From Roseibium sp. MMSF_3412 (GTDB lineage: Bacteria; Pseudomonadota; Alphaproteobacteria; Rhizobiales; Stappiaceae), in assembly GCF_030733265.1 (NCBI RefSeq), contig NZ_JASHJI010000001.1:558001-622000 (forward strand): DNA of 64,000 nt. Direction: 5' to 3'. The position numbers and the translations under genes were made by a program. Below are positions 1 through 64,000 of this stretch, piece by piece (positions within the stretch are counted from its first letter, which is position 1; each line of letters opens with the position of its first letter). Below the pieces are notes generated by a model, which worked only from the letters and a program-made list of their open reading frames with translations, had not been told where the DNA came from and searched no databases.

Positions 1-308
1 CGGTCGAAATGCTGCCGATCGAAGATGATTTCCGCTCAGCCTGCGCGGTTGCGGCAATGGGCGGCTTTTTCGCCGCGTCCGTGCGCGCTCCCCTCGTCGG
101 TGTCGTTCTGGTCATGGAACTGACGGGCGCCTATGCCCTCATCATGCCCGTCCTGGTCACATGCACGACGGCATCGCTGACCGCGCATCATCTGGGCGGC
201 AGCCCGATCTACGAGCAGCTTCTGGAACGGACACTTCGGCTGTCAGGGCAAGCACAGGACAGAGAACCGGACAAGACGCCGGTGCAGCTGGGAACGCGCG
301 AAAGCTGA
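1..308 (+). CDS. ClC-family chloride channel/transporter, C-terminal end (5' truncated)
   Basis: The reading frame is open from the window edge and ends at 308, so only about the last 100 residues are present. It holds a hydrophobic pair of helices with the GGFFAASVRAPLVG and VLVMELTGAY segments typical of the last transmembrane helices of ClC chloride channels or H+/Cl- antiporters, where the ELTGAY-like helix precedes the cytosolic tail. The short polar tail after about residue 75 carries no CBS domain pair, which fits a bacterial EriC-type protein. The gene converges on glcF with only 28 bp between stops. Which ClC subtype it is cannot be decided, because the selectivity filter and gating glutamate lie outside the window. 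Confidence 0.85.
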   Translation, partial: VEMLPIEDDFRSACAVAAMGGFFAASVRAPLVGVVLVMELTGAYALIMPVLVTCTTASLTAHHLGGSPIYEQLLERTLRLSGQAQDREPDKTPVQLGTRES

Positions 309-336
309 CACTTGCCGCTCCCTGCCGGACAGAAAG

Positions 337-1668
337 CTATTCCGCCGCTTCCGGCTGACGCGACGCGAGGACTTCCGGCTGCTTGCCGCCATAGACCCAG
401 TCGAGAAGTTCCGCGGTGTGAAGGATCGGGATCTCGGTTCCCAGACCGATCTGGGTCATGCAGCCGATGTTCCCCGTCGCGATCAGGTCGGGTGCCGTTT
501 TCTCGATATTGGCCACTTTCCGGTCGCGGAGTTTTCGCGCGATTTCGGGCTGCATGATGTTGTAGGTCCCCGCCGATCCGCAGCACAGGTGGCCTTCCGG
601 AACGTCCTTCACCTCGAACCCGGCGGCCTTCAGGAGATCTTTCGGCTGCCGCGTGATCTTCTGGCCATGCTGCATCGAACAGGCCGAGTGATAGGCCACA
701 GTCAGGCCGGGCTTGAGAGCAGGCGTTCCCAGATCGATGTCCGTCAGAAACTCGGTTATGTCCTTTGCAAGCGCGGATACCTTCGCCGCCTTTTCGGCGT
801 AGGCCGGATCCTCGCGCAGCATGTAGCCATAATCCTTGATCGTGGTGCCGCAGCCGGAAGCGGTGATCAGTACCGCATCAAGCCCGCCGTTTTCTGCCTC
901 ATTGATCCAGACATCCACATTCCGCCTGGCGTTTTCCAGCGCGGTGTCTTCCTTGCCCATGTGATGGACGAGCGCCCCGCAGCAAACCTCGCCCCTTGGC
1001 AGCACGATTTCATAACCTGCCCGCCGCAGCAGCCGGATCGTCGCGTCATTGATGGCCGGATTGAGCACTGGCTGGGCGCAGCCGCTCAAAAGGGCAACGC
1101 GGCCTTTTTTGGAAGGTGTCTCGGGTTCGAAAACGCCCGGTCCCTCCAGTTCGCCGCGAACGGGAGCAGCAGCCGGTGCCAGTTCCAGCATGGCGCCCAT
1201 TCTTGCAAGCGTCCCGCCCATCGACTTCAGGATCCCGGCAAACGGCCGGCCGAAGAAGGCACCGATCAGTGCGAACCTGAAACGCTTCGGATATGGCAGG
1301 ACAAAGGAAAGGATGCCGCGCATCAGCCGGTCCGGCAGAGGTCTCTTGTAGGTCTTTTCGATATGCGCACGCGCATGGTCGACCAGGTGCATGTAGTGCA
1401 CCCCGGAAGGACATGTCGTCATGCAGGCCAGGCAGGACAGGCACCGATCGATGTGCTTGACGATCTTGTCATCCGCCGGACGATCATTCTCAAGCATATC
1501 CTTGATCAGGTAAATCCGGCCACGCGGACTGTCGAGTTCGTCGCCGAGCAGCGTGAAGGTCGGACAAGTGGCCGTGCAAAATCCGCAATGAACGCATTTG
1601 CGCAGAATTTTCTCCGACTCCGCGACATGACTGTCTTTCAGTTGTTCAGCGGTGAAATTCGTTTGCAT
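337..1668 (-). CDS. glcF: Glycolate oxidase iron-sulfur subunit GlcF
   Basis: The 443-residue protein has two cysteine clusters of the CxxCxxCxxxCP type, at Cys25/28/31/35 and Cys76/79/82/86, which bind two [4Fe-4S] clusters. Two CCG-type cysteine-rich domains follow (SGCAQP... EVCCGAL and SACSMQH... LCCGSAGTY). This is the family layout of GlcF, which takes electrons from the flavin subunits during oxidation of glycolate to glyoxylate and passes them to the membrane quinone pool. The start at the MQTNF methionine is chosen because the first cluster then sits about 25 residues in, as is usual; an in-frame upstream extension to 1773 looks non-coding. It is the last glc gene on this strand, separated from glcE by a DUF4870 gene. 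Confidence 0.95.
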   Translation of the reverse strand: MQTNFTAEQLKDSHVAESEKILRKCVHCGFCTATCPTFTLLGDELDSPRGRIYLIKDMLENDRPADDKIVKHIDRCLSCLACMTTCPSGVHYMHLVDHARAHIEKTYKRPLPDRLMRGILSFVLPYPKRFRFALIGAFFGRPFAGILKSMGGTLARMGAMLELAPAAAPVRGELEGPGVFEPETPSKKGRVALLSGCAQPVLNPAINDATIRLLRRAGYEIVLPRGEVCCGALVHHMGKEDTALENARRNVDVWINEAENGGLDAVLITASGCGTTIKDYGYMLREDPAYAEKAAKVSALAKDITEFLTDIDLGTPALKPGLTVAYHSACSMQHGQKITRQPKDLLKAAGFEVKDVPEGHLCCGSAGTYNIMQPEIARKLRDRKVANIEKTAPDLIATGNIGCMTQIGLGTEIPILHTAELLDWVYGGKQPEVLASRQPEAAE

Positions 1669-1861
1669 TGCGCTGCGCGCCCTCTCCCTTGCCACAGATC
1701 GCGCGATGGTAAGGGCTGGCCCAGGGGGGCACAAGATACGTTTGCGGCATAAGGGTTTTGCCAAAAGGGACATTCTGTCCCACGCATGGTCCGCTCATAT
1801 CCTGCGGTGGCGCGCAGGACATGTCACGCAGATGAGTGGTTTTGCAATGCGCTGCCGCCGC

Positions 1862-2221
1862 TCAGAACATCCAGGTCTGGGGGTTCGGGATCGGCTCCCC
1901 GCGGCCCGCCAGCTGAAGGCCCTTGATGCAGCGTATGATCGCCCAGACCAGTGTTGCCAGGAGCACGAAGATACCAATGAACACGAACATCAGGACGACA
2001 CCGATTATGCTGAACAGAAACCCGATCCAGAATGTCCTGATCTGATAAGTGTAATGGGTATCGACCCACTCGGCTGCCTTGCCCTTGTTCAGGTACGCAA
2101 GGATCACGCCAACGATCGACGTGATCCCGACGATGATGCTCACGAGATAAAGAATGTAGATCAGCGTGGCATTCTTACCGCCCGGCTCCATGTAGCCGGC
2201 AACATCACTTTGGTCGTTCAT
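1862..2221 (-). CDS. DUF4870-family small membrane protein
   Basis: The 119-residue protein has a polar N-terminus and two or three hydrophobic stretches (about residues 18-45 and 65-100), with the YxYQIRTFWIG-type motif seen in DUF4870 proteins. Their function is unknown, and I assign none. The ATG at 2221 is preceded by a GGGG-rich ribosome site; a TTG three codons upstream is possible. The gene sits between glcE and glcF on the same strand, with 186 bp on the glcE side and 193 bp on the glcF side, so it may be an insertion into the glc transcript or an independent unit. Confidence 0.8.
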   Translation of the reverse strand: MNDQSDVAGYMEPGGKNATLIYILYLVSIIVGITSIVGVILAYLNKGKAAEWVDTHYTYQIRTFWIGFLFSIIGVVLMFVFIGIFVLLATLVWAIIRCIKGLQLAGRGEPIPNPQTWMF

Positions 2222-2407
2222 ATCCCCCAACTCCGCTCAAAAAATTGCATCAATACAGTCTTCATTCCTGCGCAGCTGCCGCAAGGAAAGCGTCAGGGGT
2301 CTCACCCTAGGCGAAGACCCTGGAAATGCAACATTCTTGGTGAAAAGCGCCTGCCCCCGCGATGCGGCTGGTCAGGTGCCGGCGCGTGCGAGGCGACCAC
2401 GGCGCCC

Positions 2408-3598
2408 TCAGACACCAGCCGCCATGCGTCCCGGATTGAGGATGCCGCTCGGATCGAACTGCGCCTTCAGGCGCGCAGAAAGCGATGCAAGCGGTCCCGG
2501 CTGCGGCTGAAAGACGTCCATGTTGGAGCGGACGGACGGAACCGCGCGGACCAGGGTCGCATGGCCACCGCCAATCTCCTGCACTGCCCCGCGAATCTCG
2601 GTTTCGTGCACGAGGCCGTCCAGAACCGTGACCCAGACGAGACCGCCGCTCCAGTCGTAAAAGGCCTGGATATCAAGCTTGCCGCGCAGCAGTTCCACCA
2701 GTTTCGGGCCCATTGTCGGTGCAACCGAGATACGCCAGACGGGCGCATTCGAACCGGCAAACGGCTCGACATCCCTGATCGTCCGCCAGAGCGTCCGGGA
2801 GTCCGGTTCCGCGAGCCGCTCCGGCGACCCGAATGAACGCAGCAGTTGTTCAAGCCCCTTGAACCGGTAGTCGACCGACGTCTCGAATCCTTCCAGCCGG
2901 AGGATCGTACGGCTCTTTTCCGCGCCGACCCCGGCCGGGAGATGCGCAGCGCCGGAGACTTCCGCCGACGATCCCATCGCCTTGCACAGGACCTGAACGG
3001 CGCTTTCGTCTCCAAGACCCGACAGGACGAACGAAGCGGACGTTTCCGGCTTCGGATTGACCTTCAGCGTCACCGTCGAGGCAACCGCCAGGGTGCCGAA
3101 GGAACCGCACAGGGCCCGCGGCAGATCGTATCCCGTCACGTTCTTGACGACCTTGCCGCCAGAATTGAAGATTTCGCCGCGCCCGGAAACAGCTTCCATG
3201 CCGAGAACATGGTCCCGTGCCGCACCGGCCTTGATGCGACGCGGCCCCGAAAGATTGGCAGCCAGAACCCCTCCGACGGTTCCCTTGCCCGGGTCGAGAC
3301 CCTGCAGGGGGCCGTAGTCCATGGGCTCGAAGGAAAGTTCCTGGGCGTTTTCATCGACGAGTTTTTCGACATCCGAGATCGGAGTCCCGGCCTTCACGGT
3401 AAGCACCAGCTCCGCCGGTTCGTAACTCTCGATGCCGGCTACACCGGACAGGTCGAGAACGTGTGCGGCCTGAACCGGCCGGCCCAGTCCGCGTTTTGAA
3501 CCCTGCCCCATGATCTCGAGCGGCTGCTCTTCCGCCGCCGCCCATTTGACCGCGTCCTCGATCTCCTGCGTTGTCCGCGGTTTCAATGTCGCATCCAT
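2408..3598 (-). CDS. glcE: Glycolate oxidase FAD-binding subunit GlcE
   Basis: The 396-residue protein has an FAD-binding type 4 (PCMH) fold in its N-terminal half: GQGSKRGLGRP near residue 31, GTVGGVLAANLSGPRR near 105, and the GGKVVKNVTGYDLPRA segment near 147. The C-terminus ends in the FDPSGILNPGRM motif shared by glycolate oxidase flavoproteins. GlcE works with GlcD and GlcF in a membrane-associated complex that oxidises glycolate to glyoxylate. It is shorter than GlcD, as is usual. The gene starts 12 bp after glcD stops, so the two are almost certainly cotranscribed and probably translationally coupled. Confidence 0.95.
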   Translation of the reverse strand: MDATLKPRTTQEIEDAVKWAAAEEQPLEIMGQGSKRGLGRPVQAAHVLDLSGVAGIESYEPAELVLTVKAGTPISDVEKLVDENAQELSFEPMDYGPLQGLDPGKGTVGGVLAANLSGPRRIKAGAARDHVLGMEAVSGRGEIFNSGGKVVKNVTGYDLPRALCGSFGTLAVASTVTLKVNPKPETSASFVLSGLGDESAVQVLCKAMGSSAEVSGAAHLPAGVGAEKSRTILRLEGFETSVDYRFKGLEQLLRSFGSPERLAEPDSRTLWRTIRDVEPFAGSNAPVWRISVAPTMGPKLVELLRGKLDIQAFYDWSGGLVWVTVLDGLVHETEIRGAVQEIGGGHATLVRAVPSVRSNMDVFQPQPGPLASLSARLKAQFDPSGILNPGRMAAGV

Positions 3599-3610
3599 CT
3601 GTCGTGATCC

Positions 3611-5107
3611 TCAAAACCGGGGAATGTCGGGGAATGGCAACTGGCCCTTGTGGACATGCATCTTGCCCAGTTCAGCACAGCGGTGCAGGACGGGAAAAAC
3701 CTTGCCCGGGTTGAGCAGGTGCTTTTCATCGAAAGCGCATTTGACGCGCTGCTGCTGCTTCAGGTCCGCGTCCGAGAACATGTCGGTCATCAGGTCGCGC
3801 TTCTCGATCCCGACACCGTGCTCACCGGTCAGGACACCGCCGACCTCCACGCACAGGCGCAGGATGTCGGCGCCGAATTCCTCCGCCGCATCCAGTTCGC
3901 CAGGCTTGTTTGCGTCATAGAGAATGAGTGGATGGAGATTGCCGTCTCCCGCGTGAAAGACGTTGGCGACACCGAGCCCGTGCTTTTCCGACAATTCGCG
4001 CATCCGTGCCAGGACCTTCGGCAGTTCCCGGCGCGGAATGGTGCCGTCCATGCACAGATAGTCCGGCGAGATCCGCCCGACGGCGGGAAAGGCGGCCTTG
4101 CGGCCGGCCCAGAACGTCATGCGCTCTTCTTCGCTCTCCGAAATGCGCACGTGGCTTGCCTGGTTTGACTTCGCGATTTCCTCAACGCGTCCGATCAGGA
4201 AATTGACTTCATCCTCCGGACCATCAAGCTCGACGATCAGAAGCGCCTCCACATCACGCGGGTAACCGGCATTGACAAAATCCTCGGCCGCGTGAATTGC
4301 GGGTTTGTCCATCATTTCCATGCCGCCGGGAATGATTCCAGCTGCAATGATGTCGGCCACGCAGCGCCCGCCGTCTTCACTCGTCGGAAACCCGATCAGC
4401 AGCGCCCGCGCCGTCTCGGGTTTCTGCAGGATGCGCACGGTCACTTCCGTCACGACGCCAAGCAATCCTTCCGAACCGGTCATCAGTGCCAGAAGGTCGT
4501 AGCCTTCGCTGTCAAGGTGTTTGCCACCGAGCCTGATCACCTCGCCGTTGATCAGGACCATTTCCAGCCCGAGCACGTTGTTCGTCGTCAGGCCGTATTT
4601 AAGGCAGTGCACGCCGCCGGAGTTTTCCGCAATGTTGCCGCCGATGGAACAGGCGATCTGAGAGGACGGATCAGGCGCATAATAGAAGCCTTCGTGTTCG
4701 ACCGCACGTGTGATCCCGAGATTGGTGACCCCCGGCTGCACGACCACCGCCCGATTGTCGAAATCGATATCAAGCACCCTGTTGAACTTCATCATCGACA
4801 ACAGGACGCCGTCGGCCAGCGGCAGCGCGCCGCCGGACAGGGATGTCCCGGCGCCCCGGGGCACGACTTTGACGTCATTGTCGTGGCAGTATTTCAAAAC
4901 CTTCGAGACCTGCTCGACCGTTTCCGGCAACACGACGATCAGCGGCAGCTGCCGATACGCGGTCAGGGCGTCGGTCTCGTAGGCGCGCATTTCGCGTTCC
5001 TCGTGGATTACACCTTCTCCCGGCACGATCGCCTGAAGAGCCTTCAGTATGTCTTGCCGGCGTGCAAGAACGGCATCGTCCGGTGCAGGCATCGCGATCG
5101 CGGTCAC
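3611..5107 (-). CDS. glcD: Glycolate oxidase subunit GlcD (FAD-linked)
   Basis: The protein has 498 residues and an FAD-binding type 4 domain: VPRGAGTSLSGGALP at about residues 82-96, GGNIAENSGGVHCLKYG further on, and the C-terminal GEHGVGIEK and LLNPGKVFP motifs of the FAD-linked oxidase C domain. It is the main catalytic flavoprotein for glycolate (or D-lactate-like) oxidation. The GTG at 5107 is chosen because a strong GGAGGGAG ribosome site lies about 7 nt upstream; the longer frame to 5164 has no comparable site. It is the first gene of the glcDE(F) run and diverges from a LysR regulator across a palindromic promoter region. Confidence 0.95.
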   Translation of the reverse strand: MTAIAMPAPDDAVLARRQDILKALQAIVPGEGVIHEEREMRAYETDALTAYRQLPLIVVLPETVEQVSKVLKYCHDNDVKVVPRGAGTSLSGGALPLADGVLLSMMKFNRVLDIDFDNRAVVVQPGVTNLGITRAVEHEGFYYAPDPSSQIACSIGGNIAENSGGVHCLKYGLTTNNVLGLEMVLINGEVIRLGGKHLDSEGYDLLALMTGSEGLLGVVTEVTVRILQKPETARALLIGFPTSEDGGRCVADIIAAGIIPGGMEMMDKPAIHAAEDFVNAGYPRDVEALLIVELDGPEDEVNFLIGRVEEIAKSNQASHVRISESEEERMTFWAGRKAAFPAVGRISPDYLCMDGTIPRRELPKVLARMRELSEKHGLGVANVFHAGDGNLHPLILYDANKPGELDAAEEFGADILRLCVEVGGVLTGEHGVGIEKRDLMTDMFSDADLKQQQRVKCAFDEKHLLNPGKVFPVLHRCAELGKMHVHKGQLPFPDIPRF

Positions 5108-5180
5108 GGTTGTCTCCCTCCAGTTTTTTAATTGATCCATCTGGCTCGCGCTGGCGTAACACAAGCTGGTAGTTCAATCG

Positions 5181-5218
5181 CTTTCCCAGAATGTGACAGA
5201 TCTGGTCACTTTGGGAAG
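5181..5218. promoter_or_regulatory. Palindromic operator between glcD and divergent LysR gene
   Basis: The 150-bp divergent region contains an extended imperfect inverted repeat. Outer arms are CTTTCCCA and TGGGAAG, inner arms are GTGAC and GTCAC, separated by AGATCTG. It lies 40 bp upstream of the LysR start and 74 bp upstream of glcD. LysR proteins usually bind such dyads in the promoter they share with their target. That this LysR binds here is inference. Confidence 0.5.
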
Positions 5219-5257
5219 TGTTCGCAGAACCATAATTGTCTTTCTGAGAGATTGAAA

Positions 5258-6202
5258 ATGAGCAATCTTACGGACATGGAAATCTTCGCACGCGTGGTCA
5301 GCTCGGGCAGCATGTCGGCGGCCGGGCGCGAGATGAGCCTGTCACCGGCCGTGGTTTCAAAACGGATCCGACGGCTTGAAGAAAAGCTGGGGACGCGCCT
5401 GCTTCAACGAACAACACGCCAGATTGCGATGACCGAAGCCGGTCAGGGTTTCTATGAACGCGTTGTTGCGATCCTCGCATCCGTGGAAGAAGCCGAATCC
5501 TTCGTGTCACGCGGGTCGGCGAAAGCGCGCGGAAACCTGCGGGTTGCCGTCCCGACCTCGTTCGGACGCCTGCACATCGCTCCCCACCTGGGCCGCTTCC
5601 TGTCCGAAAACACCGATCTTGCGGTCAATCTCGACCTGTCCGACGATTTCGTGGATATCGTCGGTGACGGCTACGACCTGGCGGTCCGGATCGCCGAACT
5701 GTCGGACTCCAGCCTGGTTGCCCGCCGTCTTGCCCCGGTGCATCGCATCTTGTGCGCAAGCCCGGCTTACCTCGAAAAACACGGCACACCGCAAAGCGTT
5801 GAAGACCTGGCAAGCAACCATGTGACCCTCGCTGCGACGAACCAGGACCCGTGGAGGCTCGCGGGGCCACAGGGAATTGAGACCGTGCGGACGCAAGCAC
5901 CGCTCAAGACCAACTCGAATGAGGTTGTCCGGGAGTGCCTGCTCGAGGGTGTCGGCATCGCCCTCCGCTCGACCTGGGACATCGGTCCGGAGCTGCGCGA
6001 AGGCAAACTGAAGATCCTGCTGCCGCAATACCGGGCGTCGAAAGATGTCGGTCTTTATGCCGTGTACCCGAGCCGGCAGTTCCTTCCGGCCAAGGTCAGG
6101 GTGTTCATCGACTTCCTGGCAAAGCTCTACGGCTCGTCCCCCTACTGGGACGCTGGCCTTGATGACTGGCTCCGCCTGCCGAGCAATGCCAAGGCCAGCT
6201 GA
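5258..6202 (+). CDS. LysR-family transcriptional regulator, divergent from glcDEF
   Basis: The 314-residue protein has an N-terminal winged helix-turn-helix (MSAAGREMSLSPAVVSKRIRRL, about residues 17-38) and a LysR substrate-binding domain from about residue 90. The MSNLTDMEIF start at 5258 matches the usual LysR beginning; an upstream extension to 5132 lies in the promoter region. The sequence resembles the CrgA/DsdC-like subgroup common in proteobacteria, whose effectors vary. Position opposite glcD suggests control of glycolate oxidase, which in enteric bacteria is instead done by the GntR protein GlcC. The effector is not known from sequence. Confidence 0.9.
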   Translation: MSNLTDMEIFARVVSSGSMSAAGREMSLSPAVVSKRIRRLEEKLGTRLLQRTTRQIAMTEAGQGFYERVVAILASVEEAESFVSRGSAKARGNLRVAVPTSFGRLHIAPHLGRFLSENTDLAVNLDLSDDFVDIVGDGYDLAVRIAELSDSSLVARRLAPVHRILCASPAYLEKHGTPQSVEDLASNHVTLAATNQDPWRLAGPQGIETVRTQAPLKTNSNEVVRECLLEGVGIALRSTWDIGPELREGKLKILLPQYRASKDVGLYAVYPSRQFLPAKVRVFIDFLAKLYGSSPYWDAGLDDWLRLPSNAKAS

Positions 6203-6338
6203 TCACTCGGTTTTGAGGCCAGCCCTGACTGAATAGGTATTAGTATCACCCCGGATGCGACCGTGCGTCACTTGCACATTCCAGTTCCATCCTGTTGTGT
6301 GTGCGGGTGCTCGTGCACGCAAATTGAGGGAGAGATGT

Positions 6339-6734
6339 ATGCATCGTCTGTTGATGATCGCCGGAACCGCGCTTCTGGCCCTTACCGCTCAGGCAAGTGC
6401 CGAGGGTGACCCTGTCAAGGGTGAGAAAGTCTTCAAGAAATGCGCCGCCTGCCATGCGGTTGGTGAAAATGCCAAGAACAAGGTAGGGCCGCAGCTTAAC
6501 GGCGTGGTTGACGCGCCGTGGGGCCGTATCGAAGGGTTCAAGTATTCAAAAGCCCTCATCGAGATCGGTGACGGCAAGGTCTGGGACGAGGAAACCCTCG
6601 CCGTTTACCTGACCAAGCCGCGGGACCTTGTTCCAAAAGGAAAGATGGCCTTTGCCGGACTGCGCAAGGAAGAAGACCGCGCCAACGTGATTGCGTATCT
6701 TGCGCAGTACAAGGAAGACGGCACGACCGAATAG
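6339..6734 (+). CDS. Periplasmic class I cytochrome c (c2/c552 type)
   Basis: The 131-residue precursor has a Sec signal peptide (hydrophobic core about residues 4-18, likely cut after ASA near residue 21). It has a single CAACH heme motif at Cys35/Cys38/His39 and a downstream Met103 in the context PKGKMAFAGL, the expected sixth ligand. It is a soluble electron carrier of the mitochondrial-like cytochrome c family, probably serving terminal oxidases. The ATG at 6339 follows a TTGAGGGAGAG ribosome site. It stands alone and ends in a clear terminator at 6763. Confidence 0.93.
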   Translation: MHRLLMIAGTALLALTAQASAEGDPVKGEKVFKKCAACHAVGENAKNKVGPQLNGVVDAPWGRIEGFKYSKALIEIGDGKVWDEETLAVYLTKPRDLVPKGKMAFAGLRKEEDRANVIAYLAQYKEDGTTE

Positions 6735-6762
6735 CGGCCACCACGCCGCAGCGGACCAAATC

Positions 6763-6795
6763 AAAGGCTGGGTTTTCCCAGCCTTTCGTTTTTTG
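6763..6795 (+). terminator. Rho-independent terminator of the cytochrome c gene
   Basis: A perfect 10-bp stem AAAGGCTGGG/CCCAGCCTTT with a TTTT loop is followed by CGTTTTTTG. It also lies just downstream of the convergent DUF3422 gene, whose stop is at 6808, and may serve both. Confidence 0.85.
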
Positions 6796-6807
6796 CAGGT
6801 CAAGTGT

Positions 6808-8106
6808 TCAGTGCTCGCCGTGGTGCTTGCGGATGCGGCGAACCAGCCACCAGATCAGCAGGACGACCAGCGGGACCGCCAGGCCCGTCGTGATGTTCGC
6901 GCTTGGAACCGGGAGCCCCGCATCCTTCGCGGCTTTGGCAAGATAAGCGATCAGGCCGACAACGTAGTAACTGACGGCCGCCACCGACAGGCCCTCGACA
7001 GTCTGCTGCAGCCTCAGTTGCAGGCGGGCCCTGCGGTTCATCGACTGCAAGAGGCTTCGGTTCTGGCGCTCGAGCTCGACGTCAACCCGCGTGCGCAACA
7101 GCGTTGTCGCCCTGGCCAGTTTTCTTGAGAGCATTGCCTGCCTGTCCTCGATCGCCTGGCAGGTGCGCATGGCCGGGGCGAGACGCCTGGACAGGAACGA
7201 GGCCATGGAGAGTTCCCCGGGCGCCGCGCCTTCGCGCAAGGTTGCAAAGCGAGCCTTGACGATCTGGTCGTAGGCGCGGCTTGCACCGAAACGGAACGTG
7301 CTTGCCGTCGCACCTGCCTCCAGCCCCGCGGCCAGGGCAGTCAGTTTGTCCAGAAGCTCCTGGTTGGCTCCGAGCGCTGCGGCGTCCTTCATCTGCCCGG
7401 TCAGGGCAGCAAGCTCGATCTCCGCACGTCTGATTTCCGGTTGCAGACCGCCAGCTTCGAAGAGGCCAAGCATTGCCAGGGTCCGGTAGGTTTCGATTTC
7501 CAGAAGCCGCTGCACCACGGCACCGGCCTGCACACCGCTCAGCGACCGGTTGAACACCAGTATCCGGGTCAGTCCGTCGCCGTCCTGCCGGAAATCCGTC
7601 GCAGCAAGCGCCGCATCGTCTTCCAGGGTCGACACCGTCAGACTGCTTTCGTCGAAATGGCCCCGCCAGTCGCTTTCCTCCGCCGGGTCACGCAGTTCGA
7701 GCCGGACGGCAACCAGAAGATCGCCCGGTGCACGAAATGCTGCTCCAAAGGGATGGGCTGCTGGCAAATCGCCAAAAATGCGGTCCGATCGTGCCGCCCC
7801 GTCCCAGGTATAGGTGATGAATTCGGCGTGCTGCTCCCAGCTCAGAGTGCCACCGCCAAAGGACAGGGTGTGGTGTCTGGTTCCGGGAGCCGGACCCGGC
7901 GCCCCCCTTGAAACACAAAACTCCGACAGCCAAGCCTGATCCGCAACCGCTTCTTCCGCATTGGCAAGAAACGCGTAGTGCAGAATGGTCCGCGGACCGA
8001 AAAGCGGACGGAAAGGGCGCGCATGAACCTCACCCAGCACCCGTTCGCGCATCGGCGATGTGCGAAAGGCCGGTAGTGCCGACCCGTTTTCTGACCCTTG
8101 TCCCAA
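6808..8106 (-). CDS. DUF3422-family membrane protein
   Basis: The 432-residue protein begins with the VHARPF(R/P) segment typical of DUF3422 and ends with two transmembrane helices (about residues 367-390 and 403-425), followed by a basic tail. The middle is helical, with a conserved stretch around MLSRKLARATTLLRTRVDVE. The family is conserved in alpha- and betaproteobacteria; its function is unknown. The TTG start at 8106 is preceded by a G-rich ribosome site; the next in-frame ATG is at 8052, just before the conserved VHARPF region. No operon partner is apparent: the upstream flank is a mobile-element remnant. Confidence 0.85.
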   Translation of the reverse strand: MGQGSENGSALPAFRTSPMRERVLGEVHARPFRPLFGPRTILHYAFLANAEEAVADQAWLSEFCVSRGAPGPAPGTRHHTLSFGGGTLSWEQHAEFITYTWDGAARSDRIFGDLPAAHPFGAAFRAPGDLLVAVRLELRDPAEESDWRGHFDESSLTVSTLEDDAALAATDFRQDGDGLTRILVFNRSLSGVQAGAVVQRLLEIETYRTLAMLGLFEAGGLQPEIRRAEIELAALTGQMKDAAALGANQELLDKLTALAAGLEAGATASTFRFGASRAYDQIVKARFATLREGAAPGELSMASFLSRRLAPAMRTCQAIEDRQAMLSRKLARATTLLRTRVDVELERQNRSLLQSMNRRARLQLRLQQTVEGLSVAAVSYYVVGLIAYLAKAAKDAGLPVPSANITTGLAVPLVVLLIWWLVRRIRKHHGEH

Positions 8107-8189
8107 GATTTACGCCCCTGCCCCGATGAAGAACTTCCCCAATTTGCTCACACAGGCCGCCTCATACCAAGGTCTAATATTGTCACAGG

Positions 8190-8459
8190 CTAGGTGATGG
8201 ACTCGTAAATGAGACTGAAATGGCATGCGAAATGGCGAAATCCCGTTAGGAAGGGTGTGCGGAGCGGGCTTACTGCCCGGTCAAGCACGCTGACGACACG
8301 GGGTGAAGCCATTTCCATGTCCTTCGGATTTGCCCGGCCTGCTCCTCCTCGGCGTCGCGAAAGGCTTGAAAATGAAGCACATTTCCTGCGCTTCCGCTCC
8401 TTGACGAGAAGCAAGCTGCCTCAAACCATTTCCGCCTCATTTATGAGTACATCACCTAG
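8190..8459 (+). mobile_element. MITE-like element, copy 1 (270 bp, CTAG-bounded)
   Basis: The stretch begins and ends with CTAG and has terminal inverted repeats of about 34 bp with four mismatches (start CTAGGTGATG..., end ...CATCACCTAG). A second 270-bp copy lies inverted at 42387-42656 with roughly nine in ten identical positions by eye. There is no transposase. The CTAG at both ends may be a 4-bp target duplication, as some IS5-group elements make, or part of the element. It fills most of the 458-bp gap between the DUF3422 and GntR genes and ends about 105 bp before the GntR start. Confidence 0.8.
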
Positions 8460-8564
8460 GGTAGTCGCGTCACTCAGGGCCATGCTTGAGCACGATTGGA
8501 TAAAAAAATTGACCAATTGCGAAACAATGCCTATGGTGCGCCGAAACTCCGGGGACCTGAGAAC

Positions 8565-9341
8565 ATGTTTCAGCCTGTCGATCACCAGAAGACGGCCGAT
8601 GCCGCAGTTGAACAGATTGAAAACCTGATCCTGAAAGGTGTGCTGCGTTCGGGCGACCGGCTGCCTTCAGAACGGGACCTTGCCGAGCAGATGAAGGTGT
8701 CGCGGCCCGTGTTGCGGGATGCGCTGAAGACCCTCGAAGACCGCAGCCTGATCGAGGCGCGCCGCGGCGGTGGAACATTCGTCTGCGATCTCATCGGGCC
8801 GATATTCTCCGAAGCCATTATTGAGCTGATCGCGCGGCATCCATCTGCGATCAATGACTATTTCGAATTTCGCAGAGGCATTGAGGGCCAGGCCGCCGCC
8901 CAGGCGGCGATGCGCGCCGCCCCTTCCGATATCGAGCGTCTTGAGGGCATCGTTCGGCAGATGCACAGCGCGCACGAGGCGGAAGACGTAACCGAAGAAG
9001 CGCTGCTTGATGTCGATCTGCATCACGCGGTCGGTGAAGCTGCCCACAATGTCGTCATGCTGCATACGCTCCGCTCGTGTTACCGGCTTCTTGAAAACGG
9101 CGTCTTCTACAATCGCGGGCGGCTCTATCATCATCCGACGGCGCGCAGCGAATTGCTGCAGCAGCACAGCGCGATCGCCAGCGCCATTTGCGAGGCGGAT
9201 CCGGCCGGTGCACGCCGCGCCTCGGAAGAGCATATCGACTATGTGCGCGGCATGCTCAGTGAAGCCGAGCAACTCGATCAGCGGGAACGGCTGGCTGAAC
9301 TGCGGCGCGTCAAACCCATCAAGACATCTGCAAGATCCTGA
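8565..9341 (+). CDS. GntR-family (FadR/FCD) regulator of the adjacent lactate dehydrogenase
   Basis: The 258-residue protein has an N-terminal winged HTH (LRSGDRLPSERDLAEQ... SRPVLRDAL, about residues 28-55) and an FCD effector domain. The FCD metal-site residues are consistent with DVDLHHAV, HSAI and EEHIDYV. The start at the MFQPVD methionine has a GGGGA ribosome site. It lies 19 bp before an FMN-dependent 2-hydroxyacid dehydrogenase on the same strand, the arrangement of lldR-lldD, so it most likely senses lactate or a related hydroxyacid. The MITE-like element immediately upstream may have replaced part of its original promoter. Confidence 0.9.
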   Translation: MFQPVDHQKTADAAVEQIENLILKGVLRSGDRLPSERDLAEQMKVSRPVLRDALKTLEDRSLIEARRGGGTFVCDLIGPIFSEAIIELIARHPSAINDYFEFRRGIEGQAAAQAAMRAAPSDIERLEGIVRQMHSAHEAEDVTEEALLDVDLHHAVGEAAHNVVMLHTLRSCYRLLENGVFYNRGRLYHHPTARSELLQQHSAIASAICEADPAGARRASEEHIDYVRGMLSEAEQLDQRERLAELRRVKPIKTSARS

Positions 9342-9360
9342 AAATCCGGGAGGATGAACC

Positions 9361-10497
9361 ATGACAATCGTAACCGACGTGGCCGATATGCAGGCTCTGG
9401 CGAAACGCCGCGTCCCGAAGATGTTCTACGACTACGCGGACACCGGCTCCTGGACACAAAGCACCTACCATGCGAACGAGGCCGCGCTGCAGCGCCAGAA
9501 ACTGCGCCAGCGCGTTGCACGCAACATCGACAACAGGTCGGTCAAGAGCACCATGACCGGGCAGGATGTCGCCATGCCGGTCGCGCTTGCACCCGTCGGT
9601 CTGACCGGGATGCAGCATGCCGATGGCGAGATCCTGGCCGCCCAGGCAGCCGAAGAGTTCGGCGTTCCGTTCACGCTCTCGACGATGAGCGTGTGCTCGA
9701 TCGAGGATGTGGCCGAACACACGAAAAACCCGTTCTGGTTCCAGCTTTATGTCATGCGCGACAGGGGATTTTCGGAGAGCCTGATGCAGCGCGCCAAGGA
9801 TGCCGACTGCTCCGCTCTCGTTCTCACGCTTGACCTTCAGGTTCTCGGTCAGCGCCACCAGGATATCAAGAACGGCCTGAGCACCCCGCCGAAACCTAAA
9901 CCACATGTCCTTCTCGACCTGGCCTTCAAGCCGCGCTGGTGCCTGAACATGCTTCAGACGAAGCGGCGCGAGTTCGGCAACATCACCGGCCATGTCTCCG
10001 GCGTCGACGACATGTCCTCCCTTGCGGAATGGACCGCAAGCCAGTTCGATCCGACCCTCGACTGGTCCTCCGTGGAGTGGGTCAAGAAACACTGGGACCG
10101 CAAACTGATCCTGAAAGGCATCAATGATGTGGAGGATGCCAGGACTGCAGCTGAAATCGGTGCCGACGCGATCGTCGTGTCCAACCATGGCGGCCGCCAG
10201 CTTGATGGCGCGCTTGCCTCCTACGATGTGCTCGGCGATATCGTCGATGCGGTCGGCGACAAGATCGAAGTCCAGTTCGACGGCGGCATACGTTCGGGAC
10301 AGGACGTTTTCCGGGCAGTCGCGATGGGTGCGCACGGCACCTATATCGGCCGCGCCTTCATCTACGGTCTCGGAGCAATGGGTAAACCCGGCGTCACCAA
10401 GGTTCTGGAGATGATCCACAAGGAACTCGACGTGACAATGGGTCTTTGCGGCGAAACCGACATCGCAAAGGTCGGCAGGCACAATCTGGTTCTTTAG
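9361..10497 (+). CDS. lldD: FMN-dependent L-lactate (alpha-hydroxyacid) dehydrogenase
   Basis: The 378-residue protein is a TIM-barrel FMN enzyme. It has the SNHGGRQLDG signature with catalytic His276 and substrate-binding Arg279, an FDGGIRSGQDV phosphate-binding segment, and APVGLTGMQHADGE near residue 77. It oxidises L-lactate to pyruvate at the membrane, feeding quinone or cytochrome c; other short 2-hydroxyacids are possible substrates. Length matches LldD (about 380). It follows the GntR regulator by 19 bp, so the two form a unit. With glcDEF nearby, the window carries two separate 2-hydroxyacid oxidation routes. Confidence 0.93.
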   Translation: MTIVTDVADMQALAKRRVPKMFYDYADTGSWTQSTYHANEAALQRQKLRQRVARNIDNRSVKSTMTGQDVAMPVALAPVGLTGMQHADGEILAAQAAEEFGVPFTLSTMSVCSIEDVAEHTKNPFWFQLYVMRDRGFSESLMQRAKDADCSALVLTLDLQVLGQRHQDIKNGLSTPPKPKPHVLLDLAFKPRWCLNMLQTKRREFGNITGHVSGVDDMSSLAEWTASQFDPTLDWSSVEWVKKHWDRKLILKGINDVEDARTAAEIGADAIVVSNHGGRQLDGALASYDVLGDIVDAVGDKIEVQFDGGIRSGQDVFRAVAMGAHGTYIGRAFIYGLGAMGKPGVTKVLEMIHKELDVTMGLCGETDIAKVGRHNLVL

Positions 10498-10506
10498 CCT
10501 GCGCGC

Positions 10507-11205
10507 TTAAAGGAGCCCCAGCCAGGCCTCGGTGAGCGCCGCACCGATCCTGTCAGCCTCGCCCGCGTTCAGTCTCGCCTCCTCTCCCATGCGCTCGGGC
10601 CAGTCGGGCGTGTGGGGCAGGATCTCGTGTGCAAGGTGATGCGACCAGCCGGTAACATCCTCAAGCGCAGCCTCGAAGTGAAACTGGATTGCATAAGTGG
10701 CGCGCCCCATCCGGAATGCCTGGATGGGGGTCATCTTGCTGTATGCAAGATGGACAGCGCCCTCAGGCAGCGACACGGTGTCGGTGTGCCAGTGAAAAAG
10801 CGGGCCACCCTCACCCAGCATCTTGAGCACGGGATCGGTTCTTCCCGCTGAGGTGGGCGTTACCCGGTGCCAGCCAAATTCGATCGGCCGCGCGAGAATG
10901 TTGACGCCGCCAAACGCACGGGCAATCAGCTGGCAACCGAGACAGATGCCAAGTACCGGACGATCCGCATCGTGAAACCGCAGGATCAGCTCGCAAACGT
11001 CCGGCAAAAACGGATAGTCCGCGTCTGCCAGAGCATTTTGCCCGCCGCCGAGAACGACCAGCCCGCTGTAGTCCTCAACACTGTCCGGCACAGCCTCGCC
11101 CGCATAGGCCCTGACGATATGACAGGAGACGCCCATGGCGTCGGCTTTCCTGCCGAACGCCGCAAGGTCGGCCTTCGGGTAGTTTTCAATCACGAGCAGC
11201 GGCAT
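10507..11205 (-). CDS. Class I glutamine amidotransferase domain protein
   Basis: The 232-residue protein is a free-standing class I (triad) amidotransferase domain. It has the nucleophile elbow GICLGCQ with Cys88 and the His176/Glu178 pair in QFHFEAAL. Such stand-alone proteins resemble the GMP synthase amidotransferase domain, but many act as gamma-glutamyl hydrolases or have unknown acceptors; the substrate cannot be told here. The MPLLVIENYP start at 11205 gives the usual family N-terminus, with a GGAG about 12 nt upstream; a longer frame reaches 11298. It converges on lldD with 9 bp between stops. Confidence 0.88.
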   Translation of the reverse strand: MPLLVIENYPKADLAAFGRKADAMGVSCHIVRAYAGEAVPDSVEDYSGLVVLGGGQNALADADYPFLPDVCELILRFHDADRPVLGICLGCQLIARAFGGVNILARPIEFGWHRVTPTSAGRTDPVLKMLGEGGPLFHWHTDTVSLPEGAVHLAYSKMTPIQAFRMGRATYAIQFHFEAALEDVTGWSHHLAHEILPHTPDWPERMGEEARLNAGEADRIGAALTEAWLGLL

Positions 11206-11359
11206 TTTTACGAAAACAGCTCCGTTTCGGGCATCCTGGATCCATTCACCGAGACGGTAATCATCTGAGCCCGTGATGAAAACATCAAAAACAATCATTT
11301 GCGCTGGCCTGCGTACAACGCCAGATTCCGCCTACGAATTTTCACGACATGGTGTTTTC

Positions 11360-12277
11360 ATGAGTATCGCCTCCCCAGCGCTCCGCCGCGATTCCAGCGG
11401 CTTTACCGCCACCGACTATGGCCTTTACGCGGTCACCGTGGTTGCGTGGGGTGTCAGCTGGATTGCCATGAAAAGCCAGGTCGCAACCGTCGCTCCCGAA
11501 GTGTCTGTATTCTGGCGCTTCGTCCTTGCTGCCGCACTGATGATGGCGTGGGCGAAATTCCGCGGCCATGCGCTTTCGTTCGGCATTCGCGAGCACATCC
11601 GGTTTGCCGGTCTCGGCGCTCTTCTGTTCTCGACGAACTTCACGCTGTTCTATTACGGCGCCATGCAGATCCCGTCCGGTTTGCTCGCGGTGATCTTCTC
11701 CACGGCATCGATATTCAACCTGTTTCTGGGTCTGCTGCTGTTCGGTCAACGCCCCAACCTGCTTGCTCTCGGGGCCGGCATCCTGGGATTTGCGGGAATT
11801 GCACTCATGTTTCTGCCGAAGTTTGCCGGCGCCGAATTCAACACGCACGCCGCGGTCGGGCTGGGCATGTGCATCGCCGGAACCCTGTCCTTTTGCTTCG
11901 GCAACATGTTGTCCGCGGACACCCAGCAACGCGGCATCGGGGTTGTTCCTGCCGCTGCCTGGGGAATGGTTTACGGCGCTGTCCTGCTCGGCGTGTTCTC
12001 GGCTCTGCGCGGACAAAGCTTTGCGGTTGAGTGGTCGTATTCCTATTTCGGCGGGTTGGTTTACCTTGCGATCGTCGCGTCCGTGATCGCGTTTGCGTCC
12101 TACCTGACGCTGCTCGGCCGGATCGGTTCGGCGCGCGCCGGTTATGCAACGGTGATGTTTCCCGTTGTCGCGCTCACGCTTTCGACGATCTTTGAAGGCT
12201 ATCAGTGGACGCCCATTGCTGCGTTCGGACTTGTCTGTGTCCTCGGTGGCAACATCATGATGCTGAGAGCGCGCTAA
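11360..12277 (+). CDS. EamA/DMT-family transporter
   Basis: The 305-residue protein has about ten hydrophobic helices in two EamA repeats (about residues 15-145 and 155-300), with the WGVSWIAMK motif in helix 1. Drug/metabolite transporters of this group usually export amino acids or other small metabolites; the substrate is not evident. The start MSIASP at 11360 places helix 1 near residue 20. It runs convergent with a LysR gene, 5 bp between stops, and its own promoter lies in the short gap after the divergent amidotransferase gene. Confidence 0.9.
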   Translation: MSIASPALRRDSSGFTATDYGLYAVTVVAWGVSWIAMKSQVATVAPEVSVFWRFVLAAALMMAWAKFRGHALSFGIREHIRFAGLGALLFSTNFTLFYYGAMQIPSGLLAVIFSTASIFNLFLGLLLFGQRPNLLALGAGILGFAGIALMFLPKFAGAEFNTHAAVGLGMCIAGTLSFCFGNMLSADTQQRGIGVVPAAAWGMVYGAVLLGVFSALRGQSFAVEWSYSYFGGLVYLAIVASVIAFASYLTLLGRIGSARAGYATVMFPVVALTLSTIFEGYQWTPIAAFGLVCVLGGNIMMLRAR

Positions 12278-12282
12278 GCCCT

Positions 12283-13173
12283 TTATTCTGCGGCGAGCTG
12301 GCCGGTGGATGTGCCGACATTTCCGATTGCAGCGATCAGGTGATTGCAGAGCGTGTCATGCATCGCTTCGCGCGCTGCGTCTGAACGCAACAGCGCTATG
12401 TCGCAGGACGGAAGCGTGGGGAAGCCGTCCCGCTCATCCAGGATACGCATGCCGTCGCGGATCGCGCTTTCCGGGAAGACCGTCACGGCCAGCCCGGCCT
12501 GAACGGCCCCGACGAGCGCGGCCGCGCTCGAACTGGTATAGGAAACGCGATAGCGCCTGCCTGCCCGGTCCAGTGCATCCATCGACATGCGCCGCCAGCC
12601 GCAGGAGGCAGGCCCGAGCGCAAGCCGGATAATGTCCTGCGTGTGCGCGCAGTGCTGCGTGGAGGTTACCCAGTAAAGCGGTTCCCGGCGAATGATCTCC
12701 CCCCTGAGATCCATGGTATCGCTCGACGTGGTAATCGCGACGTCCAGCGTGCCTTCACGGATCGCCTCTGTCAGTTTGCTGCTGCCGGAGCACTCGACCT
12801 GCACCTCGATGGACGGGTTCAGCCGGTTGAACGCCGCCAGCACCTGGGGCAGGAGGCGGTCCGCATAGTCATCCGGCACGCCAAGCTTCACATGGCCCAC
12901 TTCCTTCTGGCCATTGAACGCGGACAGGGTCTCGTCATTCAGGAGAATCATGCGGCGTGCGAATTCAACCAGTCTCTGGCCGTCTTCCGTCAGACGCGAC
13001 TGACGACCATCCTTGATGAATATCGCTTGCCCGACACGCTCTTCCAGCCGTCTCATCTGCATCGACACGGCGGATTGGGTCTTGTGCACCGCTTCGCCTG
13101 CCTTGGTGAAGCTGCCAAGCTCGGCAATCGCTAAAAACGTGCGGAGCTGATCAATGTCCAACGCGTGATTCAT
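12283..13173 (-). CDS. LysR-family regulator (paralogue 1 of a tandem pair)
   Basis: The 296-residue protein has the LysR winged HTH at about residues 22-45 (AGEAVHKTQSAVSMQMRRLE) and a substrate-binding domain from about residue 90. The start MNHALDIDQL is a typical LysR beginning; an upstream extension to 13197 is unlikely. It is closely related to the next gene upstream, with almost identical recognition helices and the same GRQSRLTE wing, so the two probably arose by duplication and may bind similar DNA. Target unknown. Confidence 0.9.
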   Translation of the reverse strand: MNHALDIDQLRTFLAIAELGSFTKAGEAVHKTQSAVSMQMRRLEERVGQAIFIKDGRQSRLTEDGQRLVEFARRMILLNDETLSAFNGQKEVGHVKLGVPDDYADRLLPQVLAAFNRLNPSIEVQVECSGSSKLTEAIREGTLDVAITTSSDTMDLRGEIIRREPLYWVTSTQHCAHTQDIIRLALGPASCGWRRMSMDALDRAGRRYRVSYTSSSAAALVGAVQAGLAVTVFPESAIRDGMRILDERDGFPTLPSCDIALLRSDAAREAMHDTLCNHLIAAIGNVGTSTGQLAAE

Positions 13174-13339
13174 CGGAATACTCCGCGGTTCAACCACATA
13201 TCAAGCGGATGATTTGAGATTCGAATTGATTTGGGGAAGATACATCAAAGTTTCTTACATTACAAACGAAATTTCAAGCTTTCCGAATAGGTAAATATAC
13301 CTCAAGCCGCTGAATTAATTAATTTTTTTAAAACGCTTA

Positions 13340-14215
13340 CTATTCGGCCGCCTGGGGCACCGAGAGATTGTCGAGCGAAGAAACAATATGCTCTACAAGG
13401 GCGTCGGTCACACGCGAGCTGTTGTGCCATGACCGCATGATGCCGATTTCGCAGTCCGGCAGTTTCGGAAATCCATCGGCTTCCGTCAGCACGCGCATTC
13501 CGGAACGCAAAGCACTTTCCGGCAACACCGAAATGGCGAGCCCCGCAAGCACGGCAGCGCCGACCGCCGTCGAGTTCCAGCTCGAATACAAAAGGCGATG
13601 TTCCCGCATCTGGTCGCCAAGCGCGTTGATCGCGGCTTTTCGCCAGTCGCATGTCGCTCGGCCGAGTGCAAGCGGCAGCGGCGATTCGTTTTCAATCGCG
13701 TGACGCGCGGAAGCGACCCAGAGGAGCGGTTCACGCCGGACGAGATCGACGTGCTTGCGTCCCTTCTTCTGGACATGGGTGATGATCGCCACATCCAGTT
13801 CTCCCTCGGCGATCATGTCGGCCAGATTGGGTGTCGGCGCACAGACAACGCTGACTTCCGCCTTGGGATTGGAGCGTGAAAAACGTGCCAGAATTTCAGG
13901 CAGAAAACGGTCTGCATAGTCGTCTGGCGTGCCAAGGCGCACCAGACCCGCAAGCTCGGTGTCATCAAACGCTGCCAGCGTTTCGTCATTCAGCTGAACC
14001 AGTCGCCGCGCATAGTGCAAGAGGCGCTCTCCATGCTCCGTCAGCCGGGACTGCCGCCCCACTCTGACGAACAGGGGCTTGCCGATCCGTTCCTCCAGCC
14101 GCCGCATCTGCATCGAGACCGCAGACTGGGTTTTGTGCACGTTTTCCGCAGCTCTGGTGAAGCTGCCGCTTTCCGCAATCGCAACGAATGTTCTCAGCTG
14201 ATCAAGATCGAGCAT
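13340..14215 (-). CDS. LysR-family regulator (paralogue 2 of a tandem pair)
   Basis: The 291-residue protein starts MLDLDQLRTFV and has the same HTH core (VHKTQSAVSMQMRRLEER) as the neighbouring LysR. The effector domains share LGTPDDYADRFLP-type and PLxLALGxATCxWRK motifs and the same end ...AAE. It diverges from a DUF1127 gene across 265 bp, where its own promoter and possibly its operator lie. I can see no clear single dyad there. The effector and targets are unknown; control of the divergent DUF1127 gene is the simplest guess. Confidence 0.9.
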   Translation of the reverse strand: MLDLDQLRTFVAIAESGSFTRAAENVHKTQSAVSMQMRRLEERIGKPLFVRVGRQSRLTEHGERLLHYARRLVQLNDETLAAFDDTELAGLVRLGTPDDYADRFLPEILARFSRSNPKAEVSVVCAPTPNLADMIAEGELDVAIITHVQKKGRKHVDLVRREPLLWVASARHAIENESPLPLALGRATCDWRKAAINALGDQMREHRLLYSSWNSTAVGAAVLAGLAISVLPESALRSGMRVLTEADGFPKLPDCEIGIMRSWHNSSRVTDALVEHIVSSLDNLSVPQAAE

Positions 14216-14480
14216 GTGCGCCCCAATGATAAGAGATCGTCATGTCTAGCATGAGACCCATTCGAAGGTGAAATGATTATTCTCCCAGGCCCCACAACAC
14301 GGCCAAACTCCTGCGCAAATTGGTCACATCACACTTTCTGATCTATCCCATCACAAACATTCGTTGGATTTATGTTTGCGGAATAGGCATCTTGAGCATG
14401 TTCCTCAAACAAGGATCGCCACAACTGGCGCGGAACAAGCTGCCGACACTTCCGTCGGCCGCTCACAGGAGACTTTTGCC

Positions 14481-14801
14481 ATGACGCATTTCGCAAGCAT
14501 CCCCTTCGTCGCTCTTCTCGGGCAGATGGCTGCCCGTGCATGGCGTGTGTTTAACAACCGGCGCCATGTGACCGAACTCACACATTGGTCCGACGAACAA
14601 CTCAAGGACATTGGCCTGACGCGGAGCGACGTTCGACGCGCGTTGGCCCAACCGTTCTATCGAGACCCGACATCTGTTTTGAGCACGACAACGACATTCG
14701 GCGGCGCTTTCAATCTCAGCGCAGCCAATGGCGTTCTGGAGAAACAGCCCCTGATCGTGATCGACGGACACAAGGGAAAATCAGGACAGATCGCCGCCTG
14801 A
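14481..14801 (+). CDS. DUF1127-family small protein
   Basis: The 106-residue protein contains the DUF1127 (YjiS-like) core at about residues 30-60, with RRHVTELTHWSDEQLKDIGLTRSDV. Arginine-rich DUF1127 proteins are short and in some alphaproteobacteria affect RNA turnover and phosphate or carbon metabolism; this one is longer than the 45-70 residues common for the smallest members, with an extra C-terminal tail of about 40 residues. The ATG at 14481 has a CAGGAG ribosome site. It is monocistronic, with a strong terminator. Confidence 0.88.
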   Translation: MTHFASIPFVALLGQMAARAWRVFNNRRHVTELTHWSDEQLKDIGLTRSDVRRALAQPFYRDPTSVLSTTTTFGGAFNLSAANGVLEKQPLIVIDGHKGKSGQIAA

Positions 14802-14859
14802 GTTCTTTCTGCGTCCCCGGATTTGCAGCCCCTGTCGGCAAGCCTTGCTGACGAAAACT

Positions 14860-14886
14860 GACCCGCCCCCCGGCGGGTCTTTTTTT
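14860..14886 (+). terminator. Rho-independent terminator after DUF1127 gene
   Basis: An 8-bp GC-rich stem GACCCGCC/GGCGGGTC with a CCCC loop is followed by seven T. The T run reaches the stop codon of the convergent DUF937-like gene. Confidence 0.9.
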
Positions 14887-15643
14887 ATTTGTCCTCGTCG
14901 AGGTCGCGTGCGGCCTTCTCAAAGAAAGTATCAAAGGCCCTGAACTGGTTCGACTGGAAATCGCGCCCGGCAGCCATCCAGCTCGAAACCATTTCGTCGA
15001 ATTCCGACGCCTGATCTTCAGCCGCATCTTCTTCCTCGGGCCAATTGTCTTCCGGCTCCGCTTCCTCGACAGGTCCGGACGGTTCACTGACAACGCTCGC
15101 AGGCTGCAGGAAAGATCCCCAAAAAGCGGTCATCGCATCGGCATAGCCCTGCATGTAGTCAACCGGCGTCGGCTGGGGTTTCGGGCGTCCGCGTGCAAAT
15201 CCGCGCAGATAGGCGTCCAGCAGATTCCTCGCCTCCCCTTGCAGGAACGGGCGTGCGACCTGCCCCATCGCCAGTGTGGCGGCAACCGGCATCATCTCCT
15301 GGATCGCATCGCTTTGAAGACCGGTCAGGCCCGAAATCTGCGCGGCAAGGGCGTTCTGGACGGCCTCCGGACCGAAAAACGGGGTGAGCGCTGTTCCGGA
15401 CGCATTTTGCAGGAAACTGGAAAAAGGCGACTCATCGCCGGTTCCAAATGACGTGGGCACGCCGGGAAACTCGGCGAACCCGGGCACGTTGCTGCCGAAA
15501 TACCGGAAGCCGTTCAGAGCAGCCGGCAAGAGTTGCTCCATCACCCTGCTCAGATCGTCATTCGACCAGCCGAAACGCTCCCTGACATCCTCTGACAAGG
15601 AAAAGACGTCAAATGGAGGCATCCCCATATCGCTGCCAATCAT
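14885..15643 (-). CDS. Hypothetical protein, possible DUF937-like
   Basis: The 252-residue protein has a helical N-terminal part with DDLSRVMEQLLPAALNGFRYF, recalling the repeat helices of DUF937 (YidB-like) proteins. It continues with Ala/Gly-rich segments and an acidic C-terminal linker (about residues 180-215) before a helical end rich in Phe, Glu and Lys. No catalytic motif, signal peptide or membrane helix is seen. The ATG at 15643 is preceded by GAGGGGAG at 7 nt. The family assignment is tentative; the acidic linker and phasin-like helical tail (FQSNQFRAFDTFFEKAARDL) could suggest a granule-associated protein, but this is speculation. Confidence 0.55.
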   Translation of the reverse strand: MIGSDMGMPPFDVFSLSEDVRERFGWSNDDLSRVMEQLLPAALNGFRYFGSNVPGFAEFPGVPTSFGTGDESPFSSFLQNASGTALTPFFGPEAVQNALAAQISGLTGLQSDAIQEMMPVAATLAMGQVARPFLQGEARNLLDAYLRGFARGRPKPQPTPVDYMQGYADAMTAFWGSFLQPASVVSEPSGPVEEAEPEDNWPEEEDAAEDQASEFDEMVSSWMAAGRDFQSNQFRAFDTFFEKAARDLDEDK

Positions 15644-15784
15644 GGCATTGCTCCCCTCGGATCCGGACAAGGCCTTGAGATTTATGGCCGTCCGGTTGAA
15701 GAGTGGCCTTTCGGGAGCGTCAGGTCAATTGATGCTTTCGCGGGGTCTTTGAACGAACAGGTTCAAACCGCCGGTGTCGTCCGC

Positions 15785-17158
15785 TCAATAGGCGTATTCG
15801 CGGAAGACCTGGGTGATGTCGCCGTTCCAGGAGCCCTCATAGCGCTGCAACAGGATGTCGGCGGGGCACATGCCCGCAGCGAGCCCTTCTTCCAGCGGGG
15901 CCAGGTGGACCCGCTCGTCGAGATCGCCGTCGCTCAGGCGGTTGCGCCGCTTCAGTCCTTCCTGCGACAGCGCCAGAACGTCCTTGGCAACATCGAGGAC
16001 CGTTCCATTGCGGAACGGTGTCTGAAGCGCCGTCTTCGGCACACCGGCGCGCAAGGCGGCACGTTCTTCCTGCGTCCAGTCGCGGACCAGTTCCCAGGCC
16101 TGATCAAGCACACCATCGTCATAGAGCAGTCCGACCCAGAGCGCCGGAAGCGCACAGATCCGGCGCCAGGGACCGCCATCCGCACCGCGCATTTCAATAT
16201 ACTTCTTCAGCCGGACATCCGGGAACAGCGTCGACAGATGGTTGTTCCAGTCGCCGAGGCTCGGCGTCGCATCCGGAACACGTCCCTGAAGAGCACCGTT
16301 CATGAACTGGCGGAAGGTCGTGTCGGTGACGTCGTAGTAGGTCGTGCCGCGCTTGACGAAATACATCGGAATATCGAGTGCCCATTCAACGTAGCGCTCG
16401 AAACCGAACCCGTCTTCAAACGCAAAAGGCATGTCGCCGGTCCGGTCCCGGTCGGTGTCGGTCCAGATCTGTGCGCGGAAGGACTTGAAGCCATTCGGCC
16501 TGCCATCCGTGAACGGGGAATTGGCAAACATCGCTGTTGCGATCGGTTGCAAGGCGAGGCCAATGCGCATCTTGCGCACCATGTCGGCTTCGGACGAGAA
16601 ATCGAGATTCACCTGGATGGTGGAGGTCCGGTACATCATGTCGAGGCCGAGCGAACCCACCTTCGGCATGTAATTGGTCATGATGTCGTAGCGCGACTTC
16701 GGCATGCGCGGCACGTCTTCACGTGTCCAGGTCGGCGTCATGCCAATGCCGAGAAACCCAACCCCCATGGGCTCCGCGATCTGCCGGACATGGGCAAGAT
16801 GCTGGTTGGCCTCGCGGCAGGTCTGGTGAAGGTTCTCAAGAGGCGCACCGGACAGCTCGAACTGACCACCCGGTTCTATGGAGATCGCGCCTCCGCCCTC
16901 GTTGTCTGCCAGACCGATGATCTTGCCCGCATCCTCGATGCGTTCCCATCCGAGCAACTGCTCCATGCCTTCCAGAACCGCCTCGACCCCATTTGCTCCC
17001 TCGTAGGGAATGGGTGAAAGCTGCTTCAGGCAGAACCCGAATTTTTCGTGCTCGGTGCCAATTCGGAAGCTGGCTTCCGGCTTACATCCCGCCGCGAGCG
17101 TTGCTGCCAGATCAGCAACAGTTTCAATCGGCGTGGTATCGACCGTATCGCGGGCCAT
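15785..17158 (-). CDS. gshA: Glutamate-cysteine ligase (plant/alphaproteobacterial type)
   Basis: The 457-residue protein matches the GCS2/plant-type glutamate-cysteine ligase family: RIGTEHEKFGF near residue 32, EPGGQFELSGAP near 95, and MMYRTSTIQVNLDF, FANSPFTDGRPNG and KYIEMRGADGG further on. It catalyses the ATP-dependent first step of glutathione synthesis in the cytosol. Length is normal for the alphaproteobacterial type. The ATG at 17158 has an AGGACGG ribosome site. It lies 159 bp downstream of the adenylate cyclase gene on the same strand; rsmE and gshA are often neighbours in Hyphomicrobiales, so the cyclase appears to be inserted in an old pair. Confidence 0.95.
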   Translation of the reverse strand: MARDTVDTTPIETVADLAATLAAGCKPEASFRIGTEHEKFGFCLKQLSPIPYEGANGVEAVLEGMEQLLGWERIEDAGKIIGLADNEGGGAISIEPGGQFELSGAPLENLHQTCREANQHLAHVRQIAEPMGVGFLGIGMTPTWTREDVPRMPKSRYDIMTNYMPKVGSLGLDMMYRTSTIQVNLDFSSEADMVRKMRIGLALQPIATAMFANSPFTDGRPNGFKSFRAQIWTDTDRDRTGDMPFAFEDGFGFERYVEWALDIPMYFVKRGTTYYDVTDTTFRQFMNGALQGRVPDATPSLGDWNNHLSTLFPDVRLKKYIEMRGADGGPWRRICALPALWVGLLYDDGVLDQAWELVRDWTQEERAALRAGVPKTALQTPFRNGTVLDVAKDVLALSQEGLKRRNRLSDGDLDERVHLAPLEEGLAAGMCPADILLQRYEGSWNGDITQVFREYAY

Positions 17159-17317
17159 GAGACCGTCCTAAATGTCTGTGCGGTTTTCCGGGAAGATTTC
17201 GAAGGCGACCTGAATACCGCATTGATCCGGCGCGTTTTTCGCTAAACGGCCTCGAGCTTGGGTGATTTAGGAGGCTTGCAGGCAGAATGCAAGCAATGAA
17301 ACCCGTTCCCGGTGCCA

Positions 17318-19084
17318 TCACGCGATTCTGAACACGGTCAGCGGTTCGTCCCGGCCGCGCAACTTGACCTTTCCAAGGCTCACACCGCCGTAGCCTTCGG
17401 GTATCTGCGAGACCGTCTCGCCGCTCGCCAGGGCAATCACGCGGGCATGCGGATCAACCTCCTTGCCGTGTTCCTGCAACCGCGCGGCGACGTTGACCGC
17501 ATCTCCGATGACCGTGTAGTTCATGCGGGCCGTGGTCCCGATATCCCCGACGACCACCTTGCCGGTGTGAACGCCAATTCTGACCTGCATGTCGGCACCA
17601 TCACCCGCGTTGATCCGCGCGGCCAGGACTTCAACCGCGCGAATGGCCATGGCGGCATGATCCGGCTGGTCGGAGGGCGCGCCCCAGAACGCCATGACGC
17701 CGTCGCCGAGAAACTTGTCGATGGTGCCATCGCTCTCTGAAATCGCGCGGGATACCGTCTCGAAATAGGTGTTCAGGTAAGTGGCTGTTTCTTCGGGCGT
17801 GAGATGGGATGCCTTCCCGGTGAAGCCGGCAAGATCAGCGAAGACGATGGTCATCTCGCGCAGCTCGACGTTGCGCAAGCTGGTCATGCCTTCCTCGATC
17901 AGACGCGACACAAGCTGCCGGGGCACATATTTCGCAAACGCGTTGAGCGCGCCGATGGATCCGTTGAAGGCCTGGTTGACGTCGTCAAGTTCAGCAAGGC
18001 GGGAGCGCGGCAGGCGTTGTGCCTGGTCGAAGTTGAGCTGGCGAAGCTCGGCAGCCGCTGCGGCCAGGCGCGTGAGAGGGCGCCCGAGCATGCGCCCGAC
18101 AAGGAAGGACAGGATCGCGCCGACAATCAGCGCACCGAGAGCGACATAGAGCACGAGCCAGCTCTGATCGAGAACCGCGCCGAATTCACTGGCGCGATAA
18201 AGCGTACCGACAATCCATCCGCTTGCCGGGCCGCTCGTCACCTCGCTATAGATCGCGGTATACATGCCCTGGTCGGCGGGAAACAATCTGCCCTTGATAC
18301 CTTCTCCGAGGGTACGACTGCCCGGCTGGTCCTGCCAGAGCAGGTGAAGCGGTGTTCCGCTCAGGCTCGTCAGATCGGGAAGCACGGCGGCGGGCGTTGC
18401 TGCGAAGCGCTCTTCCGGCACACCGTCCACGGCAATTGCCTTGTCCGGACCGGCCAGGAGAAAGTTCCGCTGCCGGTCATCCCAGGACATGTCGCGCGCA
18501 AGGCGGGCAAACACTGTTTGCGGGAAATACCCGAGCAGGATCTGACCGTTGCCAAGGTCTATCTCCAGTTCCCTGACAGCCGTCGAAAAACCTTGCCGAT
18601 ACTTGAATTCCGACCAGCTTGGCTCCGGCAGTTGATCGGTCGGGGCCTGATCCAGCACCGCGCGCCCAAGATCAAGCTTCACGCCTTCGGGCAGAAGTTC
18701 CAGATAGGGTTCCAGGTCAGACGATGTCATCGCAGTGCCCGATTGCGCGGCATGGCTTGCAATCGACTGGAACAGGTGTTCCTGCCGGCTGAAGAAATTG
18801 TGCAGGACTTCCTCGTGCCCCTTGAGCACGGCGCGTCCCTGTTCGTTCAGCAGGCGTATGGCAATGCTGCGGTCGGAGGATGCCAGAAAGGCGATGATGG
18901 TCCCGCACAGGACCACAAGAGAGATGGAGAAGACGAGGCCGAGGGCGATGCCGACCGGAAGGCGAAACGGTCTTACCGCCCCGGATGGCTCCGCCGTCCC
19001 TGCAATGTTCCCACCCGGATGTTCCGTCAGCCCGCCAGCGCCGTTTTCAGCTCTTTTTTCCGGCGGGCGGATCTCCGCCCCCAT
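17318..19084 (-). CDS. Membrane-bound class III adenylate/guanylate cyclase with HAMP
   Basis: The 588-residue protein has a transmembrane helix at about residues 42-66, a periplasmic sensor region, a second helix near 320-342, a HAMP segment, and a C-terminal class III cyclase domain (about 405-585). Metal-binding aspartates are seen in IVFADLAGFTG and FLGDGVMAFWG, and the IGVHTGKVVVGDIG and GDAVNVAARLQ motifs are present. It makes a cyclic nucleotide, most likely cAMP, in response to an unknown periplasmic signal. The ribosome site GGAGA lies inside the last codons of rsmE, 3 bp between the genes, so translation is probably coupled. Confidence 0.9.
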   Translation of the reverse strand: MGAEIRPPEKRAENGAGGLTEHPGGNIAGTAEPSGAVRPFRLPVGIALGLVFSISLVVLCGTIIAFLASSDRSIAIRLLNEQGRAVLKGHEEVLHNFFSRQEHLFQSIASHAAQSGTAMTSSDLEPYLELLPEGVKLDLGRAVLDQAPTDQLPEPSWSEFKYRQGFSTAVRELEIDLGNGQILLGYFPQTVFARLARDMSWDDRQRNFLLAGPDKAIAVDGVPEERFAATPAAVLPDLTSLSGTPLHLLWQDQPGSRTLGEGIKGRLFPADQGMYTAIYSEVTSGPASGWIVGTLYRASEFGAVLDQSWLVLYVALGALIVGAILSFLVGRMLGRPLTRLAAAAAELRQLNFDQAQRLPRSRLAELDDVNQAFNGSIGALNAFAKYVPRQLVSRLIEEGMTSLRNVELREMTIVFADLAGFTGKASHLTPEETATYLNTYFETVSRAISESDGTIDKFLGDGVMAFWGAPSDQPDHAAMAIRAVEVLAARINAGDGADMQVRIGVHTGKVVVGDIGTTARMNYTVIGDAVNVAARLQEHGKEVDPHARVIALASGETVSQIPEGYGGVSLGKVKLRGRDEPLTVFRIA

Positions 19085-19087
19085 TTT

Positions 19088-19846
19088 TTATCTCCAGTCA
19101 CCCACCGTCGCCTGAATGATCGTCAGGGCGGCCACGGCTGCCGTATCCGCCCGCAGGATACGCGGACCGAGCGGGATTGCGGTCACGAAGTCGAGGGCCC
19201 TGAGCTGCGCCCGCTCGTCTTCGGAGAACCCCCCTTCGGGCCCCACTATAACAGCAAGCGGCTGCGGTCCCGCTTCTTTCATCTGCGCCAGCGTCAACAG
19301 GGGATTGTGGCTGCCTTCCGCCTCGTCGCAGAACAGAAGACGCCGGTCCGGATGCATGTGCGGCCACTCGGCCAGCACCTCTTTCAGTGTCTGGGGACCG
19401 ACAACTTCAGGGATTGAAAGAACGCCGCACTGCTCGGCGGCTTCGATGACATTGGCTTCCATGCGCTCCAGGTTGATGCGGCTCGACTGCGTGTGCTGCG
19501 TCATGACCGGCTGAAGGCTGCCGACACCCATCTCGACCGCCTTCTGAACCATGTAGTCCAGCCGCGCATGCTTGAGCGGGGCAAAGAGGTAGATCAGGTC
19601 ATTGTGTGCTGTCTGCTCGCGCGTGCGCTCCATGACCTGAAACGCACACTCGCGGCGGCCGCTGCTCGAGATCTTCGCAAGCCACTCCCCGTGGTTGCCG
19701 TTGAAGACGAGGATGTAGTCGCCATCCTTCATCCGCAACACATTGAGCAGGTAGTTCGCCTGACCCCGGTCCGCTTCGATCCGGGCTCCTTCAGCTAGGA
19801 CATGCCGCAAGAAAAGCCGTTGCATCTTGTATTCGTATTTTCCCAT
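19088..19846 (-). CDS. rsmE: 16S rRNA m3U1498 methyltransferase RsmE
   Basis: The 252-residue protein shows the RsmE order: an N-terminal PUA-like part (MQRLFL... [14 protein letters not shown]) and a SPOUT methyltransferase domain with [13 protein letters not shown] and the knot motif [16 protein letters not shown]. It methylates U1498 of 16S rRNA with SAM. The [12 protein letters not shown] start at 19846 fits the usual family N-terminus; the frame extends to 20020 but that extension has no family match. It heads the rsmE-cyclase-gshA run and diverges from xseA. Confidence 0.93.
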
Positions 19847-20049
19847 CGTTTTTAGTAGGCCCTCGAATGTGAATGTTTCAAGGCGGAAGATCAGGCCCGG
19901 ATCGAACTGCACACATTTCGAATGAACGGACCGCTCTGCACTGCATCCGTATTGCACCATCCCCAGATGCATCGCCCGTCGGGGTGCGCGCAGCTTGACC
20001 GGCAACGCGCGAGCAGCCACTTTCAGACTGAAACAAAGGAATCACCCGC

Positions 20050-21624
20050 GTGAGCGAAACCCCGTCCAACGTTGCCGAGTTTTCCGTTTCCGAAATCTCG
20101 TTTTCGATCAAGCGAACGATGGAAGACACGTTCGGCTATGTGCGCGTGCGCGGTGAACTCGGACGGATCTCAAGACCTGGCTCCGGACACATCTACCTGG
20201 ACCTGAAGGACGACCGGGCCGTGCTTTCCGGGGTCATCTGGCGCGGCGTTGCCTCGAAATTGAAGATCCAGCCCGAACAGGGTCTTGAGGTGATCGCCAC
20301 CGGAAAGATCACCACCTTCCCTGGCCAGTCGAAATACCAGATGGTCATCGACGCGCTCGAGCCTGCGGGCGCCGGTGCCCTGATGGCTCTTCTGGAAGAG
20401 CGGAAGAAGAAACTTGCGGCAGAGGGCCTGTTCGCAGAGGAACGCAAGCAGCTGTTGCCGCCGATGCCACGCGTGATCGGTGTCGTCACGTCGCCGACCG
20501 GCGCTGTCATACGGGACATCCTGCACCGGATATCGGACCGGTTTCCGCTGCATGTGCTCGTCTGGCCGGTGCGGGTTCAGGGGGAAACGTCCGGCGCGGA
20601 AGTCGCCAACGGCATTCGCGGTTTCAACGCGCTTGAAGACGGCGGTCCCATTCCCCGCCCCGACGTTGCGATCGTCGCGCGCGGAGGCGGCAGCATCGAG
20701 GATCTTTGGGGCTTCAACGAGGAAGCCGTTGTCAGGGCGGCTGCAGACAGTGCAATCCCGCTGATTTCCGCCGTTGGCCACGAAACCGACTGGACGCTGA
20801 TCGATCTGGCCGCCGATGTGCGTGCGCCGACGCCGACGGGAGCGGCCGAAATCGCGGTCCCGGTCAAGGCCGAGCTGATGGCCATGGTGGACGACCGGTC
20901 AAGGCGTCTCAATTCCGGGCTTGTCCGTTTCGTGACAGGTAGGCGGACGGAATTGAGGGCTGCAAGCGCGGCCTTGCCGGCACCGCAGGATCTGCTCGCA
21001 CTTCCGCGGCAGAAATTCGATTCCCTGGCCAACGGTCTGGAACGCGCGCTCATTGTCAGCACACGGAATCACCGGTCCGGCTTCCAAGGCCTTGCAAGCC
21101 GTTTGTCGCCGCTGCTATTGACCCGGCTCAGCACCAAGGCCCGGCAGGACCTTGAACAGGCCAGCGGCCGGCAGCAGCGTGCGCTCTCGGTGGCCGTTTC
21201 CCAGAAGAGACAGTCCTTCGAGGCCCAGGCCGCGCGCCTGACGCCCGCCCGGCTTTCACAGCAGACGACCCTGGGCAAGGAACGCATGGCCGGCCTTTCG
21301 GAAAGGCTCGACCGCGCCTATCTTGCGCGCGTCACCCAGGAGAAATCGAAGCTCGACGGGCTCCAGAAACTGCTCAAATCGTTATCGTACAAAGATGTTC
21401 TCGCACGGGGTTACGCTGTCGTGCGCGACGAGACCGGGCAGCCGGTCCGGTCTGCGGCTTCTGTCTCACCGGGTGCATTGCTTGCCATTGAGCTTGCCGA
21501 CGGAAACCTTGCTGTCATCGCAGAAGGTGAAGGCGCAAAAGCAGCGCCCCGAAAAACCAAGGCGAAGACCAATAAATCCACTCCTGCAAAGATTAAACCG
21601 CAAGACCAGGGCGATCTTTTCTGA
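20050..21624 (+). CDS. xseA: Exodeoxyribonuclease VII large subunit
   Basis: The 524-residue protein has an N-terminal OB-fold ([28 protein letters not shown]) and the XseA catalytic core with [33 protein letters not shown] and [17 protein letters not shown], followed by a long helical region and a short Lys/Ala-rich tail. With XseB it degrades single-stranded DNA to oligonucleotides in repair. The GTG start has an AGGAAT element about 9 nt upstream. The tail (about the last 25 residues: [14 protein letters not shown]...) is basic and low-complexity, as in several alphaproteobacterial XseA. XseB is not in the window. Confidence 0.95.
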
Positions 21625-21796
21625 AAACCCTGATATCAAACAAGAAATCGTGCAAAATTAAGAAAGATAAAATCGAATTCGATACTTTCTTCCTATTGAC
21701 TTAGTGTTCGTTTAACCAATTCCCTTACCGCTATCTTAAGTTGTCCCGGGTATGTTATCCGCAATCTTGCCATAGGCTTTTGTACGGGGCAGTCAA

Positions 21797-22390
21797 ATGC
21801 AGCGCAAACAATTTGGAAAACGCGGAGTCAATCAATCCGTTCCGCAGTTCGGTGACCGGCAAACCGGTTACGCATCGGCAGCGATGCCCGCTTATGCCGG
21901 TGGTGGTGGCGGCGGGGTCTATGACGGGGACGACGACGGGTTTTCTGTCGGCAGGGCACTCGGCGGCTTCCTTTCCATCCTGTTCAGCTTCAAGGGGCGT
22001 ATCGGCCGGATGGAATACTGGACCATCGGTTTCATCCGCTTTTTCATGTTTATTGCGGTGATCGTCGCGTTTGTCTTCGCCGTCGGACCCCAAGTGGAGG
22101 GTCTGTCGGAAGAGCAGGCGAATATTGTTCTTGTCAAATATGCGTTCGGCACCGTCCAGGGCGGCTTCCTGACCTTCCTGTTTCTGGTTTTGGCATTGTG
22201 CCACTGGTCGCTGGAAGCCCGGCGATGCCATGACCGGGATTCGTCGGCCCTCTACCTGCTCATCATGTTCGTTCCGATCATCGGCGGCTTCTACGGCCTC
22301 TACATCTTCATCGTGAACGGGTTCTTTCCCGGCACGCCGGGTCCGAACAGGTTTGACACTGCTCAAAGCAAGGCTCAGATCTTCGACTGA
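21797..22390 (+). CDS. DUF805-family membrane protein
   Basis: The 197-residue protein starts with a 55-residue polar, Gly-rich cytosolic segment, then the DUF805 core: FSFKGRIGRMEYW, two transmembrane helices, a WSLEARRCHDRDSSALY motif and two more helices, ending near residue 180. DUF805 proteins are small inner-membrane proteins of unknown role. It follows xseA by 172 bp and likely has its own promoter in that AT-rich gap. It ends at a strong hairpin shared with dctM. Confidence 0.88.
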   Translation: MQRKQFGKRGVNQSVPQFGDRQTGYASAAMPAYAGGGGGGVYDGDDDGFSVGRALGGFLSILFSFKGRIGRMEYWTIGFIRFFMFIAVIVAFVFAVGPQVEGLSEEQANIVLVKYAFGTVQGGFLTFLFLVLALCHWSLEARRCHDRDSSALYLLIMFVPIIGGFYGLYIFIVNGFFPGTPGPNRFDTAQSKAQIFD

Positions 22391-22414
22391 CCCTGCGCGG
22401 AATTCCGCTTAACG

Positions 22415-22452
22415 AAAACCGCCGCCGGAGCGACACCTCCGGCGGCGGTTTT
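22415..22452. terminator. Bidirectional terminator between DUF805 gene and dctM
   Basis: A 16-bp perfect stem runs from AAAACCGCCGCCGGAG to its complement, with a CGACAC loop. T runs flank it in both directions, so it can end both convergent transcripts. Confidence 0.9.
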
Positions 22453-22501
22453 CATTTGCGCAAAGACGCCTTTCGAATGCCTAAAGGCCTCGTCTCCGGG
22501 A

Positions 22502-23872
22502 TCATCCCATCAGCGATGGCAGGATCGTGATGATCGACGGGAACGCCAGAAGACCGGCGATGGTCAGCACGTCGGCAACAAAGAACGGGATGCAGCCGCG
22601 GAAGACTTCCTGAACGGGGATATCAGGCCGCACACCGGACACCACGAAACAGTTCAGTCCTATGGGCGGCGTGATCAGACAGAGCTCCGCCATCTTTACC
22701 ACCAGGATCCCGAACCAGATCGCACACGCCTCTCCCGACATGCCGAACGCGCTGTCCGCCGCCGAGACGCCTTCGCCGCCATTGAGCGCGATCACCGCTG
22801 GATAAACAACCGGAAGCGTCAGGATCAGCATGCCGATCGCATCCATGAACATGCCGAGGACGGCATAGGCGAGCAGAATGCAGATCATGACGATCCAGGG
22901 CGAATATTCCAGGCCGACGATAAAGTCCCGGAAGGCATCGGGAAGGCCCGCGAAACCCAGGAACCGCACATAGACGAGCACGCCCCAGATAAGCGTGAAG
23001 ATCATCACGGTGAGTTTCGCGGTCTCGTGGAGTGCCTGTCCCAGCTGCTTTGCCTTCATGCCCTTGGCAAAGGCAACGACGAGAACCACGAACGCGCCCA
23101 GCGATCCGGCTTCCGTCGGTGTTGCCAGTCCGAAGAAGAACGAACAGAAGATAATCGCGATCACGGCAATGATCGGCAGCGTTCCGGGAACGCTTTCGAG
23201 CCGTTCGGCCCAGGTGAAGCCCTTGACTGCGGGCGCATCTCCCCTCCATGCGGAGACCGCAACGATGATCGCGACATAGATCAGGGCGGAGAAGACGCCG
23301 GGCAGGAAACCGGCAATCAGCAGCTTGCCGACCGATTGTTCGACCAGGATCGCGTAGATCACGAGAATGGCCGAAGGCGGGATCAGCGAGGCAAGCGTTC
23401 CACCCGCGGCGACGACCGCCGCCGACAGGCGCTTGGAGTATCCGGCGGCGAGCATTTCGGGAATGGCGACGCGTGCGAAGACGGCAGCAGTTGCAACGGA
23501 TGCGCCGGACACCGCGGCAAAGCCCGCCGTTGAAAACACCGTTCCGACCGCCATGCCGCCCGGCAGCCAACCGAGCCACCGCTTGGCCGCTTCAAAGAGC
23601 TGCTTGGTGAAACCTGCGTAAAACGCGAGGAAGCCGATCAGGATGAAGGTCGGCAGAACGGACAGCGCATAGGTGACGGACTTGGAGTGGGGGATCGTTC
23701 CCGCCATCTTGAGCGCAACGAAGAAGCCGCGTTCGAACCCCATTTTCATGGAGAAGTGAATGATCAGGCCGACAAGGCCGGTAAAGGCGGCGGCAAAGGC
23801 GACGCGAACGCCGAAAATGACCATGACCAGCAAGACGCCCGTCATGAGGAGGCCAACTTCAAACGGGGTCAT
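22502..23872 (-). CDS. dctM: TRAP transporter large permease DctM
   Basis: The 456-residue protein has about 12-14 hydrophobic helices and the DctM motifs ISGASVATAAVFARVAIPEM and GGTLASLIPPSAILVIYAI, with TPTEAGSLGAF in the middle. It is the main membrane subunit of a TRAP uptake system, moving a carboxylate-type solute with Na+. It overlaps dctQ by four bases (ATGA), so translation is coupled. The substrate is not evident from the permease. Confidence 0.95.
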   Translation of the reverse strand: MTPFEVGLLMTGVLLVMVIFGVRVAFAAAFTGLVGLIIHFSMKMGFERGFFVALKMAGTIPHSKSVTYALSVLPTFILIGFLAFYAGFTKQLFEAAKRWLGWLPGGMAVGTVFSTAGFAAVSGASVATAAVFARVAIPEMLAAGYSKRLSAAVVAAGGTLASLIPPSAILVIYAILVEQSVGKLLIAGFLPGVFSALIYVAIIVAVSAWRGDAPAVKGFTWAERLESVPGTLPIIAVIAIIFCSFFFGLATPTEAGSLGAFVVLVVAFAKGMKAKQLGQALHETAKLTVMIFTLIWGVLVYVRFLGFAGLPDAFRDFIVGLEYSPWIVMICILLAYAVLGMFMDAIGMLILTLPVVYPAVIALNGGEGVSAADSAFGMSGEACAIWFGILVVKMAELCLITPPIGLNCFVVSGVRPDIPVQEVFRGCIPFFVADVLTIAGLLAFPSIITILPSLMG

Positions 23873-24513
23873 TTGGAGCCCTCCTCGGGGGTTTCCTCAC
23901 CGAAGGCTTCTTCGATTTCATGCTGGGCGACTTCCTCCACCTTCTCGATGACCGGAACCGCAATGGGCTCCCGCGAGGGATCGGCAACAAGACGCGCATA
24001 TCCATAGATCTGCAGGAGCAGCCTCATGAGCAGAACACTGAGCGCGACCGGGACAACCAGTTTCGACGGCCAGGTCGGAAGGCGGATGTCCATGGTGCTG
24101 TCGCCGATGTTCCACGACCTGTCGAAGTGGTACCAGGCCCCCCAGATCAGCAGAGCGACGGTGAATGCAATCAGGATAACGCCGATCATTTCGCAGATGT
24201 AAAGCGCGCGCCCGCGCAGTTGACCGAGCAAGATCTCCATCCGGATATGACCACCGACGCGTTGACAGTAGGCAACACCGGCGAACGCGAAAATCGCCAT
24301 TGCCTGTTCTGTTATGTCGATGAAGCCGGGTATCGGCGCATTGAACAAGAGACGTCCAAAAACCTGCGCCACGGCAAGAAAGATCAGCGCAATGATCGAG
24401 AACGCGGCGATCAGGTTGAACCCGTTCTCCACATGGGCAAGCAGCCCGCTGAAGCGGATGTAAGTCGTCGGTCGCTCCTCACCGGAACGTCCCGCAGGAT
24501 CAATTGTCATCAT
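23869..24513 (-). CDS. dctQ: TRAP transporter small permease DctQ
   Basis: The 214-residue protein has four hydrophobic helices at about residues 30-55, 65-85, 105-130 and 150-170, with the QVFGRLLFNAPIPGFIDITEQAMA segment typical of DctQ. The C-terminal 40 residues are acidic and cytosolic. It bridges the binding protein and DctM. Two adjacent ATG codons (24513 and 24510) can start it. A strong hairpin separates it from dctP upstream. Confidence 0.92.
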   Translation of the reverse strand: MMTIDPAGRSGEERPTTYIRFSGLLAHVENGFNLIAAFSIIALIFLAVAQVFGRLLFNAPIPGFIDITEQAMAIFAFAGVAYCQRVGGHIRMEILLGQLRGRALYICEMIGVILIAFTVALLIWGAWYHFDRSWNIGDSTMDIRLPTWPSKLVVPVALSVLLMRLLLQIYGYARLVADPSREPIAVPVIEKVEEVAQHEIEEAFGEETPEEGSK

Positions 24514-24535
24514 GAGTTAAAAGCCCCGGGCAAGG

Positions 24536-24564
24536 CTCCCCGGCGTGTTGAAGACGCCGGGGAG
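24536..24564 (-). terminator. Intergenic stem-loop between dctP and dctQ
   Basis: An 11-bp perfect GC-rich stem CTCCCCGGCGT/ACGCCGGGGAG with a 7-base loop lies in the 78-bp gap. On the transcript it follows dctP without a strong T run, so it probably stabilises the dctP message or only partly terminates, giving more binding protein than permease. Confidence 0.7.
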
Positions 24565-24591
24565 AAATTGGCTCAAACCAGGTCTGCCGGT

Positions 24592-25608
24592 TTATTCGGC
24601 GATGGTTTTCTTGACCATGTCGAGCAGTTCCTGCGCCGGAAGGCCGGCAGCCGTCTGCTCTTCGATCCATGCGTCGTGGATCGGGCCTGCCTTGGCGGCA
24701 AAGGCGCTCAGTTCGTCGTCGCTGAATTCCACTTCAACGATGCCGCGTTCTTTCAGCTCCGGCCACCATTTGTCGTAAACCTTGGCGTAAGTCGCCAGGT
24801 AATGATCGAGAGCCGGATCCACGGACGCATCGAGTGCCGCCTTGAAGTCGTCCGGCAGAGCCTCATAGGCCTCCACGTTGACGACGACCGGGCAATGAAC
24901 GGTGCCGGGGTTCAGGTTCTTGGTCCACCAGTCCGCGACCTCGACCACCTTGAAAGACAGATGCGCATGCGGTGCAAAGCCGGCGGCCTGAACCGTGCCG
25001 GAATCGATCGCCTGGTACGTTTCCGAAGCGGTAACCGATGTCGGCACGGCACCGGCAGCTTCCATCAGCTTGCCGAGCCCGCCGAGCGCGCGCACACGCA
25101 TGCCGTCAAAGTCGGCGACAGACGCAGGCACATCGCCCTTGCCGGCGAAATTGTACTGCGGCATCGGCGACGGCATCAGCAGTTTTGCGTTCCAGCGGCC
25201 GAGATCGGCCTGAACGGCCGGATGGTCGTAAAGCGCCTTGGAGACCTTGACCTCTGTTTCCAGATCGTTGACGCCCAGGAACGGCAGTTCCAGCACCGTC
25301 AAGGTCGGGTTCTTGTCGGCGTGATAGGACGCGCAGAACTGTGCCATTTCAAAAGCACCGAAGGAGATCCCGTCAAGGTTCTCGCGCGACTTGGACAGCG
25401 CGCCGCCGTAGTGCAGCTTGATTTCGAACTTGCCGTCCGTTTTGGCTGCAACCTCTTGAGCAAGTTTTTCGACGTGTTCCGTAAAGGCGCGGCGTTTGCC
25501 CCAGAGTGACACGTTCCAGGTCACGTCGGCGGCGAATGTTTCAGTGGCGAAAATAGCTGTAAGCGCGACCGCGGAAACTGCGGTTGCGGACTTCAAAGAG
25601 AAGAGCAT
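24592..25608 (-). CDS. dctP: TRAP transporter periplasmic solute-binding protein DctP
   Basis: The 338-residue precursor has a Sec signal peptide (cleavage likely after ETFAA near residue 26) and the DctP family fold: ALSKSRENLDGISFGAFEMA, LPFLGVNDLE, and DGMRVRALGGLGKLMEAAGAVPTSV, the region holding the conserved substrate-binding Arg. It captures a carboxylate solute for DctQM. It is first of dctPQM and lies 20-30 bp from the mapped likely start of a sigma-54 promoter, so DctBD control is probable. The solute is not known; the C4-dicarboxylate label is by family only. Confidence 0.92.
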   Translation of the reverse strand: MLFSLKSATAVSAVALTAIFATETFAADVTWNVSLWGKRRAFTEHVEKLAQEVAAKTDGKFEIKLHYGGALSKSRENLDGISFGAFEMAQFCASYHADKNPTLTVLELPFLGVNDLETEVKVSKALYDHPAVQADLGRWNAKLLMPSPMPQYNFAGKGDVPASVADFDGMRVRALGGLGKLMEAAGAVPTSVTASETYQAIDSGTVQAAGFAPHAHLSFKVVEVADWWTKNLNPGTVHCPVVVNVEAYEALPDDFKAALDASVDPALDHYLATYAKVYDKWWPELKERGIVEVEFSDDELSAFAAKAGPIHDAWIEEQTAAGLPAQELLDMVKKTIAE

Positions 25609-25700
25609 GAAATCCTCCCAGAGATTGTGCTCATTATCCTTGGACGCTCAACCCGCGGGCATTTCGACGCGCGGACCGGTTCCAAGTCGATCAGCTTAAA

Positions 25701-25715
25701 GCATGCTCCGTGCCA
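25701..25715 (-). promoter_or_regulatory. Sigma-54 promoter of dctPQM
   Basis: On the minus strand the sequence reads TGGCACG, four bases, ATGC. The sigma-54 consensus is TGGCACG-N4-TTGC, so only one position differs, and the GG and GC doublets are spaced exactly as required. It lies about 93 bp upstream of the dctP start, and a sigma-54 activator gene (dctD) is immediately upstream on the same strand. Confidence 0.85.
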
Positions 25716-25788
25716 GTCACGCGCAAATAAGCAAATTGGGAGAATTGCGCGGCTTTTTCCAACAGCGCTCATGGCCGTCCGGCGAAAT

Positions 25789-25808
25789 ATCGGCAAAATC
25801 TTGCCGAT
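25789..25808. promoter_or_regulatory. Candidate DctD upstream activator site
   Basis: A perfect inverted repeat ATCGGCAA-AATC-TTGCCGAT lies about 75 bp upstream of the sigma-54 promoter, and a third half-site CGGCAAG occurs at 25822-25828, inside the 3' end gap after dctD. Position and symmetry fit an enhancer for DctD, but rhizobial DctD sites are degenerate, so the assignment is inference. Confidence 0.55.
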
Positions 25809-25835
25809 CGCCACGCTTCGTCGGCAAGTTTTCGC

Positions 25836-27233
25836 TCAGCTCTCCGGAAAATCGGCTGCGCCGGACTGATCCCGCGACAAGCCATGACGGGCCATTTTCT
25901 CGTTGAGTGTCCGTCGAGGGAGGTTTAGTTCCCTAAGGACATCCGCAACGCGTCCCTTGTGCCGACGGAGCGCGCTTTCGATCAGACTGCGCTCATAGTC
26001 GTCCACAAGAGCCTTGAGACCATCCGCCCCTTTCGGCGCGGCAAGCCCCTTCTGGCCTGTGACCAGAATTTCCAGCGGCTGCGGGCTGACACCCGCATTC
26101 AGGACAAAACGCTCGGCCGCATTGCGCAGTTCGCGGACATTGCCAGGCCAGGGGTACGTCTGCAGAAAAGCTTCGTCACGCGCGGAGATGTCCGGTGTGT
26201 TCAGCCCGTACTGGGCGGCCAGCCGGTTCACGAACGTATCGAACAGAAGCAGGCAGTCGCGTCCCCGCTCGCGCAATGGCGGCACGTGGAGTTCGATGGC
26301 ATTCAGACGGAACAGCAGATCTTCGCGCAACCGGCCAGTGCTCACAGCCTCGCGCGGATCGAGGTTCGAGGCACTGACAAGACGAATATCAACCTCGACA
26401 GCTCTGGCACCGCCGATCCTGTCAACCTTGCGCTCCTGAAGCACACGCAGCAACTTGGGCTGCAGCGCGAGCGGCATCGATACGATTTCATCCAGAAACA
26501 GAACGCCCTTGTGTGCTGTTTCAATGCGGCCGATATGCTGACGGTCGGCACCTGTGAAGGCCCCGGCTTCATGTCCGAAGAGTTCTGCCTCAACCATGGC
26601 TTCCGGTAAAGCCGCCGCGTTGATCGCGACAAACGGTCCATCCTTGCGATTGCTGAAATCGTGGAGCGCCTGGGCGATCACTTCCTTGCCGGTTCCCGTT
26701 TCACCGGTGACCAGGACAGCGGCGTCGGTCTTGGCGAAATGCAGGATCTGCTGGCGCAGTGTGTGCATTGCCGGGCTGTTTCCAATGAGGCGGCTTTCAA
26801 GACCCGCCCCGTCGGAAAGCTGTTTCCTGAGCGCCCGGTTTTCGATGACAAGCGCCCGCTTGTCCGCGGCGCGGCGCACGACCTCGGCGATGTGATCCGG
26901 GTCGAAGGGCTTTTCGATGAAGTCGTAGGCTCCGGCCCGCATCGCCTCAACGGCCATCGGCACATCGCCGTGACCGGTGATGAGCACAACCGGCAGATCG
27001 CCGTCAAGCTCACCGATCCGCCGCAAGAGGGACAGTCCGTCCTCTCCTTCCAGCTTGACATCGGAGACAACGCAGCCGTCAAAATCCGGGGCGAGCCTGG
27101 ACATGGCATCGTCGGCCGTTGCGACTTCCACCGTGGCGAATCCGGCAAGGCGGATCCATTGCCTGAGTGCGGCCCTCATGGAGGGATCGTCGTCAACGAT
27201 GAGAACCTTGCGGTTATCCGGCTGTCCCGTCAT
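25836..27233 (-). CDS. dctD: Sigma-54-dependent response regulator, DctD type
   Basis: The 465-residue protein has a receiver domain with phosphoacceptor Asp58 (VVSDVKLEG), an AAA+ domain with Walker A GETGTGKE at residues 177-184 and the sigma-54 contact loop GAFTGA at 224-229, and a Fis-type HTH at the C-terminus (about 415-455). It is the partner of the adjacent sensor kinase. It overlaps dctB by four bases and lies directly upstream of dctPQM and its sigma-54 promoter, so it almost certainly activates that operon on sensing the TRAP substrate. Confidence 0.95.
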   Translation of the reverse strand: MTGQPDNRKVLIVDDDPSMRAALRQWIRLAGFATVEVATADDAMSRLAPDFDGCVVSDVKLEGEDGLSLLRRIGELDGDLPVVLITGHGDVPMAVEAMRAGAYDFIEKPFDPDHIAEVVRRAADKRALVIENRALRKQLSDGAGLESRLIGNSPAMHTLRQQILHFAKTDAAVLVTGETGTGKEVIAQALHDFSNRKDGPFVAINAAALPEAMVEAELFGHEAGAFTGADRQHIGRIETAHKGVLFLDEIVSMPLALQPKLLRVLQERKVDRIGGARAVEVDIRLVSASNLDPREAVSTGRLREDLLFRLNAIELHVPPLRERGRDCLLLFDTFVNRLAAQYGLNTPDISARDEAFLQTYPWPGNVRELRNAAERFVLNAGVSPQPLEILVTGQKGLAAPKGADGLKALVDDYERSLIESALRRHKGRVADVLRELNLPRRTLNEKMARHGLSRDQSGAADFPES

Positions 27234-29017
27234 TCTGCGGCTTCGTTTTCCAGGTCAAGTGACAGATCCGTCCGAAGCGTGTCACTGTCCACGGCGGGCA
27301 GTTTCAGCTCGAACACAGCTCCCTTAGGCGCATTCGCGCTGACGGACAAGCTGCCGCCAAGGTCATCGGCAAGGCGCATGGAAATCGCAAGCCCCAACCC
27401 CATGCCGCCGGAACTGGTCTTGGTGGAGAAAAACGGATCGAAAATCCGTTCCATGAGATCGTCGGGAATGCCCGGGCCGTTGTCGGATATCCTCAGGACG
27501 ATCTCGTTGCCGGCAAGTGAGGCTTCCAGCCGCACAAAGCCATCGTCCTCGCCCGCCGCCGCATCGGCACCGTTGCGCAACAGGTTGACCAGGATCTGTT
27601 CGACCCTGAGCGGCGCGGTTTCCACATCGAGATCCGTCCCGGGCAGATCCAGTCTCAGGACGACCCCGGTCTCCTCAAAACGTGGACGGGTGATCTTCTC
27701 CGCGGCCTTGACGCTTTCCCTGAGATCGATCTTCTCGATGCGGCTTTCACCCGGGCGCGCGAACCGCTTCAGCTCCTGGGTCAGGCTGGCCATGCGAAGC
27801 TGAATGGAATCAATTTCTTCGAGATTTTCAACGGCGGTCGTGGTGTCGCCCTTGTCCAGAAACTTGCGCGTGCCTGCAACGAACATCCTGAGCGCTGCAA
27901 GCGGCTGACTCAGCTCGTGAACGACCGCCGCCGACATTTCCCCGACCGCCGCAAGACGGTTGGACCGGGCGAGCCCGCGCTGTGCCTCCAGAAGCTCACG
28001 CTCGACGCGCCGGCGCTCCTGTATCTCGCCGACGAGGCGTGAATTCAGTTCCTTCAGGTCCGCGGATTCCTGTCTCAACTGGACGGATGTCTTGCGCAGC
28101 CGCCTGCCGCGCAGGACCAGCAGGATAATCGCGTAAACCAGACACAGAGCGATCGCGACAGTCCATATCGGCAGGACGCTCTTGCGGGTCTCTTCCAACG
28201 GAACCAGAAAATGAAGCGTCCATCCGAGCAGCCCGACATCCGCAGCGTTGTGCCGGAACACATTGCCGTCGATGGTCAAGAGCTTACTCCTGCTGACCGG
28301 CTGGTCACTGACGGGGTCCAGCTCCTGCGTGGCGTACTGACGGGTCGTGTCAATCGTCTCCCGGACCTCCGACGGCAGTTCGGCAAGCGTTCGGTAGCGC
28401 CACTCCGCGCGGCTGGAGAGGAAAATCACACCGTTTTCATCGGAAGCGAAAACCGTCTCGCCACCTTCGGCCCAGGCCGCCTCGAGCGGTCGCATGTCGA
28501 CCTTGACGACGGCAACTCCCGTCGGCGTTCCGGACACCGGTGTCGGTCGCGACAGGAACAGACCGGGTTCTCCAAGGGTCGCCCCGATTGCGAAGAACTG
28601 GCCCTCCTCTCCCTCGATCGCAGACTTGAAATAGGGACGGAAGGCATAGTTGCGACCGACAAGCGAAAGCTCGTCGCGCCAGTTGCTCGCGGCCAGGGTC
28701 GTTCCGTCCCGGTTCATCACGTAAAGAAGGTCAGCCCCGGAATTGTCGGCCATTTCCTGCAGAAACCGGTTCGCCGTCTCGTCCGGGCTGCCGGTTGCCA
28801 GCGCGGAGGTCGCGCGCGGATCGCGTGCGATCATGTAGGGCAGATAGCGGTACTTCTGATATTCGCCGAGAATCGTCTGGCGATACAGAGTCAGCCGTTC
28901 GGCGGCCTTGCGGTCGACACCATCCTCGTCCAGATCCATGAAGAGCTGGACCAGCACAAAGGCTGCAGCCAGAAACACAAGTGGCGGCAATGCCAGAAGG
29001 AGCCAGCGTTTCGTCAT
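27230..29017 (-). CDS. dctB: Sensor histidine kinase, DctB type
   Basis: The 595-residue protein has a transmembrane helix at about residues 6-27, a large periplasmic double-Cache-like sensor with YLPYMIARDP... and GRNYAFRPYFKSAIEG motifs, a second helix near 278-300, a coiled coil, and a kinase core with His367 (VVHELSQPLAAL), an NLLRNGADA N-box, and G boxes GPGIPDD and GMGLGLA. The YAFRPYF segment is characteristic of DctB dicarboxylate sensors. The ATG at 29017 is preferred to the GTG at 29023; both lack a strong ribosome site. The frame continues to 29203 but that part is promoter for the divergent usp gene. Confidence 0.92.
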   Translation of the reverse strand: MTKRWLLLALPPLVFLAAAFVLVQLFMDLDEDGVDRKAAERLTLYRQTILGEYQKYRYLPYMIARDPRATSALATGSPDETANRFLQEMADNSGADLLYVMNRDGTTLAASNWRDELSLVGRNYAFRPYFKSAIEGEEGQFFAIGATLGEPGLFLSRPTPVSGTPTGVAVVKVDMRPLEAAWAEGGETVFASDENGVIFLSSRAEWRYRTLAELPSEVRETIDTTRQYATQELDPVSDQPVSRSKLLTIDGNVFRHNAADVGLLGWTLHFLVPLEETRKSVLPIWTVAIALCLVYAIILLVLRGRRLRKTSVQLRQESADLKELNSRLVGEIQERRRVERELLEAQRGLARSNRLAAVGEMSAAVVHELSQPLAALRMFVAGTRKFLDKGDTTTAVENLEEIDSIQLRMASLTQELKRFARPGESRIEKIDLRESVKAAEKITRPRFEETGVVLRLDLPGTDLDVETAPLRVEQILVNLLRNGADAAAGEDDGFVRLEASLAGNEIVLRISDNGPGIPDDLMERIFDPFFSTKTSSGGMGLGLAISMRLADDLGGSLSVSANAPKGAVFELKLPAVDSDTLRTDLSLDLENEAAE

Positions 29018-29177
29018 TGTCACGTTATCGCGTATTTTTCGGTTTCTTGCCAGCGATCGTACATCGCCCTTCTTTGTGAAAGAAAAAGATTGATACGCGT
29101 CAAGGACGCGGTTCAAGTGGGTGCAATAGTTTTCGATCAGTGTCCTCGCGCTGAACGAGCGGCCGAAGGAGGGAAAA

Positions 29178-30011
29178 ATGCCCATCAAAGACATACTCAC
29201 CATTCTCGACCTTGCAGGGGATCAGCCTGCATCGAAATACGCATTGGAATTCGGCCGGACGCATGATGCGCACGTGACCGGGCTCGCCCTCGCGTTCGAG
29301 CCTGTCGTGCCGGCTTTCGCGGCAGCCCCGATGCCGGTCGACTACATGCAGGCGGCCCATGAGCAGGCGATCGCGGCGGCGAATGAAGCCAAGAAAGAGT
29401 TCGACGAACTTGCGCGCCTCGCCGCCGTCAACAATGAGAGCCGCATAGCGGAAATCCTGACCGGCGGCCCGCTGGAAAACGTGCTTGTCCATTGCAGACC
29501 GACCGATCTGGTCGTGATCGGGCAAACCAATCCGGACCGGCCCGAGCCGATGCGGGAGCTACTCATCGAAACGGTCCTGTTCGAAAGCGGTGTGCCTGTC
29601 CTGCTGGTTCCCTATATCGGCAGCAGCGCCTTCCAGCCCAAGAATGTGCTGGTCGGCTGGGATGGCAGTTCGACTGCCACACGGGCCATTCACTCGGCGC
29701 TTCCCGTTCTGGAAAAGGCCGACAACATCACCATCCTGGTGATCGAAAAGCGGGCGCGACCGGATCAGGGCCAGCCCGGCGCGGACGTTGCCAACTATCT
29801 GGCGCGCCACAACATGAACGTTACGGTCGAGGTGGTCACCAATCCACAAACGGGTGTCGCCGACGCGGTGCTCAACCAGGTGTCAGACAACGGCCACGAT
29901 CTGGTTGTCATGGGGGGCTACGGTCACAGCCGCATGCGCGAATTCCTGTTCGGCGGTGCGACGCGTGAAATCCTGGAAGCGATGACCGTACCCGTGTTCA
30001 TGGCACACTGA
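29178..30011 (+). CDS. Universal stress protein, two UspA domains
   Basis: The 277-residue protein has two UspA domains in tandem (about residues 1-140 and 150-277). The second shows the ATP-binding pattern GGYGHSRMREFLFGGATREIL, the first a degenerate version. Tandem Usp proteins are cytosolic stress or energy-state proteins. The ATG at 29178 follows a GGAGGG ribosome site. It diverges from dctB and is followed by a hairpin terminator and then the Pat-like gene on the same strand. Confidence 0.92.
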   Translation: MPIKDILTILDLAGDQPASKYALEFGRTHDAHVTGLALAFEPVVPAFAAAPMPVDYMQAAHEQAIAAANEAKKEFDELARLAAVNNESRIAEILTGGPLENVLVHCRPTDLVVIGQTNPDRPEPMRELLIETVLFESGVPVLLVPYIGSSAFQPKNVLVGWDGSSTATRAIHSALPVLEKADNITILVIEKRARPDQGQPGADVANYLARHNMNVTVEVVTNPQTGVADAVLNQVSDNGHDLVVMGGYGHSRMREFLFGGATREILEAMTVPVFMAH

Positions 30012-30030
30012 TCTATCCTGTTTAGACATG

Positions 30031-30065
30031 GTCCCGCGGATCGGCTGCAAATCGGTCCGCGGGAC
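30031..30065 (+). terminator. Hairpin terminator after usp gene
   Basis: A perfect 10-bp stem GTCCCGCGGA/TCCGCGGGAC with a 15-base loop is followed by ACTATTTTGTCTT. The large loop and broken T run make it a moderate candidate. Confidence 0.6.
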
Positions 30066-30146
30066 ACTATTTTGTCTTAAAACTCGGCTAGCCATCACCT
30101 AGGCTGCGATTGCGATTCTGTTGATCTGTGAAAAGGCCTTTTTCCC

Positions 30147-32873
30147 GTGACCATTCGCAATCTAGAAGGTTTCTTCTCGCCGACATCCATTGCCGTTCTC
30201 GGCCCCAGCAGGCACGCCGGCCCGGTTACGGACAGACTTCTGGAATGCCTGCAATCCTTCGAACCTGGTCACGCCGTTTCCCTAGTCGGAATAGAGGCGG
30301 ATGTTCCACTCGCCGGCCCCAGATGCACGTCGCTGGACGATCTGCCGCAATTGCCGGATCTGGCCATTTATCTCGGCCGCGCGGAGGCGCTTCCAAAGAC
30401 GATTGAAAAGCTCGGATCAGGCGGAACGCGCGCCATTCTGATCCCCTCACCCGGTTACGAAACCTGGCCGGAAGACCTCATGCAGGCGTGCCGGGAAGCC
30501 GCACGCAAGTTCAATCTGCGCCTGATCGGACCGGGAACGCTCGGCATCGCCGTTCCCTCGTCCGGTCTCAATGCGCTGCTCAGCGCGGAAACACCGTCGC
30601 GCGGCGATATCGCGTTCTTTTCCAGGTCCAGCGCCGTGCTGAATGCGACGCTTTCCTGGGCAAAGACCCACAATACCGGGTTTTCGTCCGTGGTCTCACT
30701 TGGCGCGCGCATCGATGTCGATCTAGGCGATCTGATCGACTATTTCGCGCAGGACTACCGTACACGCTCCATTGTCCTGCATCTGGAAGGGATTGCTTTT
30801 CCGCAGAAGTTCATCTCCGCAGCCCGGGCAGCTGCGCGCAGCAAACCGGTAATCGTTATCCGGTCGGGCAAGAGCCTGGATACCGGGGGATCGGGCCGCA
30901 CCCATGCCGGACGGCTGGCCACCACCGATCTCGTCTATGAAACCGTGTTCCGCCGCACCGGTCTCCTGCGCGTGTTCGATCTTGACGAGATGTTTGAGGC
31001 GCTTGAAACGCTGTCGCATATACGCGTCCAAAGATGCGACGAGATCGCCGTGATCTCAAACGGCCGCAGCCTTGCCAGTCTTGCCGTCGACCGGTTGCAG
31101 GATCTTGGCGCGCAGTTTGCCAAACTCGGCGAAGAAACCAGAAAACAGCTCGAACCGGTGAGCCGTACCGCTACCGAAAACGACACAAGGGCTGCAGCCG
31201 GGTCGGTGATCCTGAGCGAAAGCGCCACGCCGGACCAGATCTCATCGGCCATAACGACAGTCCTGAAAGATCCGTCCGTCGACGGCGCGGTCGTTCTTCA
31301 GGCGGCCGGTGCATTCACACCGCTGAAGTCTATTGCCAGGGCGGTGATCGACGCCTCTGCAGCCGACAGAAAGCGGACAGGCAGGAAAAAGGCGCTTGTC
31401 GCCGCCCTGATCGGAAGCGACGGCACCATCCGGGCGGAACTGACGGCGGCCAAGATACCCAATTATGCCAGCCCGGCCGAAGCGGCACGGAGCCTCATGC
31501 ACCTGGCGCATGATGCACAGGCGCGCGCCTTCCTGATGGCCGTTCCGCCGAGCCTGCCGACAAGCTTTTCGCCGGATGTGGCGCGCGCACGGGCCATCGT
31601 TGAAACAGCCCTTGCCCAACACAGGAGCTGGCTTGATCCGGAGGACGTCTGTGAAGTCTTGAAGGCCTATCAACTGCCGATTATGGAAACCCGGATGGCC
31701 GTGACGGCCGACCAGGCGGCGGAGCTGTCGGCAGGATTTTTCGAGACCTTCCGGCATTGCGTGGCAAAGCTCGTCTCCCCGGATCTGCCCTTCAAGTCGC
31801 GGATCGACGGTGTCCGGCTCGGCCTGGACCATCCTGAAGCGGTGCGTGCCGCTGCGCAGGAGCTGATCGAAAACACCAAACGAGACTATCCGGGCGCAGC
31901 GGTCGCGGGCATCTCCGTTCAGCCGATGCTTGAAGACCGGCACGGGATGGAACTCTATCTCGGGCTTGCCGAAACGCGGGAATTCGGTCCTGTGCTCGTG
32001 TTCGGCCATGGCGGGACATCCATCGAGGAAAGCCGGGACATCGCGCTGGAGCTGCCGCCGCTCGATCTGAAACTGGCGGAAGCGCAAATCGACCGGACCC
32101 GGATTTCAACACTCCTCTCCGGCGGCCCTTCGCGGCCTGCCCTCGACAAGGATGCGCTGGCACAGGCCCTGGTCAAACTGTCGCAAATCACCATAGACAT
32201 TCCCGAGATTCAGGAGCTCGATATCAACCCGATTGTTTCGCTGCCGTCCGGGCTGATCGGCCTGGATGCACGCATGACGCTTTGTCACCCGGAAAAGCGT
32301 CCGGGACGAACCGGTGCCTCGAGGCTTGCCATTGCCCCCTATCCCCAGGAGTGGGAACAGACGCTCACGCTCAAACACAATCGCAAGGTTTTCGTCAGGC
32401 CGGTCCGGCCCGAAGACGAGGACCTGTTCAGGACGTTCTTCGAGGCGATCACACCGGAAGACCTGCGGCTGCGTTTCTTTGCGCCCGTCAGGGATTTCAG
32501 TCACCGGTTCCTGTCACGGCTTACCCAGCTTGACTATGCGCGCGCGATTGCGTTTACCGCCATCGACCCGGACAGCGGAGATCTGCTCGGCGTCGTTCGC
32601 CTTCACGCGGACCCCGATCACCAGACCGGCGAATATGCCGTCATGGTGCGCTCCGACCTCAAGGGCGCCGGCCTCGGCTGGGCGCTCATGAAACTCATCA
32701 TCGGGTACGCCAAAGTGGACGGGATCCAGACCATCAAAGGCGAAGTCCTGAAGGAAAACACCTCGATGATCTCCATGTGTCAGGCGCTCGGGTTTACGGT
32801 CGGAACTTCGCCCGACGACCCGGGCATTGCCCTGGTGACACTGACTGTCGGCGACCTGCCGGCCGACGTCTGA
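30147..32873 (+). CDS. Pat-like fusion: ADP-forming acyl-CoA synthetase domains plus GNAT acetyltransferase
   Basis: The 908-residue protein has a CoA-binding domain (about 1-130), a succinyl-CoA-ligase-like domain (about 135-300) with THAG at His253, a hinge, an ATP-grasp region (about 505-725: ...ETRMAVTADQAAEL... LDINPIVSLP) and a C-terminal GNAT domain (about 735-895, with RSDLKGAGLGWALMKLII as acetyl-CoA site). This is the layout of the protein acetyltransferase Pat/YfiQ, which acetylates and silences acetyl-CoA synthetase. The THAG aligns with the catalytic SHTG/GHAG of active synthetases. The GTG start at 30147 has only a weak AAGG upstream. Neighbouring usp suggests stress or energy control. 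Confidence 0.88.
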   Translation: MTIRNLEGFFSPTSIAVLGPSRHAGPVTDRLLECLQSFEPGHAVSLVGIEADVPLAGPRCTSLDDLPQLPDLAIYLGRAEALPKTIEKLGSGGTRAILIPSPGYETWPEDLMQACREAARKFNLRLIGPGTLGIAVPSSGLNALLSAETPSRGDIAFFSRSSAVLNATLSWAKTHNTGFSSVVSLGARIDVDLGDLIDYFAQDYRTRSIVLHLEGIAFPQKFISAARAAARSKPVIVIRSGKSLDTGGSGRTHAGRLATTDLVYETVFRRTGLLRVFDLDEMFEALETLSHIRVQRCDEIAVISNGRSLASLAVDRLQDLGAQFAKLGEETRKQLEPVSRTATENDTRAAAGSVILSESATPDQISSAITTVLKDPSVDGAVVLQAAGAFTPLKSIARAVIDASAADRKRTGRKKALVAALIGSDGTIRAELTAAKIPNYASPAEAARSLMHLAHDAQARAFLMAVPPSLPTSFSPDVARARAIVETALAQHRSWLDPEDVCEVLKAYQLPIMETRMAVTADQAAELSAGFFETFRHCVAKLVSPDLPFKSRIDGVRLGLDHPEAVRAAAQELIENTKRDYPGAAVAGISVQPMLEDRHGMELYLGLAETREFGPVLVFGHGGTSIEESRDIALELPPLDLKLAEAQIDRTRISTLLSGGPSRPALDKDALAQALVKLSQITIDIPEIQELDINPIVSLPSGLIGLDARMTLCHPEKRPGRTGASRLAIAPYPQEWEQTLTLKHNRKVFVRPVRPEDEDLFRTFFEAITPEDLRLRFFAPVRDFSHRFLSRLTQLDYARAIAFTAIDPDSGDLLGVVRLHADPDHQTGEYAVMVRSDLKGAGLGWALMKLIIGYAKVDGIQTIKGEVLKENTSMISMCQALGFTVGTSPDDPGIALVTLTVGDLPADV

Positions 32874-32946
32874 GAACTGTCTCTCGATTTCCGATCCGAT
32901 TTCGGCTTACTGTGAAGCTGCACGGAGCTGCCGGAGGGGACCGAAT

Positions 32947-34491
32947 ATGGACAGCAAGGCAAAGCGGATCCTGGGAGCGGTTTCGATACCCTCCTTCATG
33001 ATCGGGACGGACTTTACCGGAGCCATGCTGCTGGTAACCCCGATCGAACAGGAATATTCGGTCGACATCACGACCACGCAATGGGTTCTGAATGCCTACG
33101 CGCTCACGCTCTCCATGGGTCTTGTTGCGGGCGGACGGCTTGGAGACCTGCTCGGTCACCGGCGCTATGTGCTCATCGGCCTCGGCATCTTCTTTCTCGC
33201 TTCGCTCGGCTGCGTTCTTGCGCCGGATGTCAACACGCTGATCTTTGCCCGGGCCGCCCAAGGGGTCGGCTCGGCGCTCATCTGGCCGTGTATCCTGGCG
33301 CTCGCGGCCACCTCGGTCGAGGAAGACGAACGCGGCAAGGCCATGGGCATCCTGATGGGGACGGTCGCAGCGGGAAACGTGCTCGCACCCTTCATTGCCG
33401 GAACACTCTCCGCCCTCGGAGACTGGCGCGGCTTCTTCGTCTTCAATGCCATCTTCGCGGTGATCGCCGCCGGCCTGATCTTCCGTTTCATCGACCGCGA
33501 AAAGGATCACGCGACCAACGAAGCCGTCGATGTGACCGGGATGGCCGTGCTTGCGGTTGCGGTCTTCTGTCTGCTTTTTGCCCTGGACACCGGGGCCGAC
33601 AATGGCTGGCTGTCGGTTCCCACCCTGCTGCTTCTGGGCGGTTCCATCGTCTTTTTCATCGCCTTCCCCTTTGTCGAACAGCGCGTCAAGGACCCCATGA
33701 TCCCGCTGTCGATGATGCGCAACCATCAATTCGTGCGAACGCTCGCGCTCAACGGCCTTCCGGCTGTCGTCCTGTTCCTCTGCCTGCTTTACCTGCCCCA
33801 ATACATGCAGAAGGTGCTCGGCTGGTCGATCTTCTGGAGTTCGATGGGCATGTTGCCTCTCGCTGTCGTTCTGGCGACGATGAACCTTCTGGTCGGCAAC
33901 TACTACAACGCCATCGGACCTCGAAAACTGATGGCGGCGGGCAATTTCTGTCTCATTCTCGGCTGCGTCCTGATGCTGTTCCTGCAAACCTCCTGGGGCT
34001 ATGCGGCGCTCATTCCGGCAATGCTTGTCGTCGGGCTCGGCGGCGGGCTTGTGTTCGGACCGGCAGGCACGGCGGCCGTCAACGCCGTCGGTGCCAAGGG
34101 CGCGGGGCTCGCGGGCGGCCTCTCGTTCATGTTTCATCTGGGGCTCGGCGCGATCGGCATTGCCTGTGCAACGGCGATGATGTTCATCGCGGCGATCCGG
34201 AAGGTCGAAGCGGTGACGTCAGCCGCCAGTGTCAGCCTGCCCGCCGGAGACCTGCGCGTTCTGGCTGCCGGAACACTGGAAGACCCGGCCGTCAAGGCGA
34301 TCACGGGGCGTTTTTCAGGCAACGAGGCCGAAGCGGTCACGAATGCCGTCCGCGAGTCTTTCGCCACGGGCCTTCACGCAGCCTTCTGGTTTGGCCTTGC
34401 CGTTGCGATTGTCGGTCTTGTCGTCGCGATCAGCATCGATGAAAGCAAGCTCAAAACCGACGCTCCGGAAGAGGAAGCGGCTGAAATATGA
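32947..34491 (+). CDS. MFS transporter, 14-helix DHA2 type
   Basis: The 514-residue protein has about 14 hydrophobic helices. The motif A-like segment GGRLGDLLGHRRYVLIG lies at about residues 59-75, and motif C-like ALIWPCI/AAGNVLAPFIAG follow, as in DHA2 drug:H+ antiporters. It probably exports a toxic compound or metabolite; the substrate is unknown. A GGAGGGGA ribosome site precedes the ATG. It starts 73 bp after the Pat-like gene on the same strand and may be read from the same message. Confidence 0.9.
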   Translation: MDSKAKRILGAVSIPSFMIGTDFTGAMLLVTPIEQEYSVDITTTQWVLNAYALTLSMGLVAGGRLGDLLGHRRYVLIGLGIFFLASLGCVLAPDVNTLIFARAAQGVGSALIWPCILALAATSVEEDERGKAMGILMGTVAAGNVLAPFIAGTLSALGDWRGFFVFNAIFAVIAAGLIFRFIDREKDHATNEAVDVTGMAVLAVAVFCLLFALDTGADNGWLSVPTLLLLGGSIVFFIAFPFVEQRVKDPMIPLSMMRNHQFVRTLALNGLPAVVLFLCLLYLPQYMQKVLGWSIFWSSMGMLPLAVVLATMNLLVGNYYNAIGPRKLMAAGNFCLILGCVLMLFLQTSWGYAALIPAMLVVGLGGGLVFGPAGTAAVNAVGAKGAGLAGGLSFMFHLGLGAIGIACATAMMFIAAIRKVEAVTSAASVSLPAGDLRVLAAGTLEDPAVKAITGRFSGNEAEAVTNAVRESFATGLHAAFWFGLAVAIVGLVVAISIDESKLKTDAPEEEAAEI

Positions 34492-34503
34492 CTGCAAGTT
34501 CCG

Positions 34504-36171
34504 TCAGCGATCTGCCTCGGCCGCACGTCGCAACTGGCTCAGCGTCGCTGCCGGCGTGATCGCCTCGGGATCGAGCATCAGATGCAGGATTGCAGGTTTG
34601 CCCGATGCCCTTGCGGCAGCGAAGGCCGGACCGAACTCTGCCGTCGTTTCCACGCGCGCGCCGAACGCGCCGTAGCTCTCAGCCAAGGCGGCAAAGTCCG
34701 GATTGACAAGACGCGTAGCGGACGGGCGTCCGGGATAGGTCTTTTCCTGGTGCATGCGGATCGTGCCGTACATGCCATTGTCTATGGCCAGCACGATGAT
34801 GTTGGCCCCGTCCTGGCAGGCGGTACCGAATTCCTGCATCGTCATCTGCAGGCAACCGTCGCCGGCAAAACACACGACTTCATTTTGCGGAAACATCAAT
34901 TTGGCCGCGACCGCCGCCGGCAATCCATAGCCCATGGAGCCCGATGTCGGCGCTGCCTGTGTTCCGTAGCGGCGGAACCGGTGGAAGCGATGCAGCCAGG
35001 TCGCGTAGTTTCCGGCCCCATTGGTGCAGATGGCATCTTCGGGCAGGTTTTTCTCCAGCCAGTCCATTACGCCCGACATCTGCAACCTTCCGGGGATCTC
35101 GGGCCGCGCGCCGGACCAGTCCAGGTAGTCCTGGTGCGCGTTCTCTGCCGCACCTGCCCAACGGATCTCGTTCGGCGGCTGCAAACCTTCGGCAGCCTTG
35201 CAGAAAGCGGTCGGGCTGGCATTGATGGAGAGATCGGCACGGTAAACGCGACCCAGTTCCTCCGGGTCGGGGTGCACATGCACAAGGGTCTGGTCCGGGG
35301 ACGGAATCTCCATAAGGCTGTAGGACTGGCTGGGCATTTCGGAAAGCCGCCCTCCCACCAGCAAGACCAGATCGGAGGCCTTGATCCTGGCGAGCAGCTT
35401 CGGATTGATGCCGATGCCGACATCGCCGGCGTAGTTCGGATGCAGGTTATCGAACAGCATCTGGCGTCTGAAGGAGCAGGCCACCGGCAGGTCGAACCTT
35501 TCCGACAATCGTGTGAAGGCCTCAACAGCACCTTCCGACCAACGGCTGCCGCCCAGAATGGCAATCGGCCGTTCCGCTGCCCAGAGCCGCTTTTGCAGAT
35601 CGGCCATCTGCGTCAGTCCCGGATAGGTCTCCACCTGTTCCCAGGCCGGGGGCTGTGCAACCGTTGCCGTCTCGACAAGCATGTCTTCGGGAAGCGCGAG
35701 CACAACGGGTCCGGGCCGGCCGGATGTCGCGACATGAAACGCGCGCGACAGCATTTCCGGCACCCTGTCGGCCTGGTCTATTTCAGCAACCCATTTGGCG
35801 ATGCCACCAAACATCTGACGGTAGTCGATTTCCTGAAACGCCTCGCGCTCGCGCATGCCGCGCTCGATCTGGCCGATAAACAGGATCATCGGGGTGGAGT
35901 CCTGCGCGGCGATGTGAACGCCTGCCGACGCGTTGGTTGCGCCCGGGCCGCGGGTGACCATGCAGATGCCGGGTTTGCCGGTCAGTTTTCCGTAGGCATC
36001 CGCCATCATCGCGGCACCGCCTTCCTGGCGGCAGACGGTCACCGGAATGGAAGCGTCATAGAGCGCGTCGAGGACAGCCAGGTAGCTTTCGCCCGGTACA
36101 CAAAACACCCGTTCGGCCCCGTGCCGCTCCAGCGCGCCAACCAACAATTCTCCGCCGGTCTTCCGGTCCAT
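34504..36171 (-). CDS. ThDP-dependent enzyme, acetolactate-synthase-like
   Basis: The 555-residue protein has the three domains of the pyruvate-oxidase/acetolactate-synthase superfamily: a pyrimidine-binding domain with the activating Glu50 (CRQEGGAAMMADAYG), a central domain (LLVGGRLSE), and a pyrophosphate-binding domain with GDGCLQMTMQEFGTA...IDNGMYG. It lies alone, without an ilvN-type small subunit, so biosynthetic acetolactate synthase is unlikely; the true substrate (2-oxoacid decarboxylation or carboligation) is unknown. The ATG at 36171 is preferred over 36180 because of the AGGATGG element before it. It converges on the MFS gene with 12 bp between stops. Confidence 0.88.
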   Translation of the reverse strand: MDRKTGGELLVGALERHGAERVFCVPGESYLAVLDALYDASIPVTVCRQEGGAAMMADAYGKLTGKPGICMVTRGPGATNASAGVHIAAQDSTPMILFIGQIERGMREREAFQEIDYRQMFGGIAKWVAEIDQADRVPEMLSRAFHVATSGRPGPVVLALPEDMLVETATVAQPPAWEQVETYPGLTQMADLQKRLWAAERPIAILGGSRWSEGAVEAFTRLSERFDLPVACSFRRQMLFDNLHPNYAGDVGIGINPKLLARIKASDLVLLVGGRLSEMPSQSYSLMEIPSPDQTLVHVHPDPEELGRVYRADLSINASPTAFCKAAEGLQPPNEIRWAGAAENAHQDYLDWSGARPEIPGRLQMSGVMDWLEKNLPEDAICTNGAGNYATWLHRFHRFRRYGTQAAPTSGSMGYGLPAAVAAKLMFPQNEVVCFAGDGCLQMTMQEFGTACQDGANIIVLAIDNGMYGTIRMHQEKTYPGRPSATRLVNPDFAALAESYGAFGARVETTAEFGPAFAAARASGKPAILHLMLDPEAITPAATLSQLRRAAEADR

Positions 36172-36368
36172 GTCACCCATCCTGATGCTCTTAGGTTCAG
36201 ACGTTCATTCTATAGCGTAAGAAAGAGAATGCTGTCAGAGCCTAAAATCAGATTTATTTGAAATAGGGTCATTCCAAAACGGATTGAAAGGAGGCCGCTG
36301 GACAAAATATGACACGAAATTGCCGGTGGAGAGCGTGTGACGGACGGGGTCCGACCTCCCCCCGTCGA

Positions 36369-36452
36369 CATGCCGTGACGCTGCCGCTCAACAGGCCTCC
36401 CGCGTGGAGATCGATCGGCATGGATTGCAGGGTCAGGCCCTGCAATGACCCA
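36369..36452 (+). repeat. 84-bp intergenic repeat, unit 1
   Basis: This unit is about 93% identical to 36517-36600 (six differences by eye). It contains the hairpin TTGCAGGG-TCAGG-CCCTGCAA near its 3' end and starts with CATGCCGTGACGCTG. It occupies part of the 479-bp gap between the ThDP and hypothetical genes. A GCCATGG-CTCGA-CCATGGC hairpin lies between the two units. Nothing else is seen in that gap. Confidence 0.85.
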
Positions 36453-36516
36453 CAGTGGGAGAGGTCCTCAGACAAACCACACATCGTTGGTCATGCCATG
36501 GCTCGACCATGGCATC

Positions 36517-36600
36517 CATGCCGTGACGCTGCCGCTCGACAGGTTTCCCGAGTGGAGATCGATCGGCATGGATTGCAGGGTCAAGCCCTGCAATGACGCA
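36517..36600 (+). repeat. 84-bp intergenic repeat, unit 2
   Basis: The second unit in the same orientation, 148 bp after the first, has the hairpin TTGCAGGG-TCAAG-CCCTGCAA. The conservation of the stems with changes in the loops suggests a structured, dispersed repeat family rather than a gene remnant. Confidence 0.85.
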
Positions 36601-36650
36601 CGGAGGGAGAGACGGCCGGACGGAAGGAATGGCCGTCGGTCGCTCGGCTA

Positions 36651-37031
36651 TCAGACTGGCAAAACCGTGACGACCTGGAAGGTGTGCATGTCGCCGTCCT
36701 CGTCCTTGATGGAGACATATTCGCCGGGGTTGAAGGCATGTGCGCCGAAGCGGTAGCCGGCTTCGTCGTCGTCGTCACCGTCAATGTCGTAGTGGAATGC
36801 CCAGGACCCGCCGGGGCGATGGATCAGATGTCCGATCTCCTCTTCCTCGGCACCCCAGAAGCGGCGCACGCGGCAGTGATCGCGCTCCTTTTTCCAAAGC
36901 GCCGCATCGATGTGACCCGTTTCGTCAAGCGGTGCCGTAAACTCGTATCCGTGCCTTGCGGACCCTTGAGGAAAGTCGCGGGTTCTTGCCAGATTCAGCC
37001 TGATCTTTTTCAGCGCCGGATAGTCAGTCAT
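36651..37031 (-). CDS. Conserved hypothetical protein, small and acidic
   Basis: The 126-residue protein starts MTDYPALKKIRLNLART at an ATG with a strong AGGAGG ribosome site. It has many charged residues and a beta-rich pattern (GYEFTAPLDETGHIDAALWK, FWGAEEEEIGHLIHRPGG, GDDDDEAGYRFGAHAFNPGEYVSI). No transmembrane helix or signal peptide is visible. I recognise it only as a type common in alphaproteobacterial genomes; function unknown. It diverges from the kinase/AAA fusion gene, starting 125 bp from it. Confidence 0.75.
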   Translation of the reverse strand: MTDYPALKKIRLNLARTRDFPQGSARHGYEFTAPLDETGHIDAALWKKERDHCRVRRFWGAEEEEIGHLIHRPGGSWAFHYDIDGDDDDEAGYRFGAHAFNPGEYVSIKDEDGDMHTFQVVTVLPV

Positions 37032-37155
37032 CGATTCCTCCTGTAAAGAACTTCGGGCCCATTCTTGCCAATTCCCCTTTGTGCACATTGAGAAGAATCA
37101 AACCGCCAGAGCATTGCTTGGGGCAAAGTCGCCAAGCCTCGTGACAGGACCGACC

Positions 37156-38694
37156 ATGGATCAATCGCAAAACAGTGTGTTTCATTTCTTCGAGGGCATG
37201 GCATCGGACGCCCCGAACACCCCGGGCTTCGAACGGATAGACACCCATGCCAACGTGATCTTTCTGATCGGCGACATGGCCTACAAGATCAAACGCGCGG
37301 TCAGGTATCCGTTCCTCGACTACTCGACGCTGGCGTTGCGCGAAGAGGCCTGCAAGGCGGAAATCACCTTCAACAAGCCGAACGCGCCCCGGATTTACCG
37401 GGAAGCCGTTCCCGTCACGCGCGCAGCGGACGGACGCCTTGCGCTTGACGGTACCGGTGAAACGCTGGAGTGGGTTGTCGTGATGAACCGCTTCAAGCGC
37501 CAGGGTGAACTGGACATTCTTGCCGGCAAGGCGCGGTTTTCCGATGCGCTTTCCGACCAGCTTGCAAGGATGATGGTCGCGGCGCACGAAGCTGCGTCCG
37601 AGCGATCGGGGTTGGTTTTTTTTGACGAACTGACAAGCTATGTCGAACAGAACGATGCCGCCTTTCACGAGCATCCCGATCTTTTTCCCATTGAAGAGGT
37701 GCGCCACCTCACCGAACGGTCCAGACACGTGCTCGATTCGCTTCGAGAACTCATCGAGAAGCGCGGAGAGATGGGCCTCGTGCGCCGTTGCCACGGCGAT
37801 GCGCATTTGCGCAATATCGTCCTGATCGACAACGAACCGGTTCTCTTTGATGCGGTCGAGTTTTCAGACGCGATCGCAACAGGCGATGTTCTTTATGATC
37901 TTGCCTTCCTGCTCATGGATCTATGGGAGCGCGGACAATCCAGATCGGCGAACCGCGTCTTCAACCGCTACCTGGACCTGAGCCGGCTTGACACGCATGC
38001 CGAAGGCCTTGCCGCACTGCCGTTCTACCTGATGATGCGGGCTGCGATCCGCTCGAAAATTGCGGCGAGCGCCGCCCTGGCCCAGAGCGATCCCGCACAG
38101 CGCGACACGCAAAAAAGCCTCGCCCGGACCTATTTCGGTTTCGCCCAGTCGTTTCTGGAGCCATCCCGCCCGGACCTCGTTGCCATCGGCGGGTTGTCTG
38201 GAACCGGCAAGACGACCCTTGCCTACGAACTGGCGCCCGACATCGGACGCGCGCCTGGCGCACGCGTTCTCAGGACGGATGTCATGCGCAAGCGGTTGCT
38301 CAACATACCCGAGCACGAGCCAGCGCCCAAAGACGCCTATACGAAGGAAGCGTCAAACCGCGTCTACGCTGAAATCGACCACGCCATCCAGACCGTTCTT
38401 GCAGCGGGACATTCCGCGATCTTCGATGCAGTCTTCGCATCGGAAAACGAGCGCGACAAGATCCGGAAGATTGCAGGCAGCGTGGAGGCGGGCTTCACCG
38501 GACTTTGGCTGACCGCACCTGGCGACACGCTGAAGGACCGCGTTTCCCATCGCTCCGGCGATGCATCCGACGCGACCACCGCCGTGGTCGATACGCAACT
38601 GGGTTACGACATCGGCGATATGACCTGGGTGAAAATCGACGCGTCCCAAAGTCCTGAACAGACCGCCGAATTTGCGCGCGAGGAGCTTCCCTAA
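37156..38694 (+). CDS. Fusion of aminoglycoside-phosphotransferase-like kinase and P-loop ATPase
   Basis: The 512-residue protein has an N-terminal APH/choline-kinase-like domain (about residues 35-310: HGDAHLRNIVLIDNEPVLFDAVEF holds the catalytic HGDxxxxN) and a C-terminal P-loop kinase-like domain (about 335-500) with Walker A GGLSGTGKTTL near residue 345 and a DVMRKRL motif. This two-kinase fusion is widespread in proteobacteria; the physiological substrate is unknown, and drug resistance should not be assumed. The ATG at 37156 has a CAGGAC ribosome site. The upstream extension to 37081 lies in the promoter. Confidence 0.88.
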   Translation: MDQSQNSVFHFFEGMASDAPNTPGFERIDTHANVIFLIGDMAYKIKRAVRYPFLDYSTLALREEACKAEITFNKPNAPRIYREAVPVTRAADGRLALDGTGETLEWVVVMNRFKRQGELDILAGKARFSDALSDQLARMMVAAHEAASERSGLVFFDELTSYVEQNDAAFHEHPDLFPIEEVRHLTERSRHVLDSLRELIEKRGEMGLVRRCHGDAHLRNIVLIDNEPVLFDAVEFSDAIATGDVLYDLAFLLMDLWERGQSRSANRVFNRYLDLSRLDTHAEGLAALPFYLMMRAAIRSKIAASAALAQSDPAQRDTQKSLARTYFGFAQSFLEPSRPDLVAIGGLSGTGKTTLAYELAPDIGRAPGARVLRTDVMRKRLLNIPEHEPAPKDAYTKEASNRVYAEIDHAIQTVLAAGHSAIFDAVFASENERDKIRKIAGSVEAGFTGLWLTAPGDTLKDRVSHRSGDASDATTAVVDTQLGYDIGDMTWVKIDASQSPEQTAEFAREELP

Positions 38695-38746
38695 TGCGGT
38701 GAAATTGAAATTCGCCTCATTGTTTCAGCGACTAGCACCACCGCGA

Positions 38747-39067
38747 TCAGATTCCGCCGGCGCGCAGCGCAGCGGCTGCGGCAGCGGCACAGAAGACGGC
38801 GATGTATTCCTTCTTCATCCTGAGCTGGGCAGCGACCGCAACGATGATGCACAGCCCCACGACAAGGCCGCCCTGCAAAATGATCGGCAGGATCGTCGAC
38901 ACGATGATTGCGCCGGGCAGCGCTTCCAGCCCGCGCCGTATCCTGGGCGTGACGTTGACGCGCCCCATCACCCAATAGCCGCCAGCGCGAAGCGCATAGG
39001 TGACCGCCGCCATTCCGAGAATGGCGAACAGCACCATGGTGTCGGCGGTAAAGGCGCCCTCAGTCAT
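38747..39067 (-). CDS. azlD: AzlD-type branched-chain amino acid exporter subunit
   Basis: The 106-residue protein has three or four hydrophobic helices (about residues 10-28, 45-65, 70-85 and 90-105), as in AzlD. It pairs with AzlC to form a branched-chain amino-acid (or azaleucine) exporter. Its start overlaps the end of azlC by eight bases, the usual arrangement for this pair. The MTEGAF start at 39067 is chosen because it keeps the overlap. Confidence 0.9.
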   Translation of the reverse strand: MTEGAFTADTMVLFAILGMAAVTYALRAGGYWVMGRVNVTPRIRRGLEALPGAIIVSTILPIILQGGLVVGLCIIVAVAAQLRMKKEYIAVFCAAAAAAALRAGGI

Positions 39068-39761
39068 CGAGATAAGCCCCCGCGATTGCACCTGCGAAGG
39101 CACCCGTAAAGATGCCCCAGTAGCCGCCGAAAAGCGCCCAGGTCACCCACGCGACCCCGCCGGCGATCGCCCAGCTGTATGTTTGCCGTTTGCCCTTCCA
39201 CAGGGGCACGAGCAGGGCTGCAAAAAAGGCGGGCAGAACCAGGTCCAGTCCAAAGGTTTTCGGATCGGAAATGAGGCTGCCGGCGAAATATCCCGGGATC
39301 ACAGACAAGGACCACACCGCCCAGACGGTCAGCCCGCTGCCGAGATAAATGCCCCAGTCCCGCTCCCCCTTGTCATATTGCGCCAGCGTAAGCAGCCAGT
39401 TGAGATCGGTCAGGAAAAACAGGGCCGGATAGGTCTGATGGCCGGGCAGTTGCCCGAGCCATGGCCGGAGACTTGCCCCGATCAGAAGCATGCGCATGTT
39501 CACCGCAGCCGTGACCCCGATCATGGCAATCAGGGTGCCGTGATCCAGCGGTTCGGTGAAAATCTCCATGGCGACGAACTGGCTTGCCCCTGCATAGACA
39601 AGCGAATTCATCAATATCGTTTCAAGAAAGGTCAGACCCTTTTGCGCCGCGACGGTGCCGAAGACGGCCCCAAACACGATGATGCCGGGGAAGACCGGCA
39701 CACACATGAGAGCGCCCCGAACGCAGCCCTTCAGGCTGAGGGTGACATTTTTTTCAAGCAT
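39060..39761 (-). CDS. azlC: AzlC-type branched-chain amino acid exporter subunit
   Basis: The 233-residue protein has five to seven hydrophobic helices and the AzlC motifs FLETILMNSLVYAGASQFVAMEIF and LLIGASLRPWL. With AzlD it forms the exporter. The ATG at 39761 has only a weak ribosome site (TCGGAA). An intergenic stretch of 224 bp upstream to the TauE gene contains a hairpin at 39939. Confidence 0.9.
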   Translation of the reverse strand: MLEKNVTLSLKGCVRGALMCVPVFPGIIVFGAVFGTVAAQKGLTFLETILMNSLVYAGASQFVAMEIFTEPLDHGTLIAMIGVTAAVNMRMLLIGASLRPWLGQLPGHQTYPALFFLTDLNWLLTLAQYDKGERDWGIYLGSGLTVWAVWSLSVIPGYFAGSLISDPKTFGLDLVLPAFFAALLVPLWKGKRQTYSWAIAGGVAWVTWALFGGYWGIFTGAFAGAIAGAYLDD

Positions 39762-39938
39762 TTCCGACCAAGACGCGTTTGGAACAAGCCCAAATGAGGC
39801 AGAGCACTATCGCGGCAATTTCGATTTTGAACCAATGAAAGCTTTTGATCCAAGTATCACGGACGTTTCTGCCAGGGCCAGATCTCTTTGGACTGATACG
39901 CACTCACTAGACGAAAGCGGCCTGGTTCTTCAAGGCGC

Positions 39939-39977
39939 AGAGCGCAGCGGGATAACGGGTCAGTTCCGCTACGCTCT
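39939..39977 (-). terminator. Stem-loop after the TauE gene
   Basis: A 12-bp stem with one mismatch (AGAGCGCAGCGG/CCGCTACGCTCT) and a 15-base loop lies 9 bp after the TauE stop. No T run follows, so it may be an mRNA end structure rather than a strong terminator. Confidence 0.4.
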
Positions 39978-39985
39978 AGAGGGTT

Positions 39986-40813
39986 TCAGAAAAAAACGTC
40001 GTAGATCATGCGCAGTCCGGTGAAGCCGAGGAACAGCGCAAAAACGAGTTTCAGCTTCGACGGATCGATCGCGTGGGCGATCCGCGCACCGAGCGGGGCC
40101 GTCAGGGTCGAGGCCGGTATGATCAAAAGGAAGCCGATCAGGTTGACGTAACCGAGGGACAAGGGCGGCCTGCCGTCGAGATCGAAACCGAAATAGATCG
40201 ACAGCAGGGTTCCGGGAACGGCGATGATCAGACCGATTGCAGCCGCGGTGCCGACGGCCTTGCGGATCGGATAGTTGAACAGCGTGAGCGTCGGCACGCC
40301 GAGTGTTCCGCCGCCGATGCCCATCATCACCGAGATGCCGCCGATCAGGAAACCGAGAACCTCGCGGAACGGCGATCCGGGCAGCTTTTCTGCAAGATGC
40401 GATCCTTCTTTTCGAAAGATCATGTTCGCCGAAACGGCAAGGGCGACAATGCCGAAGACCAGGGTCAGGGCTCCGCCTGAGATATTGCCGGCAAGCGTGG
40501 CACCGGCCAGAACGCCGAGCGCGATTGCCCACCACCAGCGCTTGAGAAGCTCCATGTCGACGCTGCCGCGCTTGTAATGCGCCCGCGCGGAGGACGCGCC
40601 GGTTGCCAGGATTGTCGCCAGCGAAGTTCCAACCGCAACATGCATCAGGACGGACGGGTCGATCTTCAGCGCGGTGAACATGTAGTAGAGCACCGGAACG
40701 ATCACGATGCCGCCGCCGACGCCGAGCAGTCCGGCGATGATGCCCGCCACCACACCGGTGGCCAGAAGAGAGACCGCCAACAGGCTAAGCGAAACGAGGC
40801 TGAGATCTTCCAA
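39986..40813 (-). CDS. Sulfite exporter TauE/SafE-family protein
   Basis: The 275-residue membrane protein has about eight hydrophobic helices in two repeats, with GLLGVGGGIVIVPVLYY near residue 30 and GIGGGTLGVPTLTLFNYPIRKAVGTAAAIGL near residue 165. These paired GGG motifs define the TauE/SafE family, which moves sulfite, sulfoacetate or other organic acids; the substrate is not known. The TTG at 40813 is preceded by GAAAGGACG and is the only start giving a full first helix. Confidence 0.9.
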   Translation of the reverse strand: MEDLSLVSLSLLAVSLLATGVVAGIIAGLLGVGGGIVIVPVLYYMFTALKIDPSVLMHVAVGTSLATILATGASSARAHYKRGSVDMELLKRWWWAIALGVLAGATLAGNISGGALTLVFGIVALAVSANMIFRKEGSHLAEKLPGSPFREVLGFLIGGISVMMGIGGGTLGVPTLTLFNYPIRKAVGTAAAIGLIIAVPGTLLSIYFGFDLDGRPPLSLGYVNLIGFLLIIPASTLTAPLGARIAHAIDPSKLKLVFALFLGFTGLRMIYDVFF

Positions 40814-40993
40814 CTTTACGTCCTTTCAAGAGCCGATGAACCGGATCACCGGCATGCAACCCGTTGCTTTTAAGGCAAGCGGGACCGGTTTTGCCAGCCG
40901 GATCGCGCAACAAATGGTTCCGAAGGGCAAAGAAGCGCTTGATGTGCCCCCTGTTTGCGGACAGTGTGCAACGCTGAGGGATCGGGAGGGGAC

Positions 40994-41560
40994 ATGTTCG
41001 AACACTGGCTCGCGCTTTACACCTTCGCGCAATTCCGGACGCGCGCGGACGATCCGGTCAACGACGAATTCTTCAGCAGCGAACCGGTGATCTGGGCTGC
41101 GATGGAGCGCGCAGACGGCTTCATCGCGCGGGCAGGATACGAGGACGAGCCCGGCACGGAGATCTGGGGCGAACAGGTTTTCCCGAAATACTGGACCGAC
41201 AATGGCGACGGATGGGCGCCGTCGACGATTTCGCTCTGGCAGGACCTGGAATCCGCGCTGGCCGCCGTCTACCGCGGCGCCCATGCCGACATCATGCGCC
41301 TCGGGCACCTTTTTCAGAGCGATACCGCCGATTATCCGCCCTATGTCCTGTGGTGGGTGCCCAAGGAGCATCAACCGGACTGGGACGAGGCCGTGGAGCG
41401 CCTGGAACTTCTCGGCGATGACGGACCGACCGCAGAGGCATTCACGTTCAAGGCTGCATTTTCCCCGGGTGGCAAACCGGTTACCGTTGACACCGACCGG
41501 TCCCGCGCCATCGCGGAACACAATCGCCTGCGCGCGGACCTGCCGAAATCCGTTCAGTAG
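40994..41560 (+). CDS. DUF3291 domain protein
   Basis: The 188-residue soluble protein starts MFEHWLALYTFAQF and has the DUF3291 pattern: VIWAAMERADGFIARAGYE, LWQDLESALAAVYRGAHADIMRL and PYVLWWVPKEHQPDWDEAVERLE. The fold is expected to be a dimeric alpha/beta barrel related to monooxygenase-like stress proteins. Function unknown. The ATG at 40994 has a GGGAGGGGAC ribosome site. It stands alone between the TauE gene (divergent) and pirin. Confidence 0.85.
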   Translation: MFEHWLALYTFAQFRTRADDPVNDEFFSSEPVIWAAMERADGFIARAGYEDEPGTEIWGEQVFPKYWTDNGDGWAPSTISLWQDLESALAAVYRGAHADIMRLGHLFQSDTADYPPYVLWWVPKEHQPDWDEAVERLELLGDDGPTAEAFTFKAAFSPGGKPVTVDTDRSRAIAEHNRLRADLPKSVQ

Positions 41561-41685
41561 CGATTGTTCAAAAATCGATGACTAATCGTCAAATTTCCAG
41601 GCGATTGTCTGATGGGTGATTCATAACAATCTTAGACCCAACAGCGCACGGCTTGGCCGTGCCAAAGTTGGGAAAGGATTGACAC

Positions 41686-42390
41686 ATGAACCAGATCTTA
41701 CGTCCTTCGGATGCACGCGGCGATGCCGATTTCGGCTGGCTGAAAAGCAAGCACACCTTTTCGTTCGGCTCCTATTTCGATCCGAACCATATCGGCTTCG
41801 GAGCCCTGCGTGTGATCAACGAGGACCGGGTCGCGCCGTCCGGCGGGTTTCCGACCCATCCGCACCAGAACATGGAGATCATCTCCTATGTCGTTTCCGG
41901 CGGTCTGGAGCACAAGGATTCGCTCGGGACCGGCTCGGTCATCCGTCCGGGCGATCTTCAGCGCATGAGCGCCGGCACCGGCGTGCGCCACAGCGAATAC
42001 AACCACTCGGCCGCGGACCCCGTTCACTTTCTGCAGATCTGGATCGTGCCGGAAGCCGACGGTCTCGCGCCAAGTTACGAGCAGAAAGCGTTCCCGGAAA
42101 GCGAGCGCCAGGACACGCTCCGGCTGATCGGATCGCGCGACGGGCGCGAGGGGTCCGTGGTCATCCATCAGGATGTGGATCTCTATGCATCTCTTCTGTC
42201 CGCGGACAAAAGCGTTGCCTTCGACGTCCAACCCGGTCGAAAGGTCTGGCTGCAGATCGTCAAGGGCAAGATCAGTGTCGACGGCCAGGCGCTTGCCGCC
42301 GGTGACGGGCTCGGTCTTCTCGATGCCGGCACGATCAATCTGGCCGCGCAGGAAAACGCGGAATTTCTGCTTTTCGATCTGGCTGACTAG
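41686..42390 (+). CDS. Pirin-family bicupin
   Basis: The 234-residue protein has the pirin metal site His58/His60 (PTHPHQNMEI) and His102/Glu104 (GVRHSEYN), matching the YhhW-type bicupins, some of which have quercetin 2,3-dioxygenase activity in vitro. The physiological role is unknown; nuclear-receptor-like roles of human pirin do not carry over. The stop codon TAG is the last three bases of the CTAG end of the MITE-like element, so the C-terminus (…LLFDLAD) may have been set by the insertion. Confidence 0.92.
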   Translation: MNQILRPSDARGDADFGWLKSKHTFSFGSYFDPNHIGFGALRVINEDRVAPSGGFPTHPHQNMEIISYVVSGGLEHKDSLGTGSVIRPGDLQRMSAGTGVRHSEYNHSAADPVHFLQIWIVPEADGLAPSYEQKAFPESERQDTLRLIGSRDGREGSVVIHQDVDLYASLLSADKSVAFDVQPGRKVWLQIVKGKISVDGQALAAGDGLGLLDAGTINLAAQENAEFLLFDLAD

Positions 42391-42656
42391 GTGATGGTCT
42401 CATGAATGAGGCCGAAATGGTTTGAGGCGGCTTGCTTCTAATCAAGGCGCGAAAGCGCAGGAAATGTGGCGCATTTTCAAGCCTTTCGCAACGCGGAGGA
42501 GGAGCAAGCCGGTCAAATCCGAAGGACATGAAAATGGCTTCACCCCGTGGCGTCAGGGTGCTCGTCCGGGCAGAAAGCCCGCTCCACACACCCTTCCTAA
42601 CGGGATTTCGCCATTTCGCATGCCATTTCTGTCTCATTTATGGGTCCATCACCTGG
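42387..42656 (-). mobile_element. MITE-like element, copy 2 (270 bp, inverted to copy 1)
   Basis: This is the inverted counterpart of 8190-8459, of the same length and with roughly nine in ten identical positions by eye. Its left end is CTAG followed by GTGATGG and its right end CCATCAC followed by CTGG, so the second CTAG has one change. It holds no transposase. It begins inside the pirin stop codon and separates that gene from a hairpin at 42656-42688. The gap from 42391 to 42799 holds this element, that hairpin and a second hairpin before the next gene. Confidence 0.8.
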
Positions 42657-42688
42657 TGCCAGGGAGGGGTCCTCCTCCTCCCTGACAC
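42656..42688 (+). terminator. Stem-loop, possibly the displaced pirin terminator
   Basis: A 12-bp stem with one mismatch (GTGCCAGGGAGG/CCTCCCTGACAC) abuts the right end of the MITE-like element. It has a 9-base loop and no T run. Before insertion it would have lain just after the pirin stop, but this history is inference. Confidence 0.4.
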
Positions 42689-42766
42689 GTCCTGTTCGAT
42701 TTCACGGATAACCGTCCTTCCATGTGCGCTTCAAACTGATCCGCATCGGGGAAGACATCCGTAACA

Positions 42767-42788
42767 GATGCGAGCGGGGGCTCGCATC
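42767..42788 (+). promoter_or_regulatory. 5'-UTR stem-loop next to the ribosome site of the acetyltransferase gene
   Basis: A perfect 9-bp stem GATGCGAGC/GCTCGCATC with a GGGG loop ends immediately before AGGAGG at 42789-42794, five bases from the ATG. It could act as a translational control structure or stabilise the message; it does not hide the ribosome site itself. Confidence 0.35.
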
Positions 42789-42799
42789 AGGAGGCAGCC

Positions 42800-43105
42800 A
42801 TGTCCGGAACGACTTCTCCATCCATCACCCTTGAGCGCCAGGGTGCCAAGGGGCGCTATGTCGCGCTGGTCGACGGCATCGAAGAGCCCGCGGAACTCAC
42901 CTTTTCCATCGTCAACGATCACCTGATCATTGCGGACCACACGGGTGTGCCCGATGCCATGCGTGGCATGGGTGTCGGCAAGGCGCTGGTGGAACATCTC
43001 GTCACGGATGCGAGAGAAAAAAAGATCAGGATTGTGCCCCTGTGCCCTTATGTGAATGCGCAGCGTCAGAAACATCCCGAATGGTCGGACGTTTTCCAGG
43101 GATAG
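42800..43105 (+). CDS. Small GNAT acetyltransferase (YjdJ/Acetyltransf_CG type)
   Basis: The 101-residue protein matches the short GNAT subfamily: DHTGVPDAMRGMGVGKALVEHLVTDAREKKIRIVPLCPYV, with the acetyl-CoA loop RGMGVGKALV at about residues 55-64 and a conserved Cys-Pro near 78-82. The family is found from bacteria to human NATD1; its substrates are unknown. The ATG has an AGGAGG ribosome site. The upstream gap is mostly the MITE-like element. Confidence 0.88.
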   Translation: MSGTTSPSITLERQGAKGRYVALVDGIEEPAELTFSIVNDHLIIADHTGVPDAMRGMGVGKALVEHLVTDAREKKIRIVPLCPYVNAQRQKHPEWSDVFQG

Positions 43106-43161
43106 GTACTGGACCGGCACCGGGCGTTCTCACCGCATCCGGCCTTCGCCCCTTTTCCGTG

Positions 43162-43644
43162 TCAGTTCCGGGGTGTTTCATCCGTTTGCATCGCGGTGCA
43201 GCCCCGGACCGACAGGATCGTTTCGGTGAGCGTTTCTCCGGCCTGCCTGAAGGCGGCTTCCGTTATGTCGGGCCCTGCAGAACCAAGGTTCTGCGCCGCG
43301 GCCTTCAAGTCGTTCAGGGTCCGGTTCAGTTCCGCGACCTGCAGGGTCAGGGCGCGGTCATCCCGAGAACCAGCCGTTTCCAGCTGGTCTACAAGCGCGG
43401 CAACCTTTCCGTCGACCGATTGCAATCGCTCCTTCAGCGCCGCCGGCGTCATCTCCAGCTTTGAGAGCGCGGCTTCCGTGACCGTTGCAGAAATCCGTTC
43501 GCTCGCCTGATCAACGCGGTTGAGCACGACGATGACCAGCACACAGGCGACAATGACGAGAAGGGCTGTCGCGTTGATCAGCGCCAGCAGCAACTGCCCC
43601 GGCAGGCGTTTCAGGCGGGTGGCAAGGGTCGGTGCGGTGGTCAT
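43162..43644 (-). CDS. Hypothetical single-pass membrane protein
   Basis: The 160-residue protein has a basic N-terminus, one transmembrane helix at about residues 22-45, and a long extracytoplasmic helical tail (about 46-150) with coiled-coil-like heptads and two Gln/Ala-rich repeats. No known domain is recognised. The ATG at 43644 is chosen because the frame beyond it to 43725 is unlikely to be coding. It is convergent with the acetyltransferase gene and divergent from the next small gene. Function unknown. Confidence 0.6.
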   Translation of the reverse strand: MTTAPTLATRLKRLPGQLLLALINATALLVIVACVLVIVVLNRVDQASERISATVTEAALSKLEMTPAALKERLQSVDGKVAALVDQLETAGSRDDRALTLQVAELNRTLNDLKAAAQNLGSAGPDITEAAFRQAGETLTETILSVRGCTAMQTDETPRN

Positions 43645-43804
43645 TCGGCTTTTCCTCGATCGACAACGAGGGCCTTGCGCTGAACAGCCTTTAACGACGC
43701 TGCCCTCTTTGACCCATGAGGGCAACAGGCGGTGCTTCTGTCAATATCTGCAATTTTAACGAGAACACTAAGCTGAAACAAACGCTTGGCTGCTAGAACG
43801 CCCC

Positions 43805-44026
43805 ATGACTCCACAAACGGGTTCGCTGACCATGAGACTGTCAAACATCGTCCTTTCAATCGTCTGCGTTTTCGCCGCTTCTGCCCTGATGCAAATGGGC
43901 AATGAGAAATTCGAACTCATCGTGGCCGACTACGGCCCGGCGGCACCACTCTTCATCCTTGCAACCGGGTTCTTCCTCATCATCCTCGGCATCGTGATTT
44001 TCTTCCGCGCGTTCCGGAGGGCGTGA
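43805..44026 (+). CDS. Small two-helix membrane protein
   Basis: The 73-residue protein has two hydrophobic helices (about residues 10-31 and 45-68), with a charged hairpin between and a RAFRRA tail. Neither the ATG at 43805 nor the one at 43832 has a good ribosome site, so the start is uncertain. No family is recognised. It could be a real small membrane protein; the composition is more hydrophobic than random ORFs here. Confidence 0.5.
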   Translation: MTPQTGSLTMRLSNIVLSIVCVFAASALMQMGNEKFELIVADYGPAAPLFILATGFFLIILGIVIFFRAFRRA

Positions 44027-44196
44027 CAGCGGGGACTGAGAGAGCCGAACGATCGCCTTCACAGACTGCCTTGCGCAACTGCGAAACGGGTGAGAGCAAG
44101 CGTGGCGGACACGGAAGGCGCAGATCGCCCACGGCAAATCAGCCCGCACGGCGAACGCACAGGATCTCATCTAACAATGGTGGACATTTTTGGGAA

Positions 44197-44273
44197 TGGT
44201 ACAGACGAGTGGATTCGAACCACCGACCTTCGGAGCCACAATCCGACGCTCTAACCAACTGAGCTACGTCTGC
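44197..44273 (-). tRNA. tRNA-His (GTG), noncanonical A73 without G-1
   Basis: The minus strand folds as a full cloverleaf: acceptor GCAGACG/CGTCTGT, D arm GCTC-AGTTGGTTA-GAGC, anticodon loop TTGTGGC with anticodon GTG, variable AGGTC, and T arm around TTCGAAT. The base at position 73 is A and the base before G1 is T, so the usual G-1:C73 pair of tRNA-His is missing. CCA is encoded. This form is known in several alphaproteobacterial lineages. Confidence 0.95.
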
Positions 44274-44389
44274 AAAGGTCTTGAATTGGCGCGGACGATA
44301 CCCGCCCGGGGCGCCATTTGCAAGGGCGTCTTCTAACTCCGTTTCCCATTGCAGGCAAGCGTGAATTTTCGGAAAAAACGGTGCTGTTG

Positions 44390-44420
44390 AAAAGCAAAAG
44401 CCCGGGGCAGAACCCCGGGC
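44390..44420 (-). terminator. Terminator of the first phasin gene
   Basis: On the minus strand a perfect 8-bp stem GCCCGGGG/CCCCGGGC with a 5-base loop is followed by TTTTGCTTTT. It lies 30 bp after the phasin stop. Confidence 0.85.
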
Positions 44421-44449
44421 CGATTACCCTGCCGCAACTGAAGTGCAGC

Positions 44450-44971
44450 TCAACCTGATCCGTTGACCTTCAGGTCCTTGAAGGATTTTTCCATGGCTTC
44501 CTTGACCGGAGCGGAAACGTCGGTGCCGAGCTTGGTAGCCAGTTCCTGCATTTCCTTGGTCTGCGCGCTCAGAGCGTCGAACTGCTGGCGTGCGAAAGTG
44601 GACTGAAGTTCGATGGCTTCAGCAAGGGTCTTTACGGACATGATGTCCTTGATGAAGTTGAAGGTCGCATCAGCGTTGGTTTTCGCTGCGTCGACAGCCT
44701 TGTGGTTGAATTCGACAACGCCCTGGCGGGAGGTTTCGAACGTGTCTTCCATCAGGTCGGTCGCGTCTTCAGCAGCGTTCTTGACCTTGGCGTATGCTTC
44801 GCGTGCGCTCTCGATGCCTTTTTCAGTGGCTTCGCGGAATGCAGCGGGAACTTCCATTTTCGGCATCGCAAAAGCTTCGAAGTCCGGGAAAGCCGGTGCA
44901 GCAGCCGGAGCGGCCTTGGCCTTGGTAGCGCGTGATTTCGGGGCAGCTTTTGCAGTCGTTGATTCTGTCAT
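44450..44971 (-). CDS. Phasin-family PHA granule protein
   Basis: The 173-residue protein has a Lys/Ala-rich basic N-terminus (about 25 residues: TAKAAPKSRATKAKAAPAAA) followed by a long amphipathic helical phasin domain with EKGIESAREAYAKVKNAAEDATDLMEDTFE and FNFIKDIMSVKTLAEAIELQSTFARQQFDALS. Phasins coat poly-3-hydroxybutyrate granules. A strong AAGGAG ribosome site precedes the ATG. The promoter region carries a candidate PhaR operator. The basic tail could bind DNA or help granule segregation, by analogy with PhaF/PhaM-type proteins, but this is inference. Confidence 0.9.
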   Translation of the reverse strand: MTESTTAKAAPKSRATKAKAAPAAAPAFPDFEAFAMPKMEVPAAFREATEKGIESAREAYAKVKNAAEDATDLMEDTFETSRQGVVEFNHKAVDAAKTNADATFNFIKDIMSVKTLAEAIELQSTFARQQFDALSAQTKEMQELATKLGTDVSAPVKEAMEKSFKDLKVNGSG

Positions 44972-45083
44972 GATCTCATCTCCTTATGTCCGGATGCGAT
45001 CACTGGTGCAAATTCCATCCACCGGGTCGTGTCGCCGGCGGACCCTGTCGTCATCCGCAGACCCTACATAGTGCATCTTTTGC

Positions 45084-45110
45084 TGCATTGCAATATTTTT
45101 TTGCACTGCA
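45084..45110. promoter_or_regulatory. Candidate PhaR operator upstream of the first phasin
   Basis: Two near-identical palindromes, TGCATTGCA (45084-45092) and TGCACTGCA (45102-45110), lie 18 bp apart, both followed by A/T-rich CAATA. PhaR, the PHA-responsive repressor, binds TGC-rich sites of this kind in Paracoccus and relatives. The rest of the 315-bp gap 44972-45286 holds the hairpin at 45227 and nothing else I recognise. Confidence 0.5.
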
Positions 45111-45226
45111 CAATAAAACTTCCGTTGGGTCCGACTGATGTTTGGGAGGCGATCGTGGCAATGAGCTCCCGACCGGAACTCAAATCGCTCACGCCGGCCA
45201 GTGCTCCCGGAACCATATGGCACCCT

Positions 45227-45252
45227 GCTCCGCATCCGGATCGGTGCGGAGC
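45227..45252 (-). terminator. Stem-loop after the second phasin gene
   Basis: A perfect 8-bp stem GCTCCGCA/TGCGGAGC with a 10-base palindromic loop lies 35 bp after the second phasin stop. No T run follows, so it may be a transcript-end structure rather than a full terminator. Confidence 0.4.
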
Positions 45253-45286
45253 CTTCATTGAACCAGCCACGGCCTCGGGCAGGCGC

Positions 45287-45673
45287 CTATTTCTTCTGGG
45301 CGGCCTTCGCTGCATCCTGAACGGCCTTGGTGGCCGAGTTGGAAAATTCACGCGCCTGCTCGCCAAGGGCTTCCATCTGGCCGCGCAGATAGGTCTGCTG
45401 CAGCTTCATCATGTCCTCGACATTGTCGGCCTTGACCAGTTCCTGCGCGAACTTGAACGCCGCGTTGACATGCTCTTCCGCGTAAGTCAGCGCCTTCTTG
45501 TTGACGTCGGCAGCATTCGCCTGCACGGCGTTGGCACTGTCTTCGACATTGGTGACAGCCTTGTGCGTGGCACCCATGAAATCGTCAAAGGCCTTGCGCG
45601 CCTGGTCGACGCTTTTTTCCGCGAATTCGCGCATTTGCTCGGGGACTTCAAAACCGGTCTTGTCAGTGCTCAT
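45287..45673 (-). CDS. Phasin-family protein, short
   Basis: The 128-residue protein has a phasin_2-type helical domain: EQMREFAEKSVDQARKAFDDFMGATHKAV and MMKLQQTYLRGQMEALGEQAREFSNSATKA. It lacks the basic N-terminal extension of its neighbour. It probably coats PHA granules or acts as a PhaR-titrating phasin. A GAGGAGC ribosome site precedes the ATG. It is about 315 bp upstream of the first phasin on the same strand, each with its own apparent promoter. Confidence 0.88.
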   Translation of the reverse strand: MSTDKTGFEVPEQMREFAEKSVDQARKAFDDFMGATHKAVTNVEDSANAVQANAADVNKKALTYAEEHVNAAFKFAQELVKADNVEDMMKLQQTYLRGQMEALGEQAREFSNSATKAVQDAAKAAQKK

Positions 45674-45930
45674 GTCAGCGCTCCTCGGATGACGGACGGG
45701 CCGGCCCGCATCTTCTCAGTAATATCCTTGCCAAAAATTCGTAACATGCAGATGGCAATCCGGCAAACAAATGGAGACAGATTAACCACGCCTTCATGTA
45801 AGTCCTTTAGCAAACTTGCTTTACGTGGACGACGCTAAGCTTTGCTTGTATTAACAGAGTGTTTAATCACGCAGGCAAATTCGACATAGCCTCGCCAAAA
45901 TTCGGTATCGCCGACCATCGGAGCAACACC

Positions 45931-48900
45931 ATGGACAGTCAGACCCAATCGTTCCTGGAACTGTGTGCCATGAATGATCTGGTCCAGCTCGCCGCCGACA
46001 AGCGGGCGGCGTGGCTGTGGTCGTCCGATGGTGCGAGGATCCTGTGGTCGAATGCCGCCGGTGCCGCCTTTTTCTCCGCGCAGACCGTCGCCGATATTTA
46101 TGCGCTGACGGCTCTGGAGCGTTCGCCCGCACGCCCGCATATCGCGCGTATCGCCGCATCGGGCCTGACCGACCGGTTCAGCATCGACAGGCTCCGGTTC
46201 TATCGCGGCCTGAGGGTCATGCTGCTGACCTGCCAGTGCAAGCGGGTCGATCTCGGCAATGGAGAGACCGCGGCCCTGATCGTGTGCAGCGACAAGGGGC
46301 TGGCGCTCACCAAGGAGCCAATCCCCGCCTTTGCCCATCTCTTGCGCTCAAACGGGGCGACCGTTTTCCTCGTTTCAGACGGCGCAACAGAAGAGACCTA
46401 TGGCGGGTTGAACGGCACGCCGGAGACCGTCCCTCTTCCCGAGGGCCAGAAGGTTCTGATCGGCGATTTTGAACTGAACGACCAAAGTCATGACGGCGGG
46501 ATGCTCCAGATCCCGGCCGGACCGCGCATCTATGTGCTGAGTGACGACCCGCACGAAGAGCCGGTTGAAGACGACGCCGAGCTTCCCGTCGATGAGGGCA
46601 TTACGGCGGGAGATGTTGCCGCCCTTACGGTTGCCGCCGCAGCCGCCAGCACATTTGCCGCTGACGAACAGGGGGAACCGGCGGACGACGGCGAAACCGA
46701 ATCTGCCGATCGGGATGCAGCACCGATGGACGATGCGTCCCAACATATCGAAGAAACGCCTGACATCGCAGAAGCTGGAAACATGCCACAGGCGGCAACT
46801 GGTGCCGATGCGGGCGAGCCGTTCGGTGAGGAGGAAGTCCGGCCCGTCACCGAAGGCAACGAAGCGACTGCGGAGGAAGAACAGCAACAGGACCCGGATC
46901 TCGAAGATACGCTTGACGAGACTGACGCAGAGGCTGAGGCTGAGGCGGAACACGAGGGGGCCGCATCAGAGGCAACCGAAGAAACGGAAGCTGACATACC
47001 TGCCGAAACAGAAGCAGATACGTTCCATGCGGCGGACGAAGGTCAGCCGGATACGGATGGCGACGACGCGCTGGAAAGCGCGATGGCCGACGATGCGACG
47101 CCTGCCGAAGCAGAGCAGACCGGCGACGGTTCCGAGGACACGTTCGTTTTCCAGCCCAGGCGCCGGCCGGTCCGGTTTGCGTGGAAGATGGATGTCGACC
47201 AGCGCTTCACCTTTCTCTCCGACGAATTTGCTGAAGTACTCGGCCCCGACGCCACCGACATTGTCGGCTGCACGTGGGAAGAGGTGTCCGACGAGTTCGG
47301 TCTCGATCCGCGCGACAACATCTCAAGGGCGCTGGACAGGCGCGATACCTGGAGCGGCAAGACGGTTGCATGGCCGGTAACAGGAGCCGCACTCCGCGTT
47401 CCCGTCGACCTGGCCGCATTGCCCGCTTTCGACCGTAACCGGAAATTCGAAGGCTACCGGGGGTTTGGTGTCTGCCGGACATCCGATGCCGTCCAGGACC
47501 CGAGCGGGTTCATCCCCTCGCCCGTGCAAGCGCCTGAAACCACGGCACCTGAAGAAGATGCTGCGCCACAGGAAGATGTCGATCCGGAAGCGGACACGCC
47601 TGAACAATCCGTCGAGGCTGAAGACAGCCATGTCGGGGCCGGGACCGGAGAAGATGTCGGCCCCGACGAAGACCTCGAAGACAATCAGCACGACGCCATG
47701 GAGGCTGAGGCCACCAACCTAGAGGCGGAGGCGGAGGCCGACGCTCACGAAGGTCAGCCGGTGGCAGACAGCAGCCAGGAAGATCCGGTCGCATCGCCCG
47801 ATGCGGCTGTGGACGATGCAACTGCGGATGAAGACCCCGGTGTCACCGAAACCGCAGATGCGAGAAACGAGGACGCATCGCCCAGCCCGGACGACATCGG
47901 CGACACGGAAGACCCGGGCACAGCGGACGATGTCGAGGCGGAAGAACCCGGCGAGCCGGCAGACACAGACACAGGCACAGACACCGCCGATATTGCCGCG
48001 TCTTTGCCAAACCCTGCATCGGAAGAACGTTCAGAGGACATTGCCGCCGATGCGGAAGAAGCGGCACAAAACGCGGAAGACCTGAAGCCCGCAAAACCGG
48101 ATTCGCTCTCCGGCAAAACATTTCTTGGTGCAAGCGCCGCGGCGCTTGTCGGGTCGCTTGCCAGGTTCAAGGGCAAGAAGGCGCCGACTCCCGCCGCCGC
48201 TTCCAATGACCAGGACGATATCCCCGCAGAAGACGTCAGTCTTTCGGAAGACCTGAAGAGCGCCGCGGCTGCTCTCGATGCCGGTCTTGAGGAAGACGTG
48301 CCGTCCGAAGATCTCAGCGAGCCTTCCGACACCGAGATGGCAGATCAGGCCCAGGTGACAGAAGAGACCGACGACGGTCCCGGGGGCGTTGCCGACCCTG
48401 CGGCAGAGGATGAGGTACCGGACACAGGCGAGACGGAGCGTGAACCGGCCGAAGAGGATGCGGTCTTCGAGAACGAGAACGAGACCGAGACCGAGACCGG
48501 GCACAGCCCGGCGGAAGTTGCGGCTTCGGCTGACAGTGAAAGCCTGCCCGATGAGGACGTGTCCGTTGCAGATACCAACGCTGATGCCGATGAGGCCCAG
48601 GTCCCGGAACCGGTCGGCATTGCCGGATCGGCGCCACTGAGACCGGCGGAGATCGAAAGCGCGGTGAAGACGCTCGCCAAATCCTACAAGGCGCCGGAGC
48701 CAAGAGCGCCGGACCTGTTTGAAGAAGATGCTGGCGCTGAAGCCTCGAGCGAGGCGGAAGCCGCATCGATGGCAGACGCACCGGAAATGGATCATCGGGA
48801 AGAAGCAGGTCTCGAAGACGATGACGCTGCTTCATCCAGCAAAGACATCACGGCAGCCCATCAGGACGACGTGCAGGACATCCCGTCGGGCGCGGATACG

Positions 48901-50841
48901 GGTGATGATGTCGAAGACGCAGTGTCGAAGCCCACAGACGACGAAGACGACGGCACCGATCAGCCCAGCGCCGATCTGCTCCCGGAAACCGATGAAGACC
49001 CTGCCCTCGACGAGGAGCGCGAGTTTTTCGAGGAAACAGCTGCTTTCGAACATGAAGAACGCGCTGCTGAAGCAGAAGGCTCAGTTCCCGAAGACGCGGA
49101 GCCTGGCCGCAAGACGGGCGAAGTGATTCCCCTCGCAACTGCGCGGCCACGCGTTGTCCCGGTCGACACGTCCGGCCTGTCGCGCCCGGAGCGCCAGGCT
49201 TTCCGCAAAATCGCGGAAGCGCTTGGTGCGCGCCTCGAAGGCGACCTTGAAGATTTCGAGGCACCGGACCCGGAAGAAGAAGAAATAGCTGACGATCTCC
49301 CGCCGGAGGTCCCGGAAGCCGGCCCCATCGATCCCAGCCTGCTCGACCGGTTGCCGATCGGAATTGCGATCGTTCATGACCGCGAAGTCCTGTATGCCAA
49401 CAAGGCGCTCCTCTCGATGCTTGGGTATACATCGATCGCGGCGCTATCGGAGGCGGGCGGACTTGAAGCCCTCTTTATTGACGATACCGACGAGTTTGCC
49501 GACGCCGTCGGCGTTGACGGCGAAGTCGATGAAGCCATGAAGATGCGTCTCGCCGATGGCGGTGTGCTCACCGTGGATGCCCACATGCATTCCGTTCCGT
49601 GGAACGGCACCCGTGGCCTGATGATCTCCATCAGCAAGCGGGAGACAAAACAGACACCGGGGACCGCGGCGCCGACCTCGCCCAATTTCTTCGCCGAGGT
49701 GCGCTCCGAGCTCGACAATGCGCAAGACCAGATCGCCGAAATGGACACGATCCTGGAAACCGCCACGGACGGTGTGCTCGTGCTCGATCAGCACGGCACG
49801 ATCGTGAAGGTGAACGGTTCCGCCGAGGCGCTGTTCAGTGCCAACCGCGCCGACATGATCGGCGCTCCGTTCACGCAGTACCTGGCTCCGGAAAGCAACC
49901 GCGCTGCCATGGACTATCTCGACGGCCTGTCGCGCAACGGAGTTGCCAGCATCCTCAACGACGGCCGGGAAGTTCTCGGTCAGGTTCCGGCCGGCGGGCT
50001 CATTCCGCTGTTCATGACGATGGGCCGGATTACCAGCCGCGACGACGATCCCAAGTACTGCGCCGTCCTGCGCGACATCACGCAATGGAAGACGGCCGAA
50101 GAGGAACTGACACAGGCCAAGCGGCAGGCAGAGAACGCAAGTTCCCAGAAATCGGATTTCCTGGCCAAGATCAGCCACGAGATCCGCACCCCGCTGAATG
50201 CGATCATCGGCTTTTCGGAAGTCATGATGGAAGAGCGTTTCGGGTCGATCGGCAACGACAGGTACAAGGACTACCTGAAGGATATCCGCACATCCGGCTC
50301 GCATATCATGAGCCTGGTCAACGACCTTCTGGATCTTTCCAAAATCGAGGCGGGAAAGCTCGATCTGAAGTTCACGGCCGTCTCGACCAACGACGTGATC
50401 AACGAGTGTGTCGCCCTGATGCAGCCGCAGGCCAACCGGGAGCGGGTCATCATCCGGGCCAGTCTTCCGGACTCCGTGCCGGAAGTGGTTGCCGACCAGA
50501 GGTCGCTCCGGCAGATCGTGCTGAATCTTTTGTCGAACGGCATCAAGTACAACAAGTCCGGCGGCCAGGTGATCCTGTCGACCGCGCTTGAAAGCAACGG
50601 CGAGGTTGCCCTGCGTGTTCGCGATACGGGGACCGGCATGACCGCAAAACAGCTCGGTGCGGCGCTTGAACCGTTCCGGCAGCTGCACACGTCCAGCCGT
50701 GGCGGCGGCACGGGTCTCGGACTGCCGCTGACCAAGGCACTGGTCGAAGCGAACCGCGCGAGTTTCCACATCGATTCAACACCCGATCAGGGAACGCTTG
50801 TGGAGATCATCTTCCCGACGCAACGGGTCCTGTCGGAGTAA
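45931..50841 (+). CDS. PdhS-like PAS sensor histidine kinase with long acidic disordered regions
   Basis: The 1636-residue protein has an N-terminal PAS-like region (about 20-150), an acidic linker (about 205-405), a second PAS-like domain (about 410-515), a very long acidic region (about 525-1135), two PAS domains (about 1140-1245 and 1270-1390) and a kinase core with His1416 (KISHEIRTPLNAIIGFSEVMMEE), an N box NLLSNGIKYN and G boxes. The core closely resembles PdhS of Brucella and relatives, a PleC/DivJ-family kinase acting on DivK in polarity and cell-cycle control. No transmembrane helix is evident. The ATG at 45931 has a GGAG site; a GTG at 45859 is in frame. Confidence 0.7.
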   Translation: MDSQTQSFLELCAMNDLVQLAADKRAAWLWSSDGARILWSNAAGAAFFSAQTVADIYALTALERSPARPHIARIAASGLTDRFSIDRLRFYRGLRVMLLTCQCKRVDLGNGETAALIVCSDKGLALTKEPIPAFAHLLRSNGATVFLVSDGATEETYGGLNGTPETVPLPEGQKVLIGDFELNDQSHDGGMLQIPAGPRIYVLSDDPHEEPVEDDAELPVDEGITAGDVAALTVAAAAASTFAADEQGEPADDGETESADRDAAPMDDASQHIEETPDIAEAGNMPQAATGADAGEPFGEEEVRPVTEGNEATAEEEQQQDPDLEDTLDETDAEAEAEAEHEGAASEATEETEADIPAETEADTFHAADEGQPDTDGDDALESAMADDATPAEAEQTGDGSEDTFVFQPRRRPVRFAWKMDVDQRFTFLSDEFAEVLGPDATDIVGCTWEEVSDEFGLDPRDNISRALDRRDTWSGKTVAWPVTGAALRVPVDLAALPAFDRNRKFEGYRGFGVCRTSDAVQDPSGFIPSPVQAPETTAPEEDAAPQEDVDPEADTPEQSVEAEDSHVGAGTGEDVGPDEDLEDNQHDAMEAEATNLEAEAEADAHEGQPVADSSQEDPVASPDAAVDDATADEDPGVTETADARNEDASPSPDDIGDTEDPGTADDVEAEEPGEPADTDTGTDTADIAASLPNPASEERSEDIAADAEEAAQNAEDLKPAKPDSLSGKTFLGASAAALVGSLARFKGKKAPTPAAASNDQDDIPAEDVSLSEDLKSAAAALDAGLEEDVPSEDLSEPSDTEMADQAQVTEETDDGPGGVADPAAEDEVPDTGETEREPAEEDAVFENENETETETGHSPAEVAASADSESLPDEDVSVADTNADADEAQVPEPVGIAGSAPLRPAEIESAVKTLAKSYKAPEPRAPDLFEEDAGAEASSEAEAASMADAPEMDHREEAGLEDDDAASSSKDITAAHQDDVQDIPSGADTGDDVEDAVSKPTDDEDDGTDQPSADLLPETDEDPALDEEREFFEETAAFEHEERAAEAEGSVPEDAEPGRKTGEVIPLATARPRVVPVDTSGLSRPERQAFRKIAEALGARLEGDLEDFEAPDPEEEEIADDLPPEVPEAGPIDPSLLDRLPIGIAIVHDREVLYANKALLSMLGYTSIAALSEAGGLEALFIDDTDEFADAVGVDGEVDEAMKMRLADGGVLTVDAHMHSVPWNGTRGLMISISKRETKQTPGTAAPTSPNFFAEVRSELDNAQDQIAEMDTILETATDGVLVLDQHGTIVKVNGSAEALFSANRADMIGAPFTQYLAPESNRAAMDYLDGLSRNGVASILNDGREVLGQVPAGGLIPLFMTMGRITSRDDDPKYCAVLRDITQWKTAEEELTQAKRQAENASSQKSDFLAKISHEIRTPLNAIIGFSEVMMEERFGSIGNDRYKDYLKDIRTSGSHIMSLVNDLLDLSKIEAGKLDLKFTAVSTNDVINECVALMQPQANRERVIIRASLPDSVPEVVADQRSLRQIVLNLLSNGIKYNKSGGQVILSTALESNGEVALRVRDTGTGMTAKQLGAALEPFRQLHTSSRGGGTGLGLPLTKALVEANRASFHIDSTPDQGTLVEIIFPTQRVLSE

Positions 50842-51062
50842 AACCGACCGGAGCTGATGCGCACCTGGTGCAAATTGCGGCGCAGGAAACGTTTTCTCCG
50901 CATGGTCCCCCTTCGATGGAACGGAAAAACCGCTTCGTTCACGTTTTCGTGAACAGGCCGGCGCACATGTGCGGGCAGATGCCGCTAATTAAAAGTAGAG
51001 CCTTAAACTCCTGTTTTCCCTTTCATTTTGAACGTTATAGTGGAGACAAAAACTCCAGTTAG

Positions 51063-51079
51063 TTTTGAATCATTCTAAA
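51063..51079. promoter_or_regulatory. ICE (Irr) box upstream of fbpA
   Basis: The sequence TTTTGAA-TCA-TTCTAAA differs at one base from the iron control element TTTAGAA-N3-TTCTAAA bound by the iron regulator Irr in Hyphomicrobiales. It lies 115 bp upstream of the fbpA start in an AT-rich region. A TGGAG/CTCCA dyad lies at 51041-51057, just upstream. No other gene is seen in 50842-51193. Confidence 0.7.
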
Positions 51080-51193
51080 ATATTGATTTTATTATATTTA
51101 TTGACTTCTTTGCGACCTGGCGACATATTCCCCGCCAATCGCCACGGCGCTTCAGCCGGGGCGGCATACCAACCGGATCTCTGGGAGAGTTCT

Positions 51194-52237
51194 ATGCGTT
51201 CCACCCTTCGCGCCCTGACCGGCGTCCTGGCCATGACCACCGTCACCTTTGCCGCTGCGCCGGCAAGTGCCGCGGACGAGGTCAATATCTACTCCTACCG
51301 TCAGCCTTTTCTGATCCAGCCGCTGCTGGATGCCTTCACGGCTGAAACCGGTATCAAGCCGAACGTGATCTTTGCGTCCAAGGGTCTCGGCGAACGGATC
51401 GCGGCCGAGGGCGACAACTCTCCCGCCGACGTTCTCTTGACCGTCGACATCGGACGCCTGGACGGCGCCAAGCAGCTCGGCATCACGCAGCCCGTCGACT
51501 CGGGTGTGGTCAACGAGAACATCCCCGCACAGTTCCGGGACCCGGAAGGCCACTGGATCGGCCTGACCAACCGCGCCCGCATCATCTATGCATCCAAGGA
51601 CCGGGTCGACCAGGAGAGTATCACCTATGAAGAACTTGCCGACCCGAAATGGAAGGGCCGCATCTGCACCCGTTCCGGGCAGCACGTCTACACGATCGGC
51701 CTGATCGCTTCCATGGTTGCCCATCACGGTGCGGAGAAGACCGAGGAATGGCTTGCAGGCGTACGTGACAACCTGGCGCGCAAGCCGGCTGGAAACGACC
51801 GGGCGCAGGTGAAGGCGATCTACGCCGGCGAGTGCGACATTTCCATCGGCAACACCTACTACATGGGTAAGATGGAAACCAACGACAAAGAGCCGGAACA
51901 GAAGGAATGGGCCGAATCCGTGCGTATTCTCTTTCCGAACGCCGACGAGCGCGGAACGCATGTCAACCTGGCCGGTATCGTTCTGGCTAAAAATGCGCCG
52001 AACAAGGACAATGCGGTCAAGCTGATCGAGTTCCTGTCGTCCGCCAATGCCCAGAAGATCTATGCAGAAACCAACTTCGAATATCCGGTTACGCCCGGCG
52101 TCGAGGTTTCCGAGCGGGTCCAGGGCTGGGGTGAACTGAACCCGGATGACCTCTCCCTTGCCGACATCGCCAAGAACCGCAAGACCGCAAGCGAGATCGT
52201 TGACAAGGTCGGTTTCGACAACGGACCTGCCTCCTGA
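51194..52237 (+). CDS. fbpA: Ferric iron ABC transporter substrate-binding protein
   Basis: The 347-residue precursor has a Sec signal peptide (cut likely after ASA near residue 27), then the FbpA/AfuA-type periplasmic-binding fold. VNIYSYRQPFLIQPLLDAF is the N-terminal Fe-binding segment, and NTYYMGKM holds the tyrosine pair that coordinates ferric iron. It binds Fe3+ for import. The ATG at 51194 follows GGGAGAG. An ICE box upstream suggests iron regulation. A hairpin separates it from the permease gene. Confidence 0.92.
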   Translation: MRSTLRALTGVLAMTTVTFAAAPASAADEVNIYSYRQPFLIQPLLDAFTAETGIKPNVIFASKGLGERIAAEGDNSPADVLLTVDIGRLDGAKQLGITQPVDSGVVNENIPAQFRDPEGHWIGLTNRARIIYASKDRVDQESITYEELADPKWKGRICTRSGQHVYTIGLIASMVAHHGAEKTEEWLAGVRDNLARKPAGNDRAQVKAIYAGECDISIGNTYYMGKMETNDKEPEQKEWAESVRILFPNADERGTHVNLAGIVLAKNAPNKDNAVKLIEFLSSANAQKIYAETNFEYPVTPGVEVSERVQGWGELNPDDLSLADIAKNRKTASEIVDKVGFDNGPAS

Positions 52238-52260
52238 CCTCGTCGACAAGATAATGCCAG

Positions 52261-52286
52261 AAGCGCCGCAACTTGCGGCGCTTTTT
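52261..52286 (+). terminator. Hairpin with T run between fbpA and permease gene
   Basis: A 9-10-bp stem AGCGCCGCA/TGCGGCGCT with an ACT loop is followed by TTTTTGC, 24 bp after the fbpA stop. It may partly terminate the transcript so that binding protein exceeds permease. Confidence 0.75.
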
Positions 52287-52347
52287 GCATTCCCGGCAAA
52301 TTCCCGCTAGAGCTTTCCGCGAGCCACAACGAAGAAACAGATTATTC

Positions 52348-54033
52348 TTGCTGCGCACTCCTTCGCTTACCCTGACCGACCGTTTATGGCAGATCGCTGC
52401 GATCGCGATCACGGGTCTTGTGTTGCTGCCGATTGCCGCCATCGTCTGGATCGCGCTCAGTCCGACGGGTGATCTTTGGGGCCAGTTGCTGCGCACCGTC
52501 CTCCCCAGTTCGCTTCAAACAACGCTGTCGCTGATGGTCGGCGTGGGCGTCATTACCGCAGCCGTCGGGGTCGGAACAGCCTGGATCGTGACCATGTGCG
52601 AGTTTCCGGGCCGCAGAATCCTCGATTGGGCGCTTCTGGTTCCGCTGGCGGTGCCAACCTACATCGTCGCCTTTGCCTATATCGAGATCCTCGATTACAC
52701 CGGACCGGTCCAGAGCCTGATCCGATCCGTTTTCGGGTTCAAAACCTCACGCGAGTACTGGTTCCCGGAAATCAGGTCGCTGGGAGGCGCTGTCTTCGTG
52801 ATGAGCGCGGTGCTCTACCCTTACGTCTATCTGACGGCGCGGGCGAGCTTCCTGATCCAGTCGGCGTCGATGCTGGATGTGTCGCGAACGCTCGGGGCGT
52901 CGCCCTACGGCCTTTTCTTCAGGATTGCGCTTCCCCTTGCTCGTCCGGCAATCGCCATCGGCGTGTCGCTTGCGCTCATGGAATGCCTCAACGACATCGG
53001 TGCAGTCACCTTTTTCGGCGTGAGAACGCTGACCTTTTCCGTTTATGATGTGTGGCTGAACAGGTCCAGCCTGAGTGGCGCGGCACAGCTCGCCCTTGCC
53101 ATGCTCCTGATGGTGCTGTTGCTGATCTGGCTGGAGCGACTTGGGCGGAACAGGCAACGTTTCGACGCCGGCAGCAGTTCAAAGCAGCGGGCGCCGACAC
53201 GCTTTTCCCTGAAAGGTTTCAAGGCAGGCCTGGTACTGCTCGTCTGCTTTCTCCCGATCCTCTTCGGGTTCGTCATCCCCGGACTGCTGCTAGCGGACCG
53301 TGCCAGCAGGCGCCTCGACACCCTTCTGACCCCCGGTTTCCTGGAAACGGTCTGGAACAGTTTCAGCCTTGCCGCTATCGCCTCGTTTCTCACCGTCGTC
53401 ATTTCTGTTGCCCTCGCCTATGCCTTGCGGATCAACAACAAGGGCCCGCTGAAAGCGGCCGTCAGGCTGGCTTCGGTCGGCTACGCCATTCCCGGAACCG
53501 TGCTTGCGATCGGCATCCTGATCCCCCTTGCAACATTCGACAACGCACTGGACGCCTGGATGCGCGAGACCTTCGGCATCAAGACCGGTCTGCTCCTGCT
53601 CGGCAGTGGCACAGGTCTCGTCTACGCCTACGTTGTGCGCTTTCTGGCTGTTTCCTACGGACAGGTCGAGAGCGGCTTCGGGCGGATCACACCGCACCTG
53701 GACATGGCGGCGAGGACCCTCGGGCGCAATACTGGGCAAACCCTCACGCAGGTTCATATTCCGCTATTGAAGCCAATCCTGCTTTCGGCGGCACTGTTGA
53801 GCTTCGTCGATTGCATGAAGGAATTGCCCGCGACGATCCTGCTGCGCCCGTTCAATTTCGAAACGCTGGCAACGACCGTTTTCGAGGCGGCCTCGCGCGA
53901 GGCCTTCGAGGAAGCCGCCTTGCCATCCCTCGCCATTGTCCTGGTCGGCCTGATTCCCGTAATCTACCTGGCCCGGTCGAGCGCGGCGTCGTTCCGCACG
54001 AAGATGTCGCAGCGGACACAAGCCGCCTCCTGA
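52348..54033 (+). CDS. fbpB: Ferric iron ABC transporter permease
   Basis: The 561-residue protein has about 12 transmembrane helices in two halves, each with the permease loop: LDVSRTLGASPYGLFFRIALPLARPAI near residue 195 and LDMAARTLGRNTGQTLTQVHIPLLKPI near residue 455. This double-permease form is typical of FbpB/AfuB. It carries ferric iron delivered by FbpA. Start codon uncertain: the TTG at 52348 is the best in-frame candidate, but its ribosome site is weak; the frame is open to 52273. No cognate ATPase gene (fbpC) follows; an FtsH-like gene does. Confidence 0.88.
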   Translation: MLRTPSLTLTDRLWQIAAIAITGLVLLPIAAIVWIALSPTGDLWGQLLRTVLPSSLQTTLSLMVGVGVITAAVGVGTAWIVTMCEFPGRRILDWALLVPLAVPTYIVAFAYIEILDYTGPVQSLIRSVFGFKTSREYWFPEIRSLGGAVFVMSAVLYPYVYLTARASFLIQSASMLDVSRTLGASPYGLFFRIALPLARPAIAIGVSLALMECLNDIGAVTFFGVRTLTFSVYDVWLNRSSLSGAAQLALAMLLMVLLLIWLERLGRNRQRFDAGSSSKQRAPTRFSLKGFKAGLVLLVCFLPILFGFVIPGLLLADRASRRLDTLLTPGFLETVWNSFSLAAIASFLTVVISVALAYALRINNKGPLKAAVRLASVGYAIPGTVLAIGILIPLATFDNALDAWMRETFGIKTGLLLLGSGTGLVYAYVVRFLAVSYGQVESGFGRITPHLDMAARTLGRNTGQTLTQVHIPLLKPILLSAALLSFVDCMKELPATILLRPFNFETLATTVFEAASREAFEEAALPSLAIVLVGLIPVIYLARSSAASFRTKMSQRTQAAS

Positions 54034-54122
54034 CGCCGGTGCTCCTCTGCACCTTGACAGGTTGAGGCCAAATCGTCCCAATGGCGGCATCGGCCGCAAT
54101 GCTTTTGGGAACAGGGTCTCGA

Positions 54123-55949
54123 ATGGAAAAGAAACATCAGATCAATCTCTGGTACGCCTTCATCGCCATGATGCTCGTACTCATGTTCCAGAGCTGGTGG
54201 ACGACCTACAAGACCGTAGAGGCGATCCCCTACAGCCAGTTCGAGACCTACCTGAAAGACAAGAAGATCGAAGAGATTTCGATCCGCGAAAACACCATTG
54301 AGGGCAAATTCAAGGAGCCTCTGAAAGACGGCAAACAGTATTTCGTGACGACGCGTGTCGAAATCCCGCTCGCCGAGGAACTGACCAAATACGACGTGAA
54401 ATTCACGGGTGTTGTCCAGAGCACCTTCGTCCGTGACCTCCTGTCCTGGGTGCTGCCGGTCCTGCTTTTCTTCGGCCTCTGGATGTTCTTCATCCGGCGC
54501 ATTGCGGAGAAACAGGGCATCGGCGGCATGATGACCGTCGGCAAGTCCAAGGCAAAGGTCTATGTGGAGACCGACGTCGATGTTCGCTTCGACAATGTCG
54601 CCGGTGTCGATGAAGCCAAGCGTGAATTGAAGGAAGTCGTCGACTTCCTCAAGGATCCGAAATCCTATGGCCGGCTCGGCGCACATGTGCCTAAAGGCAT
54701 CCTTCTGGTCGGACCTCCGGGAACCGGCAAGACGCTCCTGGCCCGGGCCGTCGCCGGCGAAGCTGCGGTGCCGTTCTTTTCCATATCGGGTTCGGAATTC
54801 GTGGAAATGTTCGTCGGCGTCGGCGCTGCCCGCGTCCGCGATCTTTTCGAGCAGGCACGCAAGTCCGCTCCGGCGATCATCTTCATCGATGAACTGGACG
54901 CGCTCGGCCGCGCGCGCTCAAGCGGTCCGATGGGGACGAATGACGAAAAGGAACAGACGCTCAACCAGTTGCTGACCGAACTCGACGGGTTCGATCCGTC
55001 CAGCGGCATCATCCTGCTGGCGGCAACCAACCGACCGGAGATCCTCGACCCTGCCCTGTTGCGCGCGGGCCGGTTCGACCGGCAGGTGCTTGTGGACCGG
55101 CCGGACAAGTCGGGGCGTCTGGCGATCCTCGAGGTTCACATCAAGAAGATCAAGCTCGACCCCGCGACCGACCTTGACCAGATTGCCCAGCTCACGGCCG
55201 GGTTTTCCGGAGCGGATCTGGCGACGCTCGTCAACGAGGCGGCGCTTCTGGCAACACGCCGGCAGGCCGACGCGGTCACGCTCCAGGACTTCAACGAAGC
55301 AGTGGAACGTGTGGTTGCCGGCCTTGAAAAGCGCAGCCGCATTCTATCGGACAAGGAGCGCAATACGGTTGCTTTCCATGAGATGGGCCATGCGCTTGTC
55401 GCAGCCAACCTGGAAGGATGCGACCCGGTCCACAAGATCTCGATCATCCCGCGCGGCATCGGCGCACTCGGTTATACGATGCAGCGGCCGACGGAAGATC
55501 GCTTCCTTCTGTCGACGCAGGATCTGGAAAACAGAATGGCTGTCCTCATGGGCGGACGGGCGGCAGAAGAGATCGTCTTTGGCGAGATCTCGACCGGGGC
55601 CTCCGACGACCTGCAGAAGGTGACGGAAGTCGCCCGGGACATGGTCATGCGCTACGGCATGGAAACCAATCTCGGCAATCGCGCCTATGCCACTCAGCGC
55701 CAGAATTTCCTGAGCCAGCCGGCAGGCGATGTCGCGGAAGTCTCCCCCGACACCCAGCGCGAAATCGACCTGGCGATCAAGGCGCGCGTCGAAACCGCTT
55801 TTGCACGGGCCAAGGAACTCCTGAATGAACACCGGCAGGAACTTGATGAAGGGGCCGGCCTCCTGCTGTCGAAGGAAACGCTGACCGACACGGACTTTCC
55901 GGCAATCCGCCCGATCGCCGAGCGCCGTGAGAGCGAGGCTGCGGAATAG
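54123..55949 (+). CDS. Accessory FtsH-type ATP-dependent zinc metalloprotease
   Basis: The 608-residue protein has two N-terminal transmembrane helices (about residues 10-25 and 105-125), Walker A GPPGTGKT at 197-204, Walker B IIFIDELD at 252-259, pore loop FVG at 230-232, the second region of homology with GRFDRQ, and a zinc site HEMGH at 419-423. The [22 protein letters not shown] linker is that of the accessory, widely dispersed FtsH type rather than the housekeeping copy, which in this group usually sits near tilS. It probably degrades membrane or regulatory proteins. The ATG at 54123 follows AGGGTCTC. Confidence 0.9.
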
Positions 55950-55984
55950 CGCGGTCTGCGAAGCATTCTTAAGAACGAGCACGA

Positions 55985-56020
55985 AAAACGCCCTCAACTC
56001 AGTTGAGGGCGTTTTGTCTT
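55985..56020. terminator. Bidirectional terminator between ftsH-like gene and scoB
   Basis: A 13-bp perfect stem AAAACGCCCTCAA/TTGAGGGCGTTTT with a CTCAG loop has T runs in both directions. It lies 35 bp after the FtsH-like stop and 38 bp after the convergent scoB stop. Confidence 0.9.
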
Positions 56021-56057
56021 TTTCCAATGGCGATTTAACGGACCAGTCTGGTGGCCG

Positions 56058-56684
56058 TCAGACGATCGTTGCCTGGGTCTTTTCCCTGACCTCGTCCAGG
56101 CTCACTTCCGGTGCCAGTTCGACAACCTTCAGGCCACCTTCGACGACATCAAAAACACCGTAGTTGGTGATGATGCGATCAACGCATTTCACGCCTGTCA
56201 GCGGAAGCGAGCATTCTTTCAGAAGCTTCGGATCGCCCGCTTTCGATGTGTGGTCCATGATCACGACCACCCGCTTCACGCCGGCGACGAGATCCATGGC
56301 ACCGCCCATGCCCTTGACCATCTTGCCCGGGATCATCCAGTTGGCGAGATCGCCGGTTTCGGCCACTTCCATGGCGCCCAGAATGGACAGATCAATGTGA
56401 CCGCCCCGGATCATGCCGAAACTGTCGGCAGAGGAGAAATAGCTCGTCTGCGGCAGTTCGGTGATCGTCTGTTTGCCGGCGTTGATCAGGTCGGCGTCGA
56501 CTTCGTCATCCGTCGGGAACGGGCCCATGCCGAGCATGCCGTTTTCCGACTGGAGCGTCACGTGCACGCCTTCCGGAATGTAGTTCGACACCAGCGTCGG
56601 AATGCCGATGCCAAGGTTCACGTAAAACCCGTCTTCAAGTTCCTGCGCAGCGCGCTTTGCCATGTCATCACGAGTCCAGGCCAT
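56058..56684 (-). CDS. scoB: 3-oxoacid CoA-transferase subunit B
   Basis: The 208-residue protein has the subunit-B signature: [17 protein letters not shown], and [14 protein letters not shown], which holds the catalytic Glu that forms the CoA thioester. With subunit A it moves CoA from succinyl-CoA to acetoacetate, used for ketone bodies and PHB breakdown products. It follows scoA by 12 bp. Neighbouring phasin genes support a PHB link. Confidence 0.95.
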
Positions 56685-56696
56685 GATGTTTCCTCC

Positions 56697-57392
56697 TCAG
56701 GCTGCGCGCGTCGTGCGCTTTTCAATGCGTTTTTCGTGATCGCCGACAATGATGCGGTCGACGAAAATGCCGGCGGTGTGGATGTTGTCGGCATCGAGTT
56801 CACCGATCTCGACAATCTCCTCGACCTCGACCACACAGACCTTGCCGGCGGTCGCCATCATCGGATTGAAGTTCCGCGCGGTCTTCCGGTAGATCAGGTT
56901 GCCTTCCTTGTCGGCCTTCCAGGCCTTCACCAGCGACACGTCGGCCAAAAGGCCGGTTTCCATGATGTAGGTTTCGCCATCGAAATCCTTGTGTTCCTTG
57001 CCTTCGGCGATCAGCGTGCCGACACCGGTCTTGGTGTAGAAACCCGGAATACCGGCACCGCCTGCGCGAATTCTCTCCGCAAGCGTGCCCTGCGGGTTGA
57101 ATTCCAGCTCTAGTTCGCCGTTCAGGTACTGCTTTTCGAAGGTCGCGTTTTCGCCCACATAGGACGAGACCATCTTCTTGATCTGCCGCGTCTGCAGAAG
57201 AAGGCCGAGGCCGAAGTCATCGACGCCCGCATTATTGGAAATAGCGGTGATGTCCTTCGCGCCCGACTCCCTGAGCGCAATGATCAAGTTCTCCGGAATG
57301 CCGCACAGGCCAAATCCGCCGGCCATCACAGTCATGCCGTCAAAGGTCAGCCCGTCCAGGGCGGCCTTTGCGTCCGGATATATTTTGTTCAT
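56697..57392 (-). CDS. scoA: 3-oxoacid CoA-transferase subunit A
   Basis: The 231-residue protein shows the subunit-A motifs [19 protein letters not shown] near residue 18, [11 protein letters not shown], and the [14 protein letters not shown] segment. It forms the heterotetramer with ScoB. The unit scoA-scoB is probably expressed from a promoter in the 289-bp gap 57393-57681, in which I see no other gene. Confidence 0.95.
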
Positions 57393-57681
57393 GTTTCACT
57401 CCCAGTTGAGACCGCATGGTGCGTGACGCGCACATTCGCCGCTCGGTACTTCCCGGTCAAGAGATCTTTGCCGCATTGCAGCGAAAAAGGAGAGGCACGC
57501 GCAAACAGCACACTTTTCCTTCTCTTTTCTGAGCTGCCGGGGTTCATTCTGCAGACAAGAACGATGCCGGCGGATCGCATTCTCCTGCGTTTCAACCGCG
57601 TTGCAGCGCACAAGGAGAAGCTGCGACGGGTCAGCCCATTTGACCGTTTTGAGCCGCGTTCATGGTTTTTAAAGTCTTAAG

Positions 57682-58017
57682 ATGAAAAATCACGGCACCG
57701 ACGCGGGACGCAGTGAACCGGTGCGTTTCGCCATTTCGCTATCGAATGAGCACCGAGAGACCCCAGGCGCCGTGTATCCATTCTGGTCAACACTTTTCAG
57801 GATCGCAGTGTTTTCCCTGCTCGTGGGCGCAGGGTTGTCCTTTGTCAATGTCTCGGCGGAGGATATTCTGGGTTCCGTCGGCCTCAGCCCGCTGGAACTG
57901 TGGATCTACATGATCGAGTTCAAGGACTGGGCGGTCCCGAACATGATCCTCGGCGCTTTCATCGTGGTTCCCGTCTGGCTGGTGCTTTACCTGATCCGCC
58001 CGCCGCGCGCCGGTTGA
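57682..58017 (+). CDS. DUF6460-like small membrane protein
   Basis: The 111-residue protein has two transmembrane helices (about residues 40-60 and 82-105) and the pattern FRIAVFSLLVGAGLSFVNVSAEDIL... DWAVPNMILGAFIVVPVWLVLYLIR, which resembles DUF6460 proteins of alphaproteobacteria. Function unknown. The ATG at 57682 lacks a clear ribosome site. It converges on potI with 9 bp between stops. Confidence 0.75.
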   Translation: MKNHGTDAGRSEPVRFAISLSNEHRETPGAVYPFWSTLFRIAVFSLLVGAGLSFVNVSAEDILGSVGLSPLELWIYMIEFKDWAVPNMILGAFIVVPVWLVLYLIRPPRAG

Positions 58018-58026
58018 CCGCCCGCA

Positions 58027-58851
58027 TCAGTTATCCGCACCAAAGGCCGCCCTTTCATCGCGTTCACGCTGGATCTGCTGGCGTTTCGTGACCAGTGACG
58101 CCGCGATCACGCCGATGGTCACCAAACCCACGAGAATGGTGCAGACGGCATTGATTTCCGGGGTAACCCCGAGACGCACCTGGGAATAGATCTTCATCGG
58201 CAGCGTCGTTGCTCCCGGTCCGGTGGTGAAACTTGCGATCACCAGATCATCCAGCGACAGTGTGAAGGCCAGCATCCAGCCCGCGATAACGCCCGGCAGG
58301 ATGATCGGCAGCGTGATCAGGAAGAAGGTCTTGACCGGCGGGCATCCGAGATCTTCGGCCGCCTCTTCGACAGACTTGTCGAAGCCGACAAGGCGGGACT
58401 GGACAACGACGGCGACGTAGCACATGGCAAAGGTCGTGTGCGCCAGCATCACGGTCCAGAAACCACGTGCGGTGTCCATGGCCACGAACAGGAGCAGCAG
58501 CGACAGACCCAGAATGACTTCGGGCATGACAAGCGGCGCGAAGATCATGCCGGAAAACAGCGAGCGTCCGATGAACCGGCCGGAGCGGACCAGGACCAGG
58601 GCTGCCAGCGTGCCAAGCACGGTCGCGATCGTCGCCGATGTGAAGGCGACGCGCAGCGTCACCCAGGCAGCATCGAGCAGCTGATCGTTCTGGAGCAGCG
58701 AGGCGTACCATTTGGTGGAAAACCCGCCCCAGACCGTGACCAGCCGGCTCTCGTTGAACGAATAAATCACCAGGAGAACGATCGGCAGGTACAGGAACGA
58801 AAAGCCGACGACCAGCGAGGTGATGTTGAACCAGGTCGGACCGCGCGTCAT
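58027..58851 (-). CDS. potI: Putrescine ABC transporter permease PotI-like
   Basis: The 274-residue protein has six transmembrane helices and the permease loop EEAAEDLGCPPVKTFFLITLPIILPGVIAG near residue 170. It is the second permease of a PotFGHI-type system. It overlaps potH by four bases. It is the last gene of the puuA-potFGHI run. Confidence 0.93.
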   Translation of the reverse strand: MTRGPTWFNITSLVVGFSFLYLPIVLLVIYSFNESRLVTVWGGFSTKWYASLLQNDQLLDAAWVTLRVAFTSATIATVLGTLAALVLVRSGRFIGRSLFSGMIFAPLVMPEVILGLSLLLLFVAMDTARGFWTVMLAHTTFAMCYVAVVVQSRLVGFDKSVEEAAEDLGCPPVKTFFLITLPIILPGVIAGWMLAFTLSLDDLVIASFTTGPGATTLPMKIYSQVRLGVTPEINAVCTILVGLVTIGVIAASLVTKRQQIQRERDERAAFGADN

Positions 58852-59777
58852 CCGTCTTTCTCCGACATTTTCTGTTGCTGGTTCTGGAACAGCACGATCG
58901 GGATGACGAGGATCAGCAGCAGGATCACCGCAACCGCCGAGGAGACCGGCCAGTCCCGGTTGTTGAAGAATTCGACCCAGAGCGTCTTGCCGATCATGAG
59001 CGTGTTCGAGCCGCCGAGAAGATCCGGAATAACGAACTCTCCGACTGCGGGAATGAACACGAGGAAGCAGCCGGCGATGATGCCCGGGAGCGAGAGCGGC
59101 ACGGTGATTTTCCAGAAGGCTTTCCAGGCCGGGCAGCCAAGATCCTCGGCGGCTTCAAGCAGGGTTCCGTCGAGCCTTTCCAGGCTCGCATAAAGCGGCA
59201 GCACGAGGAACGGCAGGTAGGAATAGACGATCCCGACATAGACTGCCGCATTGGTGTTGAGGATCACCAGTGGCTCGCTGATCAGGCCAAGAGACAGGAG
59301 CAACTGGTTCAGCAGGCCTTCGTTCTTCAGGATACCGATCCAGGCGTAGACGCGGATCAGGAAGCTGGTCCAGAAAGGCAGGATCACCAGCATCAGGAGC
59401 GTCGGCCGCCAGGACTGGGGACTGCGCGCCATTCCGTATGCGATCGGATACCCGATCAGAAGCGTCAGGAAGGTTGAGACGGCGGCGATGGAGACCGACG
59501 AGAGATAGGACTTCCAGTAGAGCGCGTCCTCGGTCAGCCAGACATAGTTCTCAAACGAAAACTCGGCAAAGCTCTCCGAAAAGGCCTGCCATCCTTCCGA
59601 CAGATCGAAGGTCGGCACGTAGGGCGGTATCGCGATCGCCGTCTGGGACAGCGAAATCTTCACAACGATCAGGAAGGGTGCCAGGAAAAACAGAAACAGC
59701 CAGAAGTAAGGAACGGCGATCAACAGCCGTCCTCCCAGGCTTCGTTTGACCGGAGCAGCGACGTTGTTCTCTGCCAT
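58848..59777 (-). CDS. potH: Putrescine ABC transporter permease PotH-like
   Basis: The 309-residue protein has six transmembrane helices and the permease loop LEAAEDLGCPAWKAFWKITVPLSLPGIIAG near residue 210. With PotI it forms the channel. The ATG at 59777 has a GGAGGGC ribosome site 8 nt upstream. It starts 9 bp after potG ends. Confidence 0.93.
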   Translation of the reverse strand: MAENNVAAPVKRSLGGRLLIAVPYFWLFLFFLAPFLIVVKISLSQTAIAIPPYVPTFDLSEGWQAFSESFAEFSFENYVWLTEDALYWKSYLSSVSIAAVSTFLTLLIGYPIAYGMARSPQSWRPTLLMLVILPFWTSFLIRVYAWIGILKNEGLLNQLLLSLGLISEPLVILNTNAAVYVGIVYSYLPFLVLPLYASLERLDGTLLEAAEDLGCPAWKAFWKITVPLSLPGIIAGCFLVFIPAVGEFVIPDLLGGSNTLMIGKTLWVEFFNNRDWPVSSAVAVILLLILVIPIVLFQNQQQKMSEKDG

Positions 59778-59786
59778 TCTGCCCTC

Positions 59787-60944
59787 CTATCGTGTCAGGA
59801 TCACACCGGCGTCCCGGTCGAAGGTCAGGACGACCTTGTCGTCCCAATTGATCGGGTTCTCCACCATCCGGGAAATATTCGCGAAGGTTGCCCGGATCGT
59901 ATCGTGATCATCCTCACCGACCTTGGCATGGATGATCGACACGTCTCCGAGATAGGCAATGTCCCAGACAATGCCGCCAATCCGATTGACGGCACCCGGT
60001 TCCGCTTCTCCATGCGCGATGCGGACCTTCTCCGGACGGATCGCAAACCAGACCGTGTCGCCGACATTGGCCTCCGTTTCCTGGTCGCACTCGATGGCAA
60101 ATCCGTCCACGACGGACACCAGCTTCGTGAGCGACCCGGCCTTTTCCGCGACCCTGGCCTCGATCAGATTGATATCGCCGATGAAGTCCGCGACATATTT
60201 CGAATTCGGCGCTTCGTAGATCTCCGCCGGCGTTGCGACCTGGACCAGTTCGCCCTTGTCCATGACCGCGATGCGGTCCGCAACCGTCATGGCCTCTTCC
60301 TGATCGTGCGTCACGATCAGGAAGGTCATCTTCAGGTCTTCCTGCAGCGCCATCAGCTCGAACTGGGTCTCTTCACGCAGTTTCCTGTCGAGCGCGCCGA
60401 GGGGCTCATCGAGCAACAGGACTTTCGGGCGCTTTGCCAGCGATCTTGCGAGTGCGACGCGCTGCCTCTGGCCGCCTGAGAGCTGATGCGGCTTGCGCTT
60501 GGCGAACTGTTCCAGCTTGGTCAGGCGCAGCATCTCGGCAACGCGGGCCTCGATTTCCTGTGCCGGCATGTTGTCCTGCTTCAGTCCGAAGGCGATGTTC
60601 TTCTCCACATTCATGTGCGGAAACAGTGCGTAGGACTGGAACATCATGTTGGAGGGACGCCGGTAGGGCGGAATGCCGGCCAAGTCCTGGCCGTCCAGAA
60701 AGATCTGCCCGGACGTCGGTGTCTCGAAACCGGCCAGCATGCGCATAAGCGTGGTCTTGCCGCAGCCGGAGCCACCGAGAAGCGCAAAAAATTCCTTTTC
60801 GTAGATCTTGAGGGACAGGTTGTTTACGGCCGTGAAGTCACCGAACATCTTGGAGACGTTCCGAAACTCGATGAAGGGCGGATGATCCGGGCTCTCCCAC
60901 GGACTGAACTCCCTGCGCACCGGTCCCATCGATTTTTTCGCCAC
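59787..60944 (-). CDS. potG: Putrescine ABC transporter ATP-binding protein PotG-like
   Basis: The 385-residue protein has Walker A GGSGCGKTTL near residue 58, the signature LSGGQRQR near 155, Walker B VLLLDEPLGALD near 175, an H-loop VTHDQEEAM, and a C-terminal TOBE domain. It powers the putrescine importer. The GTG at 60944 has a GAGGG ribosome site; an ATG at 60929 is possible. A hairpin with a T run separates it from potF. Confidence 0.95.
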   Translation of the reverse strand: MAKKSMGPVRREFSPWESPDHPPFIEFRNVSKMFGDFTAVNNLSLKIYEKEFFALLGGSGCGKTTLMRMLAGFETPTSGQIFLDGQDLAGIPPYRRPSNMMFQSYALFPHMNVEKNIAFGLKQDNMPAQEIEARVAEMLRLTKLEQFAKRKPHQLSGGQRQRVALARSLAKRPKVLLLDEPLGALDRKLREETQFELMALQEDLKMTFLIVTHDQEEAMTVADRIAVMDKGELVQVATPAEIYEAPNSKYVADFIGDINLIEARVAEKAGSLTKLVSVVDGFAIECDQETEANVGDTVWFAIRPEKVRIAHGEAEPGAVNRIGGIVWDIAYLGDVSIIHAKVGEDDHDTIRATFANISRMVENPINWDDKVVLTFDRDAGVILTR

Positions 60945-60969
60945 GGCAATCCCTCACCCCTAAGAGACG

Positions 60970-61012
60970 TCAACAAAACAAAAAACCAGGCCCGGTTGGT
61001 GGGGCCTGGTTT
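60970..61012 (-). terminator. Stem-loop with T run between potF and potG
   Basis: On the minus strand an 11-bp stem AAACCAGGCCC/GGGCCTGGTTT with an 8-base loop is followed by TTTTGTTTTG. It probably ends part of the potF message, giving more binding protein than ATPase and permeases. Confidence 0.8.
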
Positions 61013-61024
61013 CCATTCGTCACG

Positions 61025-62119
61025 TTACTGACCGCTTTTCACCGATGTCCAGGTGCGGGTCACGATCCGTTGCACCTTCGGCGGATAAGGGGTGGTGGTG
61101 TAAAGGTTGCTCACCGTTTCCTCGTCCGGGTAGATCGCCGTATCGCCGATCACGTCCTCGTTCAGGAGCTCCTTGGACGCCTCGTTGCCGTTGGCGTAGT
61201 AGACGTAGTTGGAGGCCTTTGCCATGACGTCGGGCCGCATGATGTAGTTGAGGAACTCGTGTGCCTCTTCCATGTTCGGCGCATCGGCGGGGATCGCCAT
61301 CTGGTCGAACCACATCTGTGCGCCTTCCTTCGGAATGACGTATTCCACGGTCACACCATTGTCGGCTTCCGCTGCGCGGTCGCGTGCCTGCAGAACATCA
61401 CCGGACCAGCCGACAGCAACGCAGATGTCACCGTTGGCAAGGGCGTTGATATATTCGGAAGAATGATACTTCTGGATGCTCGGGCGAATTGACTTGAGAA
61501 GCTCACCCGCCTGCTCGATCTCGCCGCGGTCCTTGCTGTCCGGATCGAGACCGAGATAGTTCAGCGCGGCCGGGATCATTTCGGTCGGCGCGTCCAGCAT
61601 GAAGACGCCGCACTCTTTCAGCTTTTCAATGTTCTCCGGCTTGAACAGAAGGTCCCAGCTGTCGACAGGCGCGTCTTCGCCGAGGGCTTCCTTCACCTTT
61701 TCGACATTGTAGCCGATACCTGTGGTACCCCACATGTAGTTGATGGAATAGGCATTGCCGGGGTCGTATTTTTCAACACGCTCTTCGATGTCCTTCCACA
61801 TGTTCGACAGGTTGGACAGCTTGGACTTGTCGAGTTCCGTGAAAGCGCCGGCCTGGATCTGGCGAGAAAGGAACGTGCCGGTCGGAACGACGACGTCATA
61901 GCCGGTGCCACCAGCCAGAAGCTTGGTTTCCAGGACCTCGTTGCTGTCAAAGACGTCATAGACGACCTTGATGCCGGTCTCCTTGGTAAAGTCTTCCAGG
62001 ATCGATTCATCAATATAATCGGACCAGTTATAGACATTCACGGTCCGGTCCTGGGCGTTGGCGATGCCGCTCAAGAGGCTGAGGGCTGCGACCCCGGTCA
62101 ACAAAGTCTTCACAGTCAT
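61025..62119 (-). CDS. potF: Putrescine-binding periplasmic protein PotF-like
   Basis: The 364-residue precursor has a Sec signal peptide (cut near residue 22, NAQ) and the PotF/PotD fold: VNVYNWSDYIDESIL, VVYDVFDSNEVLETKLLAGGTGYDVVVPTG, and CVAVGWSGDVLQA. WSDYID is the polyamine-recognition segment. It delivers putrescine (or a related polyamine) to PotGHI. The puuA gene upstream supports putrescine catabolism. Confidence 0.93.
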   Translation of the reverse strand: MTVKTLLTGVAALSLLSGIANAQDRTVNVYNWSDYIDESILEDFTKETGIKVVYDVFDSNEVLETKLLAGGTGYDVVVPTGTFLSRQIQAGAFTELDKSKLSNLSNMWKDIEERVEKYDPGNAYSINYMWGTTGIGYNVEKVKEALGEDAPVDSWDLLFKPENIEKLKECGVFMLDAPTEMIPAALNYLGLDPDSKDRGEIEQAGELLKSIRPSIQKYHSSEYINALANGDICVAVGWSGDVLQARDRAAEADNGVTVEYVIPKEGAQMWFDQMAIPADAPNMEEAHEFLNYIMRPDVMAKASNYVYYANGNEASKELLNEDVIGDTAIYPDEETVSNLYTTTPYPPKVQRIVTRTWTSVKSGQ

Positions 62120-62268
62120 TTAGAACTCCCCTTCAGAGTTTCAGCGTTGGCCGTTTTCGGCCTTGTTCCTGATTGTAAACGGACATTTCCGTTTCGTTTA
62201 TTGTTCTCGTTCGAACATTGGCGACGCGCCGGTTGTTTGTCCAGCGTCGATTTTGGGCACAGGTTGCA

Positions 62269-63657
62269 TCAAAGATAGGTTTGACGTTCAAGCGAGGATA
62301 TCTCCCGCCCGAATTCGTTCAGTTCCTCCCGTTTGATTTCCGTCAGCACCTTGTGCATTTCGGCCCCCACGGCCCTTTTCATCAGTTTCGAAGCCTCGAA
62401 GGCGTCGATGGCCTCATCCATCCACGGTGTCAGGCGTTTTTTGCGTTTTTCATAGGCATTTCCCGTCACCGGCGCCGGCGGGTCCTTTTGCTGCTCCAGG
62501 CCTTCCAGCATTCCCGCCAGAATGCCCGTGAGCACGAGATAAGGATTGGCATCCGCACCGGCGATGCGGTGTTCCACCCGTGCGGCTTCCGGACTGGAAG
62601 CAGGCACTCGCAGCGCGACGGACCTGTTGTCATAGCCCCAGCAGATCGAGGCCGGTGCATAGGATCCCGGCTGCATCCGGCGGAAGCCGTTGAAGGTCGA
62701 TATGAACAGCAGAAGCGCCTCGGGCATGGTCTTCAGCAAGCCGTTGATGGCGTGGCCGAGCCGTTCCGGCCCCTTGTCCGGGTCCGCGAACAGATTGCCG
62801 TTCCCGTCTTCCATGGAGACATGCACATGCATGCCGTTGCCCGGCCATTCGACGAAGGGCTTGGCCATGAAGGACGCCTTGAGTTCATGCTTGCGGGCAA
62901 CGCCGGCGACGAGCCGGCGGAGCAGCACGACGTCATCGGCGGCCAATAGCGGGTTGCGGCGGTGATGCAGGTTCAGCTCAAACTGGCCGGGCGCGGCTTC
63001 CGAAACCGCGGCATCGGCCGGAATGCCCTGCGCTTCGCAGGCCTTGCGCAGATCATCGACCACCGGCAGCAGCGCTTCCAGGTCGGACAGCGCATACATG
63101 TTCTGGCGCGCCGGACCGAGATGGGTCGAGAACAGAGGCTTGGGCTGCTCGGTCCAGTCTCCGTCGCTTTCCTCGAACAGATAGAATTCCAGCTCGAAGG
63201 CGCAGGTTGCCGTCACCCCGAATTCGGATTTCAACCGCTCGACCATGTTTTCAAGAACGTGGCGCGGGTCCGCCAGAAACGGTTCTCCGTCCCTGTCATA
63301 CATCGACAACAGCACCTGCGCGGTCTTGCGCTCCGTCCAGGGCACCAGTTTTAGGGTCTCGGGAATGGGCCAGCAGACACCGTCCTTGTCGCCCGTTTCC
63401 AGGTGCATACCGGTCGCCTCCACTTCCCGTCCCCAGACATCGAGGCCGAAGAGGGAATAGGGAAAGGCAACGCCCTGCTCGAAGACCTTTTTCAGCGCCT
63501 TGCCCGGCAGCCACTTGCCGCGAAGGACACCATTGGTGTCGGGCAGAACCACTTCAAGCGTGTCGAGATCGGAATGTTCGGCCAGAAAGGCGTCAAAATC
63601 CACCTTCCACCCGGGCTCGGCCGGATGTTCCAGAATCTGGTGGGGTAGTTCGTTCAT
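62269..63657 (-). CDS. puuA: Glutamine synthetase-family enzyme, likely gamma-glutamylputrescine synthetase
   Basis: The 462-residue protein has the glutamine-synthetase fold. The ATP-binding and catalytic segments include ELEFYLFEE near residue 150, GQFELNLHHR near 220, and HVHVSMEDGNGNLFAD near 278. Its position directly upstream of potFGHI points to PuuA, which joins glutamate to putrescine in the first step of putrescine degradation; true glutamine synthetase is less likely, because glnA is usually elsewhere. A divergent GntR-type gene begins 165 bp away. Confidence 0.85.
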   Translation of the reverse strand: MNELPHQILEHPAEPGWKVDFDAFLAEHSDLDTLEVVLPDTNGVLRGKWLPGKALKKVFEQGVAFPYSLFGLDVWGREVEATGMHLETGDKDGVCWPIPETLKLVPWTERKTAQVLLSMYDRDGEPFLADPRHVLENMVERLKSEFGVTATCAFELEFYLFEESDGDWTEQPKPLFSTHLGPARQNMYALSDLEALLPVVDDLRKACEAQGIPADAAVSEAAPGQFELNLHHRRNPLLAADDVVLLRRLVAGVARKHELKASFMAKPFVEWPGNGMHVHVSMEDGNGNLFADPDKGPERLGHAINGLLKTMPEALLLFISTFNGFRRMQPGSYAPASICWGYDNRSVALRVPASSPEAARVEHRIAGADANPYLVLTGILAGMLEGLEQQKDPPAPVTGNAYEKRKKRLTPWMDEAIDAFEASKLMKRAVGAEMHKVLTEIKREELNEFGREISSLERQTYL

Positions 63658-63750
63658 CTAGAGTGCCAATCGCCCCTGCGTTCAGGCAAAGCCGCCCGGC
63701 ACATCCCTGTTGCCCGGCTCTCAGCTTTCGTTTGCGTCCTTTTAAAAAAT

Positions 63751-63758
63751 GTGATCAC
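63751..63758. promoter_or_regulatory. Palindrome GTGATCAC between puuA and GntR gene
   Basis: A perfect 8-bp palindrome lies in the divergent promoter region, within AATGTGATCACTTTC. Its size and place fit an operator half of a GntR-type regulator, but the short length makes chance likely. Confidence 0.3.
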
Positions 63759-63822
63759 TTTCTGAAAGACCTGTCAAGGCAGATCGCATGTGTTGAGAAT
63801 TTGTAATGGTTGGGAGACCCCG

Positions 63823-64000
63823 TTGGCTGCCCGGAATTCCGAACGGACAAACAGGCCGGCAGGCAACGGCGCCGCAACGCCGACGACGCGCGGGGCAACG
63901 CGTGGACAGGTCGATGCCGCGATCCGTTCGGGGCTCCTGACCGGCCGGTTCATTCCAGGAAAGGCCGTGACGATACGCGGCCTTGCCTCGGAACTCGGCG
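63823..64000 (+). CDS. GntR-family regulator, 5' end (cut by window end)
   Basis: From a TTG at 63823, preceded by GGGAG 6 nt upstream, an open frame reaches the window end. After a polar lead of about 30 residues it enters QVDAAIRSGLLTGRFIPGKAV, then IRGLASELG, the start of a GntR winged HTH (first helices). Only about 59 residues are present. Divergence from puuA suggests it controls polyamine uptake and catabolism, a role often taken by PuuR or GntR-type proteins. Confidence 0.75.
   Translation, partial: MAARNSERTNRPAGNGAATPTTRGATRGQVDAAIRSGLLTGRFIPGKAVTIRGLASELG

Follow-up and report, generated by a model that had tools for sequence, protein, structure and literature searches.

The two 270-bp repeats that lie in opposite orientation in the window (the whole 64,000-nucleotide stretch of Roseibium sp. 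MMSF_3412 analysed here) are very probably copies of a gene-less mobile element, most plausibly moved by an IS5/IS427-type transposase into the TA of the target YTAR. Their placement in a MITE superfamily is well supported as to kind, and the mover is probably of the IS5/IS427 type. This explanation draws on dispersed copies, TA-in-YTAR borders, element-free sites in a sister species and an insertion sequence (IS) with a matching end, together with tips that vary and yet match within a copy, a conserved paired fold and sites at stop codons; from these sequence features we infer actual transposition by IS427-type enzymes. Near-constant length, a three-armed covarying fold, matched variable tips, one-end scars, turnover of sites and docking at stop codons take the element beyond an ordinary MITE. 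Not recognized in the initial annotation, a reading of the sequence alone, were the duplication of TA inside YTAR, the fold with its three arms, the variation of the tips, the sites at stop codons and the occurrence outside the genus.

Copy 1 (8190-8459) and its inverted mate, copy 2 (42387-42656), are 90% identical by BLAST over query bases 3-270, in keeping with the 91% estimated by eye in the initial annotation, whose positions, equal lengths and opposite orientations all hold. The ends of copy 1 match at 30 of 34 positions, which bears out the terminal inverted repeats of about 34 bp described there, and the element was rightly said to carry no gene: ORFs do extend into copy 1 (8209-8628, 139 aa), but none is gene-like. 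It thus has the terminal inverted repeats of a MITE, and likewise the short length without a transposase gene, measuring 270 bp with its target bases and 264 bp (GG...CC) as the element proper in copy 1. Copy 1 lies between a DUF3422 gene on one side and a GntR-family gene on the other, and copy 2 adjoins a pirin-family gene. The features in the window are as follows.

8190..8459, + strand: copy 1, whole; 306 bits with the R1 covariance model
8190 (Y), 8191-8192 (TA), 8193-8456 (element proper, GG...CC), 8457-8458 (TA), 8459 (R): layout of copy 1
8190..8223, + strand: left terminal repeat of copy 1 with target bases; tip GGTGATGG; helix 1
8426..8459, - strand: right terminal repeat of copy 1 with target bases; tip GGTGATGT, differing from the left tip by one base
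8224..8319, + strand: first arm of copy 1, alignment columns 35-130; apical hairpin CGGGC...GCCCG
8320..8328, + strand: small linker hairpin of copy 1, TCCTTCGGA, columns 131-139
8329..8425, + strand: second arm of copy 1, columns 140-236
42387..42656, - strand: copy 2, whole, in opposite orientation; 292 bits with R1
42387 (Y), 42388-42389 (TA), 42390-42653 (element proper), 42654-42655 (outer duplicate, reading TG): layout of copy 2
42527..42622, - strand: first arm of copy 2
42421..42517, - strand: second arm of copy 2
41686..42390, + strand: pirin-family gene of 234 aa; its end coincides with the copy 2 boundary
42388..42390, + strand: TAG stop of the pirin-family gene, formed of the duplicated TA and the first G of the element

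Copy 1 gave 63 BLAST matches in the home genome (6,235,100 bases, 34 contigs), which represent at least 41 places of at least 190 bp, a lower bound given that 40 of 107 first-look candidates were scored; the other 22 matches are short end-to-end cross-matches. A pattern search with the end motif returned 106 places with three or fewer mismatches, against one for the reversed pattern. Beyond the home genome, R1 matched 71 of 151 related genomes, in 20 of 65 genera. The 71 comprise 37 of the 45 genomes in the genus, 18 from the family's other genera and 16 from other families of the order; at most 13 candidates were scored per genome, so that copy numbers in relatives are lower bounds, and the E-values are rough. 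The matches in the 16 genomes of other families are by R1 score, and in other genera of the family the four loci read (L270, L271, L273, L276) have the same ends and length as the element. BLAST alone reached 20 of the 45 genus genomes, and the plasmid sequences searched contained no match to the element. A 3.5-kb stretch of genes showed 68-70% similarity, across 23-42% of its length, to listed plasmids of Shinella, Sinorhizobium and Paracoccus. The dispersal proposed in the initial annotation is therefore evident both at home and in many related genera. Length is nearly constant, 61 of the 63 copies in which both ends were found measuring 268-271 bp, with 28 of the 91 matched copies left out for want of both ends. 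Reduced forms were also encountered: near base 985 of L055 only the two ends survive, about 30 bp with the body gone, and L050 (1006-1168, 163 nt) and L051 (1006-1189, 184 nt) are elements without one arm. A sister family (L057, at about 92683-92952 of G000:C7; L058 and L237, at 17414-17683 of G000:C11; L145:1145-1414) has the ends GGTCATACCC or GGCCATGCCC, folds as the element does and scores 154-166 bits with R1.

CTAG does stand at three of the four ends in the window, as first described (42653-42656 reads CTGG), but it is really the YTAR target and not an end of the element itself. Among 45 near-full-length copies (26 from home and 19 from relatives, chosen for an intact TA on both sides, with partials and duplicate loci removed), the borders read CTA..TAG in 34, TTA..TAG in six and CTA..TAA in five, and TTAG never stands at both ends; copy 2, whose outer TA reads TG, falls outside this set, as do other copies with a decayed TA. 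Because TTAG is never found at both ends, it is TA and not YTAR that is duplicated, and a 4-bp duplication of CTAG was rejected given that TTAG..CTAG and CTAG..CTAA pairs are present and TTAG..TTAG is absent. These borders define YTAR as the target, TA as the duplicated part and GG...CC as the element proper, and the TG at 42654-42655 is probably a decayed TA. The element thus shows the target site duplication of a MITE, with outer bases that are always Y and R in the 45 TA-selected copies, and would have inserted at the TA of YTAR, mostly CTAG, with duplication of the TA. The rarity of CTAG was also correctly noted at the outset, as the tetranucleotide is depleted here (152 in 464 kb, or 0.33 per kb, 0.45 of the second-order Markov expectation), and dispersed gene-less copies with YTAR borders support the original proposal of a non-autonomous, MITE-like element with target choice.

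Insertion polymorphism between relatives, a further MITE feature alongside dispersal, emerged from searches with the joined flanks of home sites in the genus and in G042, a single-contig genome of a sister species and the nearest relative. Thirteen of 23 home sites were resolved in G042, ten without the element and three (L005, L016, L002) with a different family member; for the remaining ten, one flank, part of one or none was present. A single YTAR occupies the G042 site at L007, L022 and L024, and GTAG that at L017; the L003 site reads CTCAA there and CCTAA at home, some 11 left-end bases (TTAGGTGATGGACCC) survive at the L009 site, as does the right end GGTCCATCACCTAG at the L032 site. The initial annotation had looked to empty sites with a single CTAG; a single YTAR was seen at the three sites named but not for the window copies, neither of which has a clean single YTAR at its own G042 site: the junction has diverged for copy 2, as it has for L010, and at the copy 1 site GGTGATGG lies within a diverged stretch, where it may be a scar. 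In the reverse direction, five G042 sites were searched at home: L071 is contiguous save for eight additional bases resembling a scar, L066 is contiguous with no YTAR, L064 has a sister-family element, 79% alike, and L063 and L068 were not placed. Loss by deletion that leaves one end behind could account for such scars. The mobile reading would have been weakened, as first framed, by a lack of other copies or by the same sequence at both syntenic positions in relatives with coding-like conservation; copies are many, and 10 of the 13 resolved G042 sites are without the element.

As to the mover, the initial annotation had suggested a transposase of the IS5 or IS630 group, of which the IS5 half finds support, in that IS5 elements of relatives have ends of the same design, and the IS630 half does not, the 30 loci of that type that were fetched having no matching ends of their own. 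The ends point to an IS5-family, IS427-group transposase as the likely mover. DUF4096 matches occur in 32 of the 45 genus genomes, and the candidate partner L159, in genome G036, measures 838 bp with the CTAG at either side included (832 bp proper) and contains a 120-aa ORF (DUF4096) and an overlapping 142-aa ORF (DDE_Tnp_1), both of which match NCBIfam IS5_3 over the cut-off. In the accessible text of the source, the IS427 group of IS5 in Paracoccus is described as 832-865 bp long with mostly 2-bp direct repeats, its members having two overlapping ORFs with a frameshift motif (PMC3281130); frameshifting would similarly join the two transposase ORFs here. The element is akin to this group in end design and TA duplication, and its candidate partner in its 832 bp and two overlapping ORFs, but it has no ORF of its own and a body unrelated to the IS. 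For the autonomous transposase with the same ends that the initial annotation proposed looking for, L159, from another species, is a similar but not identical candidate: its right end equals the left end of copy 1 at 15 of 15 bases (12 of the element and three of the target), its left end differs (GGTGACGCCG), and none was found at home. The element and the IS have only some 12-20 end bases in common, similarity between their bodies being limited to short, chance-level pieces, and the two element-family members examined in G036 have other tips (GGGTACGG and GGGCACGG). The second transposase ORF of L159 stops in the TAG of its own border (L159:2230-2252), and the target may thus supply the stop codon of this transposase.

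A scan of 39 IS5 loci for inverted ends anchored at TA yielded a pair in 12 and none in 27, among the latter L159, its two ends being unlike. Nine of the 12 pairs (at eight distinct places) follow an ACYCAT-type plan, namely GG, a variable stretch, and ACYCAT or nearly so; the other three follow another. An IS427-type transposase would on this model recognize a terminal repeat with a variable tip of 7-8 bases, followed by ACYCATAAAT... The tip GGGTCCAGAC is common to one end of the L163 IS and the L270 element, a match that could be due to chance, the variable stretch being five bases; and a single CTAG is shared at L145 between an IS5 element and one of the sister family. A body and fold conserved over many genera is unusual in a mere deletion derivative of an IS. 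No match to DDE_3, DDE_Tnp_1 (IS5/IS4), DUF4096 or the L159 DDE ORF was detected in the home genome, nor to DDE_3, DUF4096 or the L159 ORF in G042. Because no such transposase is detectable at home, the home copies look stranded or moved from outside, and their present mobility is unsupported, the transposase being absent from both the home and the G042 searches.

The element's TA target and TA duplication would also suit the IS630/Tc1 group, of which TA duplication is typical; a DDE_3 match was obtained in 20 of the 45 genus genomes, and some such elements end at TA or CTAG. A transposase of that type, as proposed for RUP, would come from an element with GGTGATGGACYCATAAAT ends, and is a very unlikely mover: DDE_3 profile matches are absent from the home genome and G042, not one of the 30 DDE_3 loci retrieved from the genus bears ends of its own that match, the nearest end match (L115, five mismatches) belongs to an adjoining IS5-type frame, and the second (L142) is weak at six mismatches. 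An IS630-type, RUP-like MITE was rejected likewise, no IS630 element among those 30 loci having such ends. Within the genus, the IS630-type elements L113, L114 and L117 carry inverted ends, GAGCGTTTC for example, that lie at TA or CTAG.

The tip, defined as the first 8 bases of the element, differs between subfamilies (GGTGATGG, GGGTACGG, GGGTGCGG, GGGTGTGG, GGTGACGG, GGGCGTAA and others) and agrees between the ends of a copy, being identical at both in 53 of 98 copies and different at no more than two bases in 95. Mean mismatch within a copy is 0.84, against 2.44 in shuffles of which the lowest gave 1.89 (n=63, a count that includes L066 and L025, whose ends were wrongly found); L034 has mixed tips, GGGTACGG and GGTGATGG. 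Among 37 home copies, 12 double changes are private to one copy, against a shuffle mean of 2.5 (maximum 7); four of these, at target positions 1-3 of decayed copies, may be alignment artefacts, which leaves eight, and the shuffle mean refers to all 12. According to the accessible parts of two sources, template switching between inverted-repeat arms homogenizes the arms and inverts the spacer (PMC8604942), and creates and maintains hairpins (PMC8794818). Template switching between the repeat arms during replication may then both maintain the pairing and invert the element in place, an account that would cover the inverted element of the L005 site too.

The consensus fold consists of a terminal stem and two arms separated by a small hairpin. 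The folds of copies 1 and 2 are far stronger than those of their shuffles (z -8.3, -8.8 and -7.8), and the sister family, with a different sequence and the ends GGTCATACC, has the same shape (z -12.2). Thirty-one copies, hand-picked for diversity among those with both ends found (alignment A1), align over 270 columns with few gaps; helix 1 is 95.3% paired in them, and paired cells overall amount to 97.1%, compared with 90.4% when shuffled and 30-41% when slid. Double changes affect 31 of 91 pairs, in 190 cells against 66.5 shuffled, where the shuffle control ignores relatedness, and the slide control keeps relatedness but is biased towards a structure that was itself derived from these sequences. 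A model-fitted alignment (A2, 97 distinct rows) gives 547 double-change cells against 163, with the caveat that it leans towards the structure of the model to which it was fitted.

Such pairing might instead mark an element that is in the main a structured RNA module, made as part of the transcript of the gene at whose stop codon it lies and acting as terminator, stabilizer or RNase III target, with mobility secondary. The z-scores, the covariation and the shape common to the sister family are all in keeping with this, as is the frequent position of the element directly 3' of stop codons, and RNase III processing has been proposed for NEMIS transcripts (PMC2229807, accessible text). We nevertheless consider it improbable. 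Selection on one RNA strand should raise G-U above C-A, and the outcome of this test is non-uniform: arm one has the excess expected of RNA (125 cells against 19 C-A) and fits the RNA reading, but the balance is reversed by cells for the terminal stem (68 against 94) and for arm two (33 against 50); all pairs together give 231 against 164 by cells and, with no bias, 61 against 59 by pair type. Genes, moreover, adjoin the element at either end, and 10 of the 13 resolved sister-species sites do without it. No known RNA family was recognized, as no Rfam model matched the element at gathering score and the best sub-threshold match was a microRNA (E 2.5). The only Rfam match at gathering score within the window is a tRNA gene at 44200-44273 on the - strand.

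Insertion by the mobile element frequently coincides with gene ends. With ORFs counted from 150 codons upwards, 25 of the 45 copies coincide with the stop codon of an adjacent ORF, compared with 27 of 128 unoccupied CTAG sites (Fisher p 4.6e-5); the corresponding counts are 28/45 against 39/128 for ORFs of at least 100 codons, and 22/45 against 18/128 for at least 200. Conversely, six of the 45 copies, and 60 of the 128 background CTAG sites, fall inside ORFs. The pirin-family gene beside copy 2 illustrates the outcome, since its G042 counterpart lacks the element and has TAA as its stop, at the equivalent codon (...FDLAA*, against ...FDLAD* at home). As the element begins with G from either end, a struck TAG or TAA would become TAG, and the protein would be unchanged and the insertion would persist. 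Much of the stop-codon pattern is accounted for by the distribution of CTAG together with selection. Active targeting of 3' gene ends, in place of rare CTAG sites and selection, is favoured by the share at stop codons outside long ORFs, which does exceed background (25/39 against 27/68, Fisher p 0.017). With in-gene sites set aside, however, the excess is modest, and home copies alone give 14/22 against 27/68 (p 0.083); ORF length was the only criterion for calling genes, the copies are non-independent, and the element sites include TTAG and CTAA where the background is CTAG only. We accordingly regard active targeting as unlikely.

Together these observations permit a more speculative joint reading, which we advance as a possibility and would not call probable. 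A superfamily of three-armed DNA parasites of about 270 bp, spread across an alphaproteobacterial order and without a transposase of its own, might switch between borrowed IS5-type enzymes: a mutation in one tip would be copied to the other end by hairpin template switching, so that a new transposase could adopt the same body, while the same process would invert elements in place and keep the fold without RNA function, and insertion that regenerates TAG would hide copies in stop codons. If true, this would provide a bacterial case in which compensatory changes possibly arise from the mutation process and not from RNA function, with a bearing on the use of covariation to prove that an RNA is functional; a testable explanation of how a gene-less transposon can switch transposase and yet keep its body; and a target preference that makes insertion at stop codons silent for the protein. 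In practice, one covariance model can annotate these repeats across related genera.

Several known repeats invite comparison. The RIME elements of rhizobia are palindromic intergenic repeats of related bacteria, and the element is likened to them by description only. ERIC/IRU, RUP and Correia/NEMIS are also small repeats with TA ends and an end-pairing stem, as far as the accessible text describes them (PMC2229807); compared by description, the present element is about twice as long, three-armed, and has IS5/IS427-type ends with subfamily-variable tips. The CIR repeats of Caulobacter and Brucella, from the same accessible text, are alphaproteobacterial intergenic repeats with two arms, a linker and TA ends, about 110 bp long, with no terminal inverted repeats and with GANTC conserved (PMC2229807). 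Membership in CIR was rejected, since our element is 270 bp long and has a terminal stem, its ends pairing over 34 bases, and GANTC is not conserved, 52 of 98 copies having none at either end. In the mainly open-access literature consulted, and as far as its accessible text extends, we found no report of the element or of stop-codon docking by IS5-type MITEs, and the terms 'stop codon' and 'Rhizobi' are absent from the accessible text of a 2024 review of prokaryotic MITEs (PMC10969869).

Two further observations concern relatives of the element. In G042, at the site of home copy L002 (locus L230), a family-1 element lies inside a sister-family element and has a right end of the sister-family type, an arrangement both nested and mosaic. 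Finally, a repeat beginning GGATCAGGACTTATTAATTTGG adjoins the element in the right flank of L023 and recurs in G042 (for example at 6041391-6041660), where a stretch of up to 90 bases of it is found at at least 25 places among the matches listed; R1 gave 172 bits at the one place retrieved, and this repeat seems to be another branch of the element's superfamily.
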